DNA of 64,000 nucleotides from Burkholderia metallica (GTDB lineage: Bacteria > Pseudomonadota > Gammaproteobacteria > Burkholderiales > Burkholderiaceae): the NCBI RefSeq assembly GCF_902832845.1, contig NZ_CADFDB010000004.1:248001-312000 (forward strand). The letters are read 5' to 3'. This document shows, piece by piece, positions 1 through 64,000 of this stretch. A program made the position numbers and the translations under genes. Position 1 is the first letter of the stretch, and each line of letters begins with the position of its first letter. Below the pieces are notes generated by a model. That model did not search any database. It was not told the origin of the DNA and worked only from the letters and a program-made list of their open reading frames with translations.

Positions 1-207
1 TATTCGGCGCTGTACGACGCGTACGTGGCGAAACGGTATCGCGGGCTGACCGAAGCGAACTATTGTGCGTTCGTAAACGAACTTTCGACGCACTACGCGG
101 CACCCGACGCGGCGACGCGGGCGGGCTGGATCCAGTATTTCAACGGCGCGCGGGCGCAGGCCATCAGCTGGCGGGCGGCGGTCGATCCGACGCTGCGCGG
201 CGGTTGA
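1..207 (+). CDS. C-terminal part of an unidentified protein
   Basis: The frame is open from the first base of the window to a TGA at 205-207, so this is the last 68 residues of a gene that begins outside. The visible part is rich in Tyr and Ala (for example SALYDAYVAKRYRGLTEAN) and shows no catalytic motif I recognise. Strong G/C use at third codon positions supports real coding. It converges on the small leftward gene at 293-490, with a strong hairpin between them. No function is assigned. Confidence 0.6.
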   Translation, partial: YSALYDAYVAKRYRGLTEANYCAFVNELSTHYAAPDAATRAGWIQYFNGARAQAISWRAAVDPTLRGG

Positions 208-240
208 CGCCGGCCGTGGTGAACGGGCGGGAAAGCGGAA

Positions 241-273
241 ACGACCGCGCGGCCGGAAGCGGCCGCGCGGTCA
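241..273. terminator. Hairpin between convergent genes
   Basis: A perfect 13-bp stem (243-255 with 260-272) closes a GAAG loop. On the minus strand it is followed by GTTTCC, a weak U run. Lying between a rightward gene ending at 207 and a leftward gene ending at 293, it could terminate both. Function is inferred from structure and position. Confidence 0.5.
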
Positions 274-292
274 GGTCAGGAACAGCGGAATT

Positions 293-490
293 TCACGAAT
301 AGCGGTATTTGATGGATCGCAGCGCGGCGTCGCCGGTCTCGGTCACACAGTATTTGCGCCCGGAGCCGAGCCCTTCCAGGCGTACGAGCTGCTGTTCGAG
401 CAGGGTGTCCAGTTCATCCCTGTCCATATCGCGCTGATCAGGCGCGTCCTTCACAAGCAATAGCGTGGCGAATTCATGCGGACTCAGCAT
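293..490 (-). CDS. Small hypothetical protein, 65 aa
   Basis: A short leftward gene of 65 codons. I chose the ATG at 490 because GGAGAG lies about 5 bases upstream of it; an in-frame ATG at 502 would overlap that ribosome-binding site. The protein has two charged helices (DMDRDELDTLLEQQLVRLEGL) followed by GSGRKYCVTETGDAALRS, which resembles the wing and last helix of a winged-helix fold. No signal peptide is seen. It could be a small DNA-binding protein, but that is only a shape resemblance. Confidence 0.55.
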   Translation of the reverse strand: MLSPHEFATLLLVKDAPDQRDMDRDELDTLLEQQLVRLEGLGSGRKYCVTETGDAALRSIKYRYS

Positions 491-767
491 CGTTCTCTCC
501 ATGGCAATCGGGCTGCCCGCGCGGCCGGCGCAACCGCCGACGCGCGATACCCCACGGGGTATGGCTTGGGGGGAAAAGCTGTATTCGCCGGCCTGCGGTT
601 CGCTCCGCCCTGGCACAGGCGGATCAGGCGAACGGGCCGGGGAACTGGAGTCTAGTCGAGCGCGCGGGCAACGACAAATCGTGCCCCGTTAATTTTCCGT
701 TTGACAGCCGGGCCGCGCGCAAGCGGTTTGCTCGCGCCGCCAACTTCTTGATTTCACTTGAAGTTCG
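491..767. other. Intergenic region without a recognisable gene
   Basis: This stretch lies between the small gene ending (5') at 490 and the glpR 3' hairpin. I see the Shine-Dalgarno sequence of the small gene at its left edge and nothing else that I can name. Confidence 0.4.
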
Positions 768-790
768 GGTTGCGATGCAGCATCGCAACC
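768..790 (-). terminator. Stem-loop just after glpR
   Basis: A perfect 10-bp inverted repeat (768-777 with 781-790) with a 3-base loop begins immediately after the glpR stop codon. There is no clear U tract on the minus strand, so it may be a weak terminator or an RNA-stabilising hairpin. Confidence 0.4.
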
Positions 791-791
791 G

Positions 792-1571
792 TCATTCCGC
801 AACGTACACCTGAGTGCCGGCGGCCGCCACGGTATCGGCCATCTCGGGCGGCAGCGGCTTGTCGGTGAAGAGCGCGTGCACCTGGCTCAGATGACCCTGG
901 CGTACCAGCGCGGGGCGGCCGACCTTCGAGTGGTCGGCTACGAGATAGACCGTGCGCGCATGCTGCATGATGGCCTCGGCCACGCGCACCTCGCGCGTGT
1001 CGAAGTCGCGCAGCGTGCCGTCGGCCTCGATCGCCGACGTGCCGATGATCGCGTAGTCGACCTTGAACTGGCGGATGAAGTCGATCGCGAGTTCGCCGAC
1101 GATCCCCTTGTCCCACGGCCGCACGATGCCGCCCGTGATCAGCACTTCGCAGTCGGGGTAGCCGCTCATCATCGACGCGACGTTCAGGTTGTTCGTGATC
1201 ACGTGCAGCCCGTGATGGCGGTTCAGCGCGCGCGCGACTTCCTCGGTGGTCGTGCCGAGGTTGATGAACAGCGACGCCTGATCCGGGATGTGCGACGCCG
1301 CGAGCGCCGCGATGCGCCGCTTCTCGTCGTGGAACATCCGCTGGCGCGCGGTGTACGACACGTTCTCCGAGCTGGTCGGCAGGCTCGCGCCGCCATGGTA
1401 GCGGCGCAGCAGGTTCAGGTCGGCGAGCCAGTTCACGTCGCGGCGGATCGTCTGCGGCGTCACCGCGAAGTGCGCGGCGAGATCGTCGACGGTCACGAAG
1501 CCGTCGCGCTGCACCCATTCGAGCAGTTCCTGCTGGCGCGCGTTGAGGGTGAGGCGGGGATCTCGGGTCAT
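792..1571 (-). CDS. glpR: Glycerol-3-phosphate regulon repressor GlpR (DeoR family)
   Basis: A 259-residue DeoR-family repressor. The N-terminal helix-turn-helix reads VTVDDLAAHFAVTPQTIRRD, followed by the DeoR-type RRYHGGASLP segment. The C-terminal sugar-phosphate sensor domain contains NLGTTTEEVA, VITNNLNVA and LVADHSKVGR. The match to remembered E. coli GlpR runs through the whole protein (VSPQTIRRD, VTNNLNVA, VDHSKFGR), so the name is fairly secure. The family represses glycerol and glycerol-3-phosphate genes and is released by glycerol-3-phosphate. The start at 1571 gives the usual length. The glp structural genes are not in the window. Upstream lies the divergent gamma-glutamyltransferase gene. 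Confidence 0.85.
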   Translation of the reverse strand: MTRDPRLTLNARQQELLEWVQRDGFVTVDDLAAHFAVTPQTIRRDVNWLADLNLLRRYHGGASLPTSSENVSYTARQRMFHDEKRRIAALAASHIPDQASLFINLGTTTEEVARALNRHHGLHVITNNLNVASMMSGYPDCEVLITGGIVRPWDKGIVGELAIDFIRQFKVDYAIIGTSAIEADGTLRDFDTREVRVAEAIMQHARTVYLVADHSKVGRPALVRQGHLSQVHALFTDKPLPPEMADTVAAAGTQVYVAE

Positions 1572-1792
1572 GGCTCGGTGGTCGTGTCGTGAGACGGAGC
1601 GGGTATTGTAAGGGCGCAAACCGCGTTCGGCCGGCCTGACCGGCAGCCTCGCGCGCCATTCATGCGGAATTCGCATGGATTCATGTAACAAATGAACTTG
1701 TACGATCTCTCCGATCGCGCTGCAATGGCGGATTGCCCGCGCACGCGGTGCGCGCCCGGCACGTTCATTCAGCTTTCGACGAGGTGGAACCG

Positions 1793-3433
1793 ATGACTGG
1801 CTTCAACTGGCACAACCCGTATCCGACGACCCGCATTCCGGTATTCGCGCGCAACGTCGTGTCGACGTCGCACCCGCTTGCCGCGCAGGCCGGGCTGCGG
1901 ATGCTGTGGAAGGGCGGCAACGCGGTCGACGCGGCGCTGGCCGCCGCGGCCGCGATCACGGTCGTCGAGCCCGTGTCGTGCGGGCTCGGCGGCGACGCCT
2001 TCGCGCTCGTGTGGGACGGCGAGCGGCTGTCGGGGCTGAACGCGTCGGGCGTGGCGCCGGCCGCATGGAACGTCGACTACTTCCGCAAGCGCCACGGCGA
2101 CGCGGGCAACGGCATCGCGAACAAGCCGACGCGCGGCTGGGATACCGTCACCGTGCCGGGCGTGATCGCGGGCTGGGAGGCGCTGCATGCGAAGTTCGGT
2201 TCGCTGCCGTTCGCGGACCTGCTCGAGCCGGCGATCGAGATCGCGGAACGCGGCTATGCGGTGTCGCCGATCGTCGCGCACAAGTGGGCGGCGGCGGTGC
2301 CCGAACTGCAGGGGCTGCCCGGCTTCGCCGACACCTTCATGCCGCGCGGGCGCGCGCCGCAGGTCGGCGAGCGCATGTGCCTGCCGGGCCATGCGCAGAC
2401 GCTGCGCACGCTCGCGAAGGAGGGCGCGCGCGCGTTTTACGAAGGCGCGCTCGCCGCGCAGATCGCGGCATTCGCGCGCGAAGGCGGCGGCGCGCTGACC
2501 GAAGCCGACCTGCGCGCGTACCGGCCGGAATGGGTCGAGCCGATCGGCAGGCGCTTCGGCCGCCATACGATTCACGAGATTCCGCCGAACGGGCAGGGCA
2601 TCGCCGCACTGATCGCGCTCGGGATCGCCGAGCACGCGGGCGTGACCGACTGGCCCGTCGATTCGGTCGACTCGCAGCATCTGCAGATCGAGGCGATGAA
2701 GCTCGCGTTCGCGGACGTCTATCGCTACGTCGCCGATCCGCGCGCGATGGAAGTGACGCCCGGACAGATGCTCGACGATGCGTATCTCGCCGAACGCGCG
2801 AAGCTGATCGATCCCGCGCGCGCGACGCACTTCGCGGCCGGCCGGCCGCCTGCGGGCGGCACGATCTATCTGTCGGCCGCCGACGAACGCGGGATGATGG
2901 TGAGCTTCATCCAGTCGAACTACATGGGTTTCGGTTCGGGGCTCGTCGTGCCCGGCACGGGCATTGCGCTGCAGAATCGCGGGTACGGCTTCTCGATGGA
3001 CCCGGCTTCGCCGAACGTCGTCGCGGGCGGCAAGCGGCCGTTCCACACGATCATCCCGTCGTTCGTCACCGAACAGGTGAACGGGCGCACCGAGGCCGTG
3101 ATGAGCTTCGGCGTGATGGGCGGCGACATGCAGCCGCAGGGCCATCTGCAGACCATCGTGCGGATGCTCGGCTATGGCCAGCAGCCGCAGGCCGCCTGCT
3201 GCGCGCCGCGCTGGAAGGTGAATCGCGATTTCACGCTCGACGTCGAGGCGACGATGAATCGTGCGACGGTCGACGCGCTGGCCGCGCGCGGCCATACGAT
3301 CAAGTCGGTTGACGATTCTTACATGGATTTCGGCTCGGGGCAGTTCGTCTGGCGGCTCGACCACGACGATCCCGAGCGCGGCTACGTGGCCGCGAGCGAC
3401 AGTCGGCGCGACGGTCTGGCGGCCGGTTTCTGA
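1793..3433 (+). CDS. Gamma-glutamyltransferase family enzyme
   Basis: A 546-aa Ntn hydrolase of the gamma-glutamyltransferase family. The N-terminal half has the family signature GGNAVDAALAAAAAITVVEP (about 42-61) and GLGGDAF. The expected autocleavage and nucleophile threonine is Thr357 in GGTIYLSAADERG, starting the small subunit; PFHTIIPS and GVMGGDMQPQGH follow. The start at 1793 is preceded by GAGGTGG. No signal peptide is visible, so it is probably cytoplasmic, unlike periplasmic GGT, and closer to YwrD-type proteins. The family hydrolyses or transfers gamma-glutamyl groups from glutathione-like substrates or acylates such as cephalosporins; the true substrate cannot be told. Confidence 0.85.
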   Translation: MTGFNWHNPYPTTRIPVFARNVVSTSHPLAAQAGLRMLWKGGNAVDAALAAAAAITVVEPVSCGLGGDAFALVWDGERLSGLNASGVAPAAWNVDYFRKRHGDAGNGIANKPTRGWDTVTVPGVIAGWEALHAKFGSLPFADLLEPAIEIAERGYAVSPIVAHKWAAAVPELQGLPGFADTFMPRGRAPQVGERMCLPGHAQTLRTLAKEGARAFYEGALAAQIAAFAREGGGALTEADLRAYRPEWVEPIGRRFGRHTIHEIPPNGQGIAALIALGIAEHAGVTDWPVDSVDSQHLQIEAMKLAFADVYRYVADPRAMEVTPGQMLDDAYLAERAKLIDPARATHFAAGRPPAGGTIYLSAADERGMMVSFIQSNYMGFGSGLVVPGTGIALQNRGYGFSMDPASPNVVAGGKRPFHTIIPSFVTEQVNGRTEAVMSFGVMGGDMQPQGHLQTIVRMLGYGQQPQAACCAPRWKVNRDFTLDVEATMNRATVDALAARGHTIKSVDDSYMDFGSGQFVWRLDHDDPERGYVAASDSRRDGLAAGF

Positions 3434-3784
3434 CGGGTTTCCGACCGGTTTTCGATCGGTTGCCGCCGGCTTTCGCCGGCCTGCATTGCACGCTTCGCGG
3501 GCGGCCGAACGGCCGCCCGTTTCGTTTGCCGCGGGCCGCGTCGTCGTACGGGCGCAAGCGGTTTGAAGGACTCGTCTAACGAGCGGCAACGGACGTCGCG
3601 GAACTGCGCCTGTCGGGTATGGTCAGTGCTTGGGAGCACGAACGGCAAAGTCCGGCTAAGATGCCAGCATGGTTCGGCCGGACCAATCCACTATAAACGC
3701 AAGTAAAACGCCGCCAGCGGGTCGGTCGGCGCCTGTGCCGAAGGCATGGGCCGGCCCCCGCGCGACGACTGGGAGCGCACCACC
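3434..3784. other. Intergenic region with terminator and probable promoter
   Basis: It holds the terminator of the gamma-glutamyltransferase gene (3498-3527, listed separately). An AT-rich patch around 3691-3698 (CACTATAAA) could be a -10 region for the ferritin-like gene. Nothing else was recognised. Confidence 0.35.
3498..3527 (+). terminator. Rho-independent terminator of the GGT-family gene
   Basis: A perfect 9-bp GC stem (3498-3506 with 3511-3519), GAAC loop and TTTCGTTT tail, 65 bases after the stop codon of the gamma-glutamyltransferase gene. Confidence 0.75.
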
Positions 3785-4612
3785 ATGGACACGAATACGA
3801 CGCATGTGATGCCGTGGCGAATCGAGGACATCGACCTGAACCGGATCGATCGTCAGCGTGCCGCCGCGAACGAGGATCTGTTGTTGCTGCTGTGCGCATC
3901 GTCGTTCATCGAAAGCGGCTCGGATCTCTACACGAGCAATCTGAGCCAGTTCTTCAACGACGATCCGGAAGTCTCCGCATGGCTGAACAATGCATGGGAG
4001 CACGAAGAATTGCAGCACGGGCGCGCGCTGAAGGCGTACATCGCGCACGTGTGGCCGGAGTTCGACTGGGATACGGCCTTCGCGAATTTCTTCGCCGAAT
4101 ATTCGCAGACCTGCAAGGTCGAGGCGTTCGAGAAGACCCGTGCGCTCGAGATGGTCGCGCGCTGCGTCGTCGAGACGGGCACGGCCACGCTCTATCGCGC
4201 GATCAACGAATGCTCGGACGAGCCCGTGCTGAAGGAAATCACCGACAACATCCGCACGGACGAAGTGCGTCACTACAAGCACTTCTTCAAGTTCTTCAAG
4301 AAGTACAACCAGCTCGAAGGCAACGGCCGGCTCGCGGTGCTCGGCGCGCTCGCACGCCGCGTGATGGAAATCAAGAACGAGGATTCCGAGATCGCGCTGC
4401 GCCACGTGTTCGCGATTCGCTATCCGGACCGTATCGGCGACAGCCAGTACAACCGCGAGCGCGCCGCGCGCATCAGCAAGCTCGTGCGGCGCAACCTGTC
4501 GGCCGACATGTGCGTGAAGATGCTGCTCAAGCCGCTCGATCTGCCCGCGAAGATCCAGCCGGGCGTCCACTATCCGCTCACGAAGATCACGCGGCACGTG
4601 TTCCTGCGCTGA
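3785..4612 (+). CDS. Ferritin-like di-iron protein
   Basis: A 275-aa, almost wholly helical protein. Metal-ligand patterns of ferritin-like four-helix bundles are visible: a Glu early in the first helix (ANEDLL or FIESGSD), EHEELQHG (ExxH), VVETGTATLY, and RTDEVRHYKHFF (ExxH). That supports a carboxylate-bridged di-iron site. The C-terminal third is basic and lacks further motifs. The ATG at 3785 has a GGGAG about ten bases upstream. Such proteins may be oxidases, hydroxylases or iron handlers, and nothing here chooses between them. It has its own upstream region and is followed after 70 bases by an FMN split-barrel gene on the same strand. Confidence 0.7.
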   Translation: MDTNTTHVMPWRIEDIDLNRIDRQRAAANEDLLLLLCASSFIESGSDLYTSNLSQFFNDDPEVSAWLNNAWEHEELQHGRALKAYIAHVWPEFDWDTAFANFFAEYSQTCKVEAFEKTRALEMVARCVVETGTATLYRAINECSDEPVLKEITDNIRTDEVRHYKHFFKFFKKYNQLEGNGRLAVLGALARRVMEIKNEDSEIALRHVFAIRYPDRIGDSQYNRERAARISKLVRRNLSADMCVKMLLKPLDLPAKIQPGVHYPLTKITRHVFLR

Positions 4613-4682
4613 GCGCCGCGGCGCGGCCCGTCGCGCGTATGCTGCGGCATCTTCGTCCGCTTTTCATCGGGGCCACGCCATC

Positions 4683-5189
4683 ATGACCGATACCCATCGC
4701 CACGCGCTCGAACAATGGACGTTCGACGCGTGGCCCCCTGCCGTCGTCGCGCTGTTCGACGGCACCGCACTCGAGCGCCATGCCGATATCGCCGCGTCGC
4801 TGATCGTCGCGACCGACGACGGCCAGTTGCGCACCACGCTGCTCGGCGTCGGCGAGATCTACGCACACGATGCGCATACGCTGCTGCTGGCGCTCTGGCC
4901 GCAGTCGCGCGCGGCGCGCGCAATCGCGCAGCGCCGCACGGCCGCGTTGACGTTCGTCGCCGACGGGGCGTTCTTTCAGGCGCAATTGAAGATGACGCCG
5001 CTCGAAGGCGACTTCGGCGGTTTGGCCGGATTCGCTGCGACGATCGCGCACGGCGATGCGCAGCGGGTCGGCTATGCGCGTCTCGCGACGGGTGTCACGT
5101 TCACGCTGGAAGGGGAGCGCGCCGCGGTGCTCGCGCGCTGGCAACGCCAGGTCGAGCACCTGCGGCGCGCGGCCGCGCGGCTTCAGTGA
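4683..5189 (+). CDS. Pyridoxamine 5'-phosphate oxidase-like (FMN split barrel) protein
   Basis: A 168-residue soluble protein with the alternating strands of the PNPOx-like split barrel: [57 protein letters not shown]. These proteins bind FMN or sometimes F420 or heme. True PdxH active-site residues are not evident, so it should not be called a PNP oxidase. Its last codons overlap by 7 bases the 3' end of the convergent rhlE gene. It may be co-transcribed with the ferritin-like gene 70 bases upstream, a plausible redox pairing that is only inferred. Confidence 0.65.
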
Positions 5190-6628
5190 CCGCGCTGGCC
5201 GCTGCGCGACGAACGGTTGCGGTTCGGGTGCGCGGCATTGCCGCTCGCCGGGCGCGCGCCGTTGCCGCTGCCGGCCGGGCGTGCACCGCCGCCGCCGGCG
5301 TTACCTTGCGTGCGCGGCTTCGCGGCCTTCTGCGACGCCTTCGGTTGTGCGTTGCCGTCGCGCTTCGCGGCCGGCTGGCCTGAGCCGCCGGCACGCGGCT
5401 GGCGGTTGCCGCCGCCACCGCCGCCACCATTGCCACCGCGCGGCTGCTGCCCGCGGCGCTGCTGGATCGGCTCCGGCTTCGCGTTCGGATCGGGTTCGAA
5501 GCCCGCGATCACTTCCTGCGGAATTTCGCGCTTGATCAGCCGCTCGATGTCGCGCAGCAGCTGCTTCTCGTCGACGCACACGAGCGACACGGCTTCGCCG
5601 GTCGCGCCCGCGCGGCCCGTGCGGCCGATCCGGTGCACGTAGTCTTCCGGCACGTTCGGCAGGTCGAAGTTGACGACGTGCGGCAACTGGTCGATGTCGA
5701 TCCCGCGTGCGGCGATGTCGGTTGCGACGAGCACCTGCAGCGTGCTGTTCTTGAATTCCGCCAGCGCGCGCGTGCGGGCCGACTGGCTCTTGTTGCCGTG
5801 GATCGCCATCGCGCTGATGCCGTCCTTCGTCAGCTGTTCGGCAAGCCGGTTCGCGCCGTGCTTGGTGCGCGTGAACACGAGCACCTGGAACCAGTTGTGC
5901 TCGCGGATCAGGTGCGTGAGCAGTTCGCGCTTGCGGTCGCGATCGACCGGGTGGATCTTCTGCGCGACGCTTTCGGCGGTCGTGTTGCGGCGTGCGACTT
6001 CGATCAGCGCGGGCGAGTCGAGCAGACTGTCGGCGAGCGCCTTGATCTCGTCGGAGAACGTGGCCGAGAACAGCAGGTTCTGGCGCTGCGGCGGCAGCTT
6101 CGCGAGCACGCGCTTGATGTCGTGAATGAAGCCCATGTCGAGCATCCGGTCGGCTTCGTCGAGCACGAGGATGTCGAGATCCGACAGGTCGATGGTCTTC
6201 TGCTGCATATGGTCGAGCAGGCGGCCCGGCGTCGCGACGACGATGTCGACGCCGCGCTTGAGCGCATCGATCTGCGGATTGATGCTGACGCCGCCGAACA
6301 TCACGGTCGAGCGCAGCTTCAGGTACTTGCTGTACGCACGCACGCTTTCCTCGACCTGCGCGGCGAGCTCGCGCGTCGGCGTGAGGATCAGTGCACGCAC
6401 CGCGCGCTTCGCGCCGCGATGCTCGGCGTAGAACGTGTGCAGGCGCTGCAGGATCGGCAGCGTGAAGCCGGCGGTCTTGCCGGTGCCGGTTTGCGCGCCG
6501 GCGAGCAGGTCGCCGCCGCCGAGGACGGCCGGGATCGCCTGCTGCTGGATCGGAGTCGGCGACGTGTAGCCGAGCTCGTTGACCGCCTTGACCAGCGGTT
6601 CGGCCAGGCCGAGAGATTCGAAAGACAT
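5183..6628 (-). CDS. rhlE: DEAD-box ATP-dependent RNA helicase RhlE
   Basis: 481 aa with the full DEAD-box set in order: Q motif ([13 protein letters not shown], about 21-33), Walker A AQTGTGKT (45-52), PTRELA, TPGR, DEAD ([13 protein letters not shown]), SAT (LFSATF), then [26 protein letters not shown] and HRIGRTGR. After about residue 385 the protein becomes a low-complexity Gly/Arg/Asn-rich tail (RGQQPRGGN and polyglycine), as usual for beta-proteobacterial RhlE. The ATG at 6628 was chosen over the GTG at 6637 because it starts the conserved MSFESLGL and has AAGAG upstream. Role: unwinding of RNA in ribosome assembly and mRNA decay. Confidence 0.9.
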
Positions 6629-6700
6629 AGATACCACTCTTGAGTTTTATGATCGGCGACGTCTCGCGCGGCCCGCGCGGGATGCGACATCGCAAAACAG

Positions 6701-6750
6701 CCAAAAAGCAAAAGGGCGCGGCCGCGGTTTCCCGCAGCCGCGCCCCGTTT
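6701..6750 (-). terminator. Rho-independent terminator of the cytochrome c operon
   Basis: Read on the minus strand: a GC-rich 14-bp stem closed by a GAAA loop (about 6714-6746), then TTTTGCTTTTT. It lies just after the stop codon of the three-haem cytochrome at 6765. Confidence 0.8.
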
Positions 6751-6764
6751 GTGTGAGCCGCTTC

Positions 6765-8063
6765 TTAGTCGAGCGGCGCGGAACGCAGGTCGCTCACCTG
6801 TTGCGGCGAGATCGGCGTACCGTTGTTGCCCCACGACATACGGATATACGTGACGACCGCCGCAACCTCCTGGTTCGACAACGACTGTGCGAACGGCGGC
6901 ATCCCGTACGGACGCGGATTCTTGAACGTGCTCGGCGGATAGCCACCGTTCAGCACCATGCGGATCGGGTTGACTGCCGATTCCATCAGGATCGAATGGT
7001 TGCCCGCGAGCGGCGGATAGGCCGGCGGCTTGCCTGCGCCGGTTTCGGCGTGGCAGGTCGCGCAGTTGTCCGCGTAGATCTTCTTGCCCTGGTCGAACAG
7101 CGCGTTGCCGAACTGCTTCGACGGCTCGTACTGCATGTTCTTCGGCGCTTCAGCCTTCTGCGGGATCGACTTCAGGTACGTCGACATCGCGCGCGTATCT
7201 TCGTCGGTCATGTACTGCAGGCTGTTGTGCACGACGTCCGCCATCGGGCCGAACACCGCGCCCTTGTTCGACACGCCGGCTTGCAGCAGGTCGGACAGCT
7301 CCTGCACGTGCCAGTCGCCGAGGCCGAGTTCCTTGTCGTTCGTCAGCGACGGCGCATACCAGTTCTGCAGCGGGATCAGGCCGCCCGCGAAGGCCGCCGA
7401 GCTCACCGGGCCGCCCATCATGTTGATCGACGTGTGGCACATCGAGCAGTGGCCGAGACCTTCGACGAGGTACGCGCCGCGGTTCCATTCGACCGACTTG
7501 GTCGGATCCGGCTTGTATTCGCCTTCCTTGAAGAACAGCGTACGCCAGCCGATCAGCAGGTTGCGGTTGTTGAACGGGAACTTCAGTTCGTGCGGACGGC
7601 TCGGCACCGACACCGGCGCGACCGAGCGCAGGTACGCGTAGATCGCGTCCGAATCCGCGCGCGTGACCTTCGTGTAGCTCGCGAACGGGAAGCCCGGGTA
7701 CAGCAGGCTGCCGTCCTTCGAACGGCCGGTGTGCATCGCGCGGTAGAAGTCGTCCGACGTCCACTTGCCGATGCCGTCCTTGTCGTCCGGCGTGATGTTC
7801 GGCGTGTACATCGTGCCGAACGGCGTCGCCATCGGCAGGCCGCCCGCGAACGACTTGCCGCCGCGCACGGTGTGGCACGCGATACAGTCGCCGACGCGCG
7901 CGAGGTATTCGCCCTTCTTGATCAGCGCGGCCTGGTCGGCCGGCGTGGCCGCGACGGCGGAAGCGCCGTGCAGCGTGTCGTTGCCCGGCCACAGGACCGG
8001 CACGAGGGCGGCTGCCGCGACGATCGCGACGGCCGAGAGTGCAAACAGGGACTTGCGTTTCAT
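6765..8063 (-). CDS. Three-haem cytochrome c, dehydrogenase cytochrome-subunit type
   Basis: 432 aa with an N-terminal signal anchor (MKRKSLFALSAVAIVAAAAL) and three haem-binding sites CxxCH: CIACH (60-64), CSMCH (206-210) and CATCH (334-338). Size and haem spacing fit the membrane cytochrome subunit of periplasmic alcohol, gluconate or sorbitol dehydrogenases, which passes electrons to ubiquinone or an oxidase. No dehydrogenase subunit is encoded next to it. It follows the di-haem cytochrome gene by 19 bases in the same direction, so the two form an operon ending at the terminator at about 6730. The partner enzyme is unknown. Confidence 0.8.
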   Translation of the reverse strand: MKRKSLFALSAVAIVAAAALVPVLWPGNDTLHGASAVAATPADQAALIKKGEYLARVGDCIACHTVRGGKSFAGGLPMATPFGTMYTPNITPDDKDGIGKWTSDDFYRAMHTGRSKDGSLLYPGFPFASYTKVTRADSDAIYAYLRSVAPVSVPSRPHELKFPFNNRNLLIGWRTLFFKEGEYKPDPTKSVEWNRGAYLVEGLGHCSMCHTSINMMGGPVSSAAFAGGLIPLQNWYAPSLTNDKELGLGDWHVQELSDLLQAGVSNKGAVFGPMADVVHNSLQYMTDEDTRAMSTYLKSIPQKAEAPKNMQYEPSKQFGNALFDQGKKIYADNCATCHAETGAGKPPAYPPLAGNHSILMESAVNPIRMVLNGGYPPSTFKNPRPYGMPPFAQSLSNQEVAAVVTYIRMSWGNNGTPISPQQVSDLRSAPLD

Positions 8064-8082
8064 TGTGTCTGTCTCCCTTGCC

Positions 8083-8847
8083 TTATTGCGGTTCGCTGCC
8101 GCAGGCGAGCGGAGTCTTCATCGAACGCGCCGGAGCCGGCACGGGGTTGGCGGGCGCCGGTTGCGCGGCGAGCCATGCGGTCACGGCCGTCACGTCTTCG
8201 TCGGACAGCTTCGACGCGATGTCGTGCATGCAATCGGGTGCCTTCGCATGGCGGTTGCCCGAGCGCCACGCGCCGAGCTGCGCGCTCAGGTAATCGGCGT
8301 GCAGGCCGACGAGGCCCGGGATCGCCGGCTGCATGCCGGTCAGCCCTGCGCCGTGGCAGGCCACGCAGGCCGGCAGCTTGCGGGACGGGTCGCCCTGCGT
8401 GACGAGCTGCTTGCCGCGTGCGAGCGTCGCGGCCGGCAGCGACGGCTTCGCCGGCGTCGGGTACGGCGGACGTTCGGCCGAGAAGTGCTCGGCGATTTCG
8501 CGCAGGTAGTCGTCGTTCAGGTACGTCAGCAGGTAGTTCATCGGCGGGTACTTGCGCCGGCCGTCACGGAAGTTGACGAGCTGGTTGTACAGGTACTCGG
8601 CCGGCTTGCCGGCCAGACGCGGGAAGTAGTCGTTGTCCGTGCCCTGGCCGTGGACGCCGTGGCATGCGGTACAGCCGCGCACGCGCTCGGCCATGGTATC
8701 GGGTGCCTTGAGCGGCGCCTGCTGGGCGTGCGCTTGCTCCGTGGGCTTGGTCTGCGCTTGGGCAGCGCTCATAAGGCCCGCGCCGCCGATCATCAGAACG
8801 GCGAGCAGCGGACGGAAGAGGCGTCTTGAAGACACACGAGACTCCAT
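8083..8847 (-). CDS. Di-haem cytochrome c, c4-like
   Basis: 254 aa with a cleavable signal peptide ending near SAAQAQ and two CxxCH sites, CTACH (59-63) and CVACH (161-165), one in each half, as in cytochrome c4. Downstream segments DYFPRLAGKPAEYLYNQL and PAIPGLVGLHADYLSAQL are the internal repeats of that family, which carries electrons in the periplasm to terminal oxidases. It is the first gene of a two-gene leftward operon with the three-haem cytochrome. The start at 8847 gives the signal peptide directly. Confidence 0.8.
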   Translation of the reverse strand: MESRVSSRRLFRPLLAVLMIGGAGLMSAAQAQTKPTEQAHAQQAPLKAPDTMAERVRGCTACHGVHGQGTDNDYFPRLAGKPAEYLYNQLVNFRDGRRKYPPMNYLLTYLNDDYLREIAEHFSAERPPYPTPAKPSLPAATLARGKQLVTQGDPSRKLPACVACHGAGLTGMQPAIPGLVGLHADYLSAQLGAWRSGNRHAKAPDCMHDIASKLSDEDVTAVTAWLAAQPAPANPVPAPARSMKTPLACGSEPQ

Positions 8848-9224
8848 GTTTATTCGTCGGGGACCTTGTCCGGGCTACGATCGGCTCGGCGCATGGACGG
8901 CAGGACAGCCGGGCTGCTGCGACGCGGCATTCTATCATCGATGGGTAATGACGGCTATTTGACGAAAGGTCACCGGTTCCTGTCTGTTTGCGACTTGCGA
9001 CAATTTGACGCGCATTGCGACGGCCCCGTGTGAACCGGCGTGCGTTTACACCATCGAAGACCTACACTCGCGGGTCGCGCGGCGCCGCCTCCGCCGCAGA
9101 TCCAGTCATTTCTCCCGTTTCCGGATTCATCGATGACGTTTTCTACCGTGCCGTTGCCTGACTCATGCCGTCCGTCCCGTTGCCGCCGCACTGCCGGCCT
9201 GCCGCTTGCGGGAGGATGCGCGCG
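8848..9224. other. Divergent promoter region, cytochrome operon and copD-like gene
   Basis: The 377-base gap must hold the promoters of the leftward cytochrome operon and the rightward CopD-like gene. GGGAGG at 9209-9214 is the ribosome-binding site of the latter. I see no clear operator or stem-loop. Confidence 0.35.
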
Positions 9225-10157
9225 ATGAAGTTCGACAGCTTGTGGATCGGTCAGGTCGCGCTCGCGGCGCTGATGGACGCCGCGTTCGCGATGGCGGTCG
9301 GCTCGGTGCTGCTCAAGGCGTGGCTCGGCAAGGACGGCGCGCGGCCGGTCGTCGCGCCGTCGCACCCCGCATGGCTGCGCGCGCAACATTCGCTGGTCGC
9401 GGCGGCGCTGGCGCTGGTGCTCGCGGATCTCGGCTGGCTCGTCTACGAGGCCGCGACGATGAGCGGGGCAGGGCTCGGCGGCGCGTTCGCCGCGATTCCC
9501 GTCATGCTGACGCAGACGCATGCGGGCTTCGCATGGAGCGTCGCGTTCGCCGGCGCCGTGGTGCTCGCGATCGTCGCGCTCGCGAAGCCGGAGGGTCCGG
9601 TGGCACACGCGGTGCTGTGGCTCGCGGTGATCGTGGTCGCCGCCGGCAAGGCGTCGCTCGGCCATGCGGCCGACACCGGCGCGCTGTCCGCGGCGGTCGG
9701 CGTGCAGACGCTGCACCTGCTCGCCACCGCAGTGTGGGGCGGCCTCGTGCTCGCGGGCGGGCTCGCGGTGCTGCCGGCGCTCGGATCGTCGGTCGCGCGC
9801 GGCGCGCTGATCCGCCTCGGCCAGCAACTGTCGCGCACGTCGATCGTCGCGGTCGTCTTCATGCTCGGCACCGGCGCGCTCAATGCGATCCGCGGGCTCG
9901 GCGGGTCGCTCGCGCCGCTCGACGGCAGCACGTGGGGGCGCGTGTTGCTGCTGAAGCTGCTGCTCGTCGCGCTCGCGCTCGTGCTCGGCGGCCTGAACCG
10001 CTTCGCGGCGCTGCCGCGCCTGCGCCGCACCGCGTCGACCGAGGATGCGTATACGTTCCGCAACATCCTGCATCTCGAAGCGCTGACGATGATCGGCGTG
10101 TTCGTCGCGGCGGCCGTGCTGTCGTTCAGCGTGCCGGGGTTCGCGGCCCTCGGCTGA
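9225..10157 (+). CDS. CopD family membrane protein
   Basis: 310 aa, an integral membrane protein with about eight hydrophobic helices and short loops. The run TLHLLATAVWGGLVLAGGLA with its His and Trp, and later LSRTSIVAVVFMLGTGALNA, are the pattern of the CopD/YebZ family (copper resistance or copper import across the inner membrane). Further His residues near the membrane (HPAWLRAQHS, QTHAGFAWS) could be copper ligands. I chose the ATG at 9225, with GGGAGG about ten bases upstream; an ATG at 9216 lies too close to it. There is no adjacent copC. The neighbouring cytochromes suggest a link to respiratory copper, which is inferred. Confidence 0.7.
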   Translation: MKFDSLWIGQVALAALMDAAFAMAVGSVLLKAWLGKDGARPVVAPSHPAWLRAQHSLVAAALALVLADLGWLVYEAATMSGAGLGGAFAAIPVMLTQTHAGFAWSVAFAGAVVLAIVALAKPEGPVAHAVLWLAVIVVAAGKASLGHAADTGALSAAVGVQTLHLLATAVWGGLVLAGGLAVLPALGSSVARGALIRLGQQLSRTSIVAVVFMLGTGALNAIRGLGGSLAPLDGSTWGRVLLLKLLLVALALVLGGLNRFAALPRLRRTASTEDAYTFRNILHLEALTMIGVFVAAAVLSFSVPGFAALG

Positions 10158-10242
10158 CGGCCGGTCGCGCCGCGACGTCGGCGTTGCGCCGCGTCGCATC
10201 ACGTCGCGCGCCCGGCGTGGGCCGGGTACCGCAGCGCATGCA

Positions 10243-10270
10243 AAAACGGCTGCCCGTCGGGCAGCCGTGG
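10243..10270 (-). terminator. Rho-independent terminator of dgoD
   Basis: On the minus strand, a stem of about 11 bp (ACGGCTGCCC with its complement) around a 3-base loop, followed by TTTTTGC. It is 34 bases beyond the dgoD stop codon. Confidence 0.75.
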
Positions 10271-10303
10271 TCGATTCGATTCCTGGCGCGACGCGCGTCG
10301 CGC

Positions 10304-11452
10304 TCACCACTCGGCGACGCTGCCGTCCGCGTGGCGCCATACCGGGTTGCGCCAGCGGTGCCCCGTCTTCGCCATCTCGCGCACCTTCTCCTCGTTCACG
10401 TCGATGCCGAGCCCCGGGCCCTGCGGGATCGCGACGAAGCCGTCCTCGTAGCGGAACACCTCGGGGTTGCGCAGGTAGTCGAGCAGGTCGTTGCCCTGGT
10501 TGTAGTGGATGCCGAGGCTCTGCTCCTGGATGAACGCGTTGTAGCTGACCGCATCGAGCTGCAGGCACGCGGCGAGCGCGATCGGCCCTAGCGGGCAGTG
10601 CAGCGCGAGCGCGACGTCGTAGCTTTCCGCGAGCGTCGCGATCTTGCGGCATTCGGTGATGCCGCCCGCGTGCGACGCATCGGGCTGGATGATGTCGACG
10701 TAGCCGCCCGCGAGGATGTGCTTGAAGTCCCAGCGCGAGTACAGCCGCTCGCCGAGGGCGATCGGCGTGTTCGTCTGGTTGACGATGTCGCGCAGCGCTT
10801 CGGCGTTCTCCGACAGCACCGGCTCCTCGATGAACATCAGCTTGTACGGGTCGAGCTCTTTCGCGAGCACCTTCGCCATCGGCTTGTGCACGCGGCCGTG
10901 GAAGTCGACGCCGATCCCGACGTGCGGGCCGACCGCGTCGCGCACGGCCGCGACGTTCGCGATCACCTGCTCGACCTTGTCGTAGGTGTCGACGATCTGC
11001 AGCTCCTCGGAGCCGTTCATCTTCACGGCCTTGAAGCCGCGCTCGACCACCGCGCGCGCGTTGTTCGCGACGTCGCTCGGCCGGTCGCCGCCGATCCACG
11101 AATACACCTTGATGCGATCGCGCACCTGGCCGCCGAGCAGCGCGTGCACGGGCACGCCGTGATGCTTGCCCTTGATGTCCCACAGCGCCTGGTCGACGCC
11201 CGCGATCGCGCTCATCATGATCGGGCCGCCGCGGTAGAAGCCCGCGCGGTACATGACCTGCCAGTGATCCTCGATCAGCAGCGGATCGCGGCCGACGAGG
11301 TAGTCGGCCAGCTCCTGCACGGCGGCCTCGACCGTGTGCGCGCGGCCTTCGACGACCGGCTCGCCCCAGCCGACGATGCCTTCGTCGGTTTCGATCTTGA
11401 GGAACAGCCAGCGCGGCGGGACGACGAAGGTTTCGAGGCGGGTGATTTTCAC
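10304..11452 (-). CDS. dgoD: D-galactonate dehydratase
   Basis: 382 aa enolase-superfamily enzyme that dehydrates D-galactonate to 2-keto-3-deoxygalactonate. By counting, the expected active-site residues fall exactly at the positions recalled for E. coli DgoD: metal ligands Asp183 (GVDFHG), Glu209 (FIEEP) and Glu235 (GERLYS), and catalytic His185 and His285 ([10 protein letters not shown]). Length and start ([11 protein letters not shown]) match the family. It is transcribed divergently from the GntR-family gene, a common layout for a repressor of the galactonate pathway. The kinase and aldolase genes are not in the window. Confidence 0.92.
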
Positions 11453-11540
11453 GATGCGGGTCTCCAGGGTTGACCGGCGCGGGCAATCGGGCGCGCCGCG
11501 CGGTCGCGTGCTTTCACGGTTATCCTAGCGCAGCCCGAAG

Positions 11541-11570
11541 AAAAATAGTATTAATAGCATTATTGTGCAG
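11541..11570. promoter_or_regulatory. AT-rich palindromic patch between dgoD and its regulator
   Basis: An AT-rich island in an otherwise GC-rich divergent spacer, centred on the perfect palindrome TATTAATA (11549-11556), flanked by AATAG and GCATTATT. Position and composition fit a shared promoter or operator for the FadR-type regulator encoded at 11619. No footprint or consensus match is claimed. Confidence 0.4.
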
Positions 11571-11618
11571 ATAGTGGGCAGCCGGCCCGCCCGGGCACCG
11601 GCATAACGGAGAACGATC

Positions 11619-12299
11619 ATTCGACGCGACCTGCATGGACAGACGGCCTTCCGGCTCGCCACGGCGATCCTGCGCGGCGACTACCCGCCCGAGTCGCTGC
11701 TGCCGAGGGAGCCCGACCTGATGGAGATGTACGGCGTGAGCCGCACGGTGATGCGCGAGGCGCTGCGTACGCTCACGTCGAAGGGGCTCGTCGAATCGCG
11801 GCCGAAGATCGGCACGCGCGTGCGGCCGCGCGGCGTGTGGAACCTGCTCGACGCCGACCTGCTCGACTGGTACGCGCGCGTCGCGCCGCCGCTCGCGTTC
11901 GCGCTGAAGCTGCAGGAGATGCGCGAGATGGTCGAGCCGTATGCGGCCGCGCTGGCCGCGCGCATGCATACGCCGGAAATGTTCGACGCGATCGAAGGCG
12001 CGGCGCGCGCGATGGCCGCCGCACGCAACGTCGACGAATGGGTGCGCGCCGACCTGCGTTTTCACCTGAGCGTGCTCGAGGCCGGCGGCAACGAGCTGCT
12101 GGTGCCGCTCGGCGCGCTGATCGATCGCACGCTCGAGGCGCAACTGCACTTGAACGCGCGCCGCGCGGACGTGTACAACGCATCGCTCGCCGAGCACACG
12201 GCCGTCAGCGATGCGATCCGCATGCGTGACGAGGACGGTGCGCGCCGCGCGATGGCGGCGCTGCTCGCGGTGACGCGCGCGCGGATCGAGATGTCCTGA
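11619..12299 (+). CDS. dgoR: GntR/FadR-family regulator, probable galactonate repressor; ATT start proposed
   Basis: About 226 aa with an N-terminal winged helix (LLPREPDLMEMYGVSRTVMREALRTLTSKGLV, given here as two halves: LLPREPDLMEMYG, then VSRTVMREALRTL) and a C-terminal FadR-type helical sensor with metal-ligand-like residues (DLRFHLSVLEAGGN, AEHTAVSDAI). The first ATG is at 11721 but begins inside the recognition region, which would destroy the domain. The frame opens at 11607 with no ATG, GTG or TTG before that ATG. GGAG at 11608-11611 stands 7 bases before ATT at 11619 (a start like that of infC), giving IRRDLHGQTAF. An ATC at 11616 and a CTG at 11631 are alternatives. It is divergent from dgoD and probably represses it in the absence of galactonate. 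Confidence 0.7.
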   Translation: MRRDLHGQTAFRLATAILRGDYPPESLLPREPDLMEMYGVSRTVMREALRTLTSKGLVESRPKIGTRVRPRGVWNLLDADLLDWYARVAPPLAFALKLQEMREMVEPYAAALAARMHTPEMFDAIEGAARAMAAARNVDEWVRADLRFHLSVLEAGGNELLVPLGALIDRTLEAQLHLNARRADVYNASLAEHTAVSDAIRMRDEDGARRAMAALLAVTRARIEMS

Positions 12300-12445
12300 C
12301 GCGCGCCGGCGCGTGTGGGTGGGCGGCGCGGCGCCGGACATTGCGTGCGGTGCACGTGCGCGCTACTGTACCCGCATGGATCGGCCCGGCCAACGGTATC
12401 CCGCCGGGGTGCCGTCGACGCGCACGGGCCGCACGGGAGACGACC

Positions 12446-12793
12446 ATGCTTTATCGCGGAAGCTGCCATTGCGGCGACGTGAAGTTCGAGGCGGAAGGCG
12501 ACCTGCAGCGCGTGATGGCGTGCAACTGCTCGATCTGCCAGCGCAAGGGCGCGCTGATGTGGTTCGTGCCGCGCGACCACATGACGCTCCTCACGCCCGA
12601 CGACAATCTCGCCACCTACATGTTCAACAAGCACGTGATCAAGCACCGCTTCTGCAAGCGCTGCGGGATTCATGCGTTCGGCGAAGGCGTCGATCAGCAC
12701 GGCAACGCGATGGCCGCGATCAATGTGCGCTGCCTGGAAGGTGTCGATCTCGACGCGCTGCCGGTCACGCACTACGACGGTCGCTCGCACTGA
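12446..12793 (+). CDS. GFA/CENP-V family zinc protein
   Basis: 115 aa with the zinc-binding cysteines of the Gfa family: GSCHCGDVKFE (6-16), ACNCSICQRKG and RFCKRCGIHAFG. The family is named for S-(hydroxymethyl)glutathione synthase, but most members have unknown function. GGGAGA precedes the ATG at 12446. The gene converges on the large penicillin-binding protein gene, leaving 34 bases between the ends. It may be read through from the regulator gene 147 bases upstream, but no functional tie is seen. Confidence 0.8.
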   Translation: MLYRGSCHCGDVKFEAEGDLQRVMACNCSICQRKGALMWFVPRDHMTLLTPDDNLATYMFNKHVIKHRFCKRCGIHAFGEGVDQHGNAMAAINVRCLEGVDLDALPVTHYDGRSH

Positions 12794-12827
12794 GCGGCGC
12801 GTTCGCGCATGACCGCTCGCGCGGCCG

Positions 12828-15800
12828 TCAGGACGGTTGCGCGGCAGCGGCACCCGTCGCGGGCATTTCCGCCTGCGGGGCGGGGCCCGCGGTGCGCGCG
12901 CCGGCCGGGCGTTCGACCAGCGGCGCGAGCGCCGGCGCCATCGATTTCAGCAACTGCACGGCCATCGCGCTCGTGAAGTCGTAGCGCGCCGCGTACGGCT
13001 CGTGCGCAGTGGCCGTCAGGACCCCGAAGAACCGGTCGCCGAGCACGAACACGAACGTGCCGCTGCGGTTCACCTTGCGCGACTCGATCAGCCGCGCGCC
13101 GCGCGCATAGACGTTGAAGCGCTGGTCGCCCGTCCCCGTCTTGCCGTACACGTCGAGCGTCTTGCCGTCGGGCAGCGTGAAGCCGCCCGCGAGGCGGCGC
13201 GCGGTGCCGTTGAGCACGACGTCGCGCAGCAGCGTGTGCGCGACGTTGACGATTTCGGGCGGCAGCATCGGCTGCGGCTGCGCGGCCGCGCGCACGAAGT
13301 GCGTCTCGTACGGCGTGCCCGTCGCGAAGTCGAGCCGCGTGATCGTCTCGGTCGGCGCTTTCCGGCCGCCGTTCGCGATCAGGCCGATCAGTTTCGCGAG
13401 CGCGTCGGGCTGGTCGCCCGATGCGCCGATCGCGGCCGCGTACGACGGTGTGACTTCCGCGAACGGGTAGCCGAGCGCGCGCCACGATTTCGTGATTTCC
13501 GCGTACGCGCGCAGCTCGACCATGCGGCGGATGCGGCGGTCCTGGGTCGCGTGGTAGCGCGTCTTGTACAGCCACGAGTACGTGTAGAAACGCGCATCGC
13601 GGCTGTCGCGCTGGACGTCCGCGAGCGATGCCGCCGGGTGCGCGCGCAGGTAGTTGAGCGTCCACAGCGCGAGTGGATGCACGCTCGCGATATAGCCACG
13701 GTCGTTGAGGTTGAAGCGATCGATCGCGTACTTCGCGTAGAGCTTCGCGAGATCGTCGTCGGACAGCGTCGCGGCCGGCGTGCCCTTCAGCTGCGCGCGC
13801 ATCTGCGCGTCGAACCACGCGAGCGATTCGTTCGGCGCGACGCTGCGCAGCACGGTCGCGATCTTCGGCGGCGACTTGCGCACGTCCTTCAGCATCAGCG
13901 CGAGCGCGTCGTCGGGCGCCTTGCCCGCATAGCGCGTGTAGTAGCGCTTCACGTAGACCTGGCTTTCGCCGTCGACGAACTGCTGCAGGTAATGCTGGCG
14001 CTGCGCGGGATCGCCGAGCCACGACGACGACGGGCCGGCCGCCTGCAGCGTCTCGTAGTGGACGATGTCGCGCATCAGCCGCACGAACACGAGGTTGACC
14101 GAATGCTCGAACGCCGTATGCAGCGTCATGATGCGGCCGTTGTCCGACTTCTCGAAATTCGAGAACACCTGCGCGCCGCCGCCCGTGTAGAACACGTCGG
14201 GGCTCGCCGAATACTTGCGTTCGACGGCCGCGTCGAGCATCGCCTGCAGCGAGCGGTCGCGCGTGTGCACGAGGTAGTCGAGCGCCCAGCGCGACAGCCC
14301 GTCGATCGGGTCGGGCTTCACACGGGCCAGCTCCGCGTTCGACAGGTTTGCATAGCGCGCATGCAGGTCGGACACGATCTGCAGGTAGGTGATCAGCGTG
14401 CGCAGTTTCGCGGTCGAGCCGAGGTTGATGCGGCCGCCGCGATTCACGTCGAACGGCTGGTTCACGCTGTCGGTCTGCACGCGCAGCAGGTTCGCGCCGT
14501 TGAGGCGTTCGTACAGCGTGAAGCTGTACGTGAGGTGCGACGGATCGTCCTTCGGTGCGAGCATTTCGAATCCGTACAGGCCGGCTGCCTGCGCGCCGTC
14601 GCGCGTCGACGCCCGCGCGAGCCGTTCGGCGACCGCCTGCTGCACGCCGTTGTCGAGCGTGCTGGTCGCCTGCAGGTCCAGCTGGTCGAGCTGATACAGG
14701 TCGCTGATCCCGAGCGCCGACAGCAGCGACGCGCGCGCGGACGTCACGGCCTTGCGCGACACGAACGACTGCACGTGCGCGGCGGCCGGCGGCGCGCTGC
14801 GTTCGATCTGCGCGGCGAGCGCGGCGTCGCGCAGCGCGGGCGAGATCACGCCGCCGTTGGACAGCAACCGCAGATAGCTGTCGGTCAGCTTCTGCAGCGC
14901 CGGATAGCCGCGGTTGAGGAAGTACGACGGCGCGCGCTGCGCAATGATCAGCGACAGCACCTCGCGGAACGTCTTGCCCTGTTCGTCGACGTTGTCGCCG
15001 GTCGTCGGCGCGGACAGGATCCGGTTCACGTCGTCGAAGTCGCGGCCGTACCACGCGGCGAGGCCGTCGCCGATGCCGGTGATTTCACCCACGTGCGGCC
15101 GCGCGGCGAGCGGCACCGAGTTCAGGTAGTGCATGACGATGGTGCGGCGCGCGGGCATCGTCTGCGGGCCGTTCAGGTACGCGCGCACCGACGCGGACGC
15201 GATCTGCCGCAGCTTCTCGGGCGGCGTCGCGGTGCGGCCCTCGGGCGAATGGCGGAATTTCTCGATTTGCGTGGCGAGCGTGCTGCCGCCCGGGCGCGCC
15301 TGATGGCGGTTGACGACGTGCAGCGCCTGGTCGGCGACCGCGCGGCTGAAGCGCCCCCAGTCGATCGCCGGGTTGCGGTTCGGCTCGTTCGCGTCGAGCA
15401 GGTAGCGATCCTCGATGAACAGCAGCGAATCGACGATCACGCGCGGCACCCGGTCGAAGTCCGCGTAGACGCGCTGCGGGAATACCGTCGAGAAGAGCGG
15501 CGCGCCGGTCGAGTCGAACAGCCTCAGCCCCGCCTGGTCCTTCTCGTCGTATGGCAGGAACAGGCCGCGATCGCCGAGCGACAGCATCCGCTGCGAATCG
15601 CGCGCCTGCTTGCCGACGACGAAGCCGCGCGCGAGCAGCCGCTCCTGGAACGCCGGCATCATCGCGTAGCCGAGGCGCTCGTCGTACGGGCCGTTCGCGG
15701 GGAAGCGGATGTGATCGCTCGGGCCCGTCTCGACCGTGTAGCCGACGTCGCGGGTGAGCTCGGACAGGTAGTGCGCCTGCAGCCGGGATGTTTCGATCTC

Positions 15801-15929
15801 GGTCTGCACGAGCCGCGCGACGATCGCCACCGCGATCAGCAGCGCGGCAAGCAAAGACCACTTGACCCACGTCCAGACCGATGCGAGCCCGGTCACGCGC
15901 GGCAGGATACGATTCAGCGGCCGATTCAT
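12828..15929 (-). CDS. Class A penicillin-binding protein-like transglycosylase/transpeptidase
   Basis: 1033 aa, far longer than a typical class A PBP. One membrane anchor lies at about 22-42. The glycosyltransferase family 51 domain shows the catalytic glutamate in FIEDRYLLDANEP (Glu173), then ARPGGSTLATQIEKF (about 211-225). The penicillin-binding half shows an SxxK motif (LGSTAKLRTL) and a KTG motif (YGKTGTGDQRF). All catalytic elements look present, so it should polymerise and cross-link peptidoglycan in the periplasm. The extra length lies between the GT51 domain and KTG and includes long helical segments. The start at 15929 has GGGAGA about nine bases upstream. Confidence 0.8.
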   Translation of the reverse strand: MNRPLNRILPRVTGLASVWTWVKWSLLAALLIAVAIVARLVQTEIETSRLQAHYLSELTRDVGYTVETGPSDHIRFPANGPYDERLGYAMMPAFQERLLARGFVVGKQARDSQRMLSLGDRGLFLPYDEKDQAGLRLFDSTGAPLFSTVFPQRVYADFDRVPRVIVDSLLFIEDRYLLDANEPNRNPAIDWGRFSRAVADQALHVVNRHQARPGGSTLATQIEKFRHSPEGRTATPPEKLRQIASASVRAYLNGPQTMPARRTIVMHYLNSVPLAARPHVGEITGIGDGLAAWYGRDFDDVNRILSAPTTGDNVDEQGKTFREVLSLIIAQRAPSYFLNRGYPALQKLTDSYLRLLSNGGVISPALRDAALAAQIERSAPPAAAHVQSFVSRKAVTSARASLLSALGISDLYQLDQLDLQATSTLDNGVQQAVAERLARASTRDGAQAAGLYGFEMLAPKDDPSHLTYSFTLYERLNGANLLRVQTDSVNQPFDVNRGGRINLGSTAKLRTLITYLQIVSDLHARYANLSNAELARVKPDPIDGLSRWALDYLVHTRDRSLQAMLDAAVERKYSASPDVFYTGGGAQVFSNFEKSDNGRIMTLHTAFEHSVNLVFVRLMRDIVHYETLQAAGPSSSWLGDPAQRQHYLQQFVDGESQVYVKRYYTRYAGKAPDDALALMLKDVRKSPPKIATVLRSVAPNESLAWFDAQMRAQLKGTPAATLSDDDLAKLYAKYAIDRFNLNDRGYIASVHPLALWTLNYLRAHPAASLADVQRDSRDARFYTYSWLYKTRYHATQDRRIRRMVELRAYAEITKSWRALGYPFAEVTPSYAAAIGASGDQPDALAKLIGLIANGGRKAPTETITRLDFATGTPYETHFVRAAAQPQPMLPPEIVNVAHTLLRDVVLNGTARRLAGGFTLPDGKTLDVYGKTGTGDQRFNVYARGARLIESRKVNRSGTFVFVLGDRFFGVLTATAHEPYAARYDFTSAMAVQLLKSMAPALAPLVERPAGARTAGPAPQAEMPATGAAAAQPS

Positions 15930-16350
15930 GGCGGCGTCTCCCTGAAGGCGCGGGCTCCGGCCGCACCCCATTAAGGATTAGTGTAGTCCTCCGCAGCCGG
16001 CTGCCAAGGGCGGTCGACTACCGAGATGCGCCGATGCAACGGGTGTGCCCGCGGCGTGCTGTAACCCGCTCGGCGTTGCGGTGGTGCATACCGTCGCAGC
16101 GTAACGTTTGCGCGTGTCGTGCCGGGGCACCCGTATGGCAGGTGTGTCGGCGGGCAGGCCCGAACGGTCGGGCAGGCGGGCAATGCACCGGTTTCGTGCG
16201 GGGCGACGCAGCGACAATTGGGATCGGAACCCGACCGTAAAATTGTGTCCGGCGCGCGATGCTGCTGCGGGTTTCCGTGATAGCCGCGCGTGTCGGCCAC
16301 GGGTACGATCGCCGGATGTGCGGCGCATTTCCGCTTTCGCCGGGAGTCCC
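15930..16350. other. Intergenic region, no gene recognised
   Basis: 421 bases between the leftward PBP gene and the rightward MAPEG gene. It has mixed composition with no codon bias I trust in any frame. Only the GGGAG ribosome-binding site at about 16342-16346 could be identified. Confidence 0.4.
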
Positions 16351-16743
16351 ATGCCGATCCATCCTGTCGCGCTCGTCTGCACGGCCGTGCTCGGGCTGCT
16401 GCTGTTCGGGCTAGGGCTCGTCGTCTCCGTCACGCGTTTCCGGTGCACCACCGGTTCCGGGTGCGCGGCCGACCCGACGAACGGGTTGCACAAGATCGTG
16501 CGCGCACACGGCAACACGGCCGAATACGCGCCGTTTCTCGCGGTGCTGTTTCTTTATTTCGGTGCGCACGATTCGTCGCGCACGGTTCTCGCGCTGATCG
16601 TCGCGGCGACCGCATGCCGTTGCCTGCTCGTGGTCGGATTGCTCGCGTGGCCGACGATGGCCGATCCGAATCCGGTGCGTTTCGTCGGCGCGCTCGGCAC
16701 GTATCTGTGCGGTGCAGCGCTGTGTATCGCGTTGTTTGTCTGA
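16351..16743 (+). CDS. MAPEG family membrane protein
   Basis: 130 aa with four hydrophobic helices. The segment RAHGNTAEYAPFLAVLFLY is the MAPEG signature (Arg/Asn/Glu in the second helix, as in microsomal glutathione transferases). The ending helix FVGALGTYLCGAALCIAL is also typical. Bacterial members sit in the inner membrane and may have glutathione transferase or peroxidase activity. GGGAG lies about five bases before the ATG. It is convergent with the LysR gene beyond. Confidence 0.8.
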   Translation: MPIHPVALVCTAVLGLLLFGLGLVVSVTRFRCTTGSGCAADPTNGLHKIVRAHGNTAEYAPFLAVLFLYFGAHDSSRTVLALIVAATACRCLLVVGLLAWPTMADPNPVRFVGALGTYLCGAALCIALFV

Positions 16744-16779
16744 ACGACCGTACGTGGCGACGTCTCGCGCGCCGCGCCG

Positions 16780-17697
16780 CTATCGCCACAGCAGCTTCGC
16801 GCGATCGAGCCGGCGCACGGCCTCGACGAAGCAGTGAATCAGGTAGTCGCACGCGATCGTATTCAGCGCATCGCGGCGCGTGAGCACGCCGACCGACACG
16901 GCCGGAATCGTTTCCTCCACGTCGATCGCGACCATCCGCTCGCGAATCCAGTCGATCTCCATGAAGCCCTTCGGCACGCACGACACGGTGTCGGTGTGCA
17001 CCGACAGCGAAAACGCCGCGCTGAACGACGTGCATTCGACGATCGGCTGCGGCGCCGGATAGCCGTGCGCGACGAACACGTCCTGCAGCAACCGGCCGAT
17101 GCTTTCCGGCGACGTGTTGAGGATCCATTGCGCATCCTGCAGCTGCGCGAGCGACGTGCAGTGGCGTAGCGGATTGCTCGCGCGTGTCATCAGGATCAGT
17201 TCCGATTCGAGCAGCGGCCGGAACGTGAATTCGGGCGACAGCCGTGTCGCGTCGATGATCGCGATCACGAAGTCGAGCGAGCCGTCGCGCAGGCGCGGCA
17301 GCGCCGTGTCGAGAAAACCTTCGCGCACGTCGAGGCGGATCGTCGGCATCCGCTGGCGGAACGCGTCGAGTGCGGCGGGCAGGAAGCCGAGCGACATCAG
17401 CGGCGTCAGCGCGCACGCGAGCGCGCCTTCCTTGCCGCCCGACAACTGGATCACGTCGTCGCGCGCGTGCTGCATTTCCGCGAGGATCAGCCGCGCGCGC
17501 GCATAGATAGCCTGCCCGAAGCGTGTGAGCTGCGCGCCGCGCGCATTGCGTGTGACGAGCGGCACGCCGAGATCGAGTTCGAGTTCGCGGATCGCCTTCG
17601 TCAACGCGGGTTGCGACAGGTGGATCGCGCGCGCGGCCGCGCGCAGGCTGCCGTGTTCGGCGATGGCGGCAAGCGCCCGGAGCTGGTGGTGTTTCAC
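16780..17697 (-). CDS. LysR-family transcriptional regulator
   Basis: 305 aa from a GTG start at 17697 giving the conserved KHHQLRALAAIAEHGSLRAA helix-turn-helix opening, followed by HLSQPALTKAIRELELDLGV. The C-terminal periplasmic-binding-like effector domain follows. An upstream in-frame ATG at 17874 would add a non-conserved tail and run into the neighbour's promoter. It is divergent from the MFS transporter at 17898, so the classical LysR arrangement predicts control of the transporter-amidase-porin group. The 200-base spacer contains an AT-richer segment around 17760-17800 that would be the operator region. Confidence 0.8.
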   Translation of the reverse strand: MKHHQLRALAAIAEHGSLRAAARAIHLSQPALTKAIRELELDLGVPLVTRNARGAQLTRFGQAIYARARLILAEMQHARDDVIQLSGGKEGALACALTPLMSLGFLPAALDAFRQRMPTIRLDVREGFLDTALPRLRDGSLDFVIAIIDATRLSPEFTFRPLLESELILMTRASNPLRHCTSLAQLQDAQWILNTSPESIGRLLQDVFVAHGYPAPQPIVECTSFSAAFSLSVHTDTVSCVPKGFMEIDWIRERMVAIDVEETIPAVSVGVLTRRDALNTIACDYLIHCFVEAVRRLDRAKLLWR

Positions 17698-17897
17698 GGC
17701 GTGGCGGGGGCGCGGCGGCAGTGGGGACGCTCGTATCCTACACCTCGCCGCCGCATTGAAAGCACGTGATAACCGTGCGTTATCACGATCGAAAAATGTC
17801 GCTCCGGGCTGCGTATTTTGGATGCCTAGACTGCATGCGCAGGCCGTCGAACGGGCCGCGCACACGACACGCACAACCAGTACGGAGACACACCTTC

Positions 17898-19214
17898 ATG
17901 AAGGCGCCTCAAGCGGACAGCATGGTCGGCGGGCATGTCGGCGACGCTGCCGCATCCCCGTCCAATCGCCAGTTGATCGTTGCCGTCACGATCGGCAACG
18001 GCCTCGAATTCTTCGATCTCACCGTGTTCAGCTTCTTCGCGGTGCTGCTCGGCAAACTGTTCTTTCCGGCGGTGTCCGCGCAGCAGCAATTGCTGATGTC
18101 GGTCGCGACGTTCGGCGTCGGCTTCATCGCGCGGCCGATCGGCGGCGTCGTGATCGGGCTCGTCGCCGACCGCTTCGGCCGCTTGCCCGCGATGAACCTC
18201 ACGCTCGTCACGATGGCGGTCGGCATCGGGATGATCGGCGTGCTGCCGACCTACGCGCAGATCGGCGTCGCGGCGCCCGTGCTGGTCGTGCTCGCGCGGC
18301 TGCTGCAGGGCTTTTCGGCCGGCGGTGAAGTCGGCGTATCGACGTCGTTGCTCGCGGAGCGCGCGCCGGCGGGCGAGCGTGGCTACTACACGAGCTGGCA
18401 GTTCGCGAGCCAGGGCGCCGCGGCGCTGGCCGGCTCGCTCGTCGGCTTCCTGCTGTCGCATTTCCTCGACACGGCGTCGCTCGAATCGTGGGGCTGGCGC
18501 GTGCCGTTCGTCGCGGGCGTGCTGATCGCGCCGGTCGGCCTCTACCTGCGCGCGCGCTTCAATGCGTTCGAGCAGCACGCGCCGGCCGCGGCCGCGCGGC
18601 GTTCGTCGACGCTGCTCCGCACCGTGCTGCGGCGTGACGGCGGCGCCGTGCTGACCGCGCTCGGCCTCGTGGTCGGCGGCACGGCCGCGCATTTCATCGT
18701 GCTGTATTACATGTCGACGTACGCGATCAAGGTGCTGCACCTGCCGATGGATACCGCGCTGTGGTGCGGGATCCTGTCCGGCGCCGTGATGTTCGTTGCC
18801 GCGCCGATCGGCGGGCGGCTGTCGGACGCAACCGGCAGCAGGCGCGTCGCGCTGTGGTCGCGCATCGCGCTGACCGTGCTGATCCTGCCGGGCTTCTGGC
18901 TGATCCGCGCGGTGCCGTCGATCGCGACGCTGTATGTGGTCGTGATGCTGCTCGCCGCGCTGCACTCGATCAATGCGGGCGCGAACGGCGTGATCCTCGC
19001 CGAGCTGTTCCCGAAGAGCACGCGTGCGACCGCGCTGTCGATCGCGTATGCGGGCGGCGTATCGATCTTCGGCGGCTTCGCGCAGTTCATCGTCACGTGG
19101 CTGATCGGCGCGACCGGCAACCCGGCCGCGCCTGCATGGTACGTGATCGTCTGTGGCCTGCTGTCGCTCGTCGCGCTCGCGTTCGCGTCGGATCGCAGCG
19201 ATCGCGATGCGTGA
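17898..19214 (+). CDS. MFS transporter, metabolite:H+ symporter type
   Basis: 438 aa, about twelve hydrophobic helices. The loop between helices 2 and 3 has GLVADRFGRLPAM, and IGNGLEFFDLTVFSFFAV opens the protein, both typical of MHS-family symporters for carboxylates or betaines. ATG 17898 has ACGGAGA upstream. It is first in a run transporter - amidase - porin (52- and 116-base gaps), under a divergent LysR regulator. That suggests outer-membrane entry, inner-membrane uptake and hydrolysis of an amide or related compound; the substrate is unknown. Confidence 0.8.
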   Translation: MKAPQADSMVGGHVGDAAASPSNRQLIVAVTIGNGLEFFDLTVFSFFAVLLGKLFFPAVSAQQQLLMSVATFGVGFIARPIGGVVIGLVADRFGRLPAMNLTLVTMAVGIGMIGVLPTYAQIGVAAPVLVVLARLLQGFSAGGEVGVSTSLLAERAPAGERGYYTSWQFASQGAAALAGSLVGFLLSHFLDTASLESWGWRVPFVAGVLIAPVGLYLRARFNAFEQHAPAAAARRSSTLLRTVLRRDGGAVLTALGLVVGGTAAHFIVLYYMSTYAIKVLHLPMDTALWCGILSGAVMFVAAPIGGRLSDATGSRRVALWSRIALTVLILPGFWLIRAVPSIATLYVVVMLLAALHSINAGANGVILAELFPKSTRATALSIAYAGGVSIFGGFAQFIVTWLIGATGNPAAPAWYVIVCGLLSLVALAFASDRSDRDA

Positions 19215-19266
19215 CCGACTGCGCTCGCTGCTGCCGCTTCCTTCTTCCCCCTTCGCCCCGAATCGT

Positions 19267-20739
19267 ATGAACGCCACCGTTTCGTTCTCGTCCCCGCCTG
19301 CCGGCGTCGCGGCCGGCGACCTGTGCGACCTGCCCGCGCGCACGATGCTCGACCTGCTGAAGACGCGGCAGATCGGCGCGTGCGACCTGCTCGACGCGCA
19401 TCTCGCGCGGATCGCGGCGGTCAACCCGCGCGTGAACGCGCTCGTGACCGTCGCCGATCCCGATACGCTGCGCGCCCGTGCGCGCGACATCGACGCCCGC
19501 TGGATGCGCGGCGAATGGCAGGGGCCGCTGCACGGGCTGCCGGTGTCGCAGAAGGATCTCACCGCGACGCGCGGCGTGCGCACGACGTACGGCTCGCGCT
19601 TGTTCGCCGATCACGTGCCGCGGCATGACGCGCTCGTCGTGCGCCGCTGCGCGAGCGCCGGCGCGCTGATGATCGGCAAGTCGAACACGCCCGAATTCGG
19701 CGCCGGGTCGCATACGTTCAACGAAGTGTTCGGCGCGACGCGCAACCCGTGGGACCTGACGCGCTCCGCGGGCGGCAGCAGCGGCGGTGCGGCCGCCGCG
19801 CTCGCATGCGGGATGAACCCGCTTGCCTGCGGCAGCGACATGGGCGGTTCGCTGCGCAATCCGGCCGCATGGAACAACGTCGTCGGCTTGCGGCCGTCGC
19901 CGGGCCGCGTGCCGCGCGCGCCGGACCTGAACGGCTGGACGACGCTCGGCGTCGACGGGCCGATGGCGCGCGATGTGGCCGATACCGCGTTGTTGCTCTC
20001 CGCGATCGCCGGGCCGAGCGGCGAGACCGCGACCGAACTCACGGAACCGGGTGCGCGCTTCGCGCTGCCGCTTGAACGCGACTTCCGCGGCACGCGCATC
20101 GCGATGTCGCGCGGCCTGCCCGGCGTGCCGGTCGATCCGGAGATCGGGCGTGTGGTCGACGCGCAGGCGCGCGTGTTCGCGGCGCTCGGTTGCGAAGTCG
20201 AATTCGACGATCCCGATCTGTCGGACGCCGAGGACGTGTTCCGTATCGAGCGCGCGTGGATGATCGGTACGCTGGTCGACGGGCTCGACGACGCGCAGCG
20301 CGCGGTGCTGAAGCCTGAGATTCACGATGAATACCGGCAGCACCGCTCGCTCACGGCTGTCGATCTCGGCCGCATGTTCGTGCGCAAGACGCAGCTGTTC
20401 GAGCGGATGCGCGCGTTCATGCAGCGCTACGCGTTCTACGTGCTGCCGACGACGCAGGTGATGCCGTTCGACGTCGACCTGCGCTCGCCCGTGCATGGGA
20501 TGAGCGCCGCAAGCGGGTCGTACATCGACTGGATGCGCGTGTGCTGGTACCTGTCGTCGACCGAGGCGCCGATCCTGTCGGTGCCGTGCGGCTTCGGCGC
20601 GGCCGGTCTGCCGATCGGCATGCAGATCGTCGGCCGATACCGTGACGACTGGGGCGTGCTGCAGTTCGGCCACGCGTACGAAGTTGCAACCGGCCGCAGC
20701 TGGGCACCGCCGCCGGTCGTTGCCGACGCGATGCGCTGA
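19267..20739 (+). CDS. Amidase (amidase-signature family)
   Basis: 490 aa. The Ser-cisSer-Lys triad is visible: Lys96 (LPVSQKDLTATRG), Ser171/172 in the glycine-serine run (SAGGSSGGAAAA) and Ser195 (SDMGGSLRNPA). The later segment STEAPILSVPCGFGAAGLPIGMQIVG is the usual family C-terminal stretch. The enzyme hydrolyses a carboxamide to acid and ammonia in the cytoplasm; the residues do not reveal the substrate. It follows the MHS transporter by 52 bases and is probably co-transcribed with it. Confidence 0.88.
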   Translation: MNATVSFSSPPAGVAAGDLCDLPARTMLDLLKTRQIGACDLLDAHLARIAAVNPRVNALVTVADPDTLRARARDIDARWMRGEWQGPLHGLPVSQKDLTATRGVRTTYGSRLFADHVPRHDALVVRRCASAGALMIGKSNTPEFGAGSHTFNEVFGATRNPWDLTRSAGGSSGGAAAALACGMNPLACGSDMGGSLRNPAAWNNVVGLRPSPGRVPRAPDLNGWTTLGVDGPMARDVADTALLLSAIAGPSGETATELTEPGARFALPLERDFRGTRIAMSRGLPGVPVDPEIGRVVDAQARVFAALGCEVEFDDPDLSDAEDVFRIERAWMIGTLVDGLDDAQRAVLKPEIHDEYRQHRSLTAVDLGRMFVRKTQLFERMRAFMQRYAFYVLPTTQVMPFDVDLRSPVHGMSAASGSYIDWMRVCWYLSSTEAPILSVPCGFGAAGLPIGMQIVGRYRDDWGVLQFGHAYEVATGRSWAPPPVVADAMR

Positions 20740-20855
20740 CCTTCTTTCCCGATTCACGGCTGACCGTTCCGGTTCGCACCGGAGCAGGCCGCGCGCCTGC
20801 GGGGGACGCGCACGCCTGCGTTTTGCCATTCGACCCGCGCAATGGAGACCTTTCG

Positions 20856-22058
20856 ATGAATAGACGGCTGTTGGCTGGCGCGGGTGTCGCGCTGATCGCG
20901 GGTGCGGCGCACGCACAGAGCAGCGTGACGCTGTACGGCATTATCGACGAAGGGCTGACCTACACGAGCAACCTCGCGGTGGCCGGCCCGAACGGTACGG
21001 TGAGCGGCAAGCCCGCGCTGCGGATGCTGGGCGGCGTGCAGCAGGCGAGCCGCTGGGGGCTGCGCGGCGTCGAGGATCTCGGCGGCGGGCTGACGGCGAT
21101 CTTCACGCTCGAGAACGGCTTCGATCCGAGCACCGGCAAGCTCGGGCAGGGGGGGCTGATCTTCGGCAAGAAGGCGTTCGTCGGGCTGGCGGGGCCGTTC
21201 GGCACCGTCACGCTCGGGCGGCAGTACGACACCAACGTCGACTTCCTCGGGCCGCTCGAGGCCGCCGCGCTGTTCGGCGGCTACATGGTTGCGCACCCCG
21301 GCGATCTCGACAACGTGAACAACGCGAACTCGACCAACAACGCGATCAAGTTCACGAGCAACGATTACGGCGGGTTCCGCTTCGCGGCGATGTACGGGGT
21401 CGGCGGCATCGCGGGCGCGGCGACCCGCAACCAGGTGTGGTCGATGACGGCAGGCTACACGCGCGGGCCGCTCGTGGTCGCGGCCGGCTACCTGAATGCA
21501 CGCAACCCGAACGTGTCGTTCTTCGGCACGACCGGCAGCCCGGCCCCGACCGTGGGCGGCGTGCCCGGCAACAACATGCTGTCGCCGGTGTATTCAGGCT
21601 ATGCGTCGGCGCGCACGCTGCAGGTCGCGGCGGCCGGCGGCACCTACGCGATCGGCGCGGTAACGCTCGGCGCGATGTATACGAATACGTCGTTCCGCCA
21701 GCTCGGCGACCCGTCGTCCGGCCCGAACCCCGGTGGCGTGTCCGGCAACGCGGTGTTCAACAATGTCGAGGCGAGCGTGCGCTATCAGTTCACCCCCTTT
21801 CTGTTCGGCGGCGTCGCGTACGACTACACGCGCGGCGGCGGCGTGAACGGCCGCGACGGCGCGAAGTATCACCAGGTCGCGGCGGGGCTCGACTACTTCC
21901 TGTCGAAGCGCACCGATGTCTATCTGACTGCCGTCTATCAGCGCGCATCGGGCACCGACTCGACGGGGCGGCCGGCGGTGGCCGCGATCAACGGCCCCGG
22001 CGCGTCCGCGAACGACCGCCAGTTCGAGGCGCGCATCGGCATACGGCACAAGTTCTGA
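20856..22058 (+). CDS. Gram-negative porin (Omp32/OpcP type)
   Basis: 400 aa with a signal peptide MNRRLLAGAGVALIAGAAHA, then QSSVTLYGIIDEGLTY, the standard opening of beta-proteobacterial trimeric porins. Constriction-loop motifs such as GLRGVEDLGGGLTAIFTLENGF and FGTVTLGRQYD follow. The protein ends in HKF with the terminal Phe needed for BAM recognition. GGAGA precedes the ATG at 20856. It closes the LysR-linked transporter/amidase group, probably admitting the same substrate. Confidence 0.9.
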   Translation: MNRRLLAGAGVALIAGAAHAQSSVTLYGIIDEGLTYTSNLAVAGPNGTVSGKPALRMLGGVQQASRWGLRGVEDLGGGLTAIFTLENGFDPSTGKLGQGGLIFGKKAFVGLAGPFGTVTLGRQYDTNVDFLGPLEAAALFGGYMVAHPGDLDNVNNANSTNNAIKFTSNDYGGFRFAAMYGVGGIAGAATRNQVWSMTAGYTRGPLVVAAGYLNARNPNVSFFGTTGSPAPTVGGVPGNNMLSPVYSGYASARTLQVAAAGGTYAIGAVTLGAMYTNTSFRQLGDPSSGPNPGGVSGNAVFNNVEASVRYQFTPFLFGGVAYDYTRGGGVNGRDGAKYHQVAAGLDYFLSKRTDVYLTAVYQRASGTDSTGRPAVAAINGPGASANDRQFEARIGIRHKF

Positions 22059-22182
22059 CGGGTGGGGTCGCGGCGAGCGGTGATATGCTCGCGGGACGCC
22101 CGCGACCGACGGGTGGATTCCGACTGCCCGCGCGCGGCTCGCTGCCGCGCGGCGCGGCGTTTCCGAGGGAAGAACCGACAAC

Positions 22183-22467
22183 ATGAGCCGCAAATTCATT
22201 CTGAAGGGCGACACCACCGACCACGGCGGCGTGGTGCTCGAAGGGATCGCCAATTCGTCGTTCGACGGACGCGAACTCGCGTATCTCGGCGCAGCCGTGT
22301 TCTGCGCGGCGTGCAAGTCGCCGGGCGTGATCGTGTCGGATGGCGGCGAGCGGACGATGACCGTGATGGGCAAGGTCGTCGCGCTCGAGCACGACCTGTG
22401 CCAGTGTCTGTGCACGCCGCAGCCGAAGCTGATCGCGTCGCAGGCCACCGGCACGATCTCGGGTTAA
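22183..22467 (+). CDS. PAAR-domain protein
   Basis: 94 aa. The opening FILKGDTTDHGGVVLEG, the middle CKSPGVIVSDGGERTMTVMGK and the end CTPQPKLIASQATGTIS give the repeated strand pattern of PAAR proteins, which cap the VgrG spike of type VI secretion systems. It is a stand-alone PAAR with no effector extension and no vgrG beside it. Cys residues (CAAC, CQCLC) replace the more usual His ligands in part. It lies alone between a porin gene and a convergent cupin gene. Confidence 0.75.
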   Translation: MSRKFILKGDTTDHGGVVLEGIANSSFDGRELAYLGAAVFCAACKSPGVIVSDGGERTMTVMGKVVALEHDLCQCLCTPQPKLIASQATGTISG

Positions 22468-22525
22468 TGCTTGCCGCACGCGGGCGCTCGTCATCCGCGC
22501 GGCATCGACACCCAGCCGCCCGCCG

Positions 22526-22837
22526 TCAGTCGCTGCCTTCGGTCTCGATCACGAGGATGCGTGCTGCGCCGAGCGGATGCGCGACGTGCTCGGTGCCGAC
22601 CGTCGCGTGGAAGACGTCGCCCGTTTCGAGCACCGTCGCGTGCTCGACACCCACCACGCGATAGCGCATCTCGACGCGGCCATTGAGCACCGCGAACACT
22701 TCCTCGCCATCGTTCACGTGCCAGCGATACGGCTGGTCGGTCCAGTGCAGCCGGACCGTGATGCCGTTCAGGTTCGCGATGTCGAGCGCGCCCCACGCGC
22801 GATCCGCCGTGAATGCGGCGCTCCGGATGATGTTCAT
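22526..22837 (-). CDS. Cupin-domain protein
   Basis: 103 aa, one small beta barrel with the two cupin motifs in degenerate form: WHVNDGEEVFAVLNGRVEMRY and TGDVFHATVGTEHVAHPLGAA. His residues in both could bind a metal. Many such single cupins sense or modify small molecules, and nothing here says which. It is followed upstream by the DJ-1/PfpI gene on the same strand (59-base gap), so the two may form an operon. Confidence 0.75.
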   Translation of the reverse strand: MNIIRSAAFTADRAWGALDIANLNGITVRLHWTDQPYRWHVNDGEEVFAVLNGRVEMRYRVVGVEHATVLETGDVFHATVGTEHVAHPLGAARILVIETEGSD

Positions 22838-22896
22838 CGAGGTGTTCTTCGGCGCGTATGCACGTCGCTTCCCAGTGATTTTTCCGACATTCGCAT

Positions 22897-23580
22897 TCAG
22901 CGCGACATCGCACGCAGTGCCTGTTCGATCGTCTCCTTGCGCTTCGCGAAGCCGGCCGCCGAGCGTTCGGTGACGCGCTTCACGACCGCTGCCGGCGCCG
23001 TGTCGGGCGAACCGGCGTCGAACGGCGGCGCGGGCGCGTATTCGAGCTGCAGCTGGATCGCCTGCGCCTCTTCGTCGCCGGCCAGTTCCGCGGCGATCGT
23101 CAACGCGAAGTCGATGCCGGCCGTGACGCCGCCGCCCGTGATCAGGTTGCCGTCGCGCACCACGCGCTCGTGCACCGGCACCGCGCCGAGCGGTTCGAGC
23201 AGCGAGTGGAACGCCCAGTGCGTCGTCGCGCGTCGCCCGCGCAGCAGGCCGGCTACGCCGAGCAGCAGCGCGCCCGTGCAGACCGACGTCACGTAGCGCG
23301 CGGCCGCCGCGCGCTGCTGCACGAACGCGATCGTCTCGGCGTCGAGCAGCAGCGCGTTGATGCCGACCCCGCCCGGAATGCAGATCACGTCGAGCGGCGG
23401 GCAGTCGTCGAACGTGCAGGTCGGCGCGAGCGCGAGCCCGCTGCTCGACGCGACGGTATCGCGCGACTTCCAGACCAGATGGACGGCTGCGTCGGGCAGC
23501 GACGCGAGCACGTCGTGCGGGCCGGTGAGATCGAGCTGCTGGACGCCGGGAAACACGAGAAAACCGATATGCAGGGTCAT
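22897..23580 (-). CDS. DJ-1/PfpI family protein, isonitrile hydratase-like
   Basis: 227 aa. The DJ-1/PfpI fold is clear: IGFLVFPGVQQLDLTGPHDVL, IPGGVG, the nucleophile elbow VCTGALLLG with its Cys, and THWAFH. The order of motifs matches isonitrile hydratase InhA and related ThiJ/PfpI hydrolases. The start at 23580 has CGGAGTC upstream; the longer in-frame version adds an unrelated N terminus. It is divergent from an AraC-type regulator that carries the same fold. Confidence 0.75.
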   Translation of the reverse strand: MTLHIGFLVFPGVQQLDLTGPHDVLASLPDAAVHLVWKSRDTVASSSGLALAPTCTFDDCPPLDVICIPGGVGINALLLDAETIAFVQQRAAAARYVTSVCTGALLLGVAGLLRGRRATTHWAFHSLLEPLGAVPVHERVVRDGNLITGGGVTAGIDFALTIAAELAGDEEAQAIQLQLEYAPAPPFDAGSPDTAPAAVVKRVTERSAAGFAKRKETIEQALRAMSR

Positions 23581-23696
23581 GCGAAGACTCCGGGTGGAAG
23601 AGGGCGAACCGTTGCCGGCACGGGATGGACAGATCGATTCTAGGCGCGTAGTGTTTGGCGAAATTGCCATATCACCCACGTTTTCAGCCAATCGTC

Positions 23697-24668
23697 ATGC
23701 CAGCCGCTCCGCGTTCGATCCTGGTCCTCGCGTTTCCCCGTGCACAGCTGCTCGACGTGTCGGGGCCGTTGCAGGTGTTTGCGTCCGTCAACGAGCTCGC
23801 GCTGGAGCGCGGCCAGCCGGCGCCGTATGCGCCGCGTGTCATCGCCGCCGATGCGGGGCCCGTCGAAACGTCGTCGGGCCTCGTCGTGATGGCGGAATCG
23901 CTGCGCGCGGCCGCGCGCCATCCCGATACGCTGATCGTCGCCGGCGGCAAGGGCGTGCACGCGGCATCGAAGGATGCGCGGCTGGTGCGCTGGGTGCGCC
24001 GGCAGGCGGCGCGCACGCGGCGCGTGGCGTCGGTCTGCACCGGCGCATTCCTGCTCGCCGAGGCCGGCCTGCTCGACGGGCGGCGCGCGGTCACGCACTG
24101 GGCGCGCTGCGACGAATTCGCGGCGCGCTATCCGAACGTGCGCGTCGAATCCGATCCGATCTTCATCCGCGAAGGTGCGCTATGGACCTCGGCCGGCGTG
24201 ACGGCCGGCATCGACCTCGCGCTCGCGCTCGTCGAGGAGGATCTCGGGCGCGCGACCGCACTCGACGTCGCGCGCGAACTCGTCGTGTTCCTGAAGCGTC
24301 CGGGCGGACAGGCGCAGTTCAGCGCGATGCTGTCGATGCAGCGCACCGACGACCGCTTCGGCGACCTGCATGCGTGGATGGCCGAGCACCTGACGGCCGA
24401 CCTGTCGGTGCCCGCGCTGGCCGAGCGCGTGCGCATGAGCGAGCGCAGCTTCGTGCGCCACTATCGCGCGGCAACCGGCCGCACGCCCGCGCGCGCGGTC
24501 GAGCAGATTCGCGTCGAGGCCGCGCAGCGCCTGCTCGGCGAAACGGCCTGGCCCGTCAAGCGGATCGCCGCGCGTTGCGGCTTCGGCTCGGAGGAAACGC
24601 TGCGACGCTGCTTTGTGCGCGTGCTGGGCGTGTCGCCGCAGGGATACCGCGAGCGCTTCGTGCGGTGA
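23697..24668 (+). CDS. GlxA-type AraC-family transcriptional regulator
   Basis: 323 aa in two domains. Residues 1-200 form a DJ-1/PfpI-like sensor (SILVLAFPRAQLLDVSGPLQ, VAGGKGV, SVCTGAFLLAEAGLLDGRRA, THWARCDEF). Residues 215-320 form the AraC DNA-binding domain with two helix-turn-helices (LSVPALAERVRMSERSFVRH and WPVKRIAARCGFGSEETLRR). It starts 116 bases from the divergent DJ-1 enzyme gene and so is the likely activator of that gene and the cupin beyond. The ATG at 23697 is weakly supported by any ribosome-binding site. Confidence 0.85.
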   Translation: MPAAPRSILVLAFPRAQLLDVSGPLQVFASVNELALERGQPAPYAPRVIAADAGPVETSSGLVVMAESLRAAARHPDTLIVAGGKGVHAASKDARLVRWVRRQAARTRRVASVCTGAFLLAEAGLLDGRRAVTHWARCDEFAARYPNVRVESDPIFIREGALWTSAGVTAGIDLALALVEEDLGRATALDVARELVVFLKRPGGQAQFSAMLSMQRTDDRFGDLHAWMAEHLTADLSVPALAERVRMSERSFVRHYRAATGRTPARAVEQIRVEAAQRLLGETAWPVKRIAARCGFGSEETLRRCFVRVLGVSPQGYRERFVR

Positions 24669-24848
24669 CGCGCCGCGTGCGGCGGTGCTCGGGGCCGGAA
24701 CGCGCGTCGCACGGGACTGAACGTAAACCGGACGCTTTCCAGTCCGAAATGCCGAAACTATTCAGGATCTGAGAACAATGGATGGGGGCTTGTGCCGCGA
24801 CCGTCGCGCGCTCTATTCTGTTCCGTTGGCGATTCGAAGGGGGGCAGC

Positions 24849-25823
24849 ATGGACCGAATCCAGGCAATGGAAGTTTTTACTCGTGTGGTCGACGCGAACA
24901 GCTTCACGCGTGCGGCCGACACGCTCGCGATGCCGCGCGCGTCGGTGACGACCATCATCCAGAATCTCGAGGCGCTGCTCGGCGTGCGCCTGATGCACCG
25001 GACGACGCGCCGGCTGTCGCTGACGCCGGAAGGTGCTGCGTACTACGAGCATTGCATGAAGATCATCTCGGAGATCGCGGAGGCCGACGCGAGTTTCCAG
25101 ACCGGCAACCGCAAGCCGAGCGGCGTGCTGCGCGTCCACATGCCGAGTTCGCTCGGGCGGCGCATCGTGCTGCCGTCGTTGTCGATTTTCCGGCAGCGCT
25201 ACCCGGACATCACGCTCGAACTGGGGCTTTCCGATCGCTACGTGGACCCGGTCGAGGAGGGCATCGATTGCATGATCCGGGTCGGGCCGCTCGAGGATTC
25301 GTCGATGGTCGCGCGGCGGATCGGGATGCTCAAGCGCGTGACCTGCGCGTCGCCCGATTATCTCGCGCGTCACGGCGAGCCGCACGAGATTGCCGATCTC
25401 GCCGAACATCATGCGGTGAACTTTCGTTCGAGCCACGGCGCGCGGCCGATTCCGTGGGTGTTCATGATCGACGGCAAGCCGTTCGAGGTGCGAATGAACG
25501 GGAGCGTCACGGTCAACGATTCGGATGCCTACGTGACGTGCGGGCTCGAAGGGTTCGGGATGATCCAGCCGACGTTGTTCATGGTGCTGCCGAACCTGCT
25601 CGACGGCTCGCTGGTCGAGGTGCTGCCGGACTGCAATCCGAAGCCGAAGCCGATCTCGATCGTTTATCCGCACAACCGGCATCTGTCGCAGAAGGTTCGT
25701 GTGTTCGCCGACTGGATCGCGGAGGTGTTCGAGTCGACGCCGTCGCTGGAGGGTGGGGAGAACTGGCGGGGGCGGGTGGAGGCGCAGGCGGCGAAGCTGC
25801 AGAGAGGGGCGGTGGCGGCGTGA
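24849..25823 (+). CDS. LysR-family transcriptional regulator
   Basis: 324 aa. The N terminus MDRIQAMEVFTRVVDANSFT followed by RAADTLAMPRASVTTIIQNL is a LysR winged helix. The sensor domain follows (VLRVHMPSSLGRRIVLPSL, DCMIRVGPLEDSSMVARRIG). The ATG at 24849 is preceded by GGGG. The CrgA/PecT-like subgroup pattern suggests control of an efflux or reductase gene, but none is adjacent. The tail after about 300 is Gly/Arg-rich and probably unstructured. Confidence 0.85.
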   Translation: MDRIQAMEVFTRVVDANSFTRAADTLAMPRASVTTIIQNLEALLGVRLMHRTTRRLSLTPEGAAYYEHCMKIISEIAEADASFQTGNRKPSGVLRVHMPSSLGRRIVLPSLSIFRQRYPDITLELGLSDRYVDPVEEGIDCMIRVGPLEDSSMVARRIGMLKRVTCASPDYLARHGEPHEIADLAEHHAVNFRSSHGARPIPWVFMIDGKPFEVRMNGSVTVNDSDAYVTCGLEGFGMIQPTLFMVLPNLLDGSLVEVLPDCNPKPKPISIVYPHNRHLSQKVRVFADWIAEVFESTPSLEGGENWRGRVEAQAAKLQRGAVAA

Positions 25824-25907
25824 AGTGCCGGGGCGCGGCCGGGGGCTCTGTGTCGCCGGCCCCGCAGTTTTGGCGTCCAGGAGAAGTGCAGCGTCGATGC
25901 CGCGGCT

Positions 25908-28100
25908 TCAATTGTGGGATTGATCCGGAGCAGCGCCTCGCGTCGCACGATCGCGCAGCGCGGCGGGCAATTTCCACAGCATCAGTTCACGCGTGCCGAT
26001 TGCCCACAGCGCCGAACCGTCCCACGAAAAGGCCAGCGCCTTGATCTCGCTGTCTTTGGGTAGCGACGATGCGTCTAGCTGCACGGGCGTGCGGCCCTGT
26101 GCGACGTCCCAGAGTGTCACGCGATGCTTCCAGCCGCCTGTGCGGTAGGTCGTGCCCATCGCAAGGAAGCGTCCGTTCGCAGAACGGGCGGCAGCCTTGA
26201 GGTCGTTGGCAGTGCCCAGCAGGGCCGACAGCACGTGCCCGCTCTTGAGATCCACCACGTGCATGCCGACGAAGCGCGCCCGTTTCGTGCCGGTGTACTT
26301 CATGGCAGGAGGCATGCTGCCGTCGTCGTCGAGCAGCAGCACAAAGCCTGTCGCGATCCATTGACCCTGCGGTGAGCCGAGCGGCTTGGGCACCCATTGC
26401 GCGATGCCGGCGGCGCTCACGGAATCCGGCGTGCCGAAGCGCTGGGGTAAGGCAATCGTACGCAGCGCTCGGCCGGTGCGGGCGTCCAGTTCGGCGAGCC
26501 CTTGCGAGTCCTCCGTCCAGTAGCTTCCGGAAGGCCGCCAGCGTACGGGCCAGATCAGCGCATTGCTGCCGTTGCTGATCTCGTCCATCAGCGACTGGCG
26601 TACCGACGACAGCGTGGTGACGAACGGCCATGGATTGTCGGTGCCCGGCGGCGCTGACGCCGGGCGCTGTACGGTCAGAAACTGGGAGCCGACCGGATTC
26701 GCGTCCTTCTTGCTATCCCGGAGGTCATGCCAGAAATTGGCCGGCAGATCGTCGTCGAGAATCCAGTACATATCGCTCATCTGATGAGCTCGCCAATCGG
26801 TGTCGCTCGGCCAGACGACTTCATGACGATCGACCTTGCGGCTCGCGATGTCATATCGGTACAGGCACGGCTTGCTCTTGGTGTCCGGCTGGCCGTCGAA
26901 CCAGACGGCGCTGCCGTCGCCGTTGATCATCATCCGTCGGGGGCCATCCTGGCCGTGCCAGACTTCGTCCGCCTGCAACGCGCCGTTGACCGCGTGCAGC
27001 CGCCACACATACTCGTTCCAGCCGCGGTTGTCGGCGACCTGGGCGCTAAACAGCAGGCTGCCATCCGGCAGGCCGAGGATGTCGTGCGGGTACGGCAACG
27101 TGCGTTGGGACGGATCGGTCACGAACTTGTCCCAGCGGATGATTGAGGGCTTGATTGCGGGGGCGCTCTGGTCCGGCACAACCAGCTTGATCGCGGGCGG
27201 CGGCATCGACGGTGTCGACGGTAACTGCCATGCAGCAGGCGACGTGGCGATTTCCAGCTTGGCCGGCAGTGCGGACAACGCGTCGGTCAATGCCGTGAAC
27301 ACGTCGCCCGGGACGACGGAGATGCCGGTCCTGCTGGATTGAGTCCGGTTGCCGCTGAACACGTCCAGGTCCTGAAGTGTCAGTGCTTTCCACAGGCTGT
27401 AGTCGGGGTTGGGCCGGGAGTCGATGCGACCGAACTGAACGACCGTGGCCGGATGCCCGAATATGGCGCTGGCGTCCTGCACCCTGAGGAACAGCGCACT
27501 CCGGTACTGACCGGTGATGCCATCGCGGTGGTCCTGGCGGGCCTCCCAGAAGGCATAGGTGGTCTGCAACGCTGGCAGGTCGGAACCTAGGAACAGCCGG
27601 TCGACGCGTGCCCGTGCCTGATCCATGCGCCAGTCCAGTTCCTGTCGGGTGATCGCGCCTTGTTGCAGCGCTTGCTGCAGTTTTGGCAGCGTAGAGTGGT
27701 CGGCGATGGCCGCGCGCAGGTCCGGCCGGCGCGACAACAGCACATGGCTCCAGGGGTCCGGCAAATTCTGCAACTGCCAGCTATTGGCACTGGCTTGTAC
27801 CGGGCTCGTCCGTTGCAGCACGCGCTGCACCAGCGGCTGCACCTGATCGTAGGAGGAGGAGACCAGCAGGAACACGGCTTCCGCATAAGCTTGCCGGTTC
27901 TTGCCGTTGTCCCAGATCAGGACCTGTTCGCCTCGGCGGGCGGCGACTTCGTAATCGTCGTCGTGCCCGGTATCGTGCAACTGCTCGAATCTCCAATGCA
28001 GGCCGTCGACAGTGGTGTCGGGCAGAGGGTCGGCCTGGCTCGTGAGCGGGAGTGCCAGGCCGGTCAGACACAGCAGGAAGCATGCGAGGCGTTTTTTCAT
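25908..28100 (-). CDS. Large exported protein of unknown function
   Basis: 730 aa with a classical signal peptide (MKKRLACFLLCLTGLALPL, cut near SQADP). The ATG at 28100 was chosen because the upstream in-frame extension lacks signal features. The C-terminal half has repeated Trp-rich strands (ARSANGRFLAMGT, VTLWDVAQGRTPVQLDASSL, ALAFSWDGSALWAIGTRELM) like WD40 or beta-propeller blades. The N-terminal half has LVSSSYDQVQPLVQRVLQ and no motif I can name. The codon choice looks less extreme than in the core genes. It lies beside the tRNA-linked element but outside its left repeat. Function unknown; a periplasmic propeller is the most I can say. Confidence 0.65.
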   Translation of the reverse strand: MKKRLACFLLCLTGLALPLTSQADPLPDTTVDGLHWRFEQLHDTGHDDDYEVAARRGEQVLIWDNGKNRQAYAEAVFLLVSSSYDQVQPLVQRVLQRTSPVQASANSWQLQNLPDPWSHVLLSRRPDLRAAIADHSTLPKLQQALQQGAITRQELDWRMDQARARVDRLFLGSDLPALQTTYAFWEARQDHRDGITGQYRSALFLRVQDASAIFGHPATVVQFGRIDSRPNPDYSLWKALTLQDLDVFSGNRTQSSRTGISVVPGDVFTALTDALSALPAKLEIATSPAAWQLPSTPSMPPPAIKLVVPDQSAPAIKPSIIRWDKFVTDPSQRTLPYPHDILGLPDGSLLFSAQVADNRGWNEYVWRLHAVNGALQADEVWHGQDGPRRMMINGDGSAVWFDGQPDTKSKPCLYRYDIASRKVDRHEVVWPSDTDWRAHQMSDMYWILDDDLPANFWHDLRDSKKDANPVGSQFLTVQRPASAPPGTDNPWPFVTTLSSVRQSLMDEISNGSNALIWPVRWRPSGSYWTEDSQGLAELDARTGRALRTIALPQRFGTPDSVSAAGIAQWVPKPLGSPQGQWIATGFVLLLDDDGSMPPAMKYTGTKRARFVGMHVVDLKSGHVLSALLGTANDLKAAARSANGRFLAMGTTYRTGGWKHRVTLWDVAQGRTPVQLDASSLPKDSEIKALAFSWDGSALWAIGTRELMLWKLPAALRDRATRGAAPDQSHN

Positions 28101-28630
28101 CGACGTTATGCCCGGATGCAGCGGAAATTTGGACGTACCGATTCTAAGCGCGGCGTGGCGCTCATGCTGCTGTGTGCCGGGCGTCGTTGCAAGGGGTATC
28201 AACTTTTGCGCCGTTCGGTATCACTGCATACAGGCATCGGCGAGTGGAGCGACTTTTTACGGAGGGATGCCGGCATCGGTTGCGTATCCCCTCGGATCTC
28301 GAAATCAATGGCTCGATCATTGTTGCCACGAGAGCGTGGGCCGGTACTTTAGTGCTGAACTGAAAGCGCGTGTCACGGATGGCTGCTGTGTTCAACCGTT
28401 CTTGCTGGCGCCGGTCATGTGCAGACACTGGTGTCGGGACGCGTGACGAGCCCGAAAGAAGGAACCGCGGCCATTCAACGCGACCGCTCGCGTTGGCGAA
28501 CTCAAGTCGCGGATCGATTTCAACCGGAAGTGTGCGATTGACGATGGCCGATTGGTCGTCGCATTCGACCAGGGAGGTCCACACGGTCAATGCGATGTGA
28601 CGATATGTGTTTTCCGGGTGGAGCAAATGA
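28101..28630. other. Intergenic region left of the element
   Basis: About 530 bases between the exported protein and the stranded tRNA terminator. No frame shows convincing codon use and no RNA motif was recognised. It could include decayed genes from earlier insertions at this tRNA, but I see no fragment I can name. Confidence 0.35.
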
Positions 28631-28662
28631 AAAAGCCGCTGTTCCTTTCGAAACAGCGGCTC
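28631..28662 (-). terminator. Original tRNA-Met terminator, now stranded
   Basis: On the minus strand, AGCCGCTGTT pairs with AACAGCGGCT and is followed by TTTTTC. It stands 5 bases beyond the left 50-bp repeat, where the 3' end of the tRNA gene would have been before insertion. It is now separated from the functional tRNA by 5.8 kb. Confidence 0.75.
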
Positions 28663-28666
28663 TCGA

Positions 28667-28716
<50 letters not shown>

Positions 28717-29205
28717 GGCGCGTAACGCGGTAAGTTGTTGAAAATTAAGGCCATCTGCCCGGAAACAGCCGAAATGGAAAGTTGTTTAGCGTCAGTGGTT
28801 TAGCGTAATCCCGGGCAGTGCGGAGAAACAGAGCGCCGTACTCCCGCTGCACCGCAAAACAGGGGCAACAACGCGTGCAAGCTACACGAGGCGCGCCTGA
28901 ATCTTCGCCGACCGACCGCAAGTAATGGGTCAAATGTCCAATTTGGAAGACAGTAGGCGTTCACTGCCCTCACCGTAAGCCGCTGTCGAAACCATTTGTT
29001 CGCTCTGCATCGACGACTGGCTTACAGCGGCGTCGCCCAGCGGGCAACCGGCTAAAGCTGTCACTTGCGACGGTATCTCGATCGGCCGTTGCTGCATGGC
29101 TACCACCGTTCTGTCTCTACGCCTTGTGGTGGTTGCAGTGCTGCACCTTCAGTCCGTGCAACACTGCGGGAAAACATCACACAATTCTTCCTTCGGAGTC
29201 CACCA
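28717..29205. other. Left arm of the element, no gene recognised
   Basis: 489 bases between attL and the 3' end of the SIR2-STAND gene. Inverted segments near 28975-28985 and 29020-29035 (GCCGCTGT against ACAGCGGC) could form a hairpin, possibly a terminator or a recombinase arm site. A leftward 62-codon frame at 28745-28933 looks non-coding. Confidence 0.4.
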
Positions 29206-31701
29206 TCATTTTGTCGTCATTTTTAAGTACAACTTCAACTGCCGCGCAAAATATTCATCTTCTTTGAAGTGCTTAATTCCGAAATTTATGCATTCTTTGA
29301 GTTTCTCTGCTGTTTCGGTATCTTTCGGTTTCGCCTGGCAAATTCTAATGAGATATCCGCAGATAGTTGCAGTCGGATAGGGATCGGAGATTCCTCTTCT
29401 AAGGCGCTCATATTCAAGGTATTCTAAACCCTCCACGAGCAGTTCGCGATCGTTGAACTTTTCGTGTATATACTTTGCGACCAAGGCTACCCCAAGTGAA
29501 TGCCTCGTCTGGAAGGAATCGTAGAAATCCAAGCCGGTTCTGAAGCAATCAATTGCATCGTCGAAACGACCAATTTTTCGATAGAAACGTCCGAATTGCA
29601 GCCAGAACACTCCGTCCTGACCATACAATTTCTGTGCATGGTGGTATACTCGTTCGGCATCATTCTTTCTCGTTTGGTATGGAAAATATTGTTCGTAGAG
29701 GAAATCGAAAGAAATTATGCTTTTGTAAAATTGATAAGGAAGTGGATGATATTTGATGTCCTCGACAGTGAATTTGTTGGATAAATATTCAAGAATGTCG
29801 AGAATCTGCTCTTGCGTGCCATTTTGCGCGATACAGTTTTCAAAATAGCAATCCGCGATCACGCGATGCCGGCAGGTAAGTACTCCGCGCGACGCAAAGT
29901 CGACAACTATTCCGGAAAGATTTGTGGCAATTTGGTGCTCGATATCCGGGACGGTGATGTTCGTTATTCCCGCCACATAGTTGACGGGGACGGAGAATCC
30001 GAGGTGATTAAGGATTGCGACGACGCTGAGTATGGATTTCGCATTTTTGTCTTTAACGGCATGATACTCGTTGAAGATCTTTGTCTCGAAATTCTCGTGA
30101 GTTGTAAGGGAGTATAGGGCGGAAAGCAGATCTCCATTGAATCCGCGCTCCCGGTTCATCAAGGTGCCGGCCTGCTTTTCAAGTGATAATTCTGAAAAGT
30201 CTCCCAATTTGATGGCGTGGTTGCTAATTCTGGTGCAAATTGACTTTGCATCTTCGTATGTCAATGACCCAAATTCAAAAATTGCTGGATCGGCTTGAAC
30301 GTCGGGCAGGTGGCGAGAATTAACTTTGAAGTCGTAAATTCTATCCTCAAGGATAAATAGACAGTACGACCTGATTTTCTCCTGGAGATCGCGCGCGACG
30401 GAGTTGATTGCGTAATAGAACTCGGCGGCGCTATAAAATACAAAGACGGCCTTTGATTTGTCTGAAAATCCGGAAATTATTGATATGAACTTGTTGATAT
30501 CGATACCATTTGACGAGCCGTACTCGTAAATGTATGGGTATTTATCTGCGATGCTAAGAAGGGCTGACCGAATGCCGGTGGTTTTCCCTGATCCGCTGGG
30601 GCCAATTATGTGCATTAGGCCGATCCCTTCGCTCGCATTTGAAAGTGTGGTCGAAATAAATTGCGTAAGCTTTTCGATGCGAGGGGTTTTTGCGTGTGCG
30701 TCGTTGGTGATGTAAAACCACTCCGGATGGGCGCCAGTTACGAAGTGCCGCAAAATTCCGGATTCGTTGTGCGACTTTTCTATCGATTGTAGGATCGGAC
30801 TGAAGGCCTCTTTGAACCAAGTCATTGCCCCGACCGATGCGAATTTGGCTTTCACAGCAGGAATGGATTCAAGTACCAAGTCAGCAATCTTTTTCGGGCG
30901 TAGGTGCCTGTATATGACACTGAAAAATTCTTCGGCCGTCGCGTCGATTACGCAATATCCCGCCTCGACATAATTTTCTTTTTTTATGGCATCGGGGGCT
31001 GGCATAACAATCCAGTTGCTGGCGGATTTATCTGAAGTGCCGTAAGTTTCGCTGCGTCGCGAAAGGTATGTGTCAATGTCTGACTCATCCAGCTGGTTTC
31101 CAATAACTACCAAGCCGCCAAGCAGCATTCGCGCCGCAAGTTCGTTGTGCCAGTCAAAGAGTTTGTTTGCGGCGATCGCATATTCAAGATTGGAGAAAAT
31201 AAATCCTTTTTCTAGCTGCTCAATCGTTCCATGAATCGCTACAACTGGGGTGCTGCCTATGACGTTTGAGGCCGAAGCTTGATCGCAATAATTGAAAAAT
31301 TCAAATTCGGCAGACGTCAGCCCGCGCGCTTTGCACGTTTGATGGGCAACATTTAAAACGTTATCGATGTTGGTCGTATATATACGATTCCAAACGTACT
31401 GGAAAATTTTCTCTTGCCACGGTTCGGCTTTATCAACAATAAAAAAGTCGCGCAGGTAATTGCTGAAGTCTTGAATCCTTCTTGATGCGTATGTGTATGC
31501 ATCCTTTAGTGTCGTTTTGGGACCCGGCTCGACACCGCATTTGGCAAGCAATGCCTCCTTCAGACCGTCCCCGGTCGGTATCTCACCGTTGATCGACTCG
31601 TTGCGATAGCTAAATCCGGCACCAAGCAGAAGAGCTATTTCTCCCTTCTCTATAAGCGGACAGATTTGGTCTCTAATCACCTGCGCATCTTCTTCTTTCA
31701 T
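29206..31701 (-). CDS. SIR2-STAND NTPase, anti-phage type (Avs5-like)
   Basis: 831 aa in three parts. Residues 1-270 form a SIR2-like domain: LLLGAGFSYR (25-34), RIYTTNIDNVL with Asn111, VAIHGTIEQ with His157, and LVVIGNQLDESDID. These are the NAD-binding and catalytic positions of defence SIR2 enzymes, which deplete NAD+ on infection. A P-loop domain follows, with Walker A IGPSGSGKTTG (366-375) and a hydrophobic strand AVFVFYSAAEF (418-428) in place of a clear Walker B aspartate. From about 680 the repeats FWLQFGRFYRKIGRFDDAID look TPR-like and would sense a phage protein. This order matches SIR2-STAND/Avs5-type proteins. Codon use is AT-rich, unlike the flanks, indicating transfer. Confidence 0.82.
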   Translation of the reverse strand: MKEEDAQVIRDQICPLIEKGEIALLLGAGFSYRNESINGEIPTGDGLKEALLAKCGVEPGPKTTLKDAYTYASRRIQDFSNYLRDFFIVDKAEPWQEKIFQYVWNRIYTTNIDNVLNVAHQTCKARGLTSAEFEFFNYCDQASASNVIGSTPVVAIHGTIEQLEKGFIFSNLEYAIAANKLFDWHNELAARMLLGGLVVIGNQLDESDIDTYLSRRSETYGTSDKSASNWIVMPAPDAIKKENYVEAGYCVIDATAEEFFSVIYRHLRPKKIADLVLESIPAVKAKFASVGAMTWFKEAFSPILQSIEKSHNESGILRHFVTGAHPEWFYITNDAHAKTPRIEKLTQFISTTLSNASEGIGLMHIIGPSGSGKTTGIRSALLSIADKYPYIYEYGSSNGIDINKFISIISGFSDKSKAVFVFYSAAEFYYAINSVARDLQEKIRSYCLFILEDRIYDFKVNSRHLPDVQADPAIFEFGSLTYEDAKSICTRISNHAIKLGDFSELSLEKQAGTLMNRERGFNGDLLSALYSLTTHENFETKIFNEYHAVKDKNAKSILSVVAILNHLGFSVPVNYVAGITNITVPDIEHQIATNLSGIVVDFASRGVLTCRHRVIADCYFENCIAQNGTQEQILDILEYLSNKFTVEDIKYHPLPYQFYKSIISFDFLYEQYFPYQTRKNDAERVYHHAQKLYGQDGVFWLQFGRFYRKIGRFDDAIDCFRTGLDFYDSFQTRHSLGVALVAKYIHEKFNDRELLVEGLEYLEYERLRRGISDPYPTATICGYLIRICQAKPKDTETAEKLKECINFGIKHFKEDEYFARQLKLYLKMTTK

Positions 31702-31773
31702 AGTCGTTCGGCAAAAAAATGACAGTCGGGTTCTTCCTGCCAAGGATATCACTCGGGGCACGCGGGCCGGCAG

Positions 31774-32109
31774 CTTTCCGTTACGGGGCAGCTGGCGGGT
31801 GTGTTGGAGCGTATTCGTGACCGGAAGAAGGGGTATAAGGTGGTCAGTACCGCGCTGGTGGTGAATGAGGCCGGCGAGCGGTTGATGGCTGACGCGCTAC
31901 GGTTTCGGTTCGATCGCGCGCGCGAGCTTGCTGGCGTGCCGAAGGACGCCTTTCAGTTTCGAGATCTCCGGGCAAAGGCGGGGACTGACAAGACTGAGTC
32001 GGCAGGCGATATTAGGGCAGCACAGCGTCAGTTGGGGCATAAGTCGCTTGCGATGACCGAGCACTACGTGCGTGAGCGTAAAGGCGATAAGGTTGACCCG
32101 ACCAAGTGA
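31774..32109 (+). pseudogene. C-terminal remnant of a phage-type tyrosine integrase
   Basis: About 110 codons. The catalytic C-terminal pattern is clear: QFRDLRAKAGTDK (Arg), AAQRQLGHKSLAM (His) and TEHYVRERKGD (nucleophile Tyr). Homology-like sequence begins around LSVTGQLAGVLERIRDRKK with no start codon. The N-terminal arm-binding and core-binding domains, and the first catalytic Arg region, are missing. The break lies just after the 5' end of the SIR2-STAND gene, so that gene probably replaced the rest. It was most likely the enzyme that inserted the island; it should be inactive now. Confidence 0.8.
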
Positions 32110-32116
32110 GGGCGAG

Positions 32117-32323
32117 ATGGTGGAAAGACTTAATGACGCGGGGCGGCAGGGCGAGCTGCGAGAGCTATTTCGCCGGGCGGACGCAATATCACGATTGGAG
32201 GGCTACGAGCCGAGTGAGTTCGAAGCGGAGTTGAAGGAGCGGCTGGTTGTCGGTGAAATTGATTTTGACGAGTTTTTGCGACTAATGATCGCATACGTAC
32301 GCGATGCCAAGATGTTGAAATGA
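32117..32323 (+). CDS. VbhA-like antitoxin-domain protein (orphan)
   Basis: 68 aa, acidic and helical, starting 7 bases after the integrase remnant; GAGGGCGAG lies just before the ATG. The segment ADAISRLEGYEPSEFEAEL followed by VVGEIDFDEF resembles antitoxin VbhA, which blocks Fic-family AMP-transferases by inserting a (S/T)xxxE(G/N) motif in the active site. Here the motif region reads ISRLEG, so Ser is one place closer to Glu than expected. No Fic gene lies in the island. It may be a leftover, an anti-toxin shield, or a protein that merely shares the fold. The family is called from memory of its pattern. Confidence 0.6.
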   Translation: MVERLNDAGRQGELRELFRRADAISRLEGYEPSEFEAELKERLVVGEIDFDEFLRLMIAYVRDAKMLK

Positions 32324-32370
32324 CGGTGTCCGGTGCAGCTGGGTAGGGATGTGGTGAAGGCGGAAAATAT

Positions 32371-32379
32371 TGCTAGTAT
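32371..32379 (+). promoter_or_regulatory. Possible extended -10 promoter of the retron transcript
   Basis: TGCTAGTAT contains an extended -10 (TG-N-TAGTAT), 48 bases after the antitoxin stop codon. Transcription would start near 32386 and read the structured leader and all three retron genes. The -35 region is weak. Confidence 0.35.
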
Positions 32380-32385
32380 GGTTTT

Positions 32386-32720
32386 CGGTGAGTTGTTTTT
32401 TCCGAATTCTTGGGGTAGATTCGTGCGAACTAGGCGTATCGCCTAGGCTGTCTGTCTTCTGTAAGTCGTTGGTCGTTGAACGGAAAATCTGGGTCTCGCA
32501 TGAGACGTTCTGCTTGGTTTTTTCAAGTCAGGACATGACCGGGATGCCGGTCCGCTGATCGGGCTCGTAGCGCTGTCTGCTGCGGCTAGGATTGGTGGCT
32601 GCGTCTAGCTACGGTTGATGAGCAAAATGCGTAGGCACCTGAGCCACGGTGAGTTGTTGTTTCCGTTCCTCTGTTCGGTGGTGGGCTGTCGGGACTCTGA
32701 GCCCGACATAACCCGAATGG
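32386..32720 (+). ncRNA. Candidate retron msr-msd RNA region
   Basis: A 400-base non-coding gap upstream of a retron-type reverse transcriptase, dense in hairpins: 32430-32436 with 32440-32446 (7 bp, 3-base loop), 32493-32497 with 32502-32506, 32537-32542 with 32547-32552 (6 bp), 32595-32600 with 32642-32647, and 32687-32693 with 32702-32708 (7 bp). A long-range 8-bp pair, TCGGGCTC (32559-32566) with GAGCCCGA (32699-32706), could be the a1/a2 stem. TAGC directly after it (32568-32571) would offer the branching guanosine at 32570. The last local hairpin and the a1/a2 pair exclude each other. Position and structure fit an msr-msd, but I cannot fix its borders. Confidence 0.5.
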
Positions 32721-32730
32721 AGGATGTTTT

Positions 32731-32922
32731 ATGCGAAAGCGTAAACCAAAGACGACGATCGGCAGCGCTCGCGTTGCCAAGAAGGCGAATGTTGGAAAGC
32801 GAGAGTGGACCAATATTGTAGATGGCGCTAACCGTTGGCTCGGCATCGCCGCCCTGGTTTCCAGGTGTTGGCTGCTGCTGGAATCTTTGCCGTGGGATAA
32901 GATTCACCATCTCATTAGGTAA
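32731..32922 (+). CDS. 63-aa basic/hydrophobic peptide of the retron cassette
   Basis: An excellent Shine-Dalgarno GGAGG (32719-32723) stands 7 bases before the ATG, the best in the island. The N terminus is strongly basic (MRKRKPKTTIGSARVAKKAN), and the second half has a hydrophobic segment WLGIAALVSRCWLLLESL that could be a membrane or amphipathic helix. It ends 5 bases before the reverse transcriptase start, so translation is probably coupled. I recognise no family. Retron effectors are often toxic proteins encoded next to the reverse transcriptase, so this is a candidate effector or accessory. It could instead be a nucleic-acid-binding helper. Confidence 0.6.
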   Translation: MRKRKPKTTIGSARVAKKANVGKREWTNIVDGANRWLGIAALVSRCWLLLESLPWDKIHHLIR

Positions 32923-32927
32923 AGTAG

Positions 32928-34118
32928 GTGTCTACCTTTTTTTCTGTTATGCGGCCGTATTACACGAAAAAACCGATCGGTACCACAGCCGCCTTGGCAT
33001 CGGCCTTGCGCGTGGCGGAACCTGTTCTGAGGCACGCCGCGAATAACTTGGATCGGCATTACACGCCATACCTGATACCGAAAGGCGACGGCAAGCAGCG
33101 TGCGATTGTTATTCCAAGTTTGCATCTAAAGACAATTCAGAAGCGCATTAATCGTGAGATTTTTTCTCATATCGAATATCCGCATTATTTGTACGGCGGG
33201 ATCGATGGGAAGGACTATGTTCGAAATGCGGGGGCTCACAAGGATAGGCATACTATCATTGCGCTAGACGTAAAGGATTTTTATCCGTCTATTACGTTTG
33301 AACGCGTTCTCGGGATTTATCAGCATTTTTTGAAATTTAGCCCCGAGGTAGCGGAGTTGCTCGCTAAGCTTACGACATTCAACAAGAGAGTTCCTCAAGG
33401 GGCTTGTACGAGTTCGCATTTGGCGAATTTGGTCTTGCATGATGTTGAGTACCATGTGGTCCAGTATTGCGAGAATGCTGGTCTAACGTATACGCGATTG
33501 TTGGACGACATTACTGTTTCGTCTCCTAAGCCATTGCCCGTACAAAGAGTGTCGAAGATCATAGAAATGATTTCGAAGATGTTGAAGGGCAAGGGTTTAC
33601 GTCTAAAGAAGCCGAAGACGCGCGTTTCATCAAAGTCGAATCCGGAAAGCCTAATGGAGGTGACGGGGCTGTGGCTTAATCGTGGCGCTCCGCGGGTGAA
33701 TTCGGCGACGCGCCGAGCGATTCGGGTCGAGGTGTATCAGTGCAAGCAGGCTGCAGCGACAAGCAGAACGAGTCTGGACTATCACAAGAAGCACGCTAGC
33801 GCGTCGGGTAAGGTGGCAATGCTCAATTATTTGATGCACGCCGAGGCCGGCCGGCTGCGGAAGACTTTGGCGGACATTCTGCCGCTATACGATGTGAGCG
33901 AAATGACTAAGACGCGGAAGATCGTCGAGATGCTCAGTCGCGCGTCTGTTGCTGACCGAGGAAAATATTCGTTTAGCCTGAGTTATTTCAAAACTATGCA
34001 GCGGCTGAACATCGTGGCGCGGAGTGACGCTGCGTTGGCCCACAGTTTGAGGCGCAAGCTGCTGGTCTGTAAGCCCACGAAACCGTCTAGTGCGACGTTA
34101 TATGACGAACCTATCTGA
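32928..34118 (+). CDS. Retron-type reverse transcriptase
   Basis: 396 aa from a GTG start with AGG eight bases before it; an ATG at 32949 lacks a ribosome-binding site. The reverse transcriptase blocks are ordered: YLIPKGDGKQRAIVIPS (48-64), retron motif X NAGAH (100-104), IIALDVKDFYPSI with Asp114 (110-122), VPQGACTSSHLANLVL (155-170), the catalytic LLDDITVSS with Asp193 and Asp194, and the retron VTG motif EVTGLWLN (244-251). NAxxH and VTG are the hallmarks that separate retron enzymes from group II intron ones. The usual YxDD tyrosine is Leu191. The C-terminal thumb, which recognises the cognate msr RNA, is basic. The enzyme should make msDNA from the upstream RNA. Confidence 0.87.
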   Translation: MSTFFSVMRPYYTKKPIGTTAALASALRVAEPVLRHAANNLDRHYTPYLIPKGDGKQRAIVIPSLHLKTIQKRINREIFSHIEYPHYLYGGIDGKDYVRNAGAHKDRHTIIALDVKDFYPSITFERVLGIYQHFLKFSPEVAELLAKLTTFNKRVPQGACTSSHLANLVLHDVEYHVVQYCENAGLTYTRLLDDITVSSPKPLPVQRVSKIIEMISKMLKGKGLRLKKPKTRVSSKSNPESLMEVTGLWLNRGAPRVNSATRRAIRVEVYQCKQAAATSRTSLDYHKKHASASGKVAMLNYLMHAEAGRLRKTLADILPLYDVSEMTKTRKIVEMLSRASVADRGKYSFSLSYFKTMQRLNIVARSDAALAHSLRRKLLVCKPTKPSSATLYDEPI

Positions 34119-34320
34119 TGAAGTGTGCTTCGGCACGGTGAAGGCCTATTACCCGTTTAAGGGTTTTGGCTTCATCACGAGAGAGAAGGGGAAGGATGTG
34201 TTCTTCTACTTTCGCGATGTGAAGGATGAGTCCGACGTTTTTGAGGGGGCGAAAGTAAAGTTCGTCTTGAGCGCTGGCCAGAAGGGGCCCTGCGCGAAGC
34301 AGGTGGAGCGCATCGGGTAA
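34102..34320 (+). CDS. Cold-shock-domain protein of the retron cassette
   Basis: 72 aa, one OB-fold cold-shock domain: GTVKAYYPFKGFGFITRE carries RNP1 (KGFGFI) and GKDVFFYFRDV carries RNP2 (VFFYF against the usual VFVHF). It starts at ATG 34102, inside the last codons of the reverse transcriptase (17-base overlap), so the two are translationally coupled. Typical CspA proteins bind single-stranded RNA or DNA. Here it probably binds the msDNA or its RNA, or is the effector. I recall that one published retron type has a cold-shock partner, but the type number must be checked. Confidence 0.85.
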   Translation: MTNLSDEVCFGTVKAYYPFKGFGFITREKGKDVFFYFRDVKDESDVFEGAKVKFVLSAGQKGPCAKQVERIG

Positions 34321-34404
34321 CTTGCTATTTGGGGTTGTATCGCTGCTCGCAAGAGCGGGTTCGAACTGAGTTTGCGGAGCGATGAGGGCTTTGAGGAGCA
34401 AAGA

Positions 34405-34434
34405 AAAAGGGCCCAGCTTGCGCTGAGCCCTTTC
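34405..34434. terminator. Bidirectional terminator at the right end of the element
   Basis: A 9-bp stem with one wobble pair and a 4-base loop. On the minus strand it is followed by TTTTTCTTT, so it ends tRNA-Met transcription. On the plus strand it is followed by TTTCTG and can end the retron operon. It lies inside the element, so the element supplied the tRNA with a new terminator. Confidence 0.75.
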
Positions 34435-34437
34435 TGC

Positions 34438-34517
<80 letters not shown>

Positions 34518-34653
34518 GAAGACTTGAATTATGCAGATCGCCCGCCGGGCTGTCAACACCTTTTCCCGTCTTCCGTGAAAAAAGTTGCCGGCGGCCCGTT
34601 CCAGCCTCGTTGCGGGCGCGTTGCCTCGGACCGGCAACCGCCCGCCATCCGCG

Positions 34654-36312
34654 TCAATCCTGCGCGTAGATGTTCGAGTCCTTCGTCTCCTTGACGAACA
34701 ACAGACCGATCACGAAGGTGGCCAGCGCGATCACGATCGGATACCAGAGGCCCGAATAGATGTCGCCCTTCGCCGCGACGATCGCGAACGCGGTCGCCGG
34801 CAGGAAGCCGCCGAACCAGCCGTTGCCGATGTGATAGGGCAGCGACATCGACGTGTAGCGGATCCGCGTCGGGAACATCTCGACCAGCATCGCGGCGATC
34901 GGGCCGTACACCATCGTCACGTAGATCACGAGGATCGTTAGGATCACGATCGTCATCGGCCAGTTGAGCTGTGCCGGGTCCGCCTTCGGCGGGTAGCCGG
35001 CCGCCTTCAGCGTCGACGCGAGCGTCTTGTCGAACGCCGCCCCCTGAGCTTTCGCGTCGGCCGCCTTGCCGTCATACGCCGGGATCACCGTGTCGCCCAC
35101 CTTGATTTCGGCCAGCGTGCCGGCCGGTGCCGCGACGTTCTCGTAGTTCAGGCCGGCTTTCGCGAGCGCACTTTTCACGATGTCGCACGAGCTCGTGAAC
35201 TTCGACGTCCCCACCGGGTTGAACTGGAACGAACAGGTGGCCGGATCGGCGACGACCGAGATCGGCGCCTTCTGCGTCGCGAGTTCGAGCTGCGGGTTCG
35301 CGTAGTGCGTGAGTGCCTTGAACAGCGGGAAGTAGGTCAGCGCCGCGATCAGGCAGCCCGCGAGGATGATCGGCTTGCGGCCGATCTTGTCCGACAGCGA
35401 ACCGAAGAACAGGAAGAACGGCGTGCCGATCAAGAGTGCGATCGCGATCAGGATGTTCGCGCTCGCACCGTCGACCTTCAGCGTCTGCGTGAGGAAGAAC
35501 AGCGCGTAGAACTGGCCCGTGTACCACACGACGGCCTGGCCGGCGGTCAGGCCGACGAGCGCGAGGATCACGATCTTCAGGTTCTTCCACTGGCCGAACG
35601 CTTCGGTCAGCGGCGCCTTCGACGTCTTGCCTTCGGCCTTGATGCGCAGGAATACCGGCGATTCGTTCAGCTGCATCCGGATCCACACCGACACCGCGAG
35701 CAGCAGGATCGACGCGACGAACGGCACGCGCCAGCCCCAGCTGCCGAACGCCTCCTCTCCGATGAGCGTGCGCACGCCGAGGATCACGAGCAGCGACAGG
35801 AACAGGCCGAGCGTGGCGGTCGTCTGGATCCACGCGGTGTAGAAGCCGCGACGGTTGGCCGGCGCATGCTCGGCGACATAGGTCGCCGCGCCGCCGTACT
35901 CGCCGCCGAGCGCGAGGCCCTGCAACAGCCGCATCGCGATGAAGATCACGGGCGCGGCGATGCCGATCGACGCGTAGCCGGGCAGGAAGCCGACCACGAA
36001 CGTCGAGACGCCCATGATCACGATCGTCACGAGGAACGTGTGCTTGCGGCCGACGAGATCGCCGAGGCGGCCGAACACGATCGCGCCGAACGGCCGCACC
36101 GCGAAGCCGGCGGCGAAGCCGAGCAGCGTGAAGATGAAGGCGGCGGTCGGGTTGACGCCGGAGAAGAAGCTCTTGCTGATGTAGGCCGCGAGCGAGCCGG
36201 CCAGGTAAAAGTCGTACCACTCGAACACGGTGCCGAGCGACGACGCGAAGATCACCTTCTTCTCTTCGCCCGTCATCGGCGAGTGCGAAATTTGCCCGCC
36301 TAGGGTTGCCAT
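34654..36312 (-). CDS. MFS transporter, MHS family, with large loop insert
   Basis: 552 aa. It opens with VIFASSLGTVFEWYDFYLAG and has RLGDLVGRKHTF between helices 2 and 3 and GSLSDKIGRKP between helices 8 and 9, all typical of the metabolite:H+ symporter family (proline/betaine, dicarboxylates, shikimate). It is about 110 residues longer than usual because of a soluble, Ala/Lys-rich segment between roughly residues 335 and 445, before WPMTIVILTILVIYVTMVYG. GGAG lies about 8 bases before the ATG at 36312. Substrate unknown. Confidence 0.82.
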   Translation of the reverse strand: MATLGGQISHSPMTGEEKKVIFASSLGTVFEWYDFYLAGSLAAYISKSFFSGVNPTAAFIFTLLGFAAGFAVRPFGAIVFGRLGDLVGRKHTFLVTIVIMGVSTFVVGFLPGYASIGIAAPVIFIAMRLLQGLALGGEYGGAATYVAEHAPANRRGFYTAWIQTTATLGLFLSLLVILGVRTLIGEEAFGSWGWRVPFVASILLLAVSVWIRMQLNESPVFLRIKAEGKTSKAPLTEAFGQWKNLKIVILALVGLTAGQAVVWYTGQFYALFFLTQTLKVDGASANILIAIALLIGTPFFLFFGSLSDKIGRKPIILAGCLIAALTYFPLFKALTHYANPQLELATQKAPISVVADPATCSFQFNPVGTSKFTSSCDIVKSALAKAGLNYENVAAPAGTLAEIKVGDTVIPAYDGKAADAKAQGAAFDKTLASTLKAAGYPPKADPAQLNWPMTIVILTILVIYVTMVYGPIAAMLVEMFPTRIRYTSMSLPYHIGNGWFGGFLPATAFAIVAAKGDIYSGLWYPIVIALATFVIGLLFVKETKDSNIYAQD

Positions 36313-36538
36313 GAGTCGTCTCCAAGTCCCTTGATTTAGATGTGCGGCCGCCTCGGGTAAGCGGGCCTGTCGAGGATTATTGGTACGGAAACTTACGGCG
36401 GACTGACGCGCGCCGGCAAAACGGCTGCACGTTAACCCGCGCCGAATCGTCTGCTTCGTATAGCCATCGTGCCTTCAACGTCCGGCAAGTAGCCGGTTTC
36501 GACGTTGTTGCGGCGTGCTGCGGCGGTGCGCGTCAGGG

Positions 36539-38086
36539 TTAATCCGGGGGCGTATCGGTCAGCGGCAGGCTGACGCGTACGAGCGTGCCGGCGAGGCGCG
36601 GCGCGTGCTGGTACACGTGATCGTCGAGCGTCAGCGTGCCGCCGTGCTGCGTGGCGATCTCGCGCACGATCGCAAGGCCGAGGCCGCTGCCGTCGCCTTC
36701 GCGGCCGAGAATCCGGTAGAAGCGCTCGACGACGCGCTCGCGTTCGGCGGCCGGGATGCCGGGGCCGGTATCTTCGACTTCGAGATGCACGACCCGCGTC
36801 GCGGGCTCGGCGCGCACACGCACCGTGATGCGGCCGCCGTCCGGCGTGTAGCGGATCGCGTTGTCGATCAGGTTGCCGAGCATCTCGCGCAGCATCACCG
36901 GATGGCCGTCGACGTCGAGCGGCGTGTCGTCCGGCGGGCCTTCGTAGCCGAGATCCATCCGTTTCGCGAGCGCGGCCTGCACCCAGTCGCGCACCGCGCG
37001 CCGCGCGAGCGACGCGATCTCGACCGGCTCGAACGTCAGCCCGCTCGCACGGTTCTCGGCGCGCGCGAGCGCGAGCAACTGCGTGACGAGCCGCGCGGCC
37101 TGCTCGGAGCTGGTCGCGATCTGTTCGAGCGAGCGCTGCACGTCGGGCGGGACCGGATGGCGCAGCGCGAACTCGGCCTGCGTGCGCAGGCCCGCAAGCG
37201 GCGTCTTCATCTGATGGGCGGCGTCGGCGATGAAGCGCTTTTGCAGCGCCATGTTCTGTTCGAGGCGGGCGAGCAGGTCGTTGAACGACGTGACGAGCGG
37301 CTCGATCTCGGGCGGCGCGCGCTGCGCCTCGACGGGCGACAGGTCGTCGGGCCGCCGCGCGCGGATGTGCGCCTGCAGCGCGTTGAGCGGCGCGAGCCCG
37401 CGCGACAGCCCGAACCACACCAACAGGATCGCGAGCGGCAGGATCACGAACTGCGGCAGGATCACGCCCTTGATGATGTCGTTCGCGAGTGCGTTGCGCT
37501 TGTCGAGCGTTTCGCCGACCTGCACGAGCACGGGCTGCGTGGCGTCGGATCGCGGCAGCGCGACCGTCGTATAGGCGACGCGCACGTCGTTGCCGCGCAG
37601 CAGGTCGTCGCGAAACATGACGACGCCGGGCGGCGGCCGGTCCTCGTCGCGCGGCAGCGGCATGTCGGCTTCGCCCGCGACCAGCTCGCCGCGCGTGCCG
37701 AGCACCTGGAAGTAGACGCTGTCGACGTTGTCCGCGCGCAGGAAGTCGCGCGTCTGCTCCGGCAGCGTCAGCTCGGCGACGCCGTTGACCGGATGGATCT
37801 GCCGCGCGAGCACGTACGCGTTGGTCTCGAGCGCGCGATCGAACGGGCCGTTCGCGATCGTTTTCGCGACCAGATAGGTGACGGCGATGCTCATCGGCCA
37901 CAGCAGCAGCAGCGGCGCGAGCATCCAGTCGAGGATCTCGCCGAACAGCGAGCGCGGGCGTGGCGCCTCGGGCGCATCGGTTTCGTCGGGCGGGGCGAAC
38001 GGGTTTTCGTAGCGCGCGTCGCGCGCCTCGTCGGCGGCCGACGACGGCGCGCCGGTCGGTTGGCGGGGATGGGCCGGCGTGGCCAT
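36539..38086 (-). CDS. Sensor histidine kinase, TctE-like
   Basis: 515 aa. Two membrane helices (about 50-75 and 195-215) flank a periplasmic sensor of about 120 residues, then a HAMP-like linker. The kinase core has the H box FIADAAHQMKTPLAGL, N box MLGNLIDNAIRYTPDGG, G1 EDTGPGIP and G2 GSGLGLAIV. The periplasmic part and the HQMKTPLAGL box are like TctE, the sensor for tricarboxylate uptake. The start at 38086 follows the regulator's stop by 17 bases, so the two genes form one operon. No tctABC transporter is adjacent. Confidence 0.82.
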   Translation of the reverse strand: MATPAHPRQPTGAPSSAADEARDARYENPFAPPDETDAPEAPRPRSLFGEILDWMLAPLLLLWPMSIAVTYLVAKTIANGPFDRALETNAYVLARQIHPVNGVAELTLPEQTRDFLRADNVDSVYFQVLGTRGELVAGEADMPLPRDEDRPPPGVVMFRDDLLRGNDVRVAYTTVALPRSDATQPVLVQVGETLDKRNALANDIIKGVILPQFVILPLAILLVWFGLSRGLAPLNALQAHIRARRPDDLSPVEAQRAPPEIEPLVTSFNDLLARLEQNMALQKRFIADAAHQMKTPLAGLRTQAEFALRHPVPPDVQRSLEQIATSSEQAARLVTQLLALARAENRASGLTFEPVEIASLARRAVRDWVQAALAKRMDLGYEGPPDDTPLDVDGHPVMLREMLGNLIDNAIRYTPDGGRITVRVRAEPATRVVHLEVEDTGPGIPAAERERVVERFYRILGREGDGSGLGLAIVREIATQHGGTLTLDDHVYQHAPRLAGTLVRVSLPLTDTPPD

Positions 38087-38103
38087 CGCGGCGACGCCCG
38101 GGT

Positions 38104-38832
38104 TCAGCGCAGCGGCGTGCCGGCCACCGCGGGCTGGGGCGCGGCCGTGTCGGTCGGCGCGGCGGGCGCGACTTTCTCGAGGCAATAGCCGAGGCCGCGC
38201 ACGGTCGAGATCCGTACGCCGCTGGGTTCGATCTTCTTGCGCAGCCGGTGCACGTAGACTTCGATCGCGTTGTTGCTCACTTCCTCGCCCCATTCGCACA
38301 GATGGTCGACGAGCTGCTCCTTCGACACGAGCCGGCCGATCCGCTGCAGCAGCACTTCGAGCAGGCCGAGTTCGCGCGCGGAAAGATCGAGCACGCGATC
38401 GTTCGCATACGCGATCCGGCCGACCTGGTCGAACGCGAGCGAGCCGTGGCGCACGACGGTCGGGCCGCCGCCCGCGCCGCGCCGGGTCAGCGCGCGCACG
38501 CGCGCCTCGAGCTCGTTGAGTGCGAACGGCTTGGCCATGTAGTCGTCGGCGCCGAGGTCGAGCCCCTTCACGCGCTCGTCGACGCTGTCGGCGGCCGTCA
38601 GGATCAGCACGGGAAGGTTGGAATTGCGGGCGCGCAGGCGCTTGAGCACGTCGAGCCCGGACATTTTCGGGAGCCCGAGATCGAGGATCAGCAGGTCGAA
38701 GGTCTGCATCGACAGCGCGGTATCGGCGTCGACGCCGGTCTTCACGTGGTCGACCGCATAGCCCGATTGGCGGAGTGACCGGGTGAGGCCGTCCGCGAGT
38801 ATGCTGTCGTCTTCCGCGATGAGAATTCGCAT
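38104..38832 (-). CDS. OmpR-family response regulator, TctD-like
   Basis: 242 aa. The receiver domain starts [16 protein letters not shown] with the acidic pair, a phosphorylatable Asp in [13 protein letters not shown], and Lys in [14 protein letters not shown]. The winged-helix output domain ends with [20 protein letters not shown] and [10 protein letters not shown]. It is first in the operon with the histidine kinase. The start at 38832 gives the canonical N terminus; the longer frame would run into the recA promoter region. Confidence 0.87.
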
Positions 38833-38926
38833 GGTGCTGACCGATGGCCGGCAGGGCGTTCGCGCCGGCCGGCTGTCTCCGAAGTTATTCGTATACAACG
38901 CAGCCTGCATTGCGGGCTTGCACAAA

Positions 38927-38948
38927 ACACTGTTTTTTTATACAGTGT
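38927..38948. promoter_or_regulatory. LexA (SOS) box upstream of recA
   Basis: A perfect inverted repeat with 7-base arms, ACACTGT and ACAGTGT, around 8 AT-rich bases; it contains CTGT-N8-ACAG (38930-38945), the LexA consensus of beta- and gamma-proteobacteria. It is about 75 bases upstream of the recA start and should make recA damage-inducible. The response-regulator gene starts about 95 bases to the other side. Confidence 0.85.
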
Positions 38949-39021
38949 CTGCATTCATGGGCAGCGCTTGATAGCGGGCGCGCCTCTTACAGACGCTGCT
39001 CATCATAGCAAAGGACGATTC

Positions 39022-40094
<1,073 letters not shown>

Positions 40095-40095
<1 letters not shown>

Positions 40096-40964
40096 TGATC
40101 GGGCGCCGAGGTCAGGCTGGCGAGCCGGAGGAGAGCGACGTGCCCGAAACGGCAGGCCGCTCCAGCCGGCGAGCCGGATCCTCGGGCGCCGATCGGCGGG
40201 GCGTGGGCAGCGATGCCGCGAACCGCACCGCGACGAGGGCATCCGACGATGCCCTCGTTTCGTTTGAGATTGCCGCACCGGCCGATCCGTTCGACGACGA
40301 TGAATCGTTCGACGCGCACGACCGCCCCCGCCGTCGTGTTTCCGGTGTCAGCTTCCCGGGCGATCGCGCACCCGATGCGTCGGCGCCGGCCAGGGAAGAC
40401 GTCTATACACGCAGCAGCCAGCATCCACGCCGCACGCGTCGAGCATCGGGCGCTGCCGCCGGCAGTGCTTCCGGTGAAGCCGCCGGCGCCGGCGAGCGCA
40501 AATCATCGAAGCCGCAGCGGTCGTTGAAGGGGCGCGCACTCGGCTATCTGTCCAGGCGCGAATACAGCCGCACCGAACTCGCGCGCAAGCTGGCGCCCTA
40601 CGTCGGCGAAGACGAATCCGTCGAGCCCGTGCTCGATGCGCTGGAGCAGGAAGGGTGGCTGTCCGATGCACGCTTTGCCGAGAGTCTCGTGCATCGTCGC
40701 GCGTCGCGTGTCGGTGTCGCACGCATCGTCAGCGAGCTGAAGCGGCATGCGGTGGGCGACACGCTCGTCGAGGAGGTGAATGCGCAGCTGCGCGAGACCG
40801 AATGGGCGCGCGCGCAGGCCGTCTGGCGCAAGAAATTCGGTGCACTGCCGCAAACGCCGGCCGAGCGTGCGAAGCAGGCGCGCTTTCTTGCCGCGCGCGG
40901 CTTCTCGAGCGCGACCATCGTGAAGTTGCTGAAGGTCGGCGACGATTTCCCGATCGACGACTGA
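40095..40964 (+). CDS. recX: Regulatory protein RecX with long N-terminal extension
   Basis: 289 aa if it starts at the ATG that overlaps the recA TGA. The last 145 residues are RecX: SLKGRALGYLSRREYSRTEL, EQEGWLSDARFAESLVHRR, RVGVARIVSELKRHAVGD, KQARFLAARGFSSATIVKLL. The first 145 are low-complexity and charged (RRAGSSGADRRGVGSD, then DPFDDDESFDAHDRPRR), probably disordered. Typical RecX is about 150-160 aa, so the extension is unusual in length. RecX caps RecA filaments and limits their activity; transcription from the SOS-controlled recA promoter is expected. Confidence 0.88.
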
Positions 40965-41110
40965 GCATGCCGATCGCGCGCGTGGCGCGCGATTTTGCTG
41001 CAACGCAACCCCTTCCGGACAGGCGGGAATACCCGCCGTCGCGTCCAACTGTCTCAAATACCCAATATGCTAAAATCCGTGGGTTTTCCTCTTCGGCCTC
41101 AACCTCCAGC

Positions 41111-41719
41111 ATGCCGCTACCCGAGCCCGTGCCCCGTCAGTTGCGACATCGACGCGCAATCCGAGCGGAAGCTTACGAGCGCGGCGACGGCTTGTGGGAT
41201 ATCGAAGCCTGCCTGACCGACCACAAGCCGCGCGATGTCGCGCTTGCGTCGGGCATCCGGCCCCAGGGCCTGCCGATCCACGAACTCTGGCTGCGCGTGA
41301 CTATCGATCGTGACCTCAATGTCGTCGACGCCGAAGCGTCTTCGGAATGGGTTCCCTATCCCGGTCACTGTCAATCCGCCTCTCCCGCCTATCGGGCCCT
41401 TATCGGGCTCAATCTCTTCCGCAACTTCCGCCGCAATGCGAACCGGCTGCTCGCCGGCGTCGCAGGCTGCTCCCATCTCACCGAACTGTGCGCGGTGCTG
41501 CCGACGGCAGCGATCCAGGCGTTCGCCGGGGAGGTGTGGAACGTGCGTGAAGAAGGCGGCGAAGGGCCGGATCACGACGGCGCGCACGACGACGCACCTT
41601 TCCAGCTCGGCCGCTGCCGGGCGTTGCGGTTCGACGGCGAGGTCGTGCGGCAGTATTACCCGCGCTGGTATGGCGCGAGCCGGCCGGACGTGCCCGGTGA
41701 TGGCAGCACGAAGGAATGA
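41111..41719 (+). CDS. DUF2889 family protein
   Basis: 202 aa. The segment LRHRRAIRAEAYERGDGLWD, then IEACLTDHKPRDV, ELWLRVTIDRDLNVVDAEAS and CSHLTELCAVLPTAAIQAFA, is the DUF2889 pattern commonly found beside recX and sucC in Burkholderia. Function is not known. The ATG at 41111 is the natural start of this domain; earlier in-frame ATGs add a non-conserved stretch overlapping recX. A stretch of AT-richer sequence around 41060-41080 may be its promoter. Confidence 0.75.
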   Translation: MPLPEPVPRQLRHRRAIRAEAYERGDGLWDIEACLTDHKPRDVALASGIRPQGLPIHELWLRVTIDRDLNVVDAEASSEWVPYPGHCQSASPAYRALIGLNLFRNFRRNANRLLAGVAGCSHLTELCAVLPTAAIQAFAGEVWNVREEGGEGPDHDGAHDDAPFQLGRCRALRFDGEVVRQYYPRWYGASRPDVPGDGSTKE

Positions 41720-41787
41720 ACGGAAATCATTCGAAGAAGCGTCTTAAGCGACTTTTCATCCAACTCTCAGACTGAAGGGAATCACGC

Positions 41788-42954
41788 ATGAAGATTCACG
41801 AGTACCAGGGTAAGGAAATCCTGCGGAAATTCGGAGTCGCGGTACCGCGCGGCAAGCCGGCGTTCTCGGTGGAGGACGCTGTCAAGGTGGCAGAAGAGCT
41901 CGGCGGCCCGGTCTGGGTCGTGAAGGCTCAGATTCACGCAGGCGGCCGCGGTAAAGGCGGCGGCGTGAAGGTGGCGAAGTCGATCGAGCAGGTCCGCGAA
42001 TACGCGAGCCAGATCCTCGGCATGCAGCTCGTCACGCACCAGACCGGTCCGGAAGGCCAGAAGGTCAACCGCCTGATGATCGAAGAAGGCGCCGACATCA
42101 AGCAGGAACTGTATGTCAGCCTCGTCGTCGATCGCATCTCGCAAAAGATCGTTCTGATGGGTTCGAGCGAAGGCGGCATGGACATCGAAGAAGTCGCCGA
42201 AAAGCACCCGGAACTGATCCACAAGGTCATCGTGGAGCCGTCGACGGGCCTGCTCGACGCACAAGCCGACGACCTCGCCGCGAAGATCGGCGTGCCGGCC
42301 GCTTCGATTCCGCAAGCGCGCGCGATCCTGCAAGGTCTGTACAAGGCATTCTGGGAAACCGACGCATCGCTGGCCGAAATCAACCCGCTGAACGTCTCCG
42401 GCGACGGCAAGGTCATCGCACTCGACGCGAAGTTCAACTTCGACTCGAACGCGCTGTTCCGCCACCCGGAAATCGTCGCGTACCGCGATCTGGACGAAGA
42501 AGATCCGGCTGAAATCGAAGCGTCGAAGTTCGACCTCGCGTACATCTCGCTCGACGGCAACATCGGCTGTCTCGTGAACGGCGCGGGCCTCGCGATGGCG
42601 ACGATGGACACCATCAAGCTGTTCGGCGGCGAGCCGGCGAACTTCCTGGACGTCGGCGGTGGCGCCACGACCGAGAAGGTTACGGAAGCGTTCAAGCTGA
42701 TGCTGAAGAACCCGGATCTGAAGGCGATCCTCGTGAACATCTTCGGCGGCATCATGCGCTGCGACGTGATCGCGGAAGGCGTGATCGCCGGTTCGAAGGC
42801 CGTGAACCTGAACGTGCCGCTCGTCGTGCGCATGAAGGGCACGAACGAAGACCTCGGCAAGAAGATGCTGGCCGATTCGGGCCTGCCGATCATCTCGGCG
42901 GACAGCATGGAAGAGGCTGCGCAGAAGGTCGTCGCGGCTGCCGCAGGCAAGTAA
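41788..42954 (+). CDS. sucC: Succinyl-CoA synthetase, beta subunit
   Basis: 388 aa. The opening [20 protein letters not shown], the ATP-grasp region ([35 protein letters not shown]) and the C-terminal ligase part ([17 protein letters not shown]) fix the identity. With SucD it converts succinyl-CoA to succinate in the TCA cycle, making ATP or GTP. AGGG stands before the ATG. It is followed after 64 bases by sucD. Confidence 0.97.
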
Positions 42955-43018
42955 CGCTATCGAATACGCATGGCGGCGCGGCTGGCACGCGACGCCAATC
43001 GAACAGAGGTCAAAATAC

Positions 43019-43900
43019 ATGTCGATTCTGATCAACAAGGACACGAAGGTCATCACGCAGGGCATTACCGGCAAAACCGGTCAATTCCATACGCGCGCCT
43101 GCCGTGAATACGCAAACGGCCGCGAAGCATTCGTCGCGGGCGTGAACCCGAAGAAGGCCGGCGAAGATTTCGAAGGCATTCCGATCTACGCGAGCGTCAA
43201 GGAAGCGAAGGCCGAAACCGGCGCGACCGTGTCGGTCATCTACGTTCCGCCGGCAGGCGCAGCGGCTGCGATCTGGGAAGCGGTCGAAGCCGATCTGGAT
43301 CTCGCGATCTGCATCACGGAAGGCATCCCCGTGCGCGACATGATCGAAGTGAAGGACCGCATGCGCCGCGAAGGCCGCAAGACGCTGCTGCTCGGGCCGA
43401 ACTGCCCGGGCACGATCACGCCGGACGAGCTGAAGATCGGCATCATGCCGGGTCACATCCACCGCAAGGGCCGCATCGGCGTCGTGTCGCGTTCGGGCAC
43501 GCTGACGTATGAAGCGGTTGCGCAGCTGACGGCACTCGGCCTCGGCCAGTCGTCGGCAGTCGGCATCGGCGGCGACCCGATCAACGGTCTGAAGCACATC
43601 GACGTGATGAAGATGTTCAACGACGATCCGGATACGGATGCGGTCGTGATGATCGGCGAAATCGGCGGTCCGGACGAAGCGAACGCCGCCGAGTGGATCA
43701 AGGACAACATGAAGAAGCCGGTCGTCGGCTTCATCGCTGGTGTCACGGCGCCTCCGGGCAAGCGCATGGGCCACGCCGGCGCGCTGATCTCGGGCGGTGC
43801 GGATACGGCCGAAGCGAAGCTGGAAATCATGGAAGCGTGCGGCATCACCGTCACGCGCAACCCGTCGGAAATGGGCCGTCTGCTGAAGAAGGCGCTGTAA
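43019..43900 (+). CDS. sucD: Succinyl-CoA synthetase, alpha subunit
   Basis: 293 aa. It opens with [21 protein letters not shown]; the CoA-binding Rossmann part has [14 protein letters not shown], and the phosphorylated histidine lies in [18 protein letters not shown]. It forms the SucCD complex with the preceding gene. A strong terminator 24 bases after the stop ends the operon. Confidence 0.97.
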
Positions 43901-43923
43901 TATTTCCCCCGGGTTCGTCCTGC

Positions 43924-43953
43924 AGAAAACGCCGGCATTGCCGGCGTTTTTTG
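43924..43953 (+). terminator. Terminator of sucCD
   Basis: AACGCCGGCA and TGCCGGCGTT form a GC-rich stem with a minimal loop, followed by TTTTTTG. It is 24 bases after the sucD stop codon. Confidence 0.85.
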
Positions 43954-44055
43954 TTATGCTCGCGCAATGAATTCGTAAGCACCGGGCATGCGTCGCGCAT
44001 GTGCCGGCGATGAACCGGGCCGCCTGCGAGCGGCCGCTGTCCTGTCCTCACGGCC

Positions 44056-44760
44056 ATGCTCGAATTCCTGACGTCGCTGCATTGGGGCGCCGTATTCCAG
44101 ATCGTCATCATCGATATCCTGCTCGGCGGCGACAACGCGGTCGTGATCGCGCTCGCATGCCGCAACCTGCCGCCGAACCAGCGGCTGCGCGGTGTCGTCT
44201 GGGGCACCGCGGGGGCGATCCTGCTGCGTGTCGCGCTGATCACGTTCGCGGTCGCGCTGCTCGACGTGCCGTTCCTGAAGTTGGGCGGCGGGCTGCTGCT
44301 GCTGTGGATCGGCATCAAGCTGATGGCGCCGGCCGACGACGCGCACGACGACATCAAGCCGGCCAGCCGGCTGTGGGACGCCGTGAAGACGATCGTGATC
44401 GCCGACGCGGTGATGAGCCTAGACAACGTGATCGCGATCGCCGGCGCGGCCGAACAGGCCGATCCGTCGCACCGGATCCCGCTCGTGATCTTCGGGCTCG
44501 TCGTCAGCGTGCCGATCATCGTGTGGGGCAGCACGCTGGTGCTGAAGCTGCTCGACCGATTCCCGATCGTCGTGGCGCTCGGCGCCGGGCTGCTCGGCTG
44601 GATCGCGGGCGGGCTGATCGTGAACGATCCGGTCGGCGATCGCTGGGCGGTGCTCGATACGCAGCCGGTGCTCTACGGCGCGAGCATTGCGGGCGCGCTG
44701 TTCGTCGTGGCGATCGGCTACGCGCTCAGGCGCCGCAGCGGCACCCCGCGCGCTCACTGA
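44056..44760 (+). CDS. TerC family membrane protein (YjbE type)
   Basis: 234 aa with about seven membrane helices. The conserved acidic signatures are present: [20 protein letters not shown] (TM1/loop) and [19 protein letters not shown]. These are the metal-binding positions of the TerC family, linked to manganese export and metal loading of exported proteins. It lies between sucCD and the pilin gene, with its own terminator after it. Confidence 0.85.
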
Positions 44761-44810
44761 CACTGGCCATCCGGCCGACTGCCGGATTCGGACCCCGCTG
44801 GCTACGATCG

Positions 44811-44841
44811 AGACGCCTGCCTCTACCGGCAGGCGTTTTTC
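44811..44841 (+). terminator. Terminator of the terC-like gene
   Basis: CGCCTGCC pairs with GGCAGGCG around a short loop and is followed by TTTTTCG. It stands about 50 bases after the terC-like stop and just before the pilin ribosome-binding site, so the pilin gene must have either read-through or a promoter overlapping it. Confidence 0.8.
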
Positions 44842-44857
44842 GTTTCCGGAGCCTGCC

Positions 44858-45454
44858 ATGTTCGAAGCCTTTTCCGTTTCCCTGTTCCGTCGCGTTGCCG
44901 CCGATCTGCGGCGCGCGAACCGGCCGTCGCCGCGCTGGCGGCCGGCCGGCTTCACGCTGATCGAACTGATGATCGTGCTGGCGATCGTCGGCGTGATCGC
45001 GGCCTATGCCATTCCCGCGTATCAGGATTACCTCGCGCGCTCGCGGGTCGGCGAGGGGCTCGCGCTCGCGTCGTCCGCGCGGCTTGCCGTCGCCGACAAC
45101 GCCGCGAGCGGCGCGAGCCTCGACGGCGGCTACAGCCCGCCGGCCGCGACCCGCAACGTCCAATCCGTCGCGATCGACGGTGAGACCGGCCAGATCACGG
45201 TCACCTTCACCGCGCGCGTTACTGCGGCCAACGCCAATACGCTGGTGCTCGTGCCGTCCGCGCCCGACAAGGCCGACGCGCCCACTGCGCGCGTGGCGCT
45301 CAAAAAGGGCGCGATGCAGGCCGGTGCGATCGCGTGGGAGTGCTTCGCCGCCGGCAAGGAGGCGTCGTCGCTGCCGGCGCCGGGCGCCGGGCCGCTGCCG
45401 GCTGACGCCGCGACGCTGCCTGCGAAGTACGCGCCGGCCGAGTGCCGTGCGTAA
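44858..45454 (+). CDS. Type IV pilin-like protein with long leader
   Basis: 198 aa. The prepilin signature is at [20 protein letters not shown]: cleavage would be after Gly31, with Phe32 and the conserved Glu36, then a hydrophobic helix. The 31-residue basic leader is much longer than the 5-10 residues usual in type IVa pilins, and no alternative ATG shortens it. Two Cys near the C terminus (WECFAAG and AECRA) can form the usual disulphide loop. The mature domain is Ala/Pro/Thr-rich, a possible O-glycosylation target. The PglL gene follows after 162 bases. Confidence 0.85.
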
Positions 45455-45616
45455 TGTGCGGGATCGGAACGGTGGCGCAGCCGTGCGGTGCGGGCAGCCC
45501 GCCTGCCGCTTCAGCCGGCCGGGGCGGCTGTGCCGCGTCGGGTCGCGGCGCGACGGCCCCGCACAGAGCGAGGAAAGTTTTGTATAGTGCGCCGGTTGCT
45601 GACATCCGGTTCGCTC

Positions 45617-47395
45617 ATGCCTTCTACTTTTTCCCGTTCGTTGCCGCTCATTGCGCTGGCTGTCGCCCTGATTGTGCCGTATGCGATCACGAATCACACG
45701 TATCCGATTCCGACCTTCTATTCCGAGTTTTCCGCGCTGGTGCTGTATCTGCTGGTGGGGGTGTCCGTCGTGCTGCTCGCGCGCACGGGTCGCCCGACCG
45801 AGCCGTTCGCCGCGCCGGCCGCGTTCGTCGCGCCGCTCGGGTTCGCGGCGGTGCTCATCGCGCAGGTCGCGCTGATCCCGCTGAAAGTGCCGTCGATGAA
45901 CTGGCTGGCGGTCGGCTATCTTGCCGCCGCACTGGTCGCGATGCAGGCCGGCTATGCGCTCGCGCGCGACGGGCTGACCGAGGCCGTGTCGCGGATGATG
46001 GCCGGCGCGCTGCTCGTCGGCGGCGTGTTCGCGGTCGGCACCCAGATCGTGCAGTTGTTCCACCTCGAGTCGGCGCTGTCGCCGTTCGTCGTGATCTACA
46101 ACGTCGCGGTCGATCGCCGCCCGTACGGCAACATGGCGCAGGCGAACCATCTGGCCAGCTACATCGCGTTCGCGCTCGCGGGTGCGCTGTATCTCGTGCA
46201 GACGCGCCGGCTCGCGGTATGGGCGTGGTTCGCGCTGTCGATCGTGCTGTCGGTCGGTCTCGCGCTGACGGTGTCGCGCGGCCCGTGGCTGCAGGTCGCG
46301 GTGATGGTCGTCGCGGGCTTCTGGATGGCGTGGCTCGAGTCGCGCCGCGCGCCGGGCAATAAGCGTGCGTGGCTGATTCCGGTCGTGCTGGCGGTGGCGT
46401 TCGTCGCGGTGAACGTCGCGGTGCGCTGGGCCAATGTGCACTACCACCTGAATCTCGCGGAATCCGCGGCCGACCGGATGCGCGACGCGGGGCAGATCGC
46501 ACCGCGCCTCGCGCTGTGGAAGTACGGGCTCGCGATGTTCCGCGAGCATCCGCTGCTCGGCGTCGGCTGGGGCGAGTTCCCGTCGCACCAGTTCGCGCTC
46601 GTGCGCACGCTCGGCGGTGTCGAGATCGCGAACAACTCGCACGACATCTTCATCGACCTGCTCGCGAAGTCCGGCCTCGTCGGCCTGGGCGTGCTCGTCG
46701 TCGCGCTCGTGACCTGGTTCGTGCGTGCGGTGCGCGCGCCGCAGTCGAGCATGCGCGTGTTCGGTTTCGCGCTGATCGGCATCCTGCTGATGCATGCGCT
46801 GGTCGAGTATCCGCAGCAGTACATGTTCTTCCTGTTGCCGGCGATGTTCGTGATCGGGCTGCTCGAAGTGAAGCCGCTGCGCATCCTGCCGGGGCGGGCC
46901 GCCTTCGGGCTGTTCGCGGTACTGTCGGTCGGCGGCGTGCTGGCGGCGGTGCCCGTGCTGCGCGACTACCAGCGCGCGGAAGTGCTGTATTACGGCAGCG
47001 ATCCGGCCGCGCAGTACCGCGATGCGCCGTCGCTGCTGTTCGGCGCGTGGGGCGATTACGGCGCGGCCACGCTGCTCGCGATTTCGCCGGACGACCTGCC
47101 GGTCAAGCTCGCCGCGCACGAGCGCGCGATCGCGCTGCTGCCGGGCGAGACGGTGCTGCGCCGCTATGCGGTGCTGCAGGCGCTGGCCGGACGTGAAGCC
47201 GATGCGTTCGACACCGTCGCGCGCCTGCACGTGTTTGCAAAGGAGTTGAAGGACTGGCCGCAACAACTGGCGGCGCTGTACAAGCTGTGCGACCAGCAGC
47301 CGGCGTTGAAGACGTTCAAGGCGGCGGTCGTCGCGAAATACGGCGAAGTGCCGGCCGATGCAGCCGACGACGAGGACGACGACGATTCGGATTGA
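45617..47395 (+). CDS. pglL: O-antigen ligase-like O-oligosaccharyltransferase PglL
   Basis: 592 aa with about twelve membrane helices and a large periplasmic loop. The Wzy_C/PglL signatures include YGNMAQANHLASYIAFALA, FREHPLLGVGWGEFPSHQF and NNSHDIFIDLLAKSGLVGLG with its conserved His. A C-terminal soluble tail with TPR-like helices follows. Next to a pilin gene, and from memory at the same place as the B. cenocepacia general O-glycosylation ligase, PglL is the best call: it moves a lipid-linked glycan to Ser/Thr of periplasmic proteins. A possible -10, TATAGT, lies near 45583. Confidence 0.85.
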   Translation: MPSTFSRSLPLIALAVALIVPYAITNHTYPIPTFYSEFSALVLYLLVGVSVVLLARTGRPTEPFAAPAAFVAPLGFAAVLIAQVALIPLKVPSMNWLAVGYLAAALVAMQAGYALARDGLTEAVSRMMAGALLVGGVFAVGTQIVQLFHLESALSPFVVIYNVAVDRRPYGNMAQANHLASYIAFALAGALYLVQTRRLAVWAWFALSIVLSVGLALTVSRGPWLQVAVMVVAGFWMAWLESRRAPGNKRAWLIPVVLAVAFVAVNVAVRWANVHYHLNLAESAADRMRDAGQIAPRLALWKYGLAMFREHPLLGVGWGEFPSHQFALVRTLGGVEIANNSHDIFIDLLAKSGLVGLGVLVVALVTWFVRAVRAPQSSMRVFGFALIGILLMHALVEYPQQYMFFLLPAMFVIGLLEVKPLRILPGRAAFGLFAVLSVGGVLAAVPVLRDYQRAEVLYYGSDPAAQYRDAPSLLFGAWGDYGAATLLAISPDDLPVKLAAHERAIALLPGETVLRRYAVLQALAGREADAFDTVARLHVFAKELKDWPQQLAALYKLCDQQPALKTFKAAVVAKYGEVPADAADDEDDDDSD

Positions 47396-47859
47396 TGCGC
47401 GCAGCGCTTGCCGGAACGGGGAATTCCGGCAGGTGCCGCGACGTGGGGAAGCAGCGGCGCGAGCGGGGCGCAAGCGCGCCGCGCGACTCCGGTGAATCCC
47501 GCGAACCCGGCGACCTGTCGATTACCCCGCGGATTACACGCATTCCGCCCCAAGACGCGGCAATTCGCGTCAACCATTGTCAAATTGCCGCCGCCGGGCG
47601 GGTCGTGCGTGCACAATGCGCGAAAGCGCCTGCCTGCCGGCCCGCATGGCGACCGGGCAGACGCAAACACGGGCGGCACCCCGTTCATCCGGGAGGTCCG
47701 CCACGCAGGATCGCGGCCGAACATCGATCGGCCGTGCGGCCGTAACGGGGCGCCGGTCCGATGGCCGCGGCGCGGCGTGATGCATGCGATGCGGCCGGGC
47801 GACGTTGCCCGGTGCGCGGCGCGTGCGTCGGAAACAGTGCTGAAGAACGATATTCGACC
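47396..47859. other. Intergenic region, no gene recognised
   Basis: 464 bases between pglL and the small lipoprotein gene. No frame looks coding, and no RNA structure stands out apart from scattered GC-rich inverted repeats. The promoter of the lipoprotein gene should lie near its right end. Confidence 0.35.
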
Positions 47860-48210
47860 ATGGCCATTCGCTCGACCTACCTGATCCTGCCCGCTGTCGC
47901 GATGCTGTTTTCCGGCTGCGCGATGCTGTCGTCGTCGCAGGAAAGCAAGCTGACCTGCCACATTCCGCGCGCCGTCTATCCGGATACCGCGAAACCGCTC
48001 ACGCGCCAGGCGACCGTGCTCGTGCGTGCGCTGATGACGACGTCCGGCGAAGCGCAGAACGTCACCGTGACGACGAGCAGCCGCAATGCGGCGGCCGACC
48101 GCGCGGCCGTCGACGCGATGACGCACGCGACCTGCGCGCAGACGGGCGCGACCGCGAACCCGTTCCTGCTGACGCAACCGTTCGTGTTCGAGCCGCAGCG
48201 CGGCCAGTGA
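47860..48210 (+). CDS. Small lipoprotein with TonB C-terminal-like domain
   Basis: 116 aa. The signal peptide ends in a lipobox, AMLFSGC, at about 16-22, so the mature protein is lipid-anchored. The rest, RQATVLVRALMTTSGEAQNV followed by TVTTSSRNAAADRAAVDAM, looks like the TonB C-terminal fold (strand-strand-helix with SSG-like turn). It probably sits in the outer membrane as a small scaffold. No partner is obvious. Confidence 0.65.
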   Translation: MAIRSTYLILPAVAMLFSGCAMLSSSQESKLTCHIPRAVYPDTAKPLTRQATVLVRALMTTSGEAQNVTVTTSSRNAAADRAAVDAMTHATCAQTGATANPFLLTQPFVFEPQRGQ

Positions 48211-48333
48211 TGCGCGAGCAGCGCGGCCTGCGCGCGGCCCGCCCGTGCGGGCTTCGTTTGCTGCCGGCCGCTTCGTCGTACATCGTCCGCCACAGTCGAT
48301 GCGCGCGGCCGTCGGAGCGCACGCGCCCGGCGT

Positions 48334-49536
48334 TCAGCGCCGCGGCATCAGGTTCGCGCCGCGGCAGGCCGGCTCGGCCGTCGCGCTCAGCCCGAGCAGC
48401 GTGAACCCGTTGCGTTCCTGACGAATCAGCGCGTAGTGCCGCGCGACCGTTTCCCCGGTGTTGCCCGTCAGGTCGAGTTCGACCTGAAAGCGGTCCTTGC
48501 TGTCCGAGCAGCTCCGCACCGGGCCGTACTCAAACCCGATATCGGTCGCCTTGCTGGCCTTGTCGAACGCCTGCCGGCCTTTGAGCGCGGCCGCGGCGGC
48601 GGCGGGCTCGCTCCATTCGCGCGCCAGCGCATCGTCCACCTTCAGCCATTCGTCGACGAAATCGCGGCCGTTGAGCGCAACAGGCTGCACACGCTGCACG
48701 GTGGCGCCGTCGACGCGGTAGCGGAAGATGCCCGGCCGCGTCATCACTTCGCTGTCTTTCGAGCCGACCGTCGTGCGTATCTCGAAGCCGTCGGAGCGTA
48801 CCTTGAACCGGATCGCGTCGTCGTCGAGCACGTAGCCGTGTTCGGTATGAAACAGCGTGCGTTGCGCGGTCGAGCCGTTTGCCGGTGCAAGAACGTCCGC
48901 GCCGAACCGGCTCCAGCGCGACGAGCACCACGGCGTGCCGTGGACGACCGCGACCTGCCCGCCGGGCAGCGCCGAGAACCAGAAGCCACCGCCGTAGGCG
49001 CCGCCGATGTCCTTGTAATCGTCGGCCTGCCAGCGCAGCACGCGTCGCCAGCCGCCGTTTTCCCATGCGTAAGCGGTCAGCACGTTGTCGTCGCCGCACG
49101 CGATGTCGAAACCGGCGCGCACGAAGAGCAACGGGCGCGACGTGCCGCCGCGTTCGACGTCGACGTCCGGATTGCGGCCGAACGCCGATTCGCCGTTTTT
49201 CGGCTGGGCAGGGTGGGCCGGCACGCCGAGCGCGGTCGCGAGCGTGCGTTTCAGTGCGGCCGGATCGACCTGTTCGCCGCTGCACGCGAGCCGCGCGTCG
49301 ATTGCGCCGACGAGCGCCTGCTTGTACGCACGAAGCGCGTCGCGTAGCGGCGGCGAAACGTCGACGTTGCCGCCGCCGTCGCCTTGAGGATTGCGGACCT
49401 GCTGGACGTGATGCTGCGCGTCGATGGCCGCGTGCGCCGCGGTGTCGGCGGCGGGGCAGGTGCCGGCGGCGAAGGCGGCGACCGGTGCGGCGGCAATCCA
49501 CAGCGAGAGCGCGGCGTAATGCAGCGTTTTCATCAT
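48334..49536 (-). CDS. Exported protein of unknown function
   Basis: 400 aa with a signal peptide (MMKTLHYAALSLWIAAAPVA, cut near AFAAG). The mature protein has several Cys (GTCPAAD, ARLACSGEQ, FDIACGDD, TPWCSSRW, RSCSDS), enough for disulphides, and repeated beta-strand stretches such as GGFWFSALPGGQVAVVHGTP. I recognise no family. It is followed on the same strand, 31 bases upstream, by a BNR-repeat protein, and may belong to that accessory cluster. Confidence 0.6.
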   Translation of the reverse strand: MMKTLHYAALSLWIAAAPVAAFAAGTCPAADTAAHAAIDAQHHVQQVRNPQGDGGGNVDVSPPLRDALRAYKQALVGAIDARLACSGEQVDPAALKRTLATALGVPAHPAQPKNGESAFGRNPDVDVERGGTSRPLLFVRAGFDIACGDDNVLTAYAWENGGWRRVLRWQADDYKDIGGAYGGGFWFSALPGGQVAVVHGTPWCSSRWSRFGADVLAPANGSTAQRTLFHTEHGYVLDDDAIRFKVRSDGFEIRTTVGSKDSEVMTRPGIFRYRVDGATVQRVQPVALNGRDFVDEWLKVDDALAREWSEPAAAAAALKGRQAFDKASKATDIGFEYGPVRSCSDSKDRFQVELDLTGNTGETVARHYALIRQERNGFTLLGLSATAEPACRGANLMPRR

Positions 49537-49567
49537 CGAATGGTTTCTCAGGTTGTAGCGAGGGGAT

Positions 49568-50845
49568 TCAGTCTTCTGAAGCGGGGGTATTTCGCATCGG
49601 GAACGACAGCTTCTTCAGTCTCGCACCGAGCAGTGAATAGAGCGTGTTCGTATCCGGATCGAAGTACTTGCTGTGATAGATCGTCTCGTCGTCAGTCTGT
49701 TTCCAGGTCTTGCCGGCATCAGTGCTACTGAACATCCGGGCGACCGGTGGATCATCGATCGCCTGCTTGGGATCGATCGCGTACACGAGCAGCAGGCCGT
49801 CGTGGCCTACGTCGAGGCCACCCAGAATGAGCTTCTTGTCGAACGTCGCCACTTGCCGGACATGCTCGGGTTGCGCGTTCGTCCATGTGGAAAGTACGCC
49901 GGTCCGGTGTCCGCGATCCCGTGTAGCGTCGATGCGGCTCTCATTGTCGAGGCGGGACAGCACGTAAAGCGCGTAGCTCTCCGCCGTGGCAGGTGCCGAT
50001 TCGAGCCGGACGACTGTCTGGTCCGGCAGGACGGCATCCGGAACGAACGCCTGCTGATCCGGGGCGAGCCGATATATGACGCTGCGGGCAGGGGCCGTTG
50101 CCGATCGATCGACATGGTAAGCCACTCGCAGTACGCCGTCCGGGCCCAGGTTCACTCCCTCGAACTGGCGCCGGGTTTCGCCGGGGACCACCGCACCCGG
50201 CGGTGGCGCGATCTGCTTCCAGGATTCGCCGCCGTCGGATGTGCGTCGGACGGTAGGGCCCCAGCCGATCGCGTAGCCGTGCTGCGCATCGATGAAAAGG
50301 AATTGATCGATATCGTCGTGCTCGTGCCATTCGAGTCGTGACCAATGGCGGCCGCCGTCGAGCGATTTCCAGACTTGGGTTTGATGCGGGACGAGATCGT
50401 CTGCAGTGCGCGCAGACGTGTAGCTCATCCAGCTGGCACTGATCAAGTGAATGTTCCCATCGCGCGAATGCCACCATGCGGTTTTCTGGCCGGGCGCCTG
50501 AAAGTAGCGCTGCAGCCCGTGATCGATCGTGCCGCGGAAGAAATTCGCGGTTCGTCGATTCAGCGTTTCTCCCGCATTGTTCATCCACGCTTCGACGGGT
50601 TCGGCGACCATCGGTCTTTTCCACTCGCTGGCAGGCTTCAGCGTAATCACGGGATCGGAGACCGTGAGCGACATGATCGTGCTGCCATCAAGATAGAAAT
50701 CCCCACCGCCCACCGGCGGGTCCGGCCACGTGACTTCCGACGAAACGGTTTCCCATCGAGGGCCCGTGCTTTCGTACAAAAAGGCAAGCGCGGCGCTGCC
50801 GAGCGCGATGGCAGCCAGTCGCTTCAATTTGGATCGATTTCGCAT
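49568..50845 (-). CDS. Membrane-anchored BNR/sialidase-like repeat protein, copy 1
   Basis: 425 aa. A single N-terminal anchor (LKRLAAIALGSAALAFLYES) is followed by a periplasmic beta-propeller with Asp-box (BNR) repeats SxDGGxxW: SLDGGRHWSRL, TSDGGESWKQI and STDAGKTWKQT. Sialidase catalytic arginines are not evident, so it is probably a binding protein rather than an enzyme. It is clearly paralogous to the next gene (both have WETVS, LFIDAQxGYAIGWGP and YFDPxxNTLYS). It may be an immunity or adaptor protein of the decayed secretion locus, which is inference. Confidence 0.65.
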   Translation of the reverse strand: MRNRSKLKRLAAIALGSAALAFLYESTGPRWETVSSEVTWPDPPVGGGDFYLDGSTIMSLTVSDPVITLKPASEWKRPMVAEPVEAWMNNAGETLNRRTANFFRGTIDHGLQRYFQAPGQKTAWWHSRDGNIHLISASWMSYTSARTADDLVPHQTQVWKSLDGGRHWSRLEWHEHDDIDQFLFIDAQHGYAIGWGPTVRRTSDGGESWKQIAPPPGAVVPGETRRQFEGVNLGPDGVLRVAYHVDRSATAPARSVIYRLAPDQQAFVPDAVLPDQTVVRLESAPATAESYALYVLSRLDNESRIDATRDRGHRTGVLSTWTNAQPEHVRQVATFDKKLILGGLDVGHDGLLLVYAIDPKQAIDDPPVARMFSSTDAGKTWKQTDDETIYHSKYFDPDTNTLYSLLGARLKKLSFPMRNTPASED

Positions 50846-51018
50846 GGGGGCCGACGGAAGTCGAAGGACGAATTCGGGTTGGCGTTTGACTGGCCTCGCG
50901 CGCGACGGTTTTGCCTGATCACCGAACCGCGCCATTATGTTTGCTCGTGCGCTGGGTCATGTCGCGGGCTTCGTCGAGTTCTGCGGACGCAGCCCGCGCC
51001 AGGCACGTCGGGCGGCAA

Positions 51019-52248
51019 TCAGAATTGCCGCTTCCTCAGCGTGTAGGCAAACACCGAGTAGAGCGTATTCGATTCCGGGTCAAAGTAGCCGCCCTGCGAA
51101 GCCTTGTCGGTGGTCTGCTGCCACGTTTTGCCGCCGTCGGTGCTGCTGATGGTCAGGTCGATGGGCGAACCACCGCCGTTGGCGGTGTTGGGATCGGTAG
51201 CGTGGACCAGCACGACGCCGTTGCGCCCCGCGCTCAGCCCGTTGAGCGTCAAGTGGCGTTCGAATGTGTGCAACTCCCGGATGTGATCGGGGTGCTCGCT
51301 GGTCCAGGCTGAAATGACACCCGCACCGTGGCTGCCGCCGGATTCACCACTCGCGCGCGACAGTGCGTACAGGGTGTAATCTCGGGCGGGGGCCGGCGGT
51401 GATTCGAGGCCGACGACGACTTGTCCGGGCAGCACCGCTTCCTGCGTGAAGTCCTGCTGATCCCAGCCGAGCCGACTGACGATGCCGGCCGGTTGCGGAT
51501 GCTCGACGTCGGTGCTCAGATAGGCGACGCGCAATGTGCCGTCCGGGCCGAGGTTGGTACCGTCGAAAGTGCTACGCGGCTTCCCCTGGACGATCGCGCC
51601 TGGAGGCTCGTTGATTTCCTGCCACGATTGGCCACCGTCTGCCGTTCGCCAGACGCGTGGCCCCCAGCCGATCGCGTAGCCACGTTGAGCATCGATGAAC
51701 AGCAACCGGCTGATGTTATGGTCCGCCGGCCACTGGAGCTGGGACCAGTGCTGGCCGCCATCGCTCGATTTCCAGAGCTTGGTGGTCTGAGGGACCGCGC
51801 CGTCGTCGGGGCGACGCGCCTTGTAATCCATCCAGCCGGTACTGACGTACAGGACGCGCCAGTCGGGCGAGTACCACCATGACGCAGTCTGGCCCGGTTG
51901 TTGGAAGTGACGTGCAACGCTGCCGCCCAGGGTGCCGCGCAGGAAACTGACGGTGGACCGGTTCAGGCGCTCGTTCGAGTCGTCCATCCACGGTTCGGCG
52001 AACTCCGCGACGTCAGGGTTCTTCTGCTCGCTTTCCGGCTTGAACGTGAGTTCCGGTCTCGCAACCTTCAACGACATGAATTCGTTGCGTTGCACGCGAA
52101 ATGCGCCTGCGCCGTATGGCTTATCGTTGCGCATGAATTCGGTCGATACCGTTTCCCACCCTGAAGTCATTTCCGTATATCCGTAAATAGCGATCGGCAG
52201 AACAAGAACGCATCCCGCGATCAAAAGCCATCGTTTGCCATTTCGCAT
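51019..52248 (-). CDS. Membrane-anchored BNR/sialidase-like repeat protein, copy 2
   Basis: 409 aa. Anchor KRWLLIAGCVLVLPIAIYGY, then a propeller with Asp-box repeats SSDGGQHWSQL, TADGGQSWQEI and STDGGKTWQQT. Shared segments with copy 1 run the whole length, so the pair arose by tandem duplication and then diverged. It follows the unrelated fragment at 52250 by one base, which suggests co-transcription with it and a cognate role. Tandem immunity genes next to a broken VgrG locus are common, but no test is possible here. Confidence 0.65.
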   Translation of the reverse strand: MRNGKRWLLIAGCVLVLPIAIYGYTEMTSGWETVSTEFMRNDKPYGAGAFRVQRNEFMSLKVARPELTFKPESEQKNPDVAEFAEPWMDDSNERLNRSTVSFLRGTLGGSVARHFQQPGQTASWWYSPDWRVLYVSTGWMDYKARRPDDGAVPQTTKLWKSSDGGQHWSQLQWPADHNISRLLFIDAQRGYAIGWGPRVWRTADGGQSWQEINEPPGAIVQGKPRSTFDGTNLGPDGTLRVAYLSTDVEHPQPAGIVSRLGWDQQDFTQEAVLPGQVVVGLESPPAPARDYTLYALSRASGESGGSHGAGVISAWTSEHPDHIRELHTFERHLTLNGLSAGRNGVVLVHATDPNTANGGGSPIDLTISSTDGGKTWQQTTDKASQGGYFDPESNTLYSVFAYTLRKRQF

Positions 52249-52249
52249 G

Positions 52250-52699
52250 TCACTTCACCAGCAGTCTTCCGAGCGCCTTGCCGACCGGATCGTCGACATC
52301 CCATTCCTCATCGGGCGGTTTATGTCCGCATCCGATATGACGCATCATGAAGTTTCCATGCCCCGACCAGTCGGAATCCGAACTGCCGGGCTCGATCAGT
52401 TGCTCGCGCCGATGCAGGAGGCGGTGCGCTACATCGGAGTCGGTCCATGGATCCCATGAGAGGGCGAAGCCCTTGATGGTCGACCAAATGCTCGACATGC
52501 TGACCTTTTCAACCGTTTCCAGATAGGCGCCGTGAAGCGGTCGATAGTAGAACGGACAGGTGCCGACGATCCATTTCGGCGCCGGCGTTACATGCTTGTC
52601 GCAAATGTTGATCGCCACCTTCGGCCGATCCTTGTACCCCGTCGGCGTCAGCATCCCCGAGCCGGCGAGCAGCGTGCACGTACCCGTGGTGCGGCGCAT
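52250..52699 (-). CDS. Unidentified tail fused after a VgrG fragment
   Basis: Up to 149 codons from the ATG at 52699; a second ATG at 52654 would give 134. The sequence (TPTGYKDRPKVAINICDKH, then TPAPKWIVGTCPFYYRPLHG and DPVGKALGRLLVK at the end) has no family I can name. It contains Cys/His-rich turns (CDKH, MMRHIGCGH). It starts where homology to VgrG stops and in a different frame, so it may be the 3' part of an effector joined by a deletion. It may not be expressed as a proper protein. Confidence 0.45.
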   Translation of the reverse strand: MRRTTGTCTLLAGSGMLTPTGYKDRPKVAINICDKHVTPAPKWIVGTCPFYYRPLHGAYLETVEKVSMSSIWSTIKGFALSWDPWTDSDVAHRLLHRREQLIEPGSSDSDWSGHGNFMMRHIGCGHKPPDEEWDVDDPVGKALGRLLVK

Positions 52700-52942
52700 A
52701 CGACTTGCCGGCCTGCTGGATCCGCAACGTCACCGGCTGCGCGATCAGCTTCTTGGGTTCGATGTCATCGGACACCGACACGGCGTCGACCGTGAACTCG
52801 AAATGCCGCCGAGCCGGGATCGCCCCTTGACGCGATGGGGCAGGAGGACGTCTGGGCAGAGCGGCGTTTCCAGTTTGACGAGTCGTTCGTCCTGGATCGG
52901 ACCGGTCAGCAGCGCGCTTCTCAATGCTTGCGAATTCATCAC
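52656..52942 (-). pseudogene. N-terminal fragment of a type VI secretion VgrG, frameshifted
   Basis: ATG at 52942 opens LRSALLTGPIQDERLVKLET and LLPHRVKGRSRLG, the usual VgrG start. At about 52805-52808 a single-base loss shifts the frame; the other frame then continues FEFTVDAVSVSDDIEPKKL and HHGYVHAARRLG. Homology stops at about 52656, so only about 95 of some 700-900 residues remain. The rest of vgrG, and any type VI structural genes, are absent. It is a fossil of a secretion-island rearrangement. Confidence 0.8.
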
Positions 52943-53153
52943 CCGTGCTCGCTTTTTTTGTGCTGGGTCGCACGCTCTCTCTTGCGGAATTCTGCAATTT
53001 TATGAGATAAACGACTGATATCTCGAATTTGCCCTTCAACGGCATTTCAAATTTGGTCAGATCGTCGGCCTGACGAGCGAGGCGCGCACGTCATCCGGCA
53101 GGGCAATGGCAGGGCGTTAGCGGTTCTGCCCGGATCGACCGCCGCAGGGCCGC

Positions 53154-53642
53154 TCAGCCCGCGGGCTCCTCCGCCTTCCAATCCCCCGACTTCCCGCCGC
53201 GCTTCTCCCGCACGCTCACGTCGGTGATCACCATCCCGCGATCGACGGCCTTGCACATGTCGTAGACGGTCAGCAGCCCGACCTGCACGGCGGTCAGCGC
53301 TTCCATCTCGACGCCGGTCCGGCCGAACGTCTCGACCTGCACGACGCAGTGGACGCCCGGCAGCGCATCGTCGAGTTCGAAGTCGACGGCCACGCGCGTC
53401 AGCGCGAGCGGGTGGCACAGCGGAATGAGGTCGGCCGTGCGCTTGGCGCCCTGGATTGCCGCGATGCGCGCGACGCCGAGCACGTCGCCTTTCTTGGCCT
53501 TGCCGTCGCGAATCAGCGCGAACGTGGCCGGCAGCATCCGGATCGTGCCGCGTGCAATCGCGATGCGCTGGGTTTCCTGCTTGCCGCCGACGTCGACCAT
53601 GTGCGCATGGCCGGCGGCGTCGAAATGGGTGAGTCCTGACAT
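53154..53642 (-). CDS. moaC: Cyclic pyranopterin monophosphate synthase
   Basis: 162 aa. [20 protein letters not shown] opens it; [18 protein letters not shown] is the signature, [20 protein letters not shown] the core, and GGKSGDWKA the C-terminal active-site lysines. It acts after MoaA in molybdenum cofactor synthesis, converting 3',8-cH2GTP to cyclic pyranopterin monophosphate. The gene is alone and divergent from the M48 protease. Confidence 0.95.
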
Positions 53643-53913
53643 GTGATGCTCCAGTGGAACGGCGTGCTCGCGCGAGCACGTCCGTCGATCCTGCAGGGTG
53701 ATCGGGCAGGGTGCTGAAATTACCGGTTCCCCGCGCCGATGCCACGCTTGAACGGGCGCTTATCATAGCAGCGGCGTTCACGGCGCCGGCGCGCAGATGG
53801 CGCCCATCCCGCACGGAACAGTCGCGATGTCGCCGGTACAATGACCCGAATATTCAGACCAAACGCCGCGATGCGCGCCCCGGCGCGCGGGACGGCGTCG
53901 TTTTCATCCTGCC

Positions 53914-55608
53914 ATGCGTGTCAAACAGTTGCTTGCCGTGTCGCTGTCGGCGGCGCTCGCGTTGCCGCCGAGCGGCCATGCGCAGCGCGCATCCGCGCCG
54001 CCGCTCGAACCGGCAGCCGACGGCGCCCGGTCGATCTCCACCGTGCCGTCCGGTATCGCAACCGGCGTGTTCGGCACGTACGGCGGCGCGGAGAGCCGCT
54101 TCTCGGAAGCGGGCGGAGCGTCGGCGCCGGCCGCGAGCCTGCGCGCGCCGCTTCGCGCGTTCGAGCTGCCCGACCTCGGCGACGGGTCCGGCGGTGCGCT
54201 GACGCCGCAGGCCGAGCGCCGGCTCGGCGAGCGCGTGATGCGCGAGGTGCGGCGCGATCCCGACTATCTCGACGACTGGCTCGTGCGCGACTACCTGAAC
54301 GCGATGGCGGCGCGGCTCGCAGCCGCGGCGGCCGCGCGCTTCATCGGCGGCTATACGCCGGACTTCGACCTGTTCCCGGTGCGCGATCCGCAGATCAACG
54401 CGTTCTCGATGCCGGGCGGTTTCATCGGGATCAACAGCGGGCTCGTCGTCACGACGCAGACCGAGTCGGAACTCGCGTCGGTGGTCGGCCACGAGATGGG
54501 GCACGTGCTGCAGCGGCACATCGCGCGGATGATCGGTGCGAACGAGAAGACCGGCTATACGGCGCTCGCGACGATGCTGCTCGGCGTGCTGGCCGGCGTC
54601 CTCGCGAGAAGCGGCGACCTCGGCAGCGCGATCGCGGTGGGCGGGCAGGCGTATGCGGTGGACAACCAGCTGCGCTTCTCGCGTTCGGCCGAGCGCGAGG
54701 CCGATCGCGTCGGCTTCCAGCTGCTCGCGGGCGCGGGCTACGACCCGTACGGGATGCCGGGCTTCTTCGAGCGGCTCGACCGCGCGTCGATGGGCGATGC
54801 GGGCGTGCCGGCCTATGCGCGCACGCACCCGTTGACCGGCGAGCGGATCGCCGACATGGAGGATCGCGCGCGCCGCGCGCCGTACCGGCAGCCGCGTCAG
54901 TCGCCCGAATACGGCTTCGTGCGCGCGCGGCTGCGTGTGCTGCAGAACCGCGCGCCCACCGACATCGCGGCCGAGGCGCGCCGGATGCAGGTCGAGATCG
55001 ACGATCGCACGGCGCCGAACGTCGCGGCGAACTGGTACGGCATCGCGCTCGCGAACGCGCTGCTCGGCCAGTACGATGCGGCTAGCAAGGCACTCGCGTC
55101 GGCCCGCGCCGCGTTCGAGGCGCGCGAGCGGCGCGACGACGATCCGGTGACGAGTTCGCCGAGCCTCGACGTGCTGGCCGCCGACATCGCGCGCCGCGCC
55201 GGGCGTGCGGACGACGCGGTGCGCCTCGCGGCGCTTGCGCAGCGGCGCTGGCCGGCGTCGCACGCCGCGATCGTCGCGCATCTGCAGGCGCTGCTCGCGG
55301 CGCGCCGTTTCGCCGACGCGCAGGCGCAGGCACGCGCGCAGACGCAGGCCGACCCCAGGCAGCCGGACTGGTGGGACTATCTCGCGAAGGCGAGCGACGG
55401 CAAGGGCGACGTGCTGGCGCGGCGCCGCGCGCTCGCCGAGAAGCTCGCGCTCGACGGCGCGTGGCCGTCGGCGATTCGCCAGCTGAAGGAAGCGCGCGAC
55501 GCGAAGGACGTGTCGTTCTACGAGCAGTCGATGATCGGCGCGCGGCTGCTGGAATTCGAGGCGCGCTACAAGGAAGAACGCGAAGACGAGAAGAACGGCC
55601 GCGGGTAG
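53914..55608 (+). CDS. M48 family metalloprotease with TPR region (BepA-like)
   Basis: 564 aa with a signal peptide (MRVKQLLAVSLSAALALPPS). The zinc site is HEMGH (193-197) in VVGHEMGHVLQRH, with the third ligand in SAEREADRVGF. PGGFIGINSGLVV is the typical M48 segment. From about 340 the sequence becomes helical with TPR-like repeats. BepA-like proteases act in the periplasm on outer-membrane protein and LPS-transport assembly. It has no operon partner on its strand. Confidence 0.85.
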   Translation: MRVKQLLAVSLSAALALPPSGHAQRASAPPLEPAADGARSISTVPSGIATGVFGTYGGAESRFSEAGGASAPAASLRAPLRAFELPDLGDGSGGALTPQAERRLGERVMREVRRDPDYLDDWLVRDYLNAMAARLAAAAAARFIGGYTPDFDLFPVRDPQINAFSMPGGFIGINSGLVVTTQTESELASVVGHEMGHVLQRHIARMIGANEKTGYTALATMLLGVLAGVLARSGDLGSAIAVGGQAYAVDNQLRFSRSAEREADRVGFQLLAGAGYDPYGMPGFFERLDRASMGDAGVPAYARTHPLTGERIADMEDRARRAPYRQPRQSPEYGFVRARLRVLQNRAPTDIAAEARRMQVEIDDRTAPNVAANWYGIALANALLGQYDAASKALASARAAFEARERRDDDPVTSSPSLDVLAADIARRAGRADDAVRLAALAQRRWPASHAAIVAHLQALLAARRFADAQAQARAQTQADPRQPDWWDYLAKASDGKGDVLARRRALAEKLALDGAWPSAIRQLKEARDAKDVSFYEQSMIGARLLEFEARYKEEREDEKNGRG

Positions 55609-55654
55609 CGGCCGGCGCACGGCGCACGGCGCACGCCGGTGCGGCCGCTGCGGG

Positions 55655-56242
55655 TCAGTTGCCGCCGTCGGCCGTGTTGCGGGCCCGCTGCGCGGGGCTC
55701 GCGACGTAGCCGAACCGCGCGGGCACGTCCGCGCCGACGATGCTGCCGAGCGGCAGCACGCGGCCGTCGCGCCAGCGCAGCACGGGCGGCACCGCATCGA
55801 AATCCGCGTGATCGGCGAACAGCCCGAGGTCGTGATCGTGCAGCGCCGCGATGCGCGGCGGCGTGCCGGCCGCGTGAAACAGTACGCCGCCGGCATCGTC
55901 GAGCCATGCTTCATCCGGTTCGAACGGCGCGCCGGTCTGGTCGGTGAGCGCGAGCTGCCCGTCGCGCTCGGCGAGCCGGACGACCCACGGTGTATAGGCC
56001 AGCTCGACGTACACGCGCTGCGGCCCGTTCTGGAAGAACCACTGGCCGTGCGCGTCGCAGTCGTAGTTGCGGCCGATGAACGCGTTCAGCGCCGCATGCC
56101 GGATCGGCGAGCCGAGTTCGCCGGCCGCCTGCGCGGCGTCATCGCGCAGCCGCCATTCGCCGCGCCGGTCGAGCAGCAGCCAGCCGGTACAGTGCGGCAC
56201 GTTCGGCCATTTGGCGAGGGCCTGCCTGACGATGTCATCCAT
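55655..56242 (-). CDS. Conserved hypothetical protein
   Basis: 195 aa. NVPHCTGWLLLDRRGEWRLR, GRNYDCDAHGQWFFQNGPQR and VELAYTPWVVRL are a recognisable conserved stretch of beta-proteobacterial proteins of unknown function, always near an alpha/beta hydrolase in my memory. Its ATG overlaps the 3' end of the hydrolase gene by 8 bases, so the two are translationally coupled. No signal peptide. No motif for catalysis is seen. Confidence 0.75.
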   Translation of the reverse strand: MDDIVRQALAKWPNVPHCTGWLLLDRRGEWRLRDDAAQAAGELGSPIRHAALNAFIGRNYDCDAHGQWFFQNGPQRVYVELAYTPWVVRLAERDGQLALTDQTGAPFEPDEAWLDDAGGVLFHAAGTPPRIAALHDHDLGLFADHADFDAVPPVLRWRDGRVLPLGSIVGADVPARFGYVASPAQRARNTADGGN

Positions 56243-57272
56243 GGTCGACGAATTTCGAGCAATAGCCGAACACCCGCGCCGACAGCCAGTCGAGGCGGCC
56301 GGGGAACGGCCCGGTCATGAATCCCGCATGCCCGCCGGCCTCGGGCTGGTCGAGCTCGACGGCCGGCGACACGTCGGCCGGGCCCGGCAGCGCCGATTCG
56401 GGCAGGAACGGGTCGTTGCGGGCGTTGAGGATCAGCGTCGGCACGTCGATCGCGGGCAGCAGCGGCCGGGTCGTCGCCTGGGTCCAGTAGTCGTCCGCGT
56501 TGGCGAAACCGTGCAGCGGCGCGGTCACGACCTCGTCGAAGTCGCGCATCGTCACCGCCTGCAGCATCGCTTCGCGGTCGAACAGCCCCGGGTACTGGTC
56601 GAGCTTCGCGAGCGCCTTGCGCTTGAGCGTCTTCAGGAAGCTGCGCGTATAGACCATCGCAAAGCCTTGCGACAGCGCGCGCCCGCCGGCATGCACGTCG
56701 ATCGGTGTCGAGATCGCGGCGGCCGCCTGCAGGATCGACGTGTCGCTGCGATGCTCGCCGAGCCAGCGCAGCAATACGTTGCCGCCGAGCGACACGCCGG
56801 CCGCGACGAGCGGCCCGCGATGCTGAGCGGCGAGCCGTTGCAGGATCCAGTCGACTTCGGCGCTGTCGGCGAGATGGTAGAAGCGCGGCTGGCGGTTGAT
56901 CTCGCCGCTGCAACTGCGGAAGTGCGGCACGACCGCGTGCCAGCCCTTCGCGCGCGCCGCGGCCATCATCGCGAGCGCGTAGTGCGAGCCGGAGCTGCCT
57001 TCGAGTCCATGGAACAGCACGAACAGCGGCGCATCGGGCGCCGGCGCCGCGCTGTCGAGATGCGCAACCCAGTCGAGATCGATGAAGTCGTGGTCGGGCG
57101 TTTCCCATCGCTCTCGCCGGTAGGCGACGACGGGGCGCCGCGCGAACAGCGCGGGCACGATGGTTTGTGCGTGGCTGTTGGGCAGCCAGCGTGGTGCGCG
57201 ATAGCGCAGTAGGTCGTCGTCGGGGGCCGGAGCCCCGGTGAGCGGCGAGGTGGGCGGAGAAGCCGTACTCAT
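56235..57272 (-). CDS. Alpha/beta hydrolase, YheT family
   Basis: 345 aa. The nucleophile elbow GVSLGG (AAGVSLGGNVLLRWLG), oxyanion FHGLEGSSGS and late catalytic His in GGHAGFM are present, together with the YheT family opening WLPNSHAQTIVPALF. These cytoplasmic esterase-like proteins have no firm substrate. It starts at ATG 57272; the frame extends to 57329 without support. It overlaps the next gene by 8 bases. Confidence 0.85.
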   Translation of the reverse strand: MSTASPPTSPLTGAPAPDDDLLRYRAPRWLPNSHAQTIVPALFARRPVVAYRRERWETPDHDFIDLDWVAHLDSAAPAPDAPLFVLFHGLEGSSGSHYALAMMAAARAKGWHAVVPHFRSCSGEINRQPRFYHLADSAEVDWILQRLAAQHRGPLVAAGVSLGGNVLLRWLGEHRSDTSILQAAAAISTPIDVHAGGRALSQGFAMVYTRSFLKTLKRKALAKLDQYPGLFDREAMLQAVTMRDFDEVVTAPLHGFANADDYWTQATTRPLLPAIDVPTLILNARNDPFLPESALPGPADVSPAVELDQPEAGGHAGFMTGPFPGRLDWLSARVFGYCSKFVDHG

Positions 57273-57306
57273 GATCGCCCCGCGTATGCGTTGCTTCGTC
57301 TTTTCG

Positions 57307-57753
57307 TCAGTGCAGCGGACCCTGCCCATGACGGATCTTCGCGGCGAATTGTCCGGCCGCCTGTTCGGGAATCGGGCTCGCGTGGATATGCGCGATGCGC
57401 CACTCGCCGCGCTCGTGAATCATCACGTACGTGGCGAAAACCATGTCGGGTTCGGCCGTCAGGTCGGCCTGCTGATGCGCTTCGGCGATCGTATAGACGA
57501 CCGTGCCGAGGCTGTCGTACACGCGGATGTCGAGCGGCTCGATCGTCACCGGGCGCGTGGCGAGCCGGTTCGCGAGCCCGCTGCGGATCTGGTCGAGGCC
57601 GTGCAGATGCTCGCCGTCCGCCCATACGCAGCTGGCGAAATCCTCGTCGATCCACAATCCCAGCAGCGCGTCGAGATTGGCATCGGCGACGGCCTGGTAG
57701 TAGGCGTTCAGCGTATCGGCGGCGGCTTCGAAGAGGCGGGCAAAACGTGGCAT
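57307..57753 (-). CDS. SnoaL/NTF2-like protein
   Basis: 148 aa with the NTF2-like cone pattern: TLNAYYQAVADANLDALLGL, then WIDEDFASCVWADGEHLHG and IRVYDSLGTVVYTIAEAHQQ, ending GEWRIAHIHASP. This is the DUF4440/SnoaL type that binds small ligands, and no catalytic dyad is certain. It lies 34 bases upstream of the hydrolase gene on the same strand, in the leftward series that begins with ilvE. Confidence 0.8.
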   Translation of the reverse strand: MPRFARLFEAAADTLNAYYQAVADANLDALLGLWIDEDFASCVWADGEHLHGLDQIRSGLANRLATRPVTIEPLDIRVYDSLGTVVYTIAEAHQQADLTAEPDMVFATYVMIHERGEWRIAHIHASPIPEQAAGQFAAKIRHGQGPLH

Positions 57754-57868
57754 CGGGGTTATCTCTCGCGCGCGTCGCGCGCCGTATTCAGCACGGCGGC
57801 CCGGATGGAGCCGCCGTACACCGGTGAATCGGATTGCCCGGCGCGCCGTGCGACGCTGCCGGCCAGGG

Positions 57869-58906
57869 TCAGCGCTGCCCGACGAGCATGCCGCGCAAAT
57901 CGCCGAATACCTGCTCGGGACCGAGTTCGCGCAGGCAGTTCAGATGGCCGAGCGGGCACTCGCGTTGGAAGCAGGGACTGCATTCGAGATGCAGCCATTG
58001 TACCTTCGCCAGCTCCGACAGCGGAGGGGTGTGGCGCGGATCGGTCGATCCGTACAGCGCGACGAGCGGCCGGCGCAGCGCGGCCGCCACGTGCATCAGC
58101 CCCGAATCGTTGGTGACGACCGCGTTCGCGCGCGCGATCAGCGCGCACGCCTCCGACAGCGACGTCTGCCCGCACAGGTTGCGCACGTTCGGCGCGTGGT
58201 CGGCGATCGCCTGCGCGGCCGCGGCATCCTTCTGCGAGCCGAGCGCGACGATCTGCGTGTACGGGAACGACTGGTGGACGATCGTCGCGAGCGACGCGAA
58301 GTGTTCGGGCGGCCAGCGCTTGGCCGGGCCGTATTCGGCGCCGGGGCAGAACACCACGAGCGGCTTGCGCGTGTCGAGATTGAAACGTGCGGACACGCGC
58401 GCGGTCTCGTTGAGGTCGGCGTCGAGGCGCGGCGCGGGCAGCGTCTTCATCGACTCGGGCAGCTTCGCGCCCGGCGCGTACGCGAGCGCCGCGTAGTGGG
58501 TCGTCATCGGCGGGCGTTCGCCCGATTTGTCCGGGTTCGCGTGCCGCACGTTCAGCAGCCCGTAGCGGTGTTCGCCCGTGTAGCCGATCCGCAGCGGGAT
58601 GTTCGCGAGCCACGGGATCACCGCGGATTTCAGCGAATTCGGCAGCACGTACGCCGCGTCGTAGCCGACGTCGCGCAGGTCGCTCGCGAGCTGCCAGCGG
58701 CGCAGCAGCTGCAGCTTGCCGTGCGCGAGATCGGTCGCGTAGACATCGTGGATCTCGGGCATCCGCTCGAGCACGGGCGCGACCCACGAGGGTGCGACCG
58801 CATCGATCGCGATGCGGGGATGGAGTTTCTTCAGCAGCGCAAAAAGCGGCTGCGCCATCAATGCGTCACCGATCCAGTTCGGTGCGATAACCAGCGCTCG
58901 ACGCAT
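57869..58906 (-). CDS. waaF: ADP-heptose:LPS heptosyltransferase II
   Basis: 345 aa GT9 family. MRRALVIAPNWIGDALMAQP is the WaaF start; later VVFCPGAEYGPAKRWP and VVTNDSGLMHVAAAL bind ADP-heptose, and GSTDPRHTPP and LECSPCFQRECPLGH (Cys-rich) are diagnostic. It adds the second heptose to the inner core of LPS at the cytoplasmic face. The ATG at 58906 fits the family; the longer frame is unsupported. Confidence 0.92.
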   Translation of the reverse strand: MRRALVIAPNWIGDALMAQPLFALLKKLHPRIAIDAVAPSWVAPVLERMPEIHDVYATDLAHGKLQLLRRWQLASDLRDVGYDAAYVLPNSLKSAVIPWLANIPLRIGYTGEHRYGLLNVRHANPDKSGERPPMTTHYAALAYAPGAKLPESMKTLPAPRLDADLNETARVSARFNLDTRKPLVVFCPGAEYGPAKRWPPEHFASLATIVHQSFPYTQIVALGSQKDAAAAQAIADHAPNVRNLCGQTSLSEACALIARANAVVTNDSGLMHVAAALRRPLVALYGSTDPRHTPPLSELAKVQWLHLECSPCFQRECPLGHLNCLRELGPEQVFGDLRGMLVGQR

Positions 58907-59054
58907 CAGGTCGACTTCCGATGTCGTAATGAAGCACGGCGCTCGGGCGCCGCGTTCGGGTTGCCAGAATGGAGAAGGGCGGCGCGCCGGCAATCCGGCG
59001 GCGCCGCCTTGCGGGTGGGCGGGCCTGCGAACCTGCGGGCCCGGCCGCCGGGGC

Positions 59055-59249
59055 TCAGTGGCCCTTGACGACCTCGCCGTCGCGCAGCTTGTAGCGCGTG
59101 CCGCAGTACGGGCAGCGTGCCTCGCCGTGCGACACGTCGATGAACACGCGCGGGTGGGCGCTCCAGCGCGCCATGGCCGGGTTCGGGCAGTACGCGGGAA
59201 GATCCTTGGCCGTCAGTTCGACCAGCGGCATTTCCTTGATTTCACTCAT
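59055..59249 (-). CDS. Small zinc-finger protein
   Basis: 64 aa. A CxxC pair in ARCPYCGTRYKL, with upstream CPN and His residues (SAHPRVFIDVSHGE), makes one zinc ribbon of the zf-CHCC type found in small proteins encoded next to ilvE in beta-proteobacteria. GAGAAAG precedes the ATG. It follows ilvE by 50 bases and is probably in the same transcript as ilvE and waaF. Confidence 0.85.
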   Translation of the reverse strand: MSEIKEMPLVELTAKDLPAYCPNPAMARWSAHPRVFIDVSHGEARCPYCGTRYKLRDGEVVKGH

Positions 59250-59299
59250 GAGACTTTCTCTTATCACTCTTTTGTGGGGCAGTCGGTGGCGCGGCGCAC

Positions 59300-60223
59300 T
59301 CAGACCTTCGTCAGCCAGTGCGCGTACTTCGCGTTCTTGCCCGACACGATATCGAAAAACGCCGACTGGAGCTTTTCCGTGACGGGGCCGCGCGCGCCGC
59401 TGCCGATCGTGCGGTTGTCGAGCTCGCGGATCGGCGTGACTTCGGCGGCCGTACCGGTGAAGAACGCTTCGTCGGCCGTATAGACCTCGTCGCGCGTGAT
59501 GCGCTTCTCGATCACTTCGATGCCGGCGTCCTTCGCGAGCGTGATGACGGTGTCGCGCGTGATGCCGTCGAGGCACGACGACAGGTCGGGCGTGTACAGC
59601 TTGCCGTTGTTCACCAGGAAGAAGTTCTCGCCGGAGCCTTCCGACACGTAGCCGTCGACGTCGAGCAGCAGCGCTTCGTCGTAGCCGTCGGCGGTGGCTT
59701 CCTGGTTCGCGAGGATCGAGTTCACGTACCAGCCCGATGCCTTCGCGCGCACCATCGACACGTTCACGTGGTGGCGCGTGAACGACGACGTCTTCACGCG
59801 GATGCCCTTCGCGAGACCGTCCTCGCCGAGATACGCGCCCCACGGCCATGCGGCGATCGCGACGTGGATCGTGTTGCCCTTCGCGGCCACGCCGAGCTTT
59901 TCCGAGCCGACCCAGATGATCGGGCGCAGGTAGCACGACTCGAGCTTGTTCTCGCGCACGACTTCGAGCTGCGCGGCTTCGAGCGTTTCCCGGTCGAACG
60001 GCACGTCCATCTGGAAGATCTTCGCCGAATTCAGCAGACGTTTGGTGTGCTCGGGCAGGCGGAAGATCGCGGTGCTGCCGTCGGCCGACTTGTACGCGCG
60101 CACGCCCTCGAAGACGCCCATGCCGTAGTGCAGCGTGTGGGTCAGGACGTGGATCTTGGCGTCGCGCCAGTCGATCAGCTTGCCGTCCATCCAGATCTTG
60201 CCGTCGCGGTCGGCCATTGACAT
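59300..60223 (-). CDS. ilvE: Branched-chain amino acid aminotransferase
   Basis: 307 aa class IV PLP enzyme. DGKIWMDGKLIDWRDAKIHV is the family start; the PLP lysine lies in MVRAKASGWYVNS, and SEGSGENFFLVNNGKLYTP and DEVYTADEAFFTGTAAEVTP complete it. It makes Val, Leu and Ile from their keto acids. AGGAG stands 7 bases before ATG 60223. It leads a leftward series with the zinc-finger and waaF genes. Confidence 0.95.
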   Translation of the reverse strand: MSMADRDGKIWMDGKLIDWRDAKIHVLTHTLHYGMGVFEGVRAYKSADGSTAIFRLPEHTKRLLNSAKIFQMDVPFDRETLEAAQLEVVRENKLESCYLRPIIWVGSEKLGVAAKGNTIHVAIAAWPWGAYLGEDGLAKGIRVKTSSFTRHHVNVSMVRAKASGWYVNSILANQEATADGYDEALLLDVDGYVSEGSGENFFLVNNGKLYTPDLSSCLDGITRDTVITLAKDAGIEVIEKRITRDEVYTADEAFFTGTAAEVTPIRELDNRTIGSGARGPVTEKLQSAFFDIVSGKNAKYAHWLTKV

Positions 60224-60429
60224 AGATTTCTCCTGGGAAGCGGTGAGGTGCTGCGGGTTGTATGCAGCGTTGAGCCGGAAAGACGCTTATTTTAGCGTCA
60301 TTTGGAGGCGATCCGGTCGGTCGGCGCGGGGCCGGCGCTATAATCGCCCGGTACCGATTCCAATAACGACGGGTCGTACCGGCAGGAGGCGCCGGCGGCC
60401 CGCGAACCGCCCGCTGCGGCCCGCTTCCC

Positions 60430-61185
60430 ATGCTCGCTCGACTATCCGCCACCGACCGCTTCGCGCTGATCCAGGGCGCGCGCGACTATTCCCCGACGCT
60501 GATGGCGATTTTCTCGTGGGGGCTCGTCACCGGCATCGCGATGAGCAAATCGGTGATGACGCTCTGGCAGGCGAGCGCGATGTCGCTGCTGGTCTACGCG
60601 GGCTCGTCGCAGCTCGCGGTGCTGCCGCTCCTCGCGGCGAAGCTGCCGATCTGGACCATCCTGCTCACGGCCGCGATGGTCAACACGCGCTTCGTGATCT
60701 TCAGCGCCGGGCTGGCGCCCCATTTTTCCTACCTGCCGCTGTGGCGGCGCCTCGCAATCGGCTATTTCAACGGCGACGTGATCTACCTGCTGTTCCAGAA
60801 ACAGGGCTTCGCCTACGGCCACGTGCCCGGCAAGGAAGCGTATTTCTGGGGGATGGCGCTCGCGAGCTGGCTGTCGTGGCAGGTGTCGTCGCTCGCCGGC
60901 ATCCTGCTCGCGAGCTTCTTTCCCGCGAGCTGGGGGCTGGAGCTGGCCGGCACGCTCGCGCTGATCCCGATCATGGTGTCGGCCGTCGCGAACCGCTCGA
61001 CGCTCGCGGCCGTCGCGGTCGCCGGCGTCGTGTCGCTCGTCGCGTTCGACCTGCCGTACCGGCTCGCGTTGCCGCTCGCGGTGCTCGCCGCGCTGGCGGC
61101 CGGCTGCACGGCCGATTTCTTCGTCGAGCGGGCCGACTGGCGACGCATCCGCACCGAAACCGTGCACGAGAAGGAGATCGAATGA
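60430..61185 (+). CDS. azlC: AzlC family branched-chain amino acid exporter, large subunit
   Basis: 251 aa with about seven membrane helices. LMAIFSWGLVTGIAMSKSVM and MSLLVYAGSSQLAVLPLLAA are the family pattern, then AAMVNTRFVIFSAGLAPHFS. With AzlD it exports branched-chain amino acids or analogues. Its stop codon overlaps the AzlD start (ATGA), so the two are coupled. It is divergent from ilvE, a sensible link to the same amino acids. Confidence 0.9.
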   Translation: MLARLSATDRFALIQGARDYSPTLMAIFSWGLVTGIAMSKSVMTLWQASAMSLLVYAGSSQLAVLPLLAAKLPIWTILLTAAMVNTRFVIFSAGLAPHFSYLPLWRRLAIGYFNGDVIYLLFQKQGFAYGHVPGKEAYFWGMALASWLSWQVSSLAGILLASFFPASWGLELAGTLALIPIMVSAVANRSTLAAVAVAGVVSLVAFDLPYRLALPLAVLAALAAGCTADFFVERADWRRIRTETVHEKEIE

Positions 61186-61505
61186 GCGCGACGGAAATCT
61201 GGATCGTCATCATCGGGATGACAATCGTCACGGCCGTCACGCGCGCGCTGTTCCTGATCGGCGGCGAACGCACGGTGCTGCCCGAACGCGCGCAGCGCGC
61301 GCTGCGCTACGCGCCGGCCGCCGCGCTCGTCGCCGTCGTGCTGCCCGACGTGCTCGAAACGCCGGCCGGGCTGTCGTTCGCGTTGTCCAACCATCCGTTC
61401 TACGCGGCGCTCGCCGGCCTCGGCTGGTTTCTGTGGCGGCGCAGCATGCTCGGCACGATCGTCGTCGGGATGCTCGTGTTCACAGTGCTGCGCCTGGTGT
61501 TCTGA
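61182..61505 (+). CDS. azlD: AzlD family branched-chain amino acid exporter, small subunit
   Basis: 107 aa, four membrane helices: IWIVIIGMTIVTAVTRALFL, then RALRYAPAAALVAVVLPDVL with the family's APAA segment. It overlaps azlC by 4 bases and completes the two-subunit exporter. Confidence 0.9.
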   Translation: MSATEIWIVIIGMTIVTAVTRALFLIGGERTVLPERAQRALRYAPAAALVAVVLPDVLETPAGLSFALSNHPFYAALAGLGWFLWRRSMLGTIVVGMLVFTVLRLVF

Positions 61506-61784
61506 TGAGCCGCCGTTCAGGTGCGCCGGGCGCCGGCCGTTCGCGCCGGCGCATTGTTGCGTTGCGGCAATGTGTTCGTCGCCGCGCGCGATCCCAAATA
61601 GGCGGAATTCGCCGCCCGCGGGTCAGTCTGCCGGATGGATCGGCTAGAATGCCCGTTCAGGATTTTTTACCCGTGCGCGTCATGCGAACCGCCAGCCACG
61701 GCCGCATCCGGCGCCCTTTCGCGGCAGCCCGCGCACGTCCAGCGTGAACCCCCTTTCCCCATCCACCACTTCAATCTGTTCAAC

Positions 61785-62981
61785 ATGAGCCAAGTCAAGC
61801 GTCTTACCGACCTGATCGCCGCCGGCCAGCTCGCCGGCAAGCGGGTATTCATCCGCGCCGACCTGAACGTCCCGCAGGACGACCAGGGCAACATCACCGA
61901 GGACACCCGCGTGCGCGCATCCGTGCCGGCCATCCAGGCTGCGCTCGACGCCGGCGCGGCCGTGATGGTCACGTCGCACCTCGGCCGCCCGACCGAAGGC
62001 GAATTCAAGCCGGAAGATTCGCTCGCGCCGGTCGCGAAGCGCCTCGCCGAGCTGCTCGGCCGTGACGTGCCGCTCGTGTCGAACTGGGTCGAGAACGGCG
62101 TGAACGTCGCGCCGGGCCAGGTCGTGCTGCTCGAGAACTGCCGCGTGAACAAGGGCGAGAAGAAGAATTCGGACGAGCTCGCCCAGAAGATGGCGAAGCT
62201 CTGCGACGTGTACGTGAACGACGCATTCGGCACCGCGCACCGCGCGGAAGCGACCACGCACGGGATCGCGAAGTACGCGCCGGTCGCGTGCGCGGGCCCG
62301 CTCCTGGCCGCCGAACTCGACGCGCTCGGCAAGGCGCTCGGCAACCCGGCGCGCCCGCTGGTGGCGATCGTCGCCGGCTCGAAGGTGTCGACCAAGCTCA
62401 CGATCCTGAAGTCGCTGGCCGGCAAGGTCGACCAGCTGATCGTCGGCGGCGGCATCGCGAACACGTTCATGCTCGCGGCCGGCCTGTCGATCGGCAAGTC
62501 GCTCGCGGAAGCCGACCTCGTCAACGAGGCGAAGGCGATCATCGACGAAGCGCGCGAGCGCGGCGCGTCGGTGCCGATCCCGACCGACGTCGTCACCGCG
62601 AAGGAATTCTCGCCGACGGCCGCGGCCACGGTGAAGCAGGTCGCCGACATCGAAGCGGACGACATGATCCTCGACATCGGCCCCGATACGGCCAAGGCGC
62701 TCGCGAGTCAGCTCGAGAAAGCCGGCACGATTGTCTGGAACGGCCCGGTCGGCGTGTTCGAGTTCGACCAGTTCGGCAACGGCACCAAGACGCTCGCGGA
62801 AGCGATCGCCAAATCGTCCGCGTTCTCGATCGCGGGCGGCGGCGACACGCTCGCGGCCATCGCGAAGTACGGCATCCACGACCAGGTCAGCTACATCTCG
62901 ACGGGCGGCGGAGCCTTCCTCGAGTTCCTCGAAGGGAAGAAGCTGCCGGCGGTGGAAGTGCTCGAAACGCGGGCGGCCTGA
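61785..62981 (+). CDS. pgk: Phosphoglycerate kinase
   Basis: 398 aa. [20 protein letters not shown] is the family signature; [17 protein letters not shown], the nucleotide site ([20 protein letters not shown]) and the C-terminal [19 protein letters not shown] are all present. It makes ATP from 1,3-bisphosphoglycerate in glycolysis. The start at 61785 (MSQVKRL) is the usual one. It is followed by pyk on the same strand. Confidence 0.97.
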
Positions 62982-63265
62982 GCGTGGCGGCGCGCGCAGG
63001 GGTGACGAAGGCCGCGCGCTCCGCGAAAGCGGAGCAGCCGGCCGGCGCGGGCAAGCGCAAACGCGCGCCCGCGCGGGCGAACACCGCCCCGCGCGCACCG
63101 GCGGCTGCCGGCGACGCGGCCGAGCAACACCACGAGATTCAGAACAAAGCGATGCCGGGCGCAAGCACCGGCACGCCCCCCGGAACGGCCGCCGCTGGGC
63201 CTGCCGCTTCCGGCTCTCGCAGCGTTTCACCCAGCGCATCCACCTTGATCCAGATGAGGAGTTTC

Positions 63266-64000
63266 ATGCAGCGCGCCACCAAGATAGTCGCCACGATCGG
63301 CCCGGCTTCCAGTTCGCCGGAGATTCTGCTGCAGATGATGCAGGCGGGCCTCGACGTCGTGCGGCTCAATTTTTCGCACGGCACCGCCGACGATCACCGC
63401 CAGCGCGCCGAGATGGTGCGCGAGGCCGCCCGCAAGGTCGGCCGCGAGATCGCGATCATGGCCGACCTCCAGGGCCCGAAGATTCGCGTCGGCAAGTTCG
63501 AGAACGGCAAGACGACGCTCGAGCCGGGCCAGGCCTTCATCCTCGACGCGGGCTGCGAGCTTGGCAACGACGAGCGCGTCGGCCTCGACTACAAGGAACT
63601 GCCGCGCGACCTGCGCACGGGCGACCTGCTGCTGCTGAACGACGGCCTGATCGTGCTGACCGTCGAGCGCGTGCTCGGCGACGAGATCCACACGATCGTC
63701 AAGGTGGGCGGCGAGTTGTCGAACAACAAGGGCATCAACCGCCAGGGCGGCGGCCTGTCGGCGCCGGCGCTGACCGCGAAGGACATGGAAGACATCCGCA
63801 CCGCGATGTCGCTCGGCGCGGACCTGGTGGCGGTGTCGTTCCCGAAGAACGCAACCGACATGGAAATGGCGCGCCAGCTCGCGAACATCGCGGGCGCGCC
63901 GTACGGCATCAAGCCGAAGATGATCGCGAAGATCGAGCGTGCGGAAGCGATTCCGGCGCTGCAGAGCATTCTCGACGCGTCCGACGGCATCATGGTCGCG
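63266..64000 (+). CDS. pyk: Pyruvate kinase, N-terminal part
   Basis: Open to the window edge; 245 codons visible. MQRATKIVATIGPASSSPEI starts it; VVRLNFSHGTADDH, IMADLQGPKIRVGKF and PKMIAKIERAEAIP (with the active-site Lys) are the standard barrel motifs. GAGGA stands 6 bases before ATG 63266. The frame is open and free of stops back to a GTG at 62984, giving a possible 94-residue Ala/Lys/Pro-rich extension that I have not included. It probably belongs to the pgk transcript. Confidence 0.93.
   Translation, partial: MQRATKIVATIGPASSSPEILLQMMQAGLDVVRLNFSHGTADDHRQRAEMVREAARKVGREIAIMADLQGPKIRVGKFENGKTTLEPGQAFILDAGCELGNDERVGLDYKELPRDLRTGDLLLLNDGLIVLTVERVLGDEIHTIVKVGGELSNNKGINRQGGGLSAPALTAKDMEDIRTAMSLGADLVAVSFPKNATDMEMARQLANIAGAPYGIKPKMIAKIERAEAIPALQSILDASDGIMVA

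Follow-up and report, generated by a model that had tools for sequence, protein, structure and literature searches.

What does a retron do with a third, small protein whose gene lies inside its own structured RNA? The question is raised by a locus in a 64,000-nucleotide stretch of Burkholderia metallica DNA (contig NZ_CADFDB010000004.1, positions 248,001 to 312,000; the window), in which a sequence-only reading had described a leader RNA, a 63-aa peptide, a reverse transcriptase (RT) and a cold-shock protein, closely packed, as one candidate retron. The three open reading frames (ORFs) are as described there, and the identification of an RT with a cold-shock partner as a retron was borne out, PADLOC typing it as V by its RT_V and CSD_V models (Table 1). 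This locus belongs to the type V (Se72-like) retrons, RT-based phage-defense elements, and sits on a tRNA-integrated defense island of 5.8 kb bounded by 50-bp repeats of the tRNA-Met end. It combines an RT of the RT_V family with an adjoining cold-shock-domain (CSD) gene and a structured upstream RNA with msr and a putative msd. RT_V is the best-scoring PADLOC RT model (344.7 bits, 1.8e-103), with a lead of about 100 bits over RT_VI (239.6 bits) and the third-ranking RT_IV (239.0 bits). Monophyly of the type V RTs, the window's included, is compatible with the data (p-AU 0.464), and the RT does not fall outside the retron clade, a result that the earlier reading had said would count against it; in the best RT tree the window's branch has an unsettled place among types IV, V and VI. 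Structure-based matches of the RT are headed by the retron RTs Ec86 and Eco2. An Rfam search of the region returned no retron RNA family, and a sigma-70 scan gave five sites, every one on the minus strand.

Table 1. Features of the retron locus and its island (positions count from the first nucleotide of the window)
Feature	Positions	Strand	Remarks
Left 50-bp island repeat, copy of tRNA-Met end	28667..28716	.	Identical to 34438-34487
Structured retron RNA containing small ORF	32421..32948	+	Conserved with L001, L005
5' hairpin CTAGGCG-TAT-CGCCTAG	32430..32446	+	Pairs invariant in window, L001, L005
Hairpin GTCTCGCATGAGAC	32493..32506	+	
Hairpin starting GACCGG, just ahead of putative msd	32537..32552	+	GACCG upstream in 16/20 loci
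Putative msd, variable sequence	32543..32630	+	Inferred from GACCG-R1 spacing
Element R1 (GGTTGATGAGC)	32613..32623	+	
P1 5' arm (GTAGGCACCT)	32631..32640	+	Pairs with 32926-32935, probabilities 0.91-0.98
P2 leader side	32641..32646	+	Pairs with 32836-32841 inside ORF; 13 bp in L001
Element R2 (CGGTGGTGGGC), inexact repeat of R1	32676..32686	+	Exact 9-nt word in L001
Hairpin H (TGTCGGG...CCCGACA) ahead of ribosome-binding site	32687..32708	+	Hairpin also in L005, L001
Ribosome-binding site TGGAGG	32718..32723	+	Predicted paired with 32668-32673
Gene of the 63-aa small protein (SP_V)	32731..32922	+	Conserved ORF, coding selection
P1 3' arm (AGGTGTCTAC)	32926..32935	+	Directly 3' of ORF stop
Type V retron reverse transcriptase	32949..34118	+	PADLOC RT_V; alternative start GTG 32928
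Cold-shock-domain protein (CSD_V)	34102..34320	+	PADLOC CSD_V 1.2e-25; alternative start GTG 34090
Right 50-bp island repeat	34438..34487	.	Overlaps tRNA-Met(CAU) 34441-34517 (minus strand)

Relatives were collected as numbered loci (L001 and so on). Counts of distinct type V loci exclude L002 (same as L001), L013 (near L011), L014 (near L015) and L029 (near L028), the E. coli copies L045, L046 and L048, and L030 and L031, which have no upstream sequence. Loci of type VI (L006, L008, L009, L019, L034), those of type IV by RT model (L007, L033) and those with other or distant RTs (L032 and L035-L044) were kept apart. SP_VI matches were found in L006, L019 and L034 and an HTH_VI match in L006; L008, whose RT scores 234.3 with RT_V and 226.2 with RT_VI, was filed under type VI because its small-protein gene is 65% identical to that of L006 and is accompanied by an HTH-like gene. 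The plasmid sample comprised 7 of 34 matching plasmid records. Two scans of viral contigs with single-protein queries found no relative; an alignment query was productive.

The RT probably starts at its ATG (MRPYYTKK...) rather than at the upstream GTG, since in the alignment this ATG is common to L001 and L005, and the GTG frame is closed by a stop in L001 and shifted out of frame in L005; the GTG start was rejected on these grounds. The small ORF and the RT are then separated by 26 bases, and not by the 5 previously described, which correspond to the GTG. At its other end the RT gene overlaps the CSD gene by the 17 bases claimed if the latter starts at its ATG, or by 29 with its GTG.

The leader RNA of the sequence-only reading is real and extends farther than it had described, from about 32421 through the small ORF to about 32948 (minimum free energy -211.9 kcal/mol; z -4.43 relative to 100 shuffled sequences). 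The distance between GACCG and R1 is 70-80 nt in 15/20 loci with both by exact search, and 77 in the window; the R1/R2 repeat is not significant in the window itself. In all 20 loci an arm upstream of the ORF start pairs with an arm at the ORF stop to form a helix, P1, of 7-14 bp, whose 3' arm begins between -3 and +9 from the stop and whose mean pair probability is 0.60-1.00. These are 17 distinct helices, and they exceed shuffled arms with a Fisher value of 4.9e-19 (20 loci, close relatives included). Controls of the same geometry gave values at or below 5/100 in 0/10 cases at RT genes and 2/10 at CSD genes; compared with segments taken from the downstream locus, 7/15 representatives fall below 0.05 alone, the window not being one of them (45/200). 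A repeat finder reported the P1 arms in L001, not in the window or L005, and a first repeat search at 20 nt missed a 19-nt repeat. RNAalifold consensus folding over whole alignments failed to pair the two P1 arms with each other, and in one alignment paired the 3' arm locally; because the variable ORF aligns poorly, the pairing was tested locus by locus. A candidate terminator between the small ORF and the RT (GTAGGTGTCTACC then Ts) was rejected, since this sequence forms the 3' side of helix P1.

A second helix, P2, pairs the leader with the middle of the ORF. Codon 32 lies within the best duplex of leader and ORF in 19/20 loci, and across 15 representatives this duplex is better than synonymous recodings (Fisher 3.6e-7); the window's P2 taken singly is no better than such recodings (40/150). 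By longest helix, P2 falls at codons 28-38 in 16/20 loci, the window not among them. Exposure of the Shine-Dalgarno (SD) sequence is below the mean of leader-shuffled controls in 16/20 loci (0/40 in the window), burial failing in the other 4/20, and the ribosome-binding site is predicted to be buried in the modeled fold of the window's RNA.

The frame enclosed by these helices could be incidental, the stretch being conserved as retron RNA only and the ORF unexpressed. This we judge very improbable. Strong constraint at synonymous sites speaks for it: pS is 0.19-0.39 in the small ORF, against 0.58-0.90 in the RT and 0.51-0.93 in the CSD gene, and is lowered in 5/5 close pairs, as is explained by the RNA pairing at the stop (P1) and in mid-ORF (P2). 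Against it, an ORF of 57-73 aa, preceded in the window by TGGAGG, stands directly before the RT in 21/21 distinct type V loci examined that have upstream sequence, so that the frame keeps its order among RT relatives, a point that the earlier reading had proposed to check, and both alternative frames are interrupted by stops in 20/20 loci tested. When the observed changes are placed at random, 58-91% of copies acquire a stop, and more amino acids are altered than the 102 observed (121.7 expected; 0/2000 placements as few). The purifying selection that the earlier reading had proposed to look for is present, if mild: only 2/5 close pairs reach p <0.05 alone, the L027/L028 pair shows no protein-level constraint (p 0.49), and dN/dS is 0.40-1.03 in the four more distant pairs. 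The E. coli variant L046 carries a 6-base insertion that is in frame, and the RNA-embedded counterpart in type VI belongs to a recognized protein family. We rejected the non-coding reading on the selection acting on the amino-acid sequence; comparison among loci shows that the 63-aa ORF encodes a conserved protein and that its gene lies within the retron RNA.

This small type V protein has probably been overlooked, and the reference models searched leave it out. With E values up to 10 allowed, none of the 20 proteins matches a PADLOC model, which also led us to reject their identification by sequence as SP_VI, the small-protein family of type VI retrons, and four model libraries contained no clear model. 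The ORF is unannotated in 28/28 E. coli records that carry it. Within the listings and passages of our literature search, whose scope lay outside the classification and the original Se72 papers, the protein is undescribed beyond an 'ORF' of Se72 in PMC6868368. The earlier reading knew of no retron with an extra peptide between the RNA and the RT; in type VI retrons a small protein, SP_VI, is accepted.

The description of the peptide as basic and hydrophobic fits the window version, which marks the basic, moderately hydrophobic end of a range in which many members are more hydrophobic, with an alternating hydrophobic stretch at the start and a stronger hydrophobic segment at the end. The N-terminal half is strongly basic, with a net charge of +9 before the hydrophobic part, and likewise in L001. 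Small proteins of 20/20 loci have their hydrophobic maximum in the C-terminal half; it exceeds 1.6, the usual cut-off for a transmembrane-type segment, in 12/20; the best 17-residue mean in the window is 1.57, with an arginine inside the segment. An AlphaFold2 model of the window protein has a helix at 10-52 at low confidence (pLDDT 64.5, pTM 0.30).

Retron Sen1 (Se72), the known type V system, shares with the window the RT family, a cold-shock gene 3' of the RT and a repeat-flanked ORF before it. RTs of enteric plasmid type V copies are about 35-38% identical to the window RT over most of its length. Unlike these, the RTs of the window and of Ralstonia branch off deeply on their own, and their loci have a basic N-terminus on the small protein and R1/R2 sequences of their own. 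Se72 reportedly produces double-stranded DNA, and the title of the Se72 paper names self-priming. According to passages of PMC6868368, Se72 lacks both the conserved priming G that follows arm a1 and the 2'-5' linkage, and a passage of PMC10732053 has the type V model arrest growth by means described there as unknown. In type VI (RT_VI, HTH_VI and SP_VI), too, the gene of a small protein with a hydrophobic terminus precedes the others, and the RNA has an arm at the small-ORF stop and an R1/R2 repeat and hairpin before the SD. L006, L008 and L019 show the arms clearly and L009 more weakly, and in L034 they are not found (3/5 at or below 5/100). Type VI differs in having an HTH partner instead of the cold-shock protein, a small-protein sequence unlike that of type V, and helix P2 in only 1/4 loci tested (L019). 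In type IV retrons, the effector of Ec48 is a two-transmembrane (2TM) protein at the inner membrane. The type IV RT family neighbors that of type V, and Ec48 shares with Se72 the trigger of RecBCD inhibition according to passages of PMC12409349 and PMC10732053; type IV differs by a larger hydrophobic protein downstream of the RT, as seen in L007 and L033. A further parallel of design, not of descent, is with type I toxin-antitoxin mRNAs such as hok, in which long-range 5'-3' pairing and burial of the ribosome-binding site accompany a small hydrophobic protein. The same three traits recur here, burial being predicted, and the RT and its DNA product would replace the antisense RNA.

The reading that we favor, and to which we give about an even chance, is that of a type V retron with a conserved small hydrophobic effector protein nested in the retron RNA, the translation of which competes with reverse transcription. 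The folded RNA would serve as substrate for reverse transcription and simultaneously as a locked mRNA. P1 would bring the 3' side of the RNA beside the msd, an arrangement that would suit self-priming; a ribosome translating the small ORF would have to open P2 and at the stop would cover the 3' arm of P1, so that translation and reverse transcription would be mutually exclusive. The small hydrophobic protein would probably be the growth-arrest effector, and by analogy with the 2TM protein of Ec48 it would probably act at the inner membrane. The RT and cold-shock protein would keep the RNA/DNA complex off until phage attack on RecBCD disturbs it. Against this reading count the moderate hydrophobicity of the window protein and its weak model, and an intact small ORF beside a broken RT in three loci, L045 (RT carrying an IS), L048 (RT truncated) and L005 (RT in two frames, perhaps through a sequencing error), so that a simple role of the RT as constitutive antitoxin does not fit. 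The sequence-only interpretation is supported in part, for the retron, its cold-shock partner and the conserved gene order, with the peptide as a candidate toxic effector and the cold-shock protein as a possible binder of msDNA or RNA. We hold it unlikely that types V and VI are RNA switches in which the toxin mRNA is the primer-template of the RT, DNA of R1, complementary to R2, opens the buried ribosome-binding site, and RecBCD inhibition accumulates the DNA and frees a small membrane toxin that the classification has missed; RecBCD would normally destroy linear double-stranded DNA, so that its inhibition by phage would let the DNA build up.

The roles could also be reversed, and we regard this as a serious if less probable alternative: the cold-shock protein would be the effector and the small protein a regulatory or structural partner, either because its translation remodels the RNA or because it binds the RT, the RNA or msDNA and holds the effector. 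NCBI names the cold-shock product 'retron Se72 family effector protein', a passage of a 2026 preprint (PMC13405049) places cold-shock proteins among retron effectors, and the charge of +9 in the window and L001, the strong coupling to the RNA and the persistence of the ORF beside broken RTs would all suit a partner. However, the solved structures closest to the CSD protein are ordinary cold-shock proteins, and the CSD gene, present in 18/19 distinct loci with downstream sequence (window included), is missing from L004, where the small ORF is present; a mere translated leader is further contradicted by selection on frame and amino acids and by the invariable C-terminal position of the hydrophobic maximum. 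There is also a slight probability that the arrangement is decayed or due to chance, the island being degenerate and the genome without a functional retron, as the integrase on the island is a 102-aa fragment, the retron RNA region occurs as a single copy in the genome and the RT of L005 lies in two frames. Against decay, the RT and CSD genes of the window are open, the RT retains the residues that are constant across 10 aligned RTs of type V, and the RNA elements are in place.

With this conserved protein, type V retrons gain a concrete effector candidate. Its place in the RNA connects types V and VI and suggests how translation, reverse transcription and the RecBCD trigger may be linked, in a way open to experiment. 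Type V retrons that have been cloned would have brought the small gene along without its being noticed, as would any tools derived from such RNAs.

All three frames proposed by the sequence-only reading, a 63-aa ORF, a reverse transcriptase (RT) and a cold-shock ORF, are present in the window, and its retron call held: among PADLOC models the RT scores best with RT_V (344.7 bits, ahead of RT_VI at 239.6 and RT_IV at 239.0), and the small downstream protein matches CSD_V (1.2e-25). The RT also matches Pfam RVT_1 (3.2e-21), and its AlphaFold2 model (pLDDT 88.1) has the retron RTs Ec86 and Eco2 as top PDB matches. These sequence and structural matches place the locus among the type V (Se72-like) retrons, elements of a kind already known. 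The type V catalytic motif is RL[LIV]DD in 10/10 aligned RTs, in place of the usual retron YxDD. The RNA region is single copy in the genome. The island that carries the retron, flanked by identical 50-bp repeats, probably has a second defence gene, whose 851-aa product matches SIR2-like and STAND-type NTPase models (nSTAND_NTPase5, slightly below cut-off) and, weakly, TPR models. It also encodes a VbhA-type antitoxin, whose gene overlaps that of a phage-type integrase present as a C-terminal fragment.

Features of the retron and its island (window positions)
Feature	Position	Strand	Remark
Island left repeat	28667-28716		50 bp, identical to right repeat
851-aa protein	29206-31761	-	
Integrase fragment	31801-32109	+	
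VbhA-type antitoxin	32072-32323	+	
19-nt direct repeat, copy 1	32386-32404		RNA-region start
P2, leader side	32641-32646		
19-nt direct repeat, copy 2	32647-32665		directly after 5' arm of P1
Small ORF	32731-32922	+	63 aa
P2, ORF side	32836-32841		
RT	32949-34118	+	
Cold-shock (CSD) protein	34102-34320	+	
Island right repeat	34438-34487		50 bp, overlaps tRNA-Met

The closest relative found is in Ralstonia sp. NFACC01 (72% in the RT), and a genome of the host's own family, Burkholderiaceae, has a match with the same identity. RT_V searches of overlapping sets of 398, 300, 398, 369, 194 and 148 genomes (limits 1e-60 to 1e-90) gave 8, 2, 4, 2, 2 and 2 matches, the first four including the own genome; judged by gene content, type V accounts for 4, 2, 4, 1, 2 and 2 of them and type VI or IV for the remainder. 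Further loci came from genome contigs (1 locus), plasmids (153 matching records, 30 with at least 80% query coverage), phages (44 matching records) and IMG/VR (23 loci). Six IMG/VR type V retrons (L024, L026, L027-L030) are prophage cargo, directly before a gene resembling the baseplate gene V of P2-like phages. Of 5426 complete E. coli genomes, 28 contain DNA of the small ORF, 27 of them on plasmids, and none of the features annotated under these 28 matches is the ORF; an Edwardsiella plasmid has it annotated, as hypothetical.

Conservation of the 63-aa frame before the RT, on which the reading had staked its three-protein system, was found throughout: all 21 distinct type V loci examined with upstream sequence have a 57-73-codon ORF whose stop lies a short way ahead of the RT, and both other frames contain stops in 20/20 loci. 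Purifying selection was seen on the pooled data. When the nucleotide changes observed in five close pairs were placed at random sites (2000 replicates), 121.7 amino-acid changes were expected on average, compared with 102 observed (0/2000 as low); individually, two of the five pairs fell below 0.05 and one lacked constraint. In four more distant pairs dN/dS is 0.40-1.03, so the small protein diverges fast. Identity to the window version is 70% in Ralstonia, 43% in the type V locus L005 and 4-22% elsewhere. In 20/20 loci the 17-residue stretch of highest hydrophobicity falls within the C-terminal half (means 1.25-2.14, above 1.6 in 12/20; 1.57 in the window), and hydrophobic residues cluster more than in permuted order in 8/20 proteins (p 0.05). 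Outside the window's branch, many members start with an alternating hydrophobic stretch (FIINININV...), which in the window, Ralstonia and L005 is replaced by a polar one, basic in the first two; an in-frame 6-base insertion in the E. coli variant L046 lengthens the N-terminal I-N alternation. The 20 type V small proteins had no match in PADLOC, and their best matches were no better than 0.02 in Pfam and NCBIfam and 0.06 in PHROGs.

Synonymous-site difference in the same five close pairs is lower in the small ORF (0.19-0.39) than in the RT (0.58-0.90) or CSD gene (0.51-0.93), which two long-range helices, P1 and P2, can account for. In P1, an arm at the ORF stop (starting at -3 to +9) pairs with one beginning 87-119 nt upstream of the ORF start; its longest stretch without interruption measures 7-14 bp in 20/20 loci, with 17 distinct sequences, and free folding predicts it with mean probability 0.60-1.00 in all 20 (0.91-0.98 per pair in the window). 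P1 is better than shuffled arms (<0.05) in 13/15 representatives and better than downstream windows of the same locus in 7/15, the window itself not being among the latter (45/200). The same geometry at control genes reached 5/100 or lower for 0/10 RT and 2/10 CSD genes. In a repeat search the arms appeared as an inverted repeat of 17 nt with 82% complementarity in the type V locus L001 and were not reported in the window or L005.

In P2, the leader directly downstream of the 5' arm pairs with mid-ORF codons. Codon 32 falls within the best duplex in 19/20 loci (exception L021). Fisher p values over 15 representatives are 3.6e-7 for synonymous recoding, 1.8e-6 for codon permutation and 5.5e-9 for leader shuffling, and are optimistic because related loci are treated as independent; individually, 6, 4 and 8 of the 15 fall below 0.05. 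By longest helix alone, P2 lies at codons 28-38 in 16/20 loci, the exceptions being the window, L018, L027 and L028. In the window P2 forms in the predicted fold and is not significant (40/150 recoding, 11/150 permutation, 15/150 shuffling).

A repeat element, R1, stands directly before the 5' arm, and its partner R2, then a hairpin H, lie between this arm and the ORF. R1 and R2 have an exact word of 7-9 nt in common in 17/20 loci (p < 0.05 in 13), of GTCTGGC/GTCTGGT type in 15, TGATGAGC in L001 and GTAGGCG in L004; no exact word was found in the window, whose copy is imperfect, or in L005 and L010. No clear hairpin H was predicted in L012, L015 and L011. At the ribosome-binding site the unpaired probability averages 0.24, compared with 0.38 in leader-shuffled controls (lower in 16/20 loci), and is 0.00 in the window (0/40 shuffles); the start of the small ORF is buried in the predicted RNA fold. 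The distance from GACCG to R1 is 70-80 nt in 15/20 loci with both found by exact search, similar to the figure of 72 that Se72 has in its name. CTCTTTA words, which resemble the boxA antitermination element, occur at the RNA start, before the msr hairpins, in 9/20 loci by exact search (L012, L015, L011, L024, L016, L022, L023, L025 and L010), none in the window's branch. The window also has a 19-nt direct repeat (18/19 identical, spacing 261 nt), which the same search did not find in L001 or L005.

Type VI loci, at first taken as a control, have a similar RNA frame around the gene of their accepted small protein SP_VI, identified by PADLOC matches. At its stop, shuffles as good as the arm numbered 2/100, 1/100 and 3/100 in L006, L008 and L019, the arm being weaker in L009 (13/100) and not evident in L034 (38/100). 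R1/R2 followed by a predicted hairpin occurs in 4/4 type VI loci tested (L006, L008, L009 and L019; repeat p 0.000-0.050), with P2 in L019 only. The type V ORF therefore stands at the place of the accepted type VI small protein, yet its product has no PADLOC match.

Se72 and the type IV retron Ec48 are activated on RecBCD inhibition, according to two reports (PMC12409349, PMC10732053). For type V, we infer that the folded RNA would be RT substrate and locked message at once; translation of the ORF would open P2, then P1 at the stop, and the small hydrophobic protein would be the most likely effector, with the RT and cold-shock protein as nucleic-acid partners. Against these steps, it is the cold-shock protein that has been named effector, the window version of the small protein is only moderately hydrophobic and gives a poor AlphaFold2 model, and an intact ORF accompanies a broken RT in the E. 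coli copies L045 and L048 and in L005, where a sequencing error may be the cause. The breaks are an IS200/605 insertion, a truncation and a split frame, respectively.

As far as the databases and literature searched show, the evidence that the small protein is conserved and coding is new, as are the way it is woven into the RNA and the likeness to type VI. The type V retron itself was already known; the novelty lies in the small protein, its RNA embedding and the type VI parallel.
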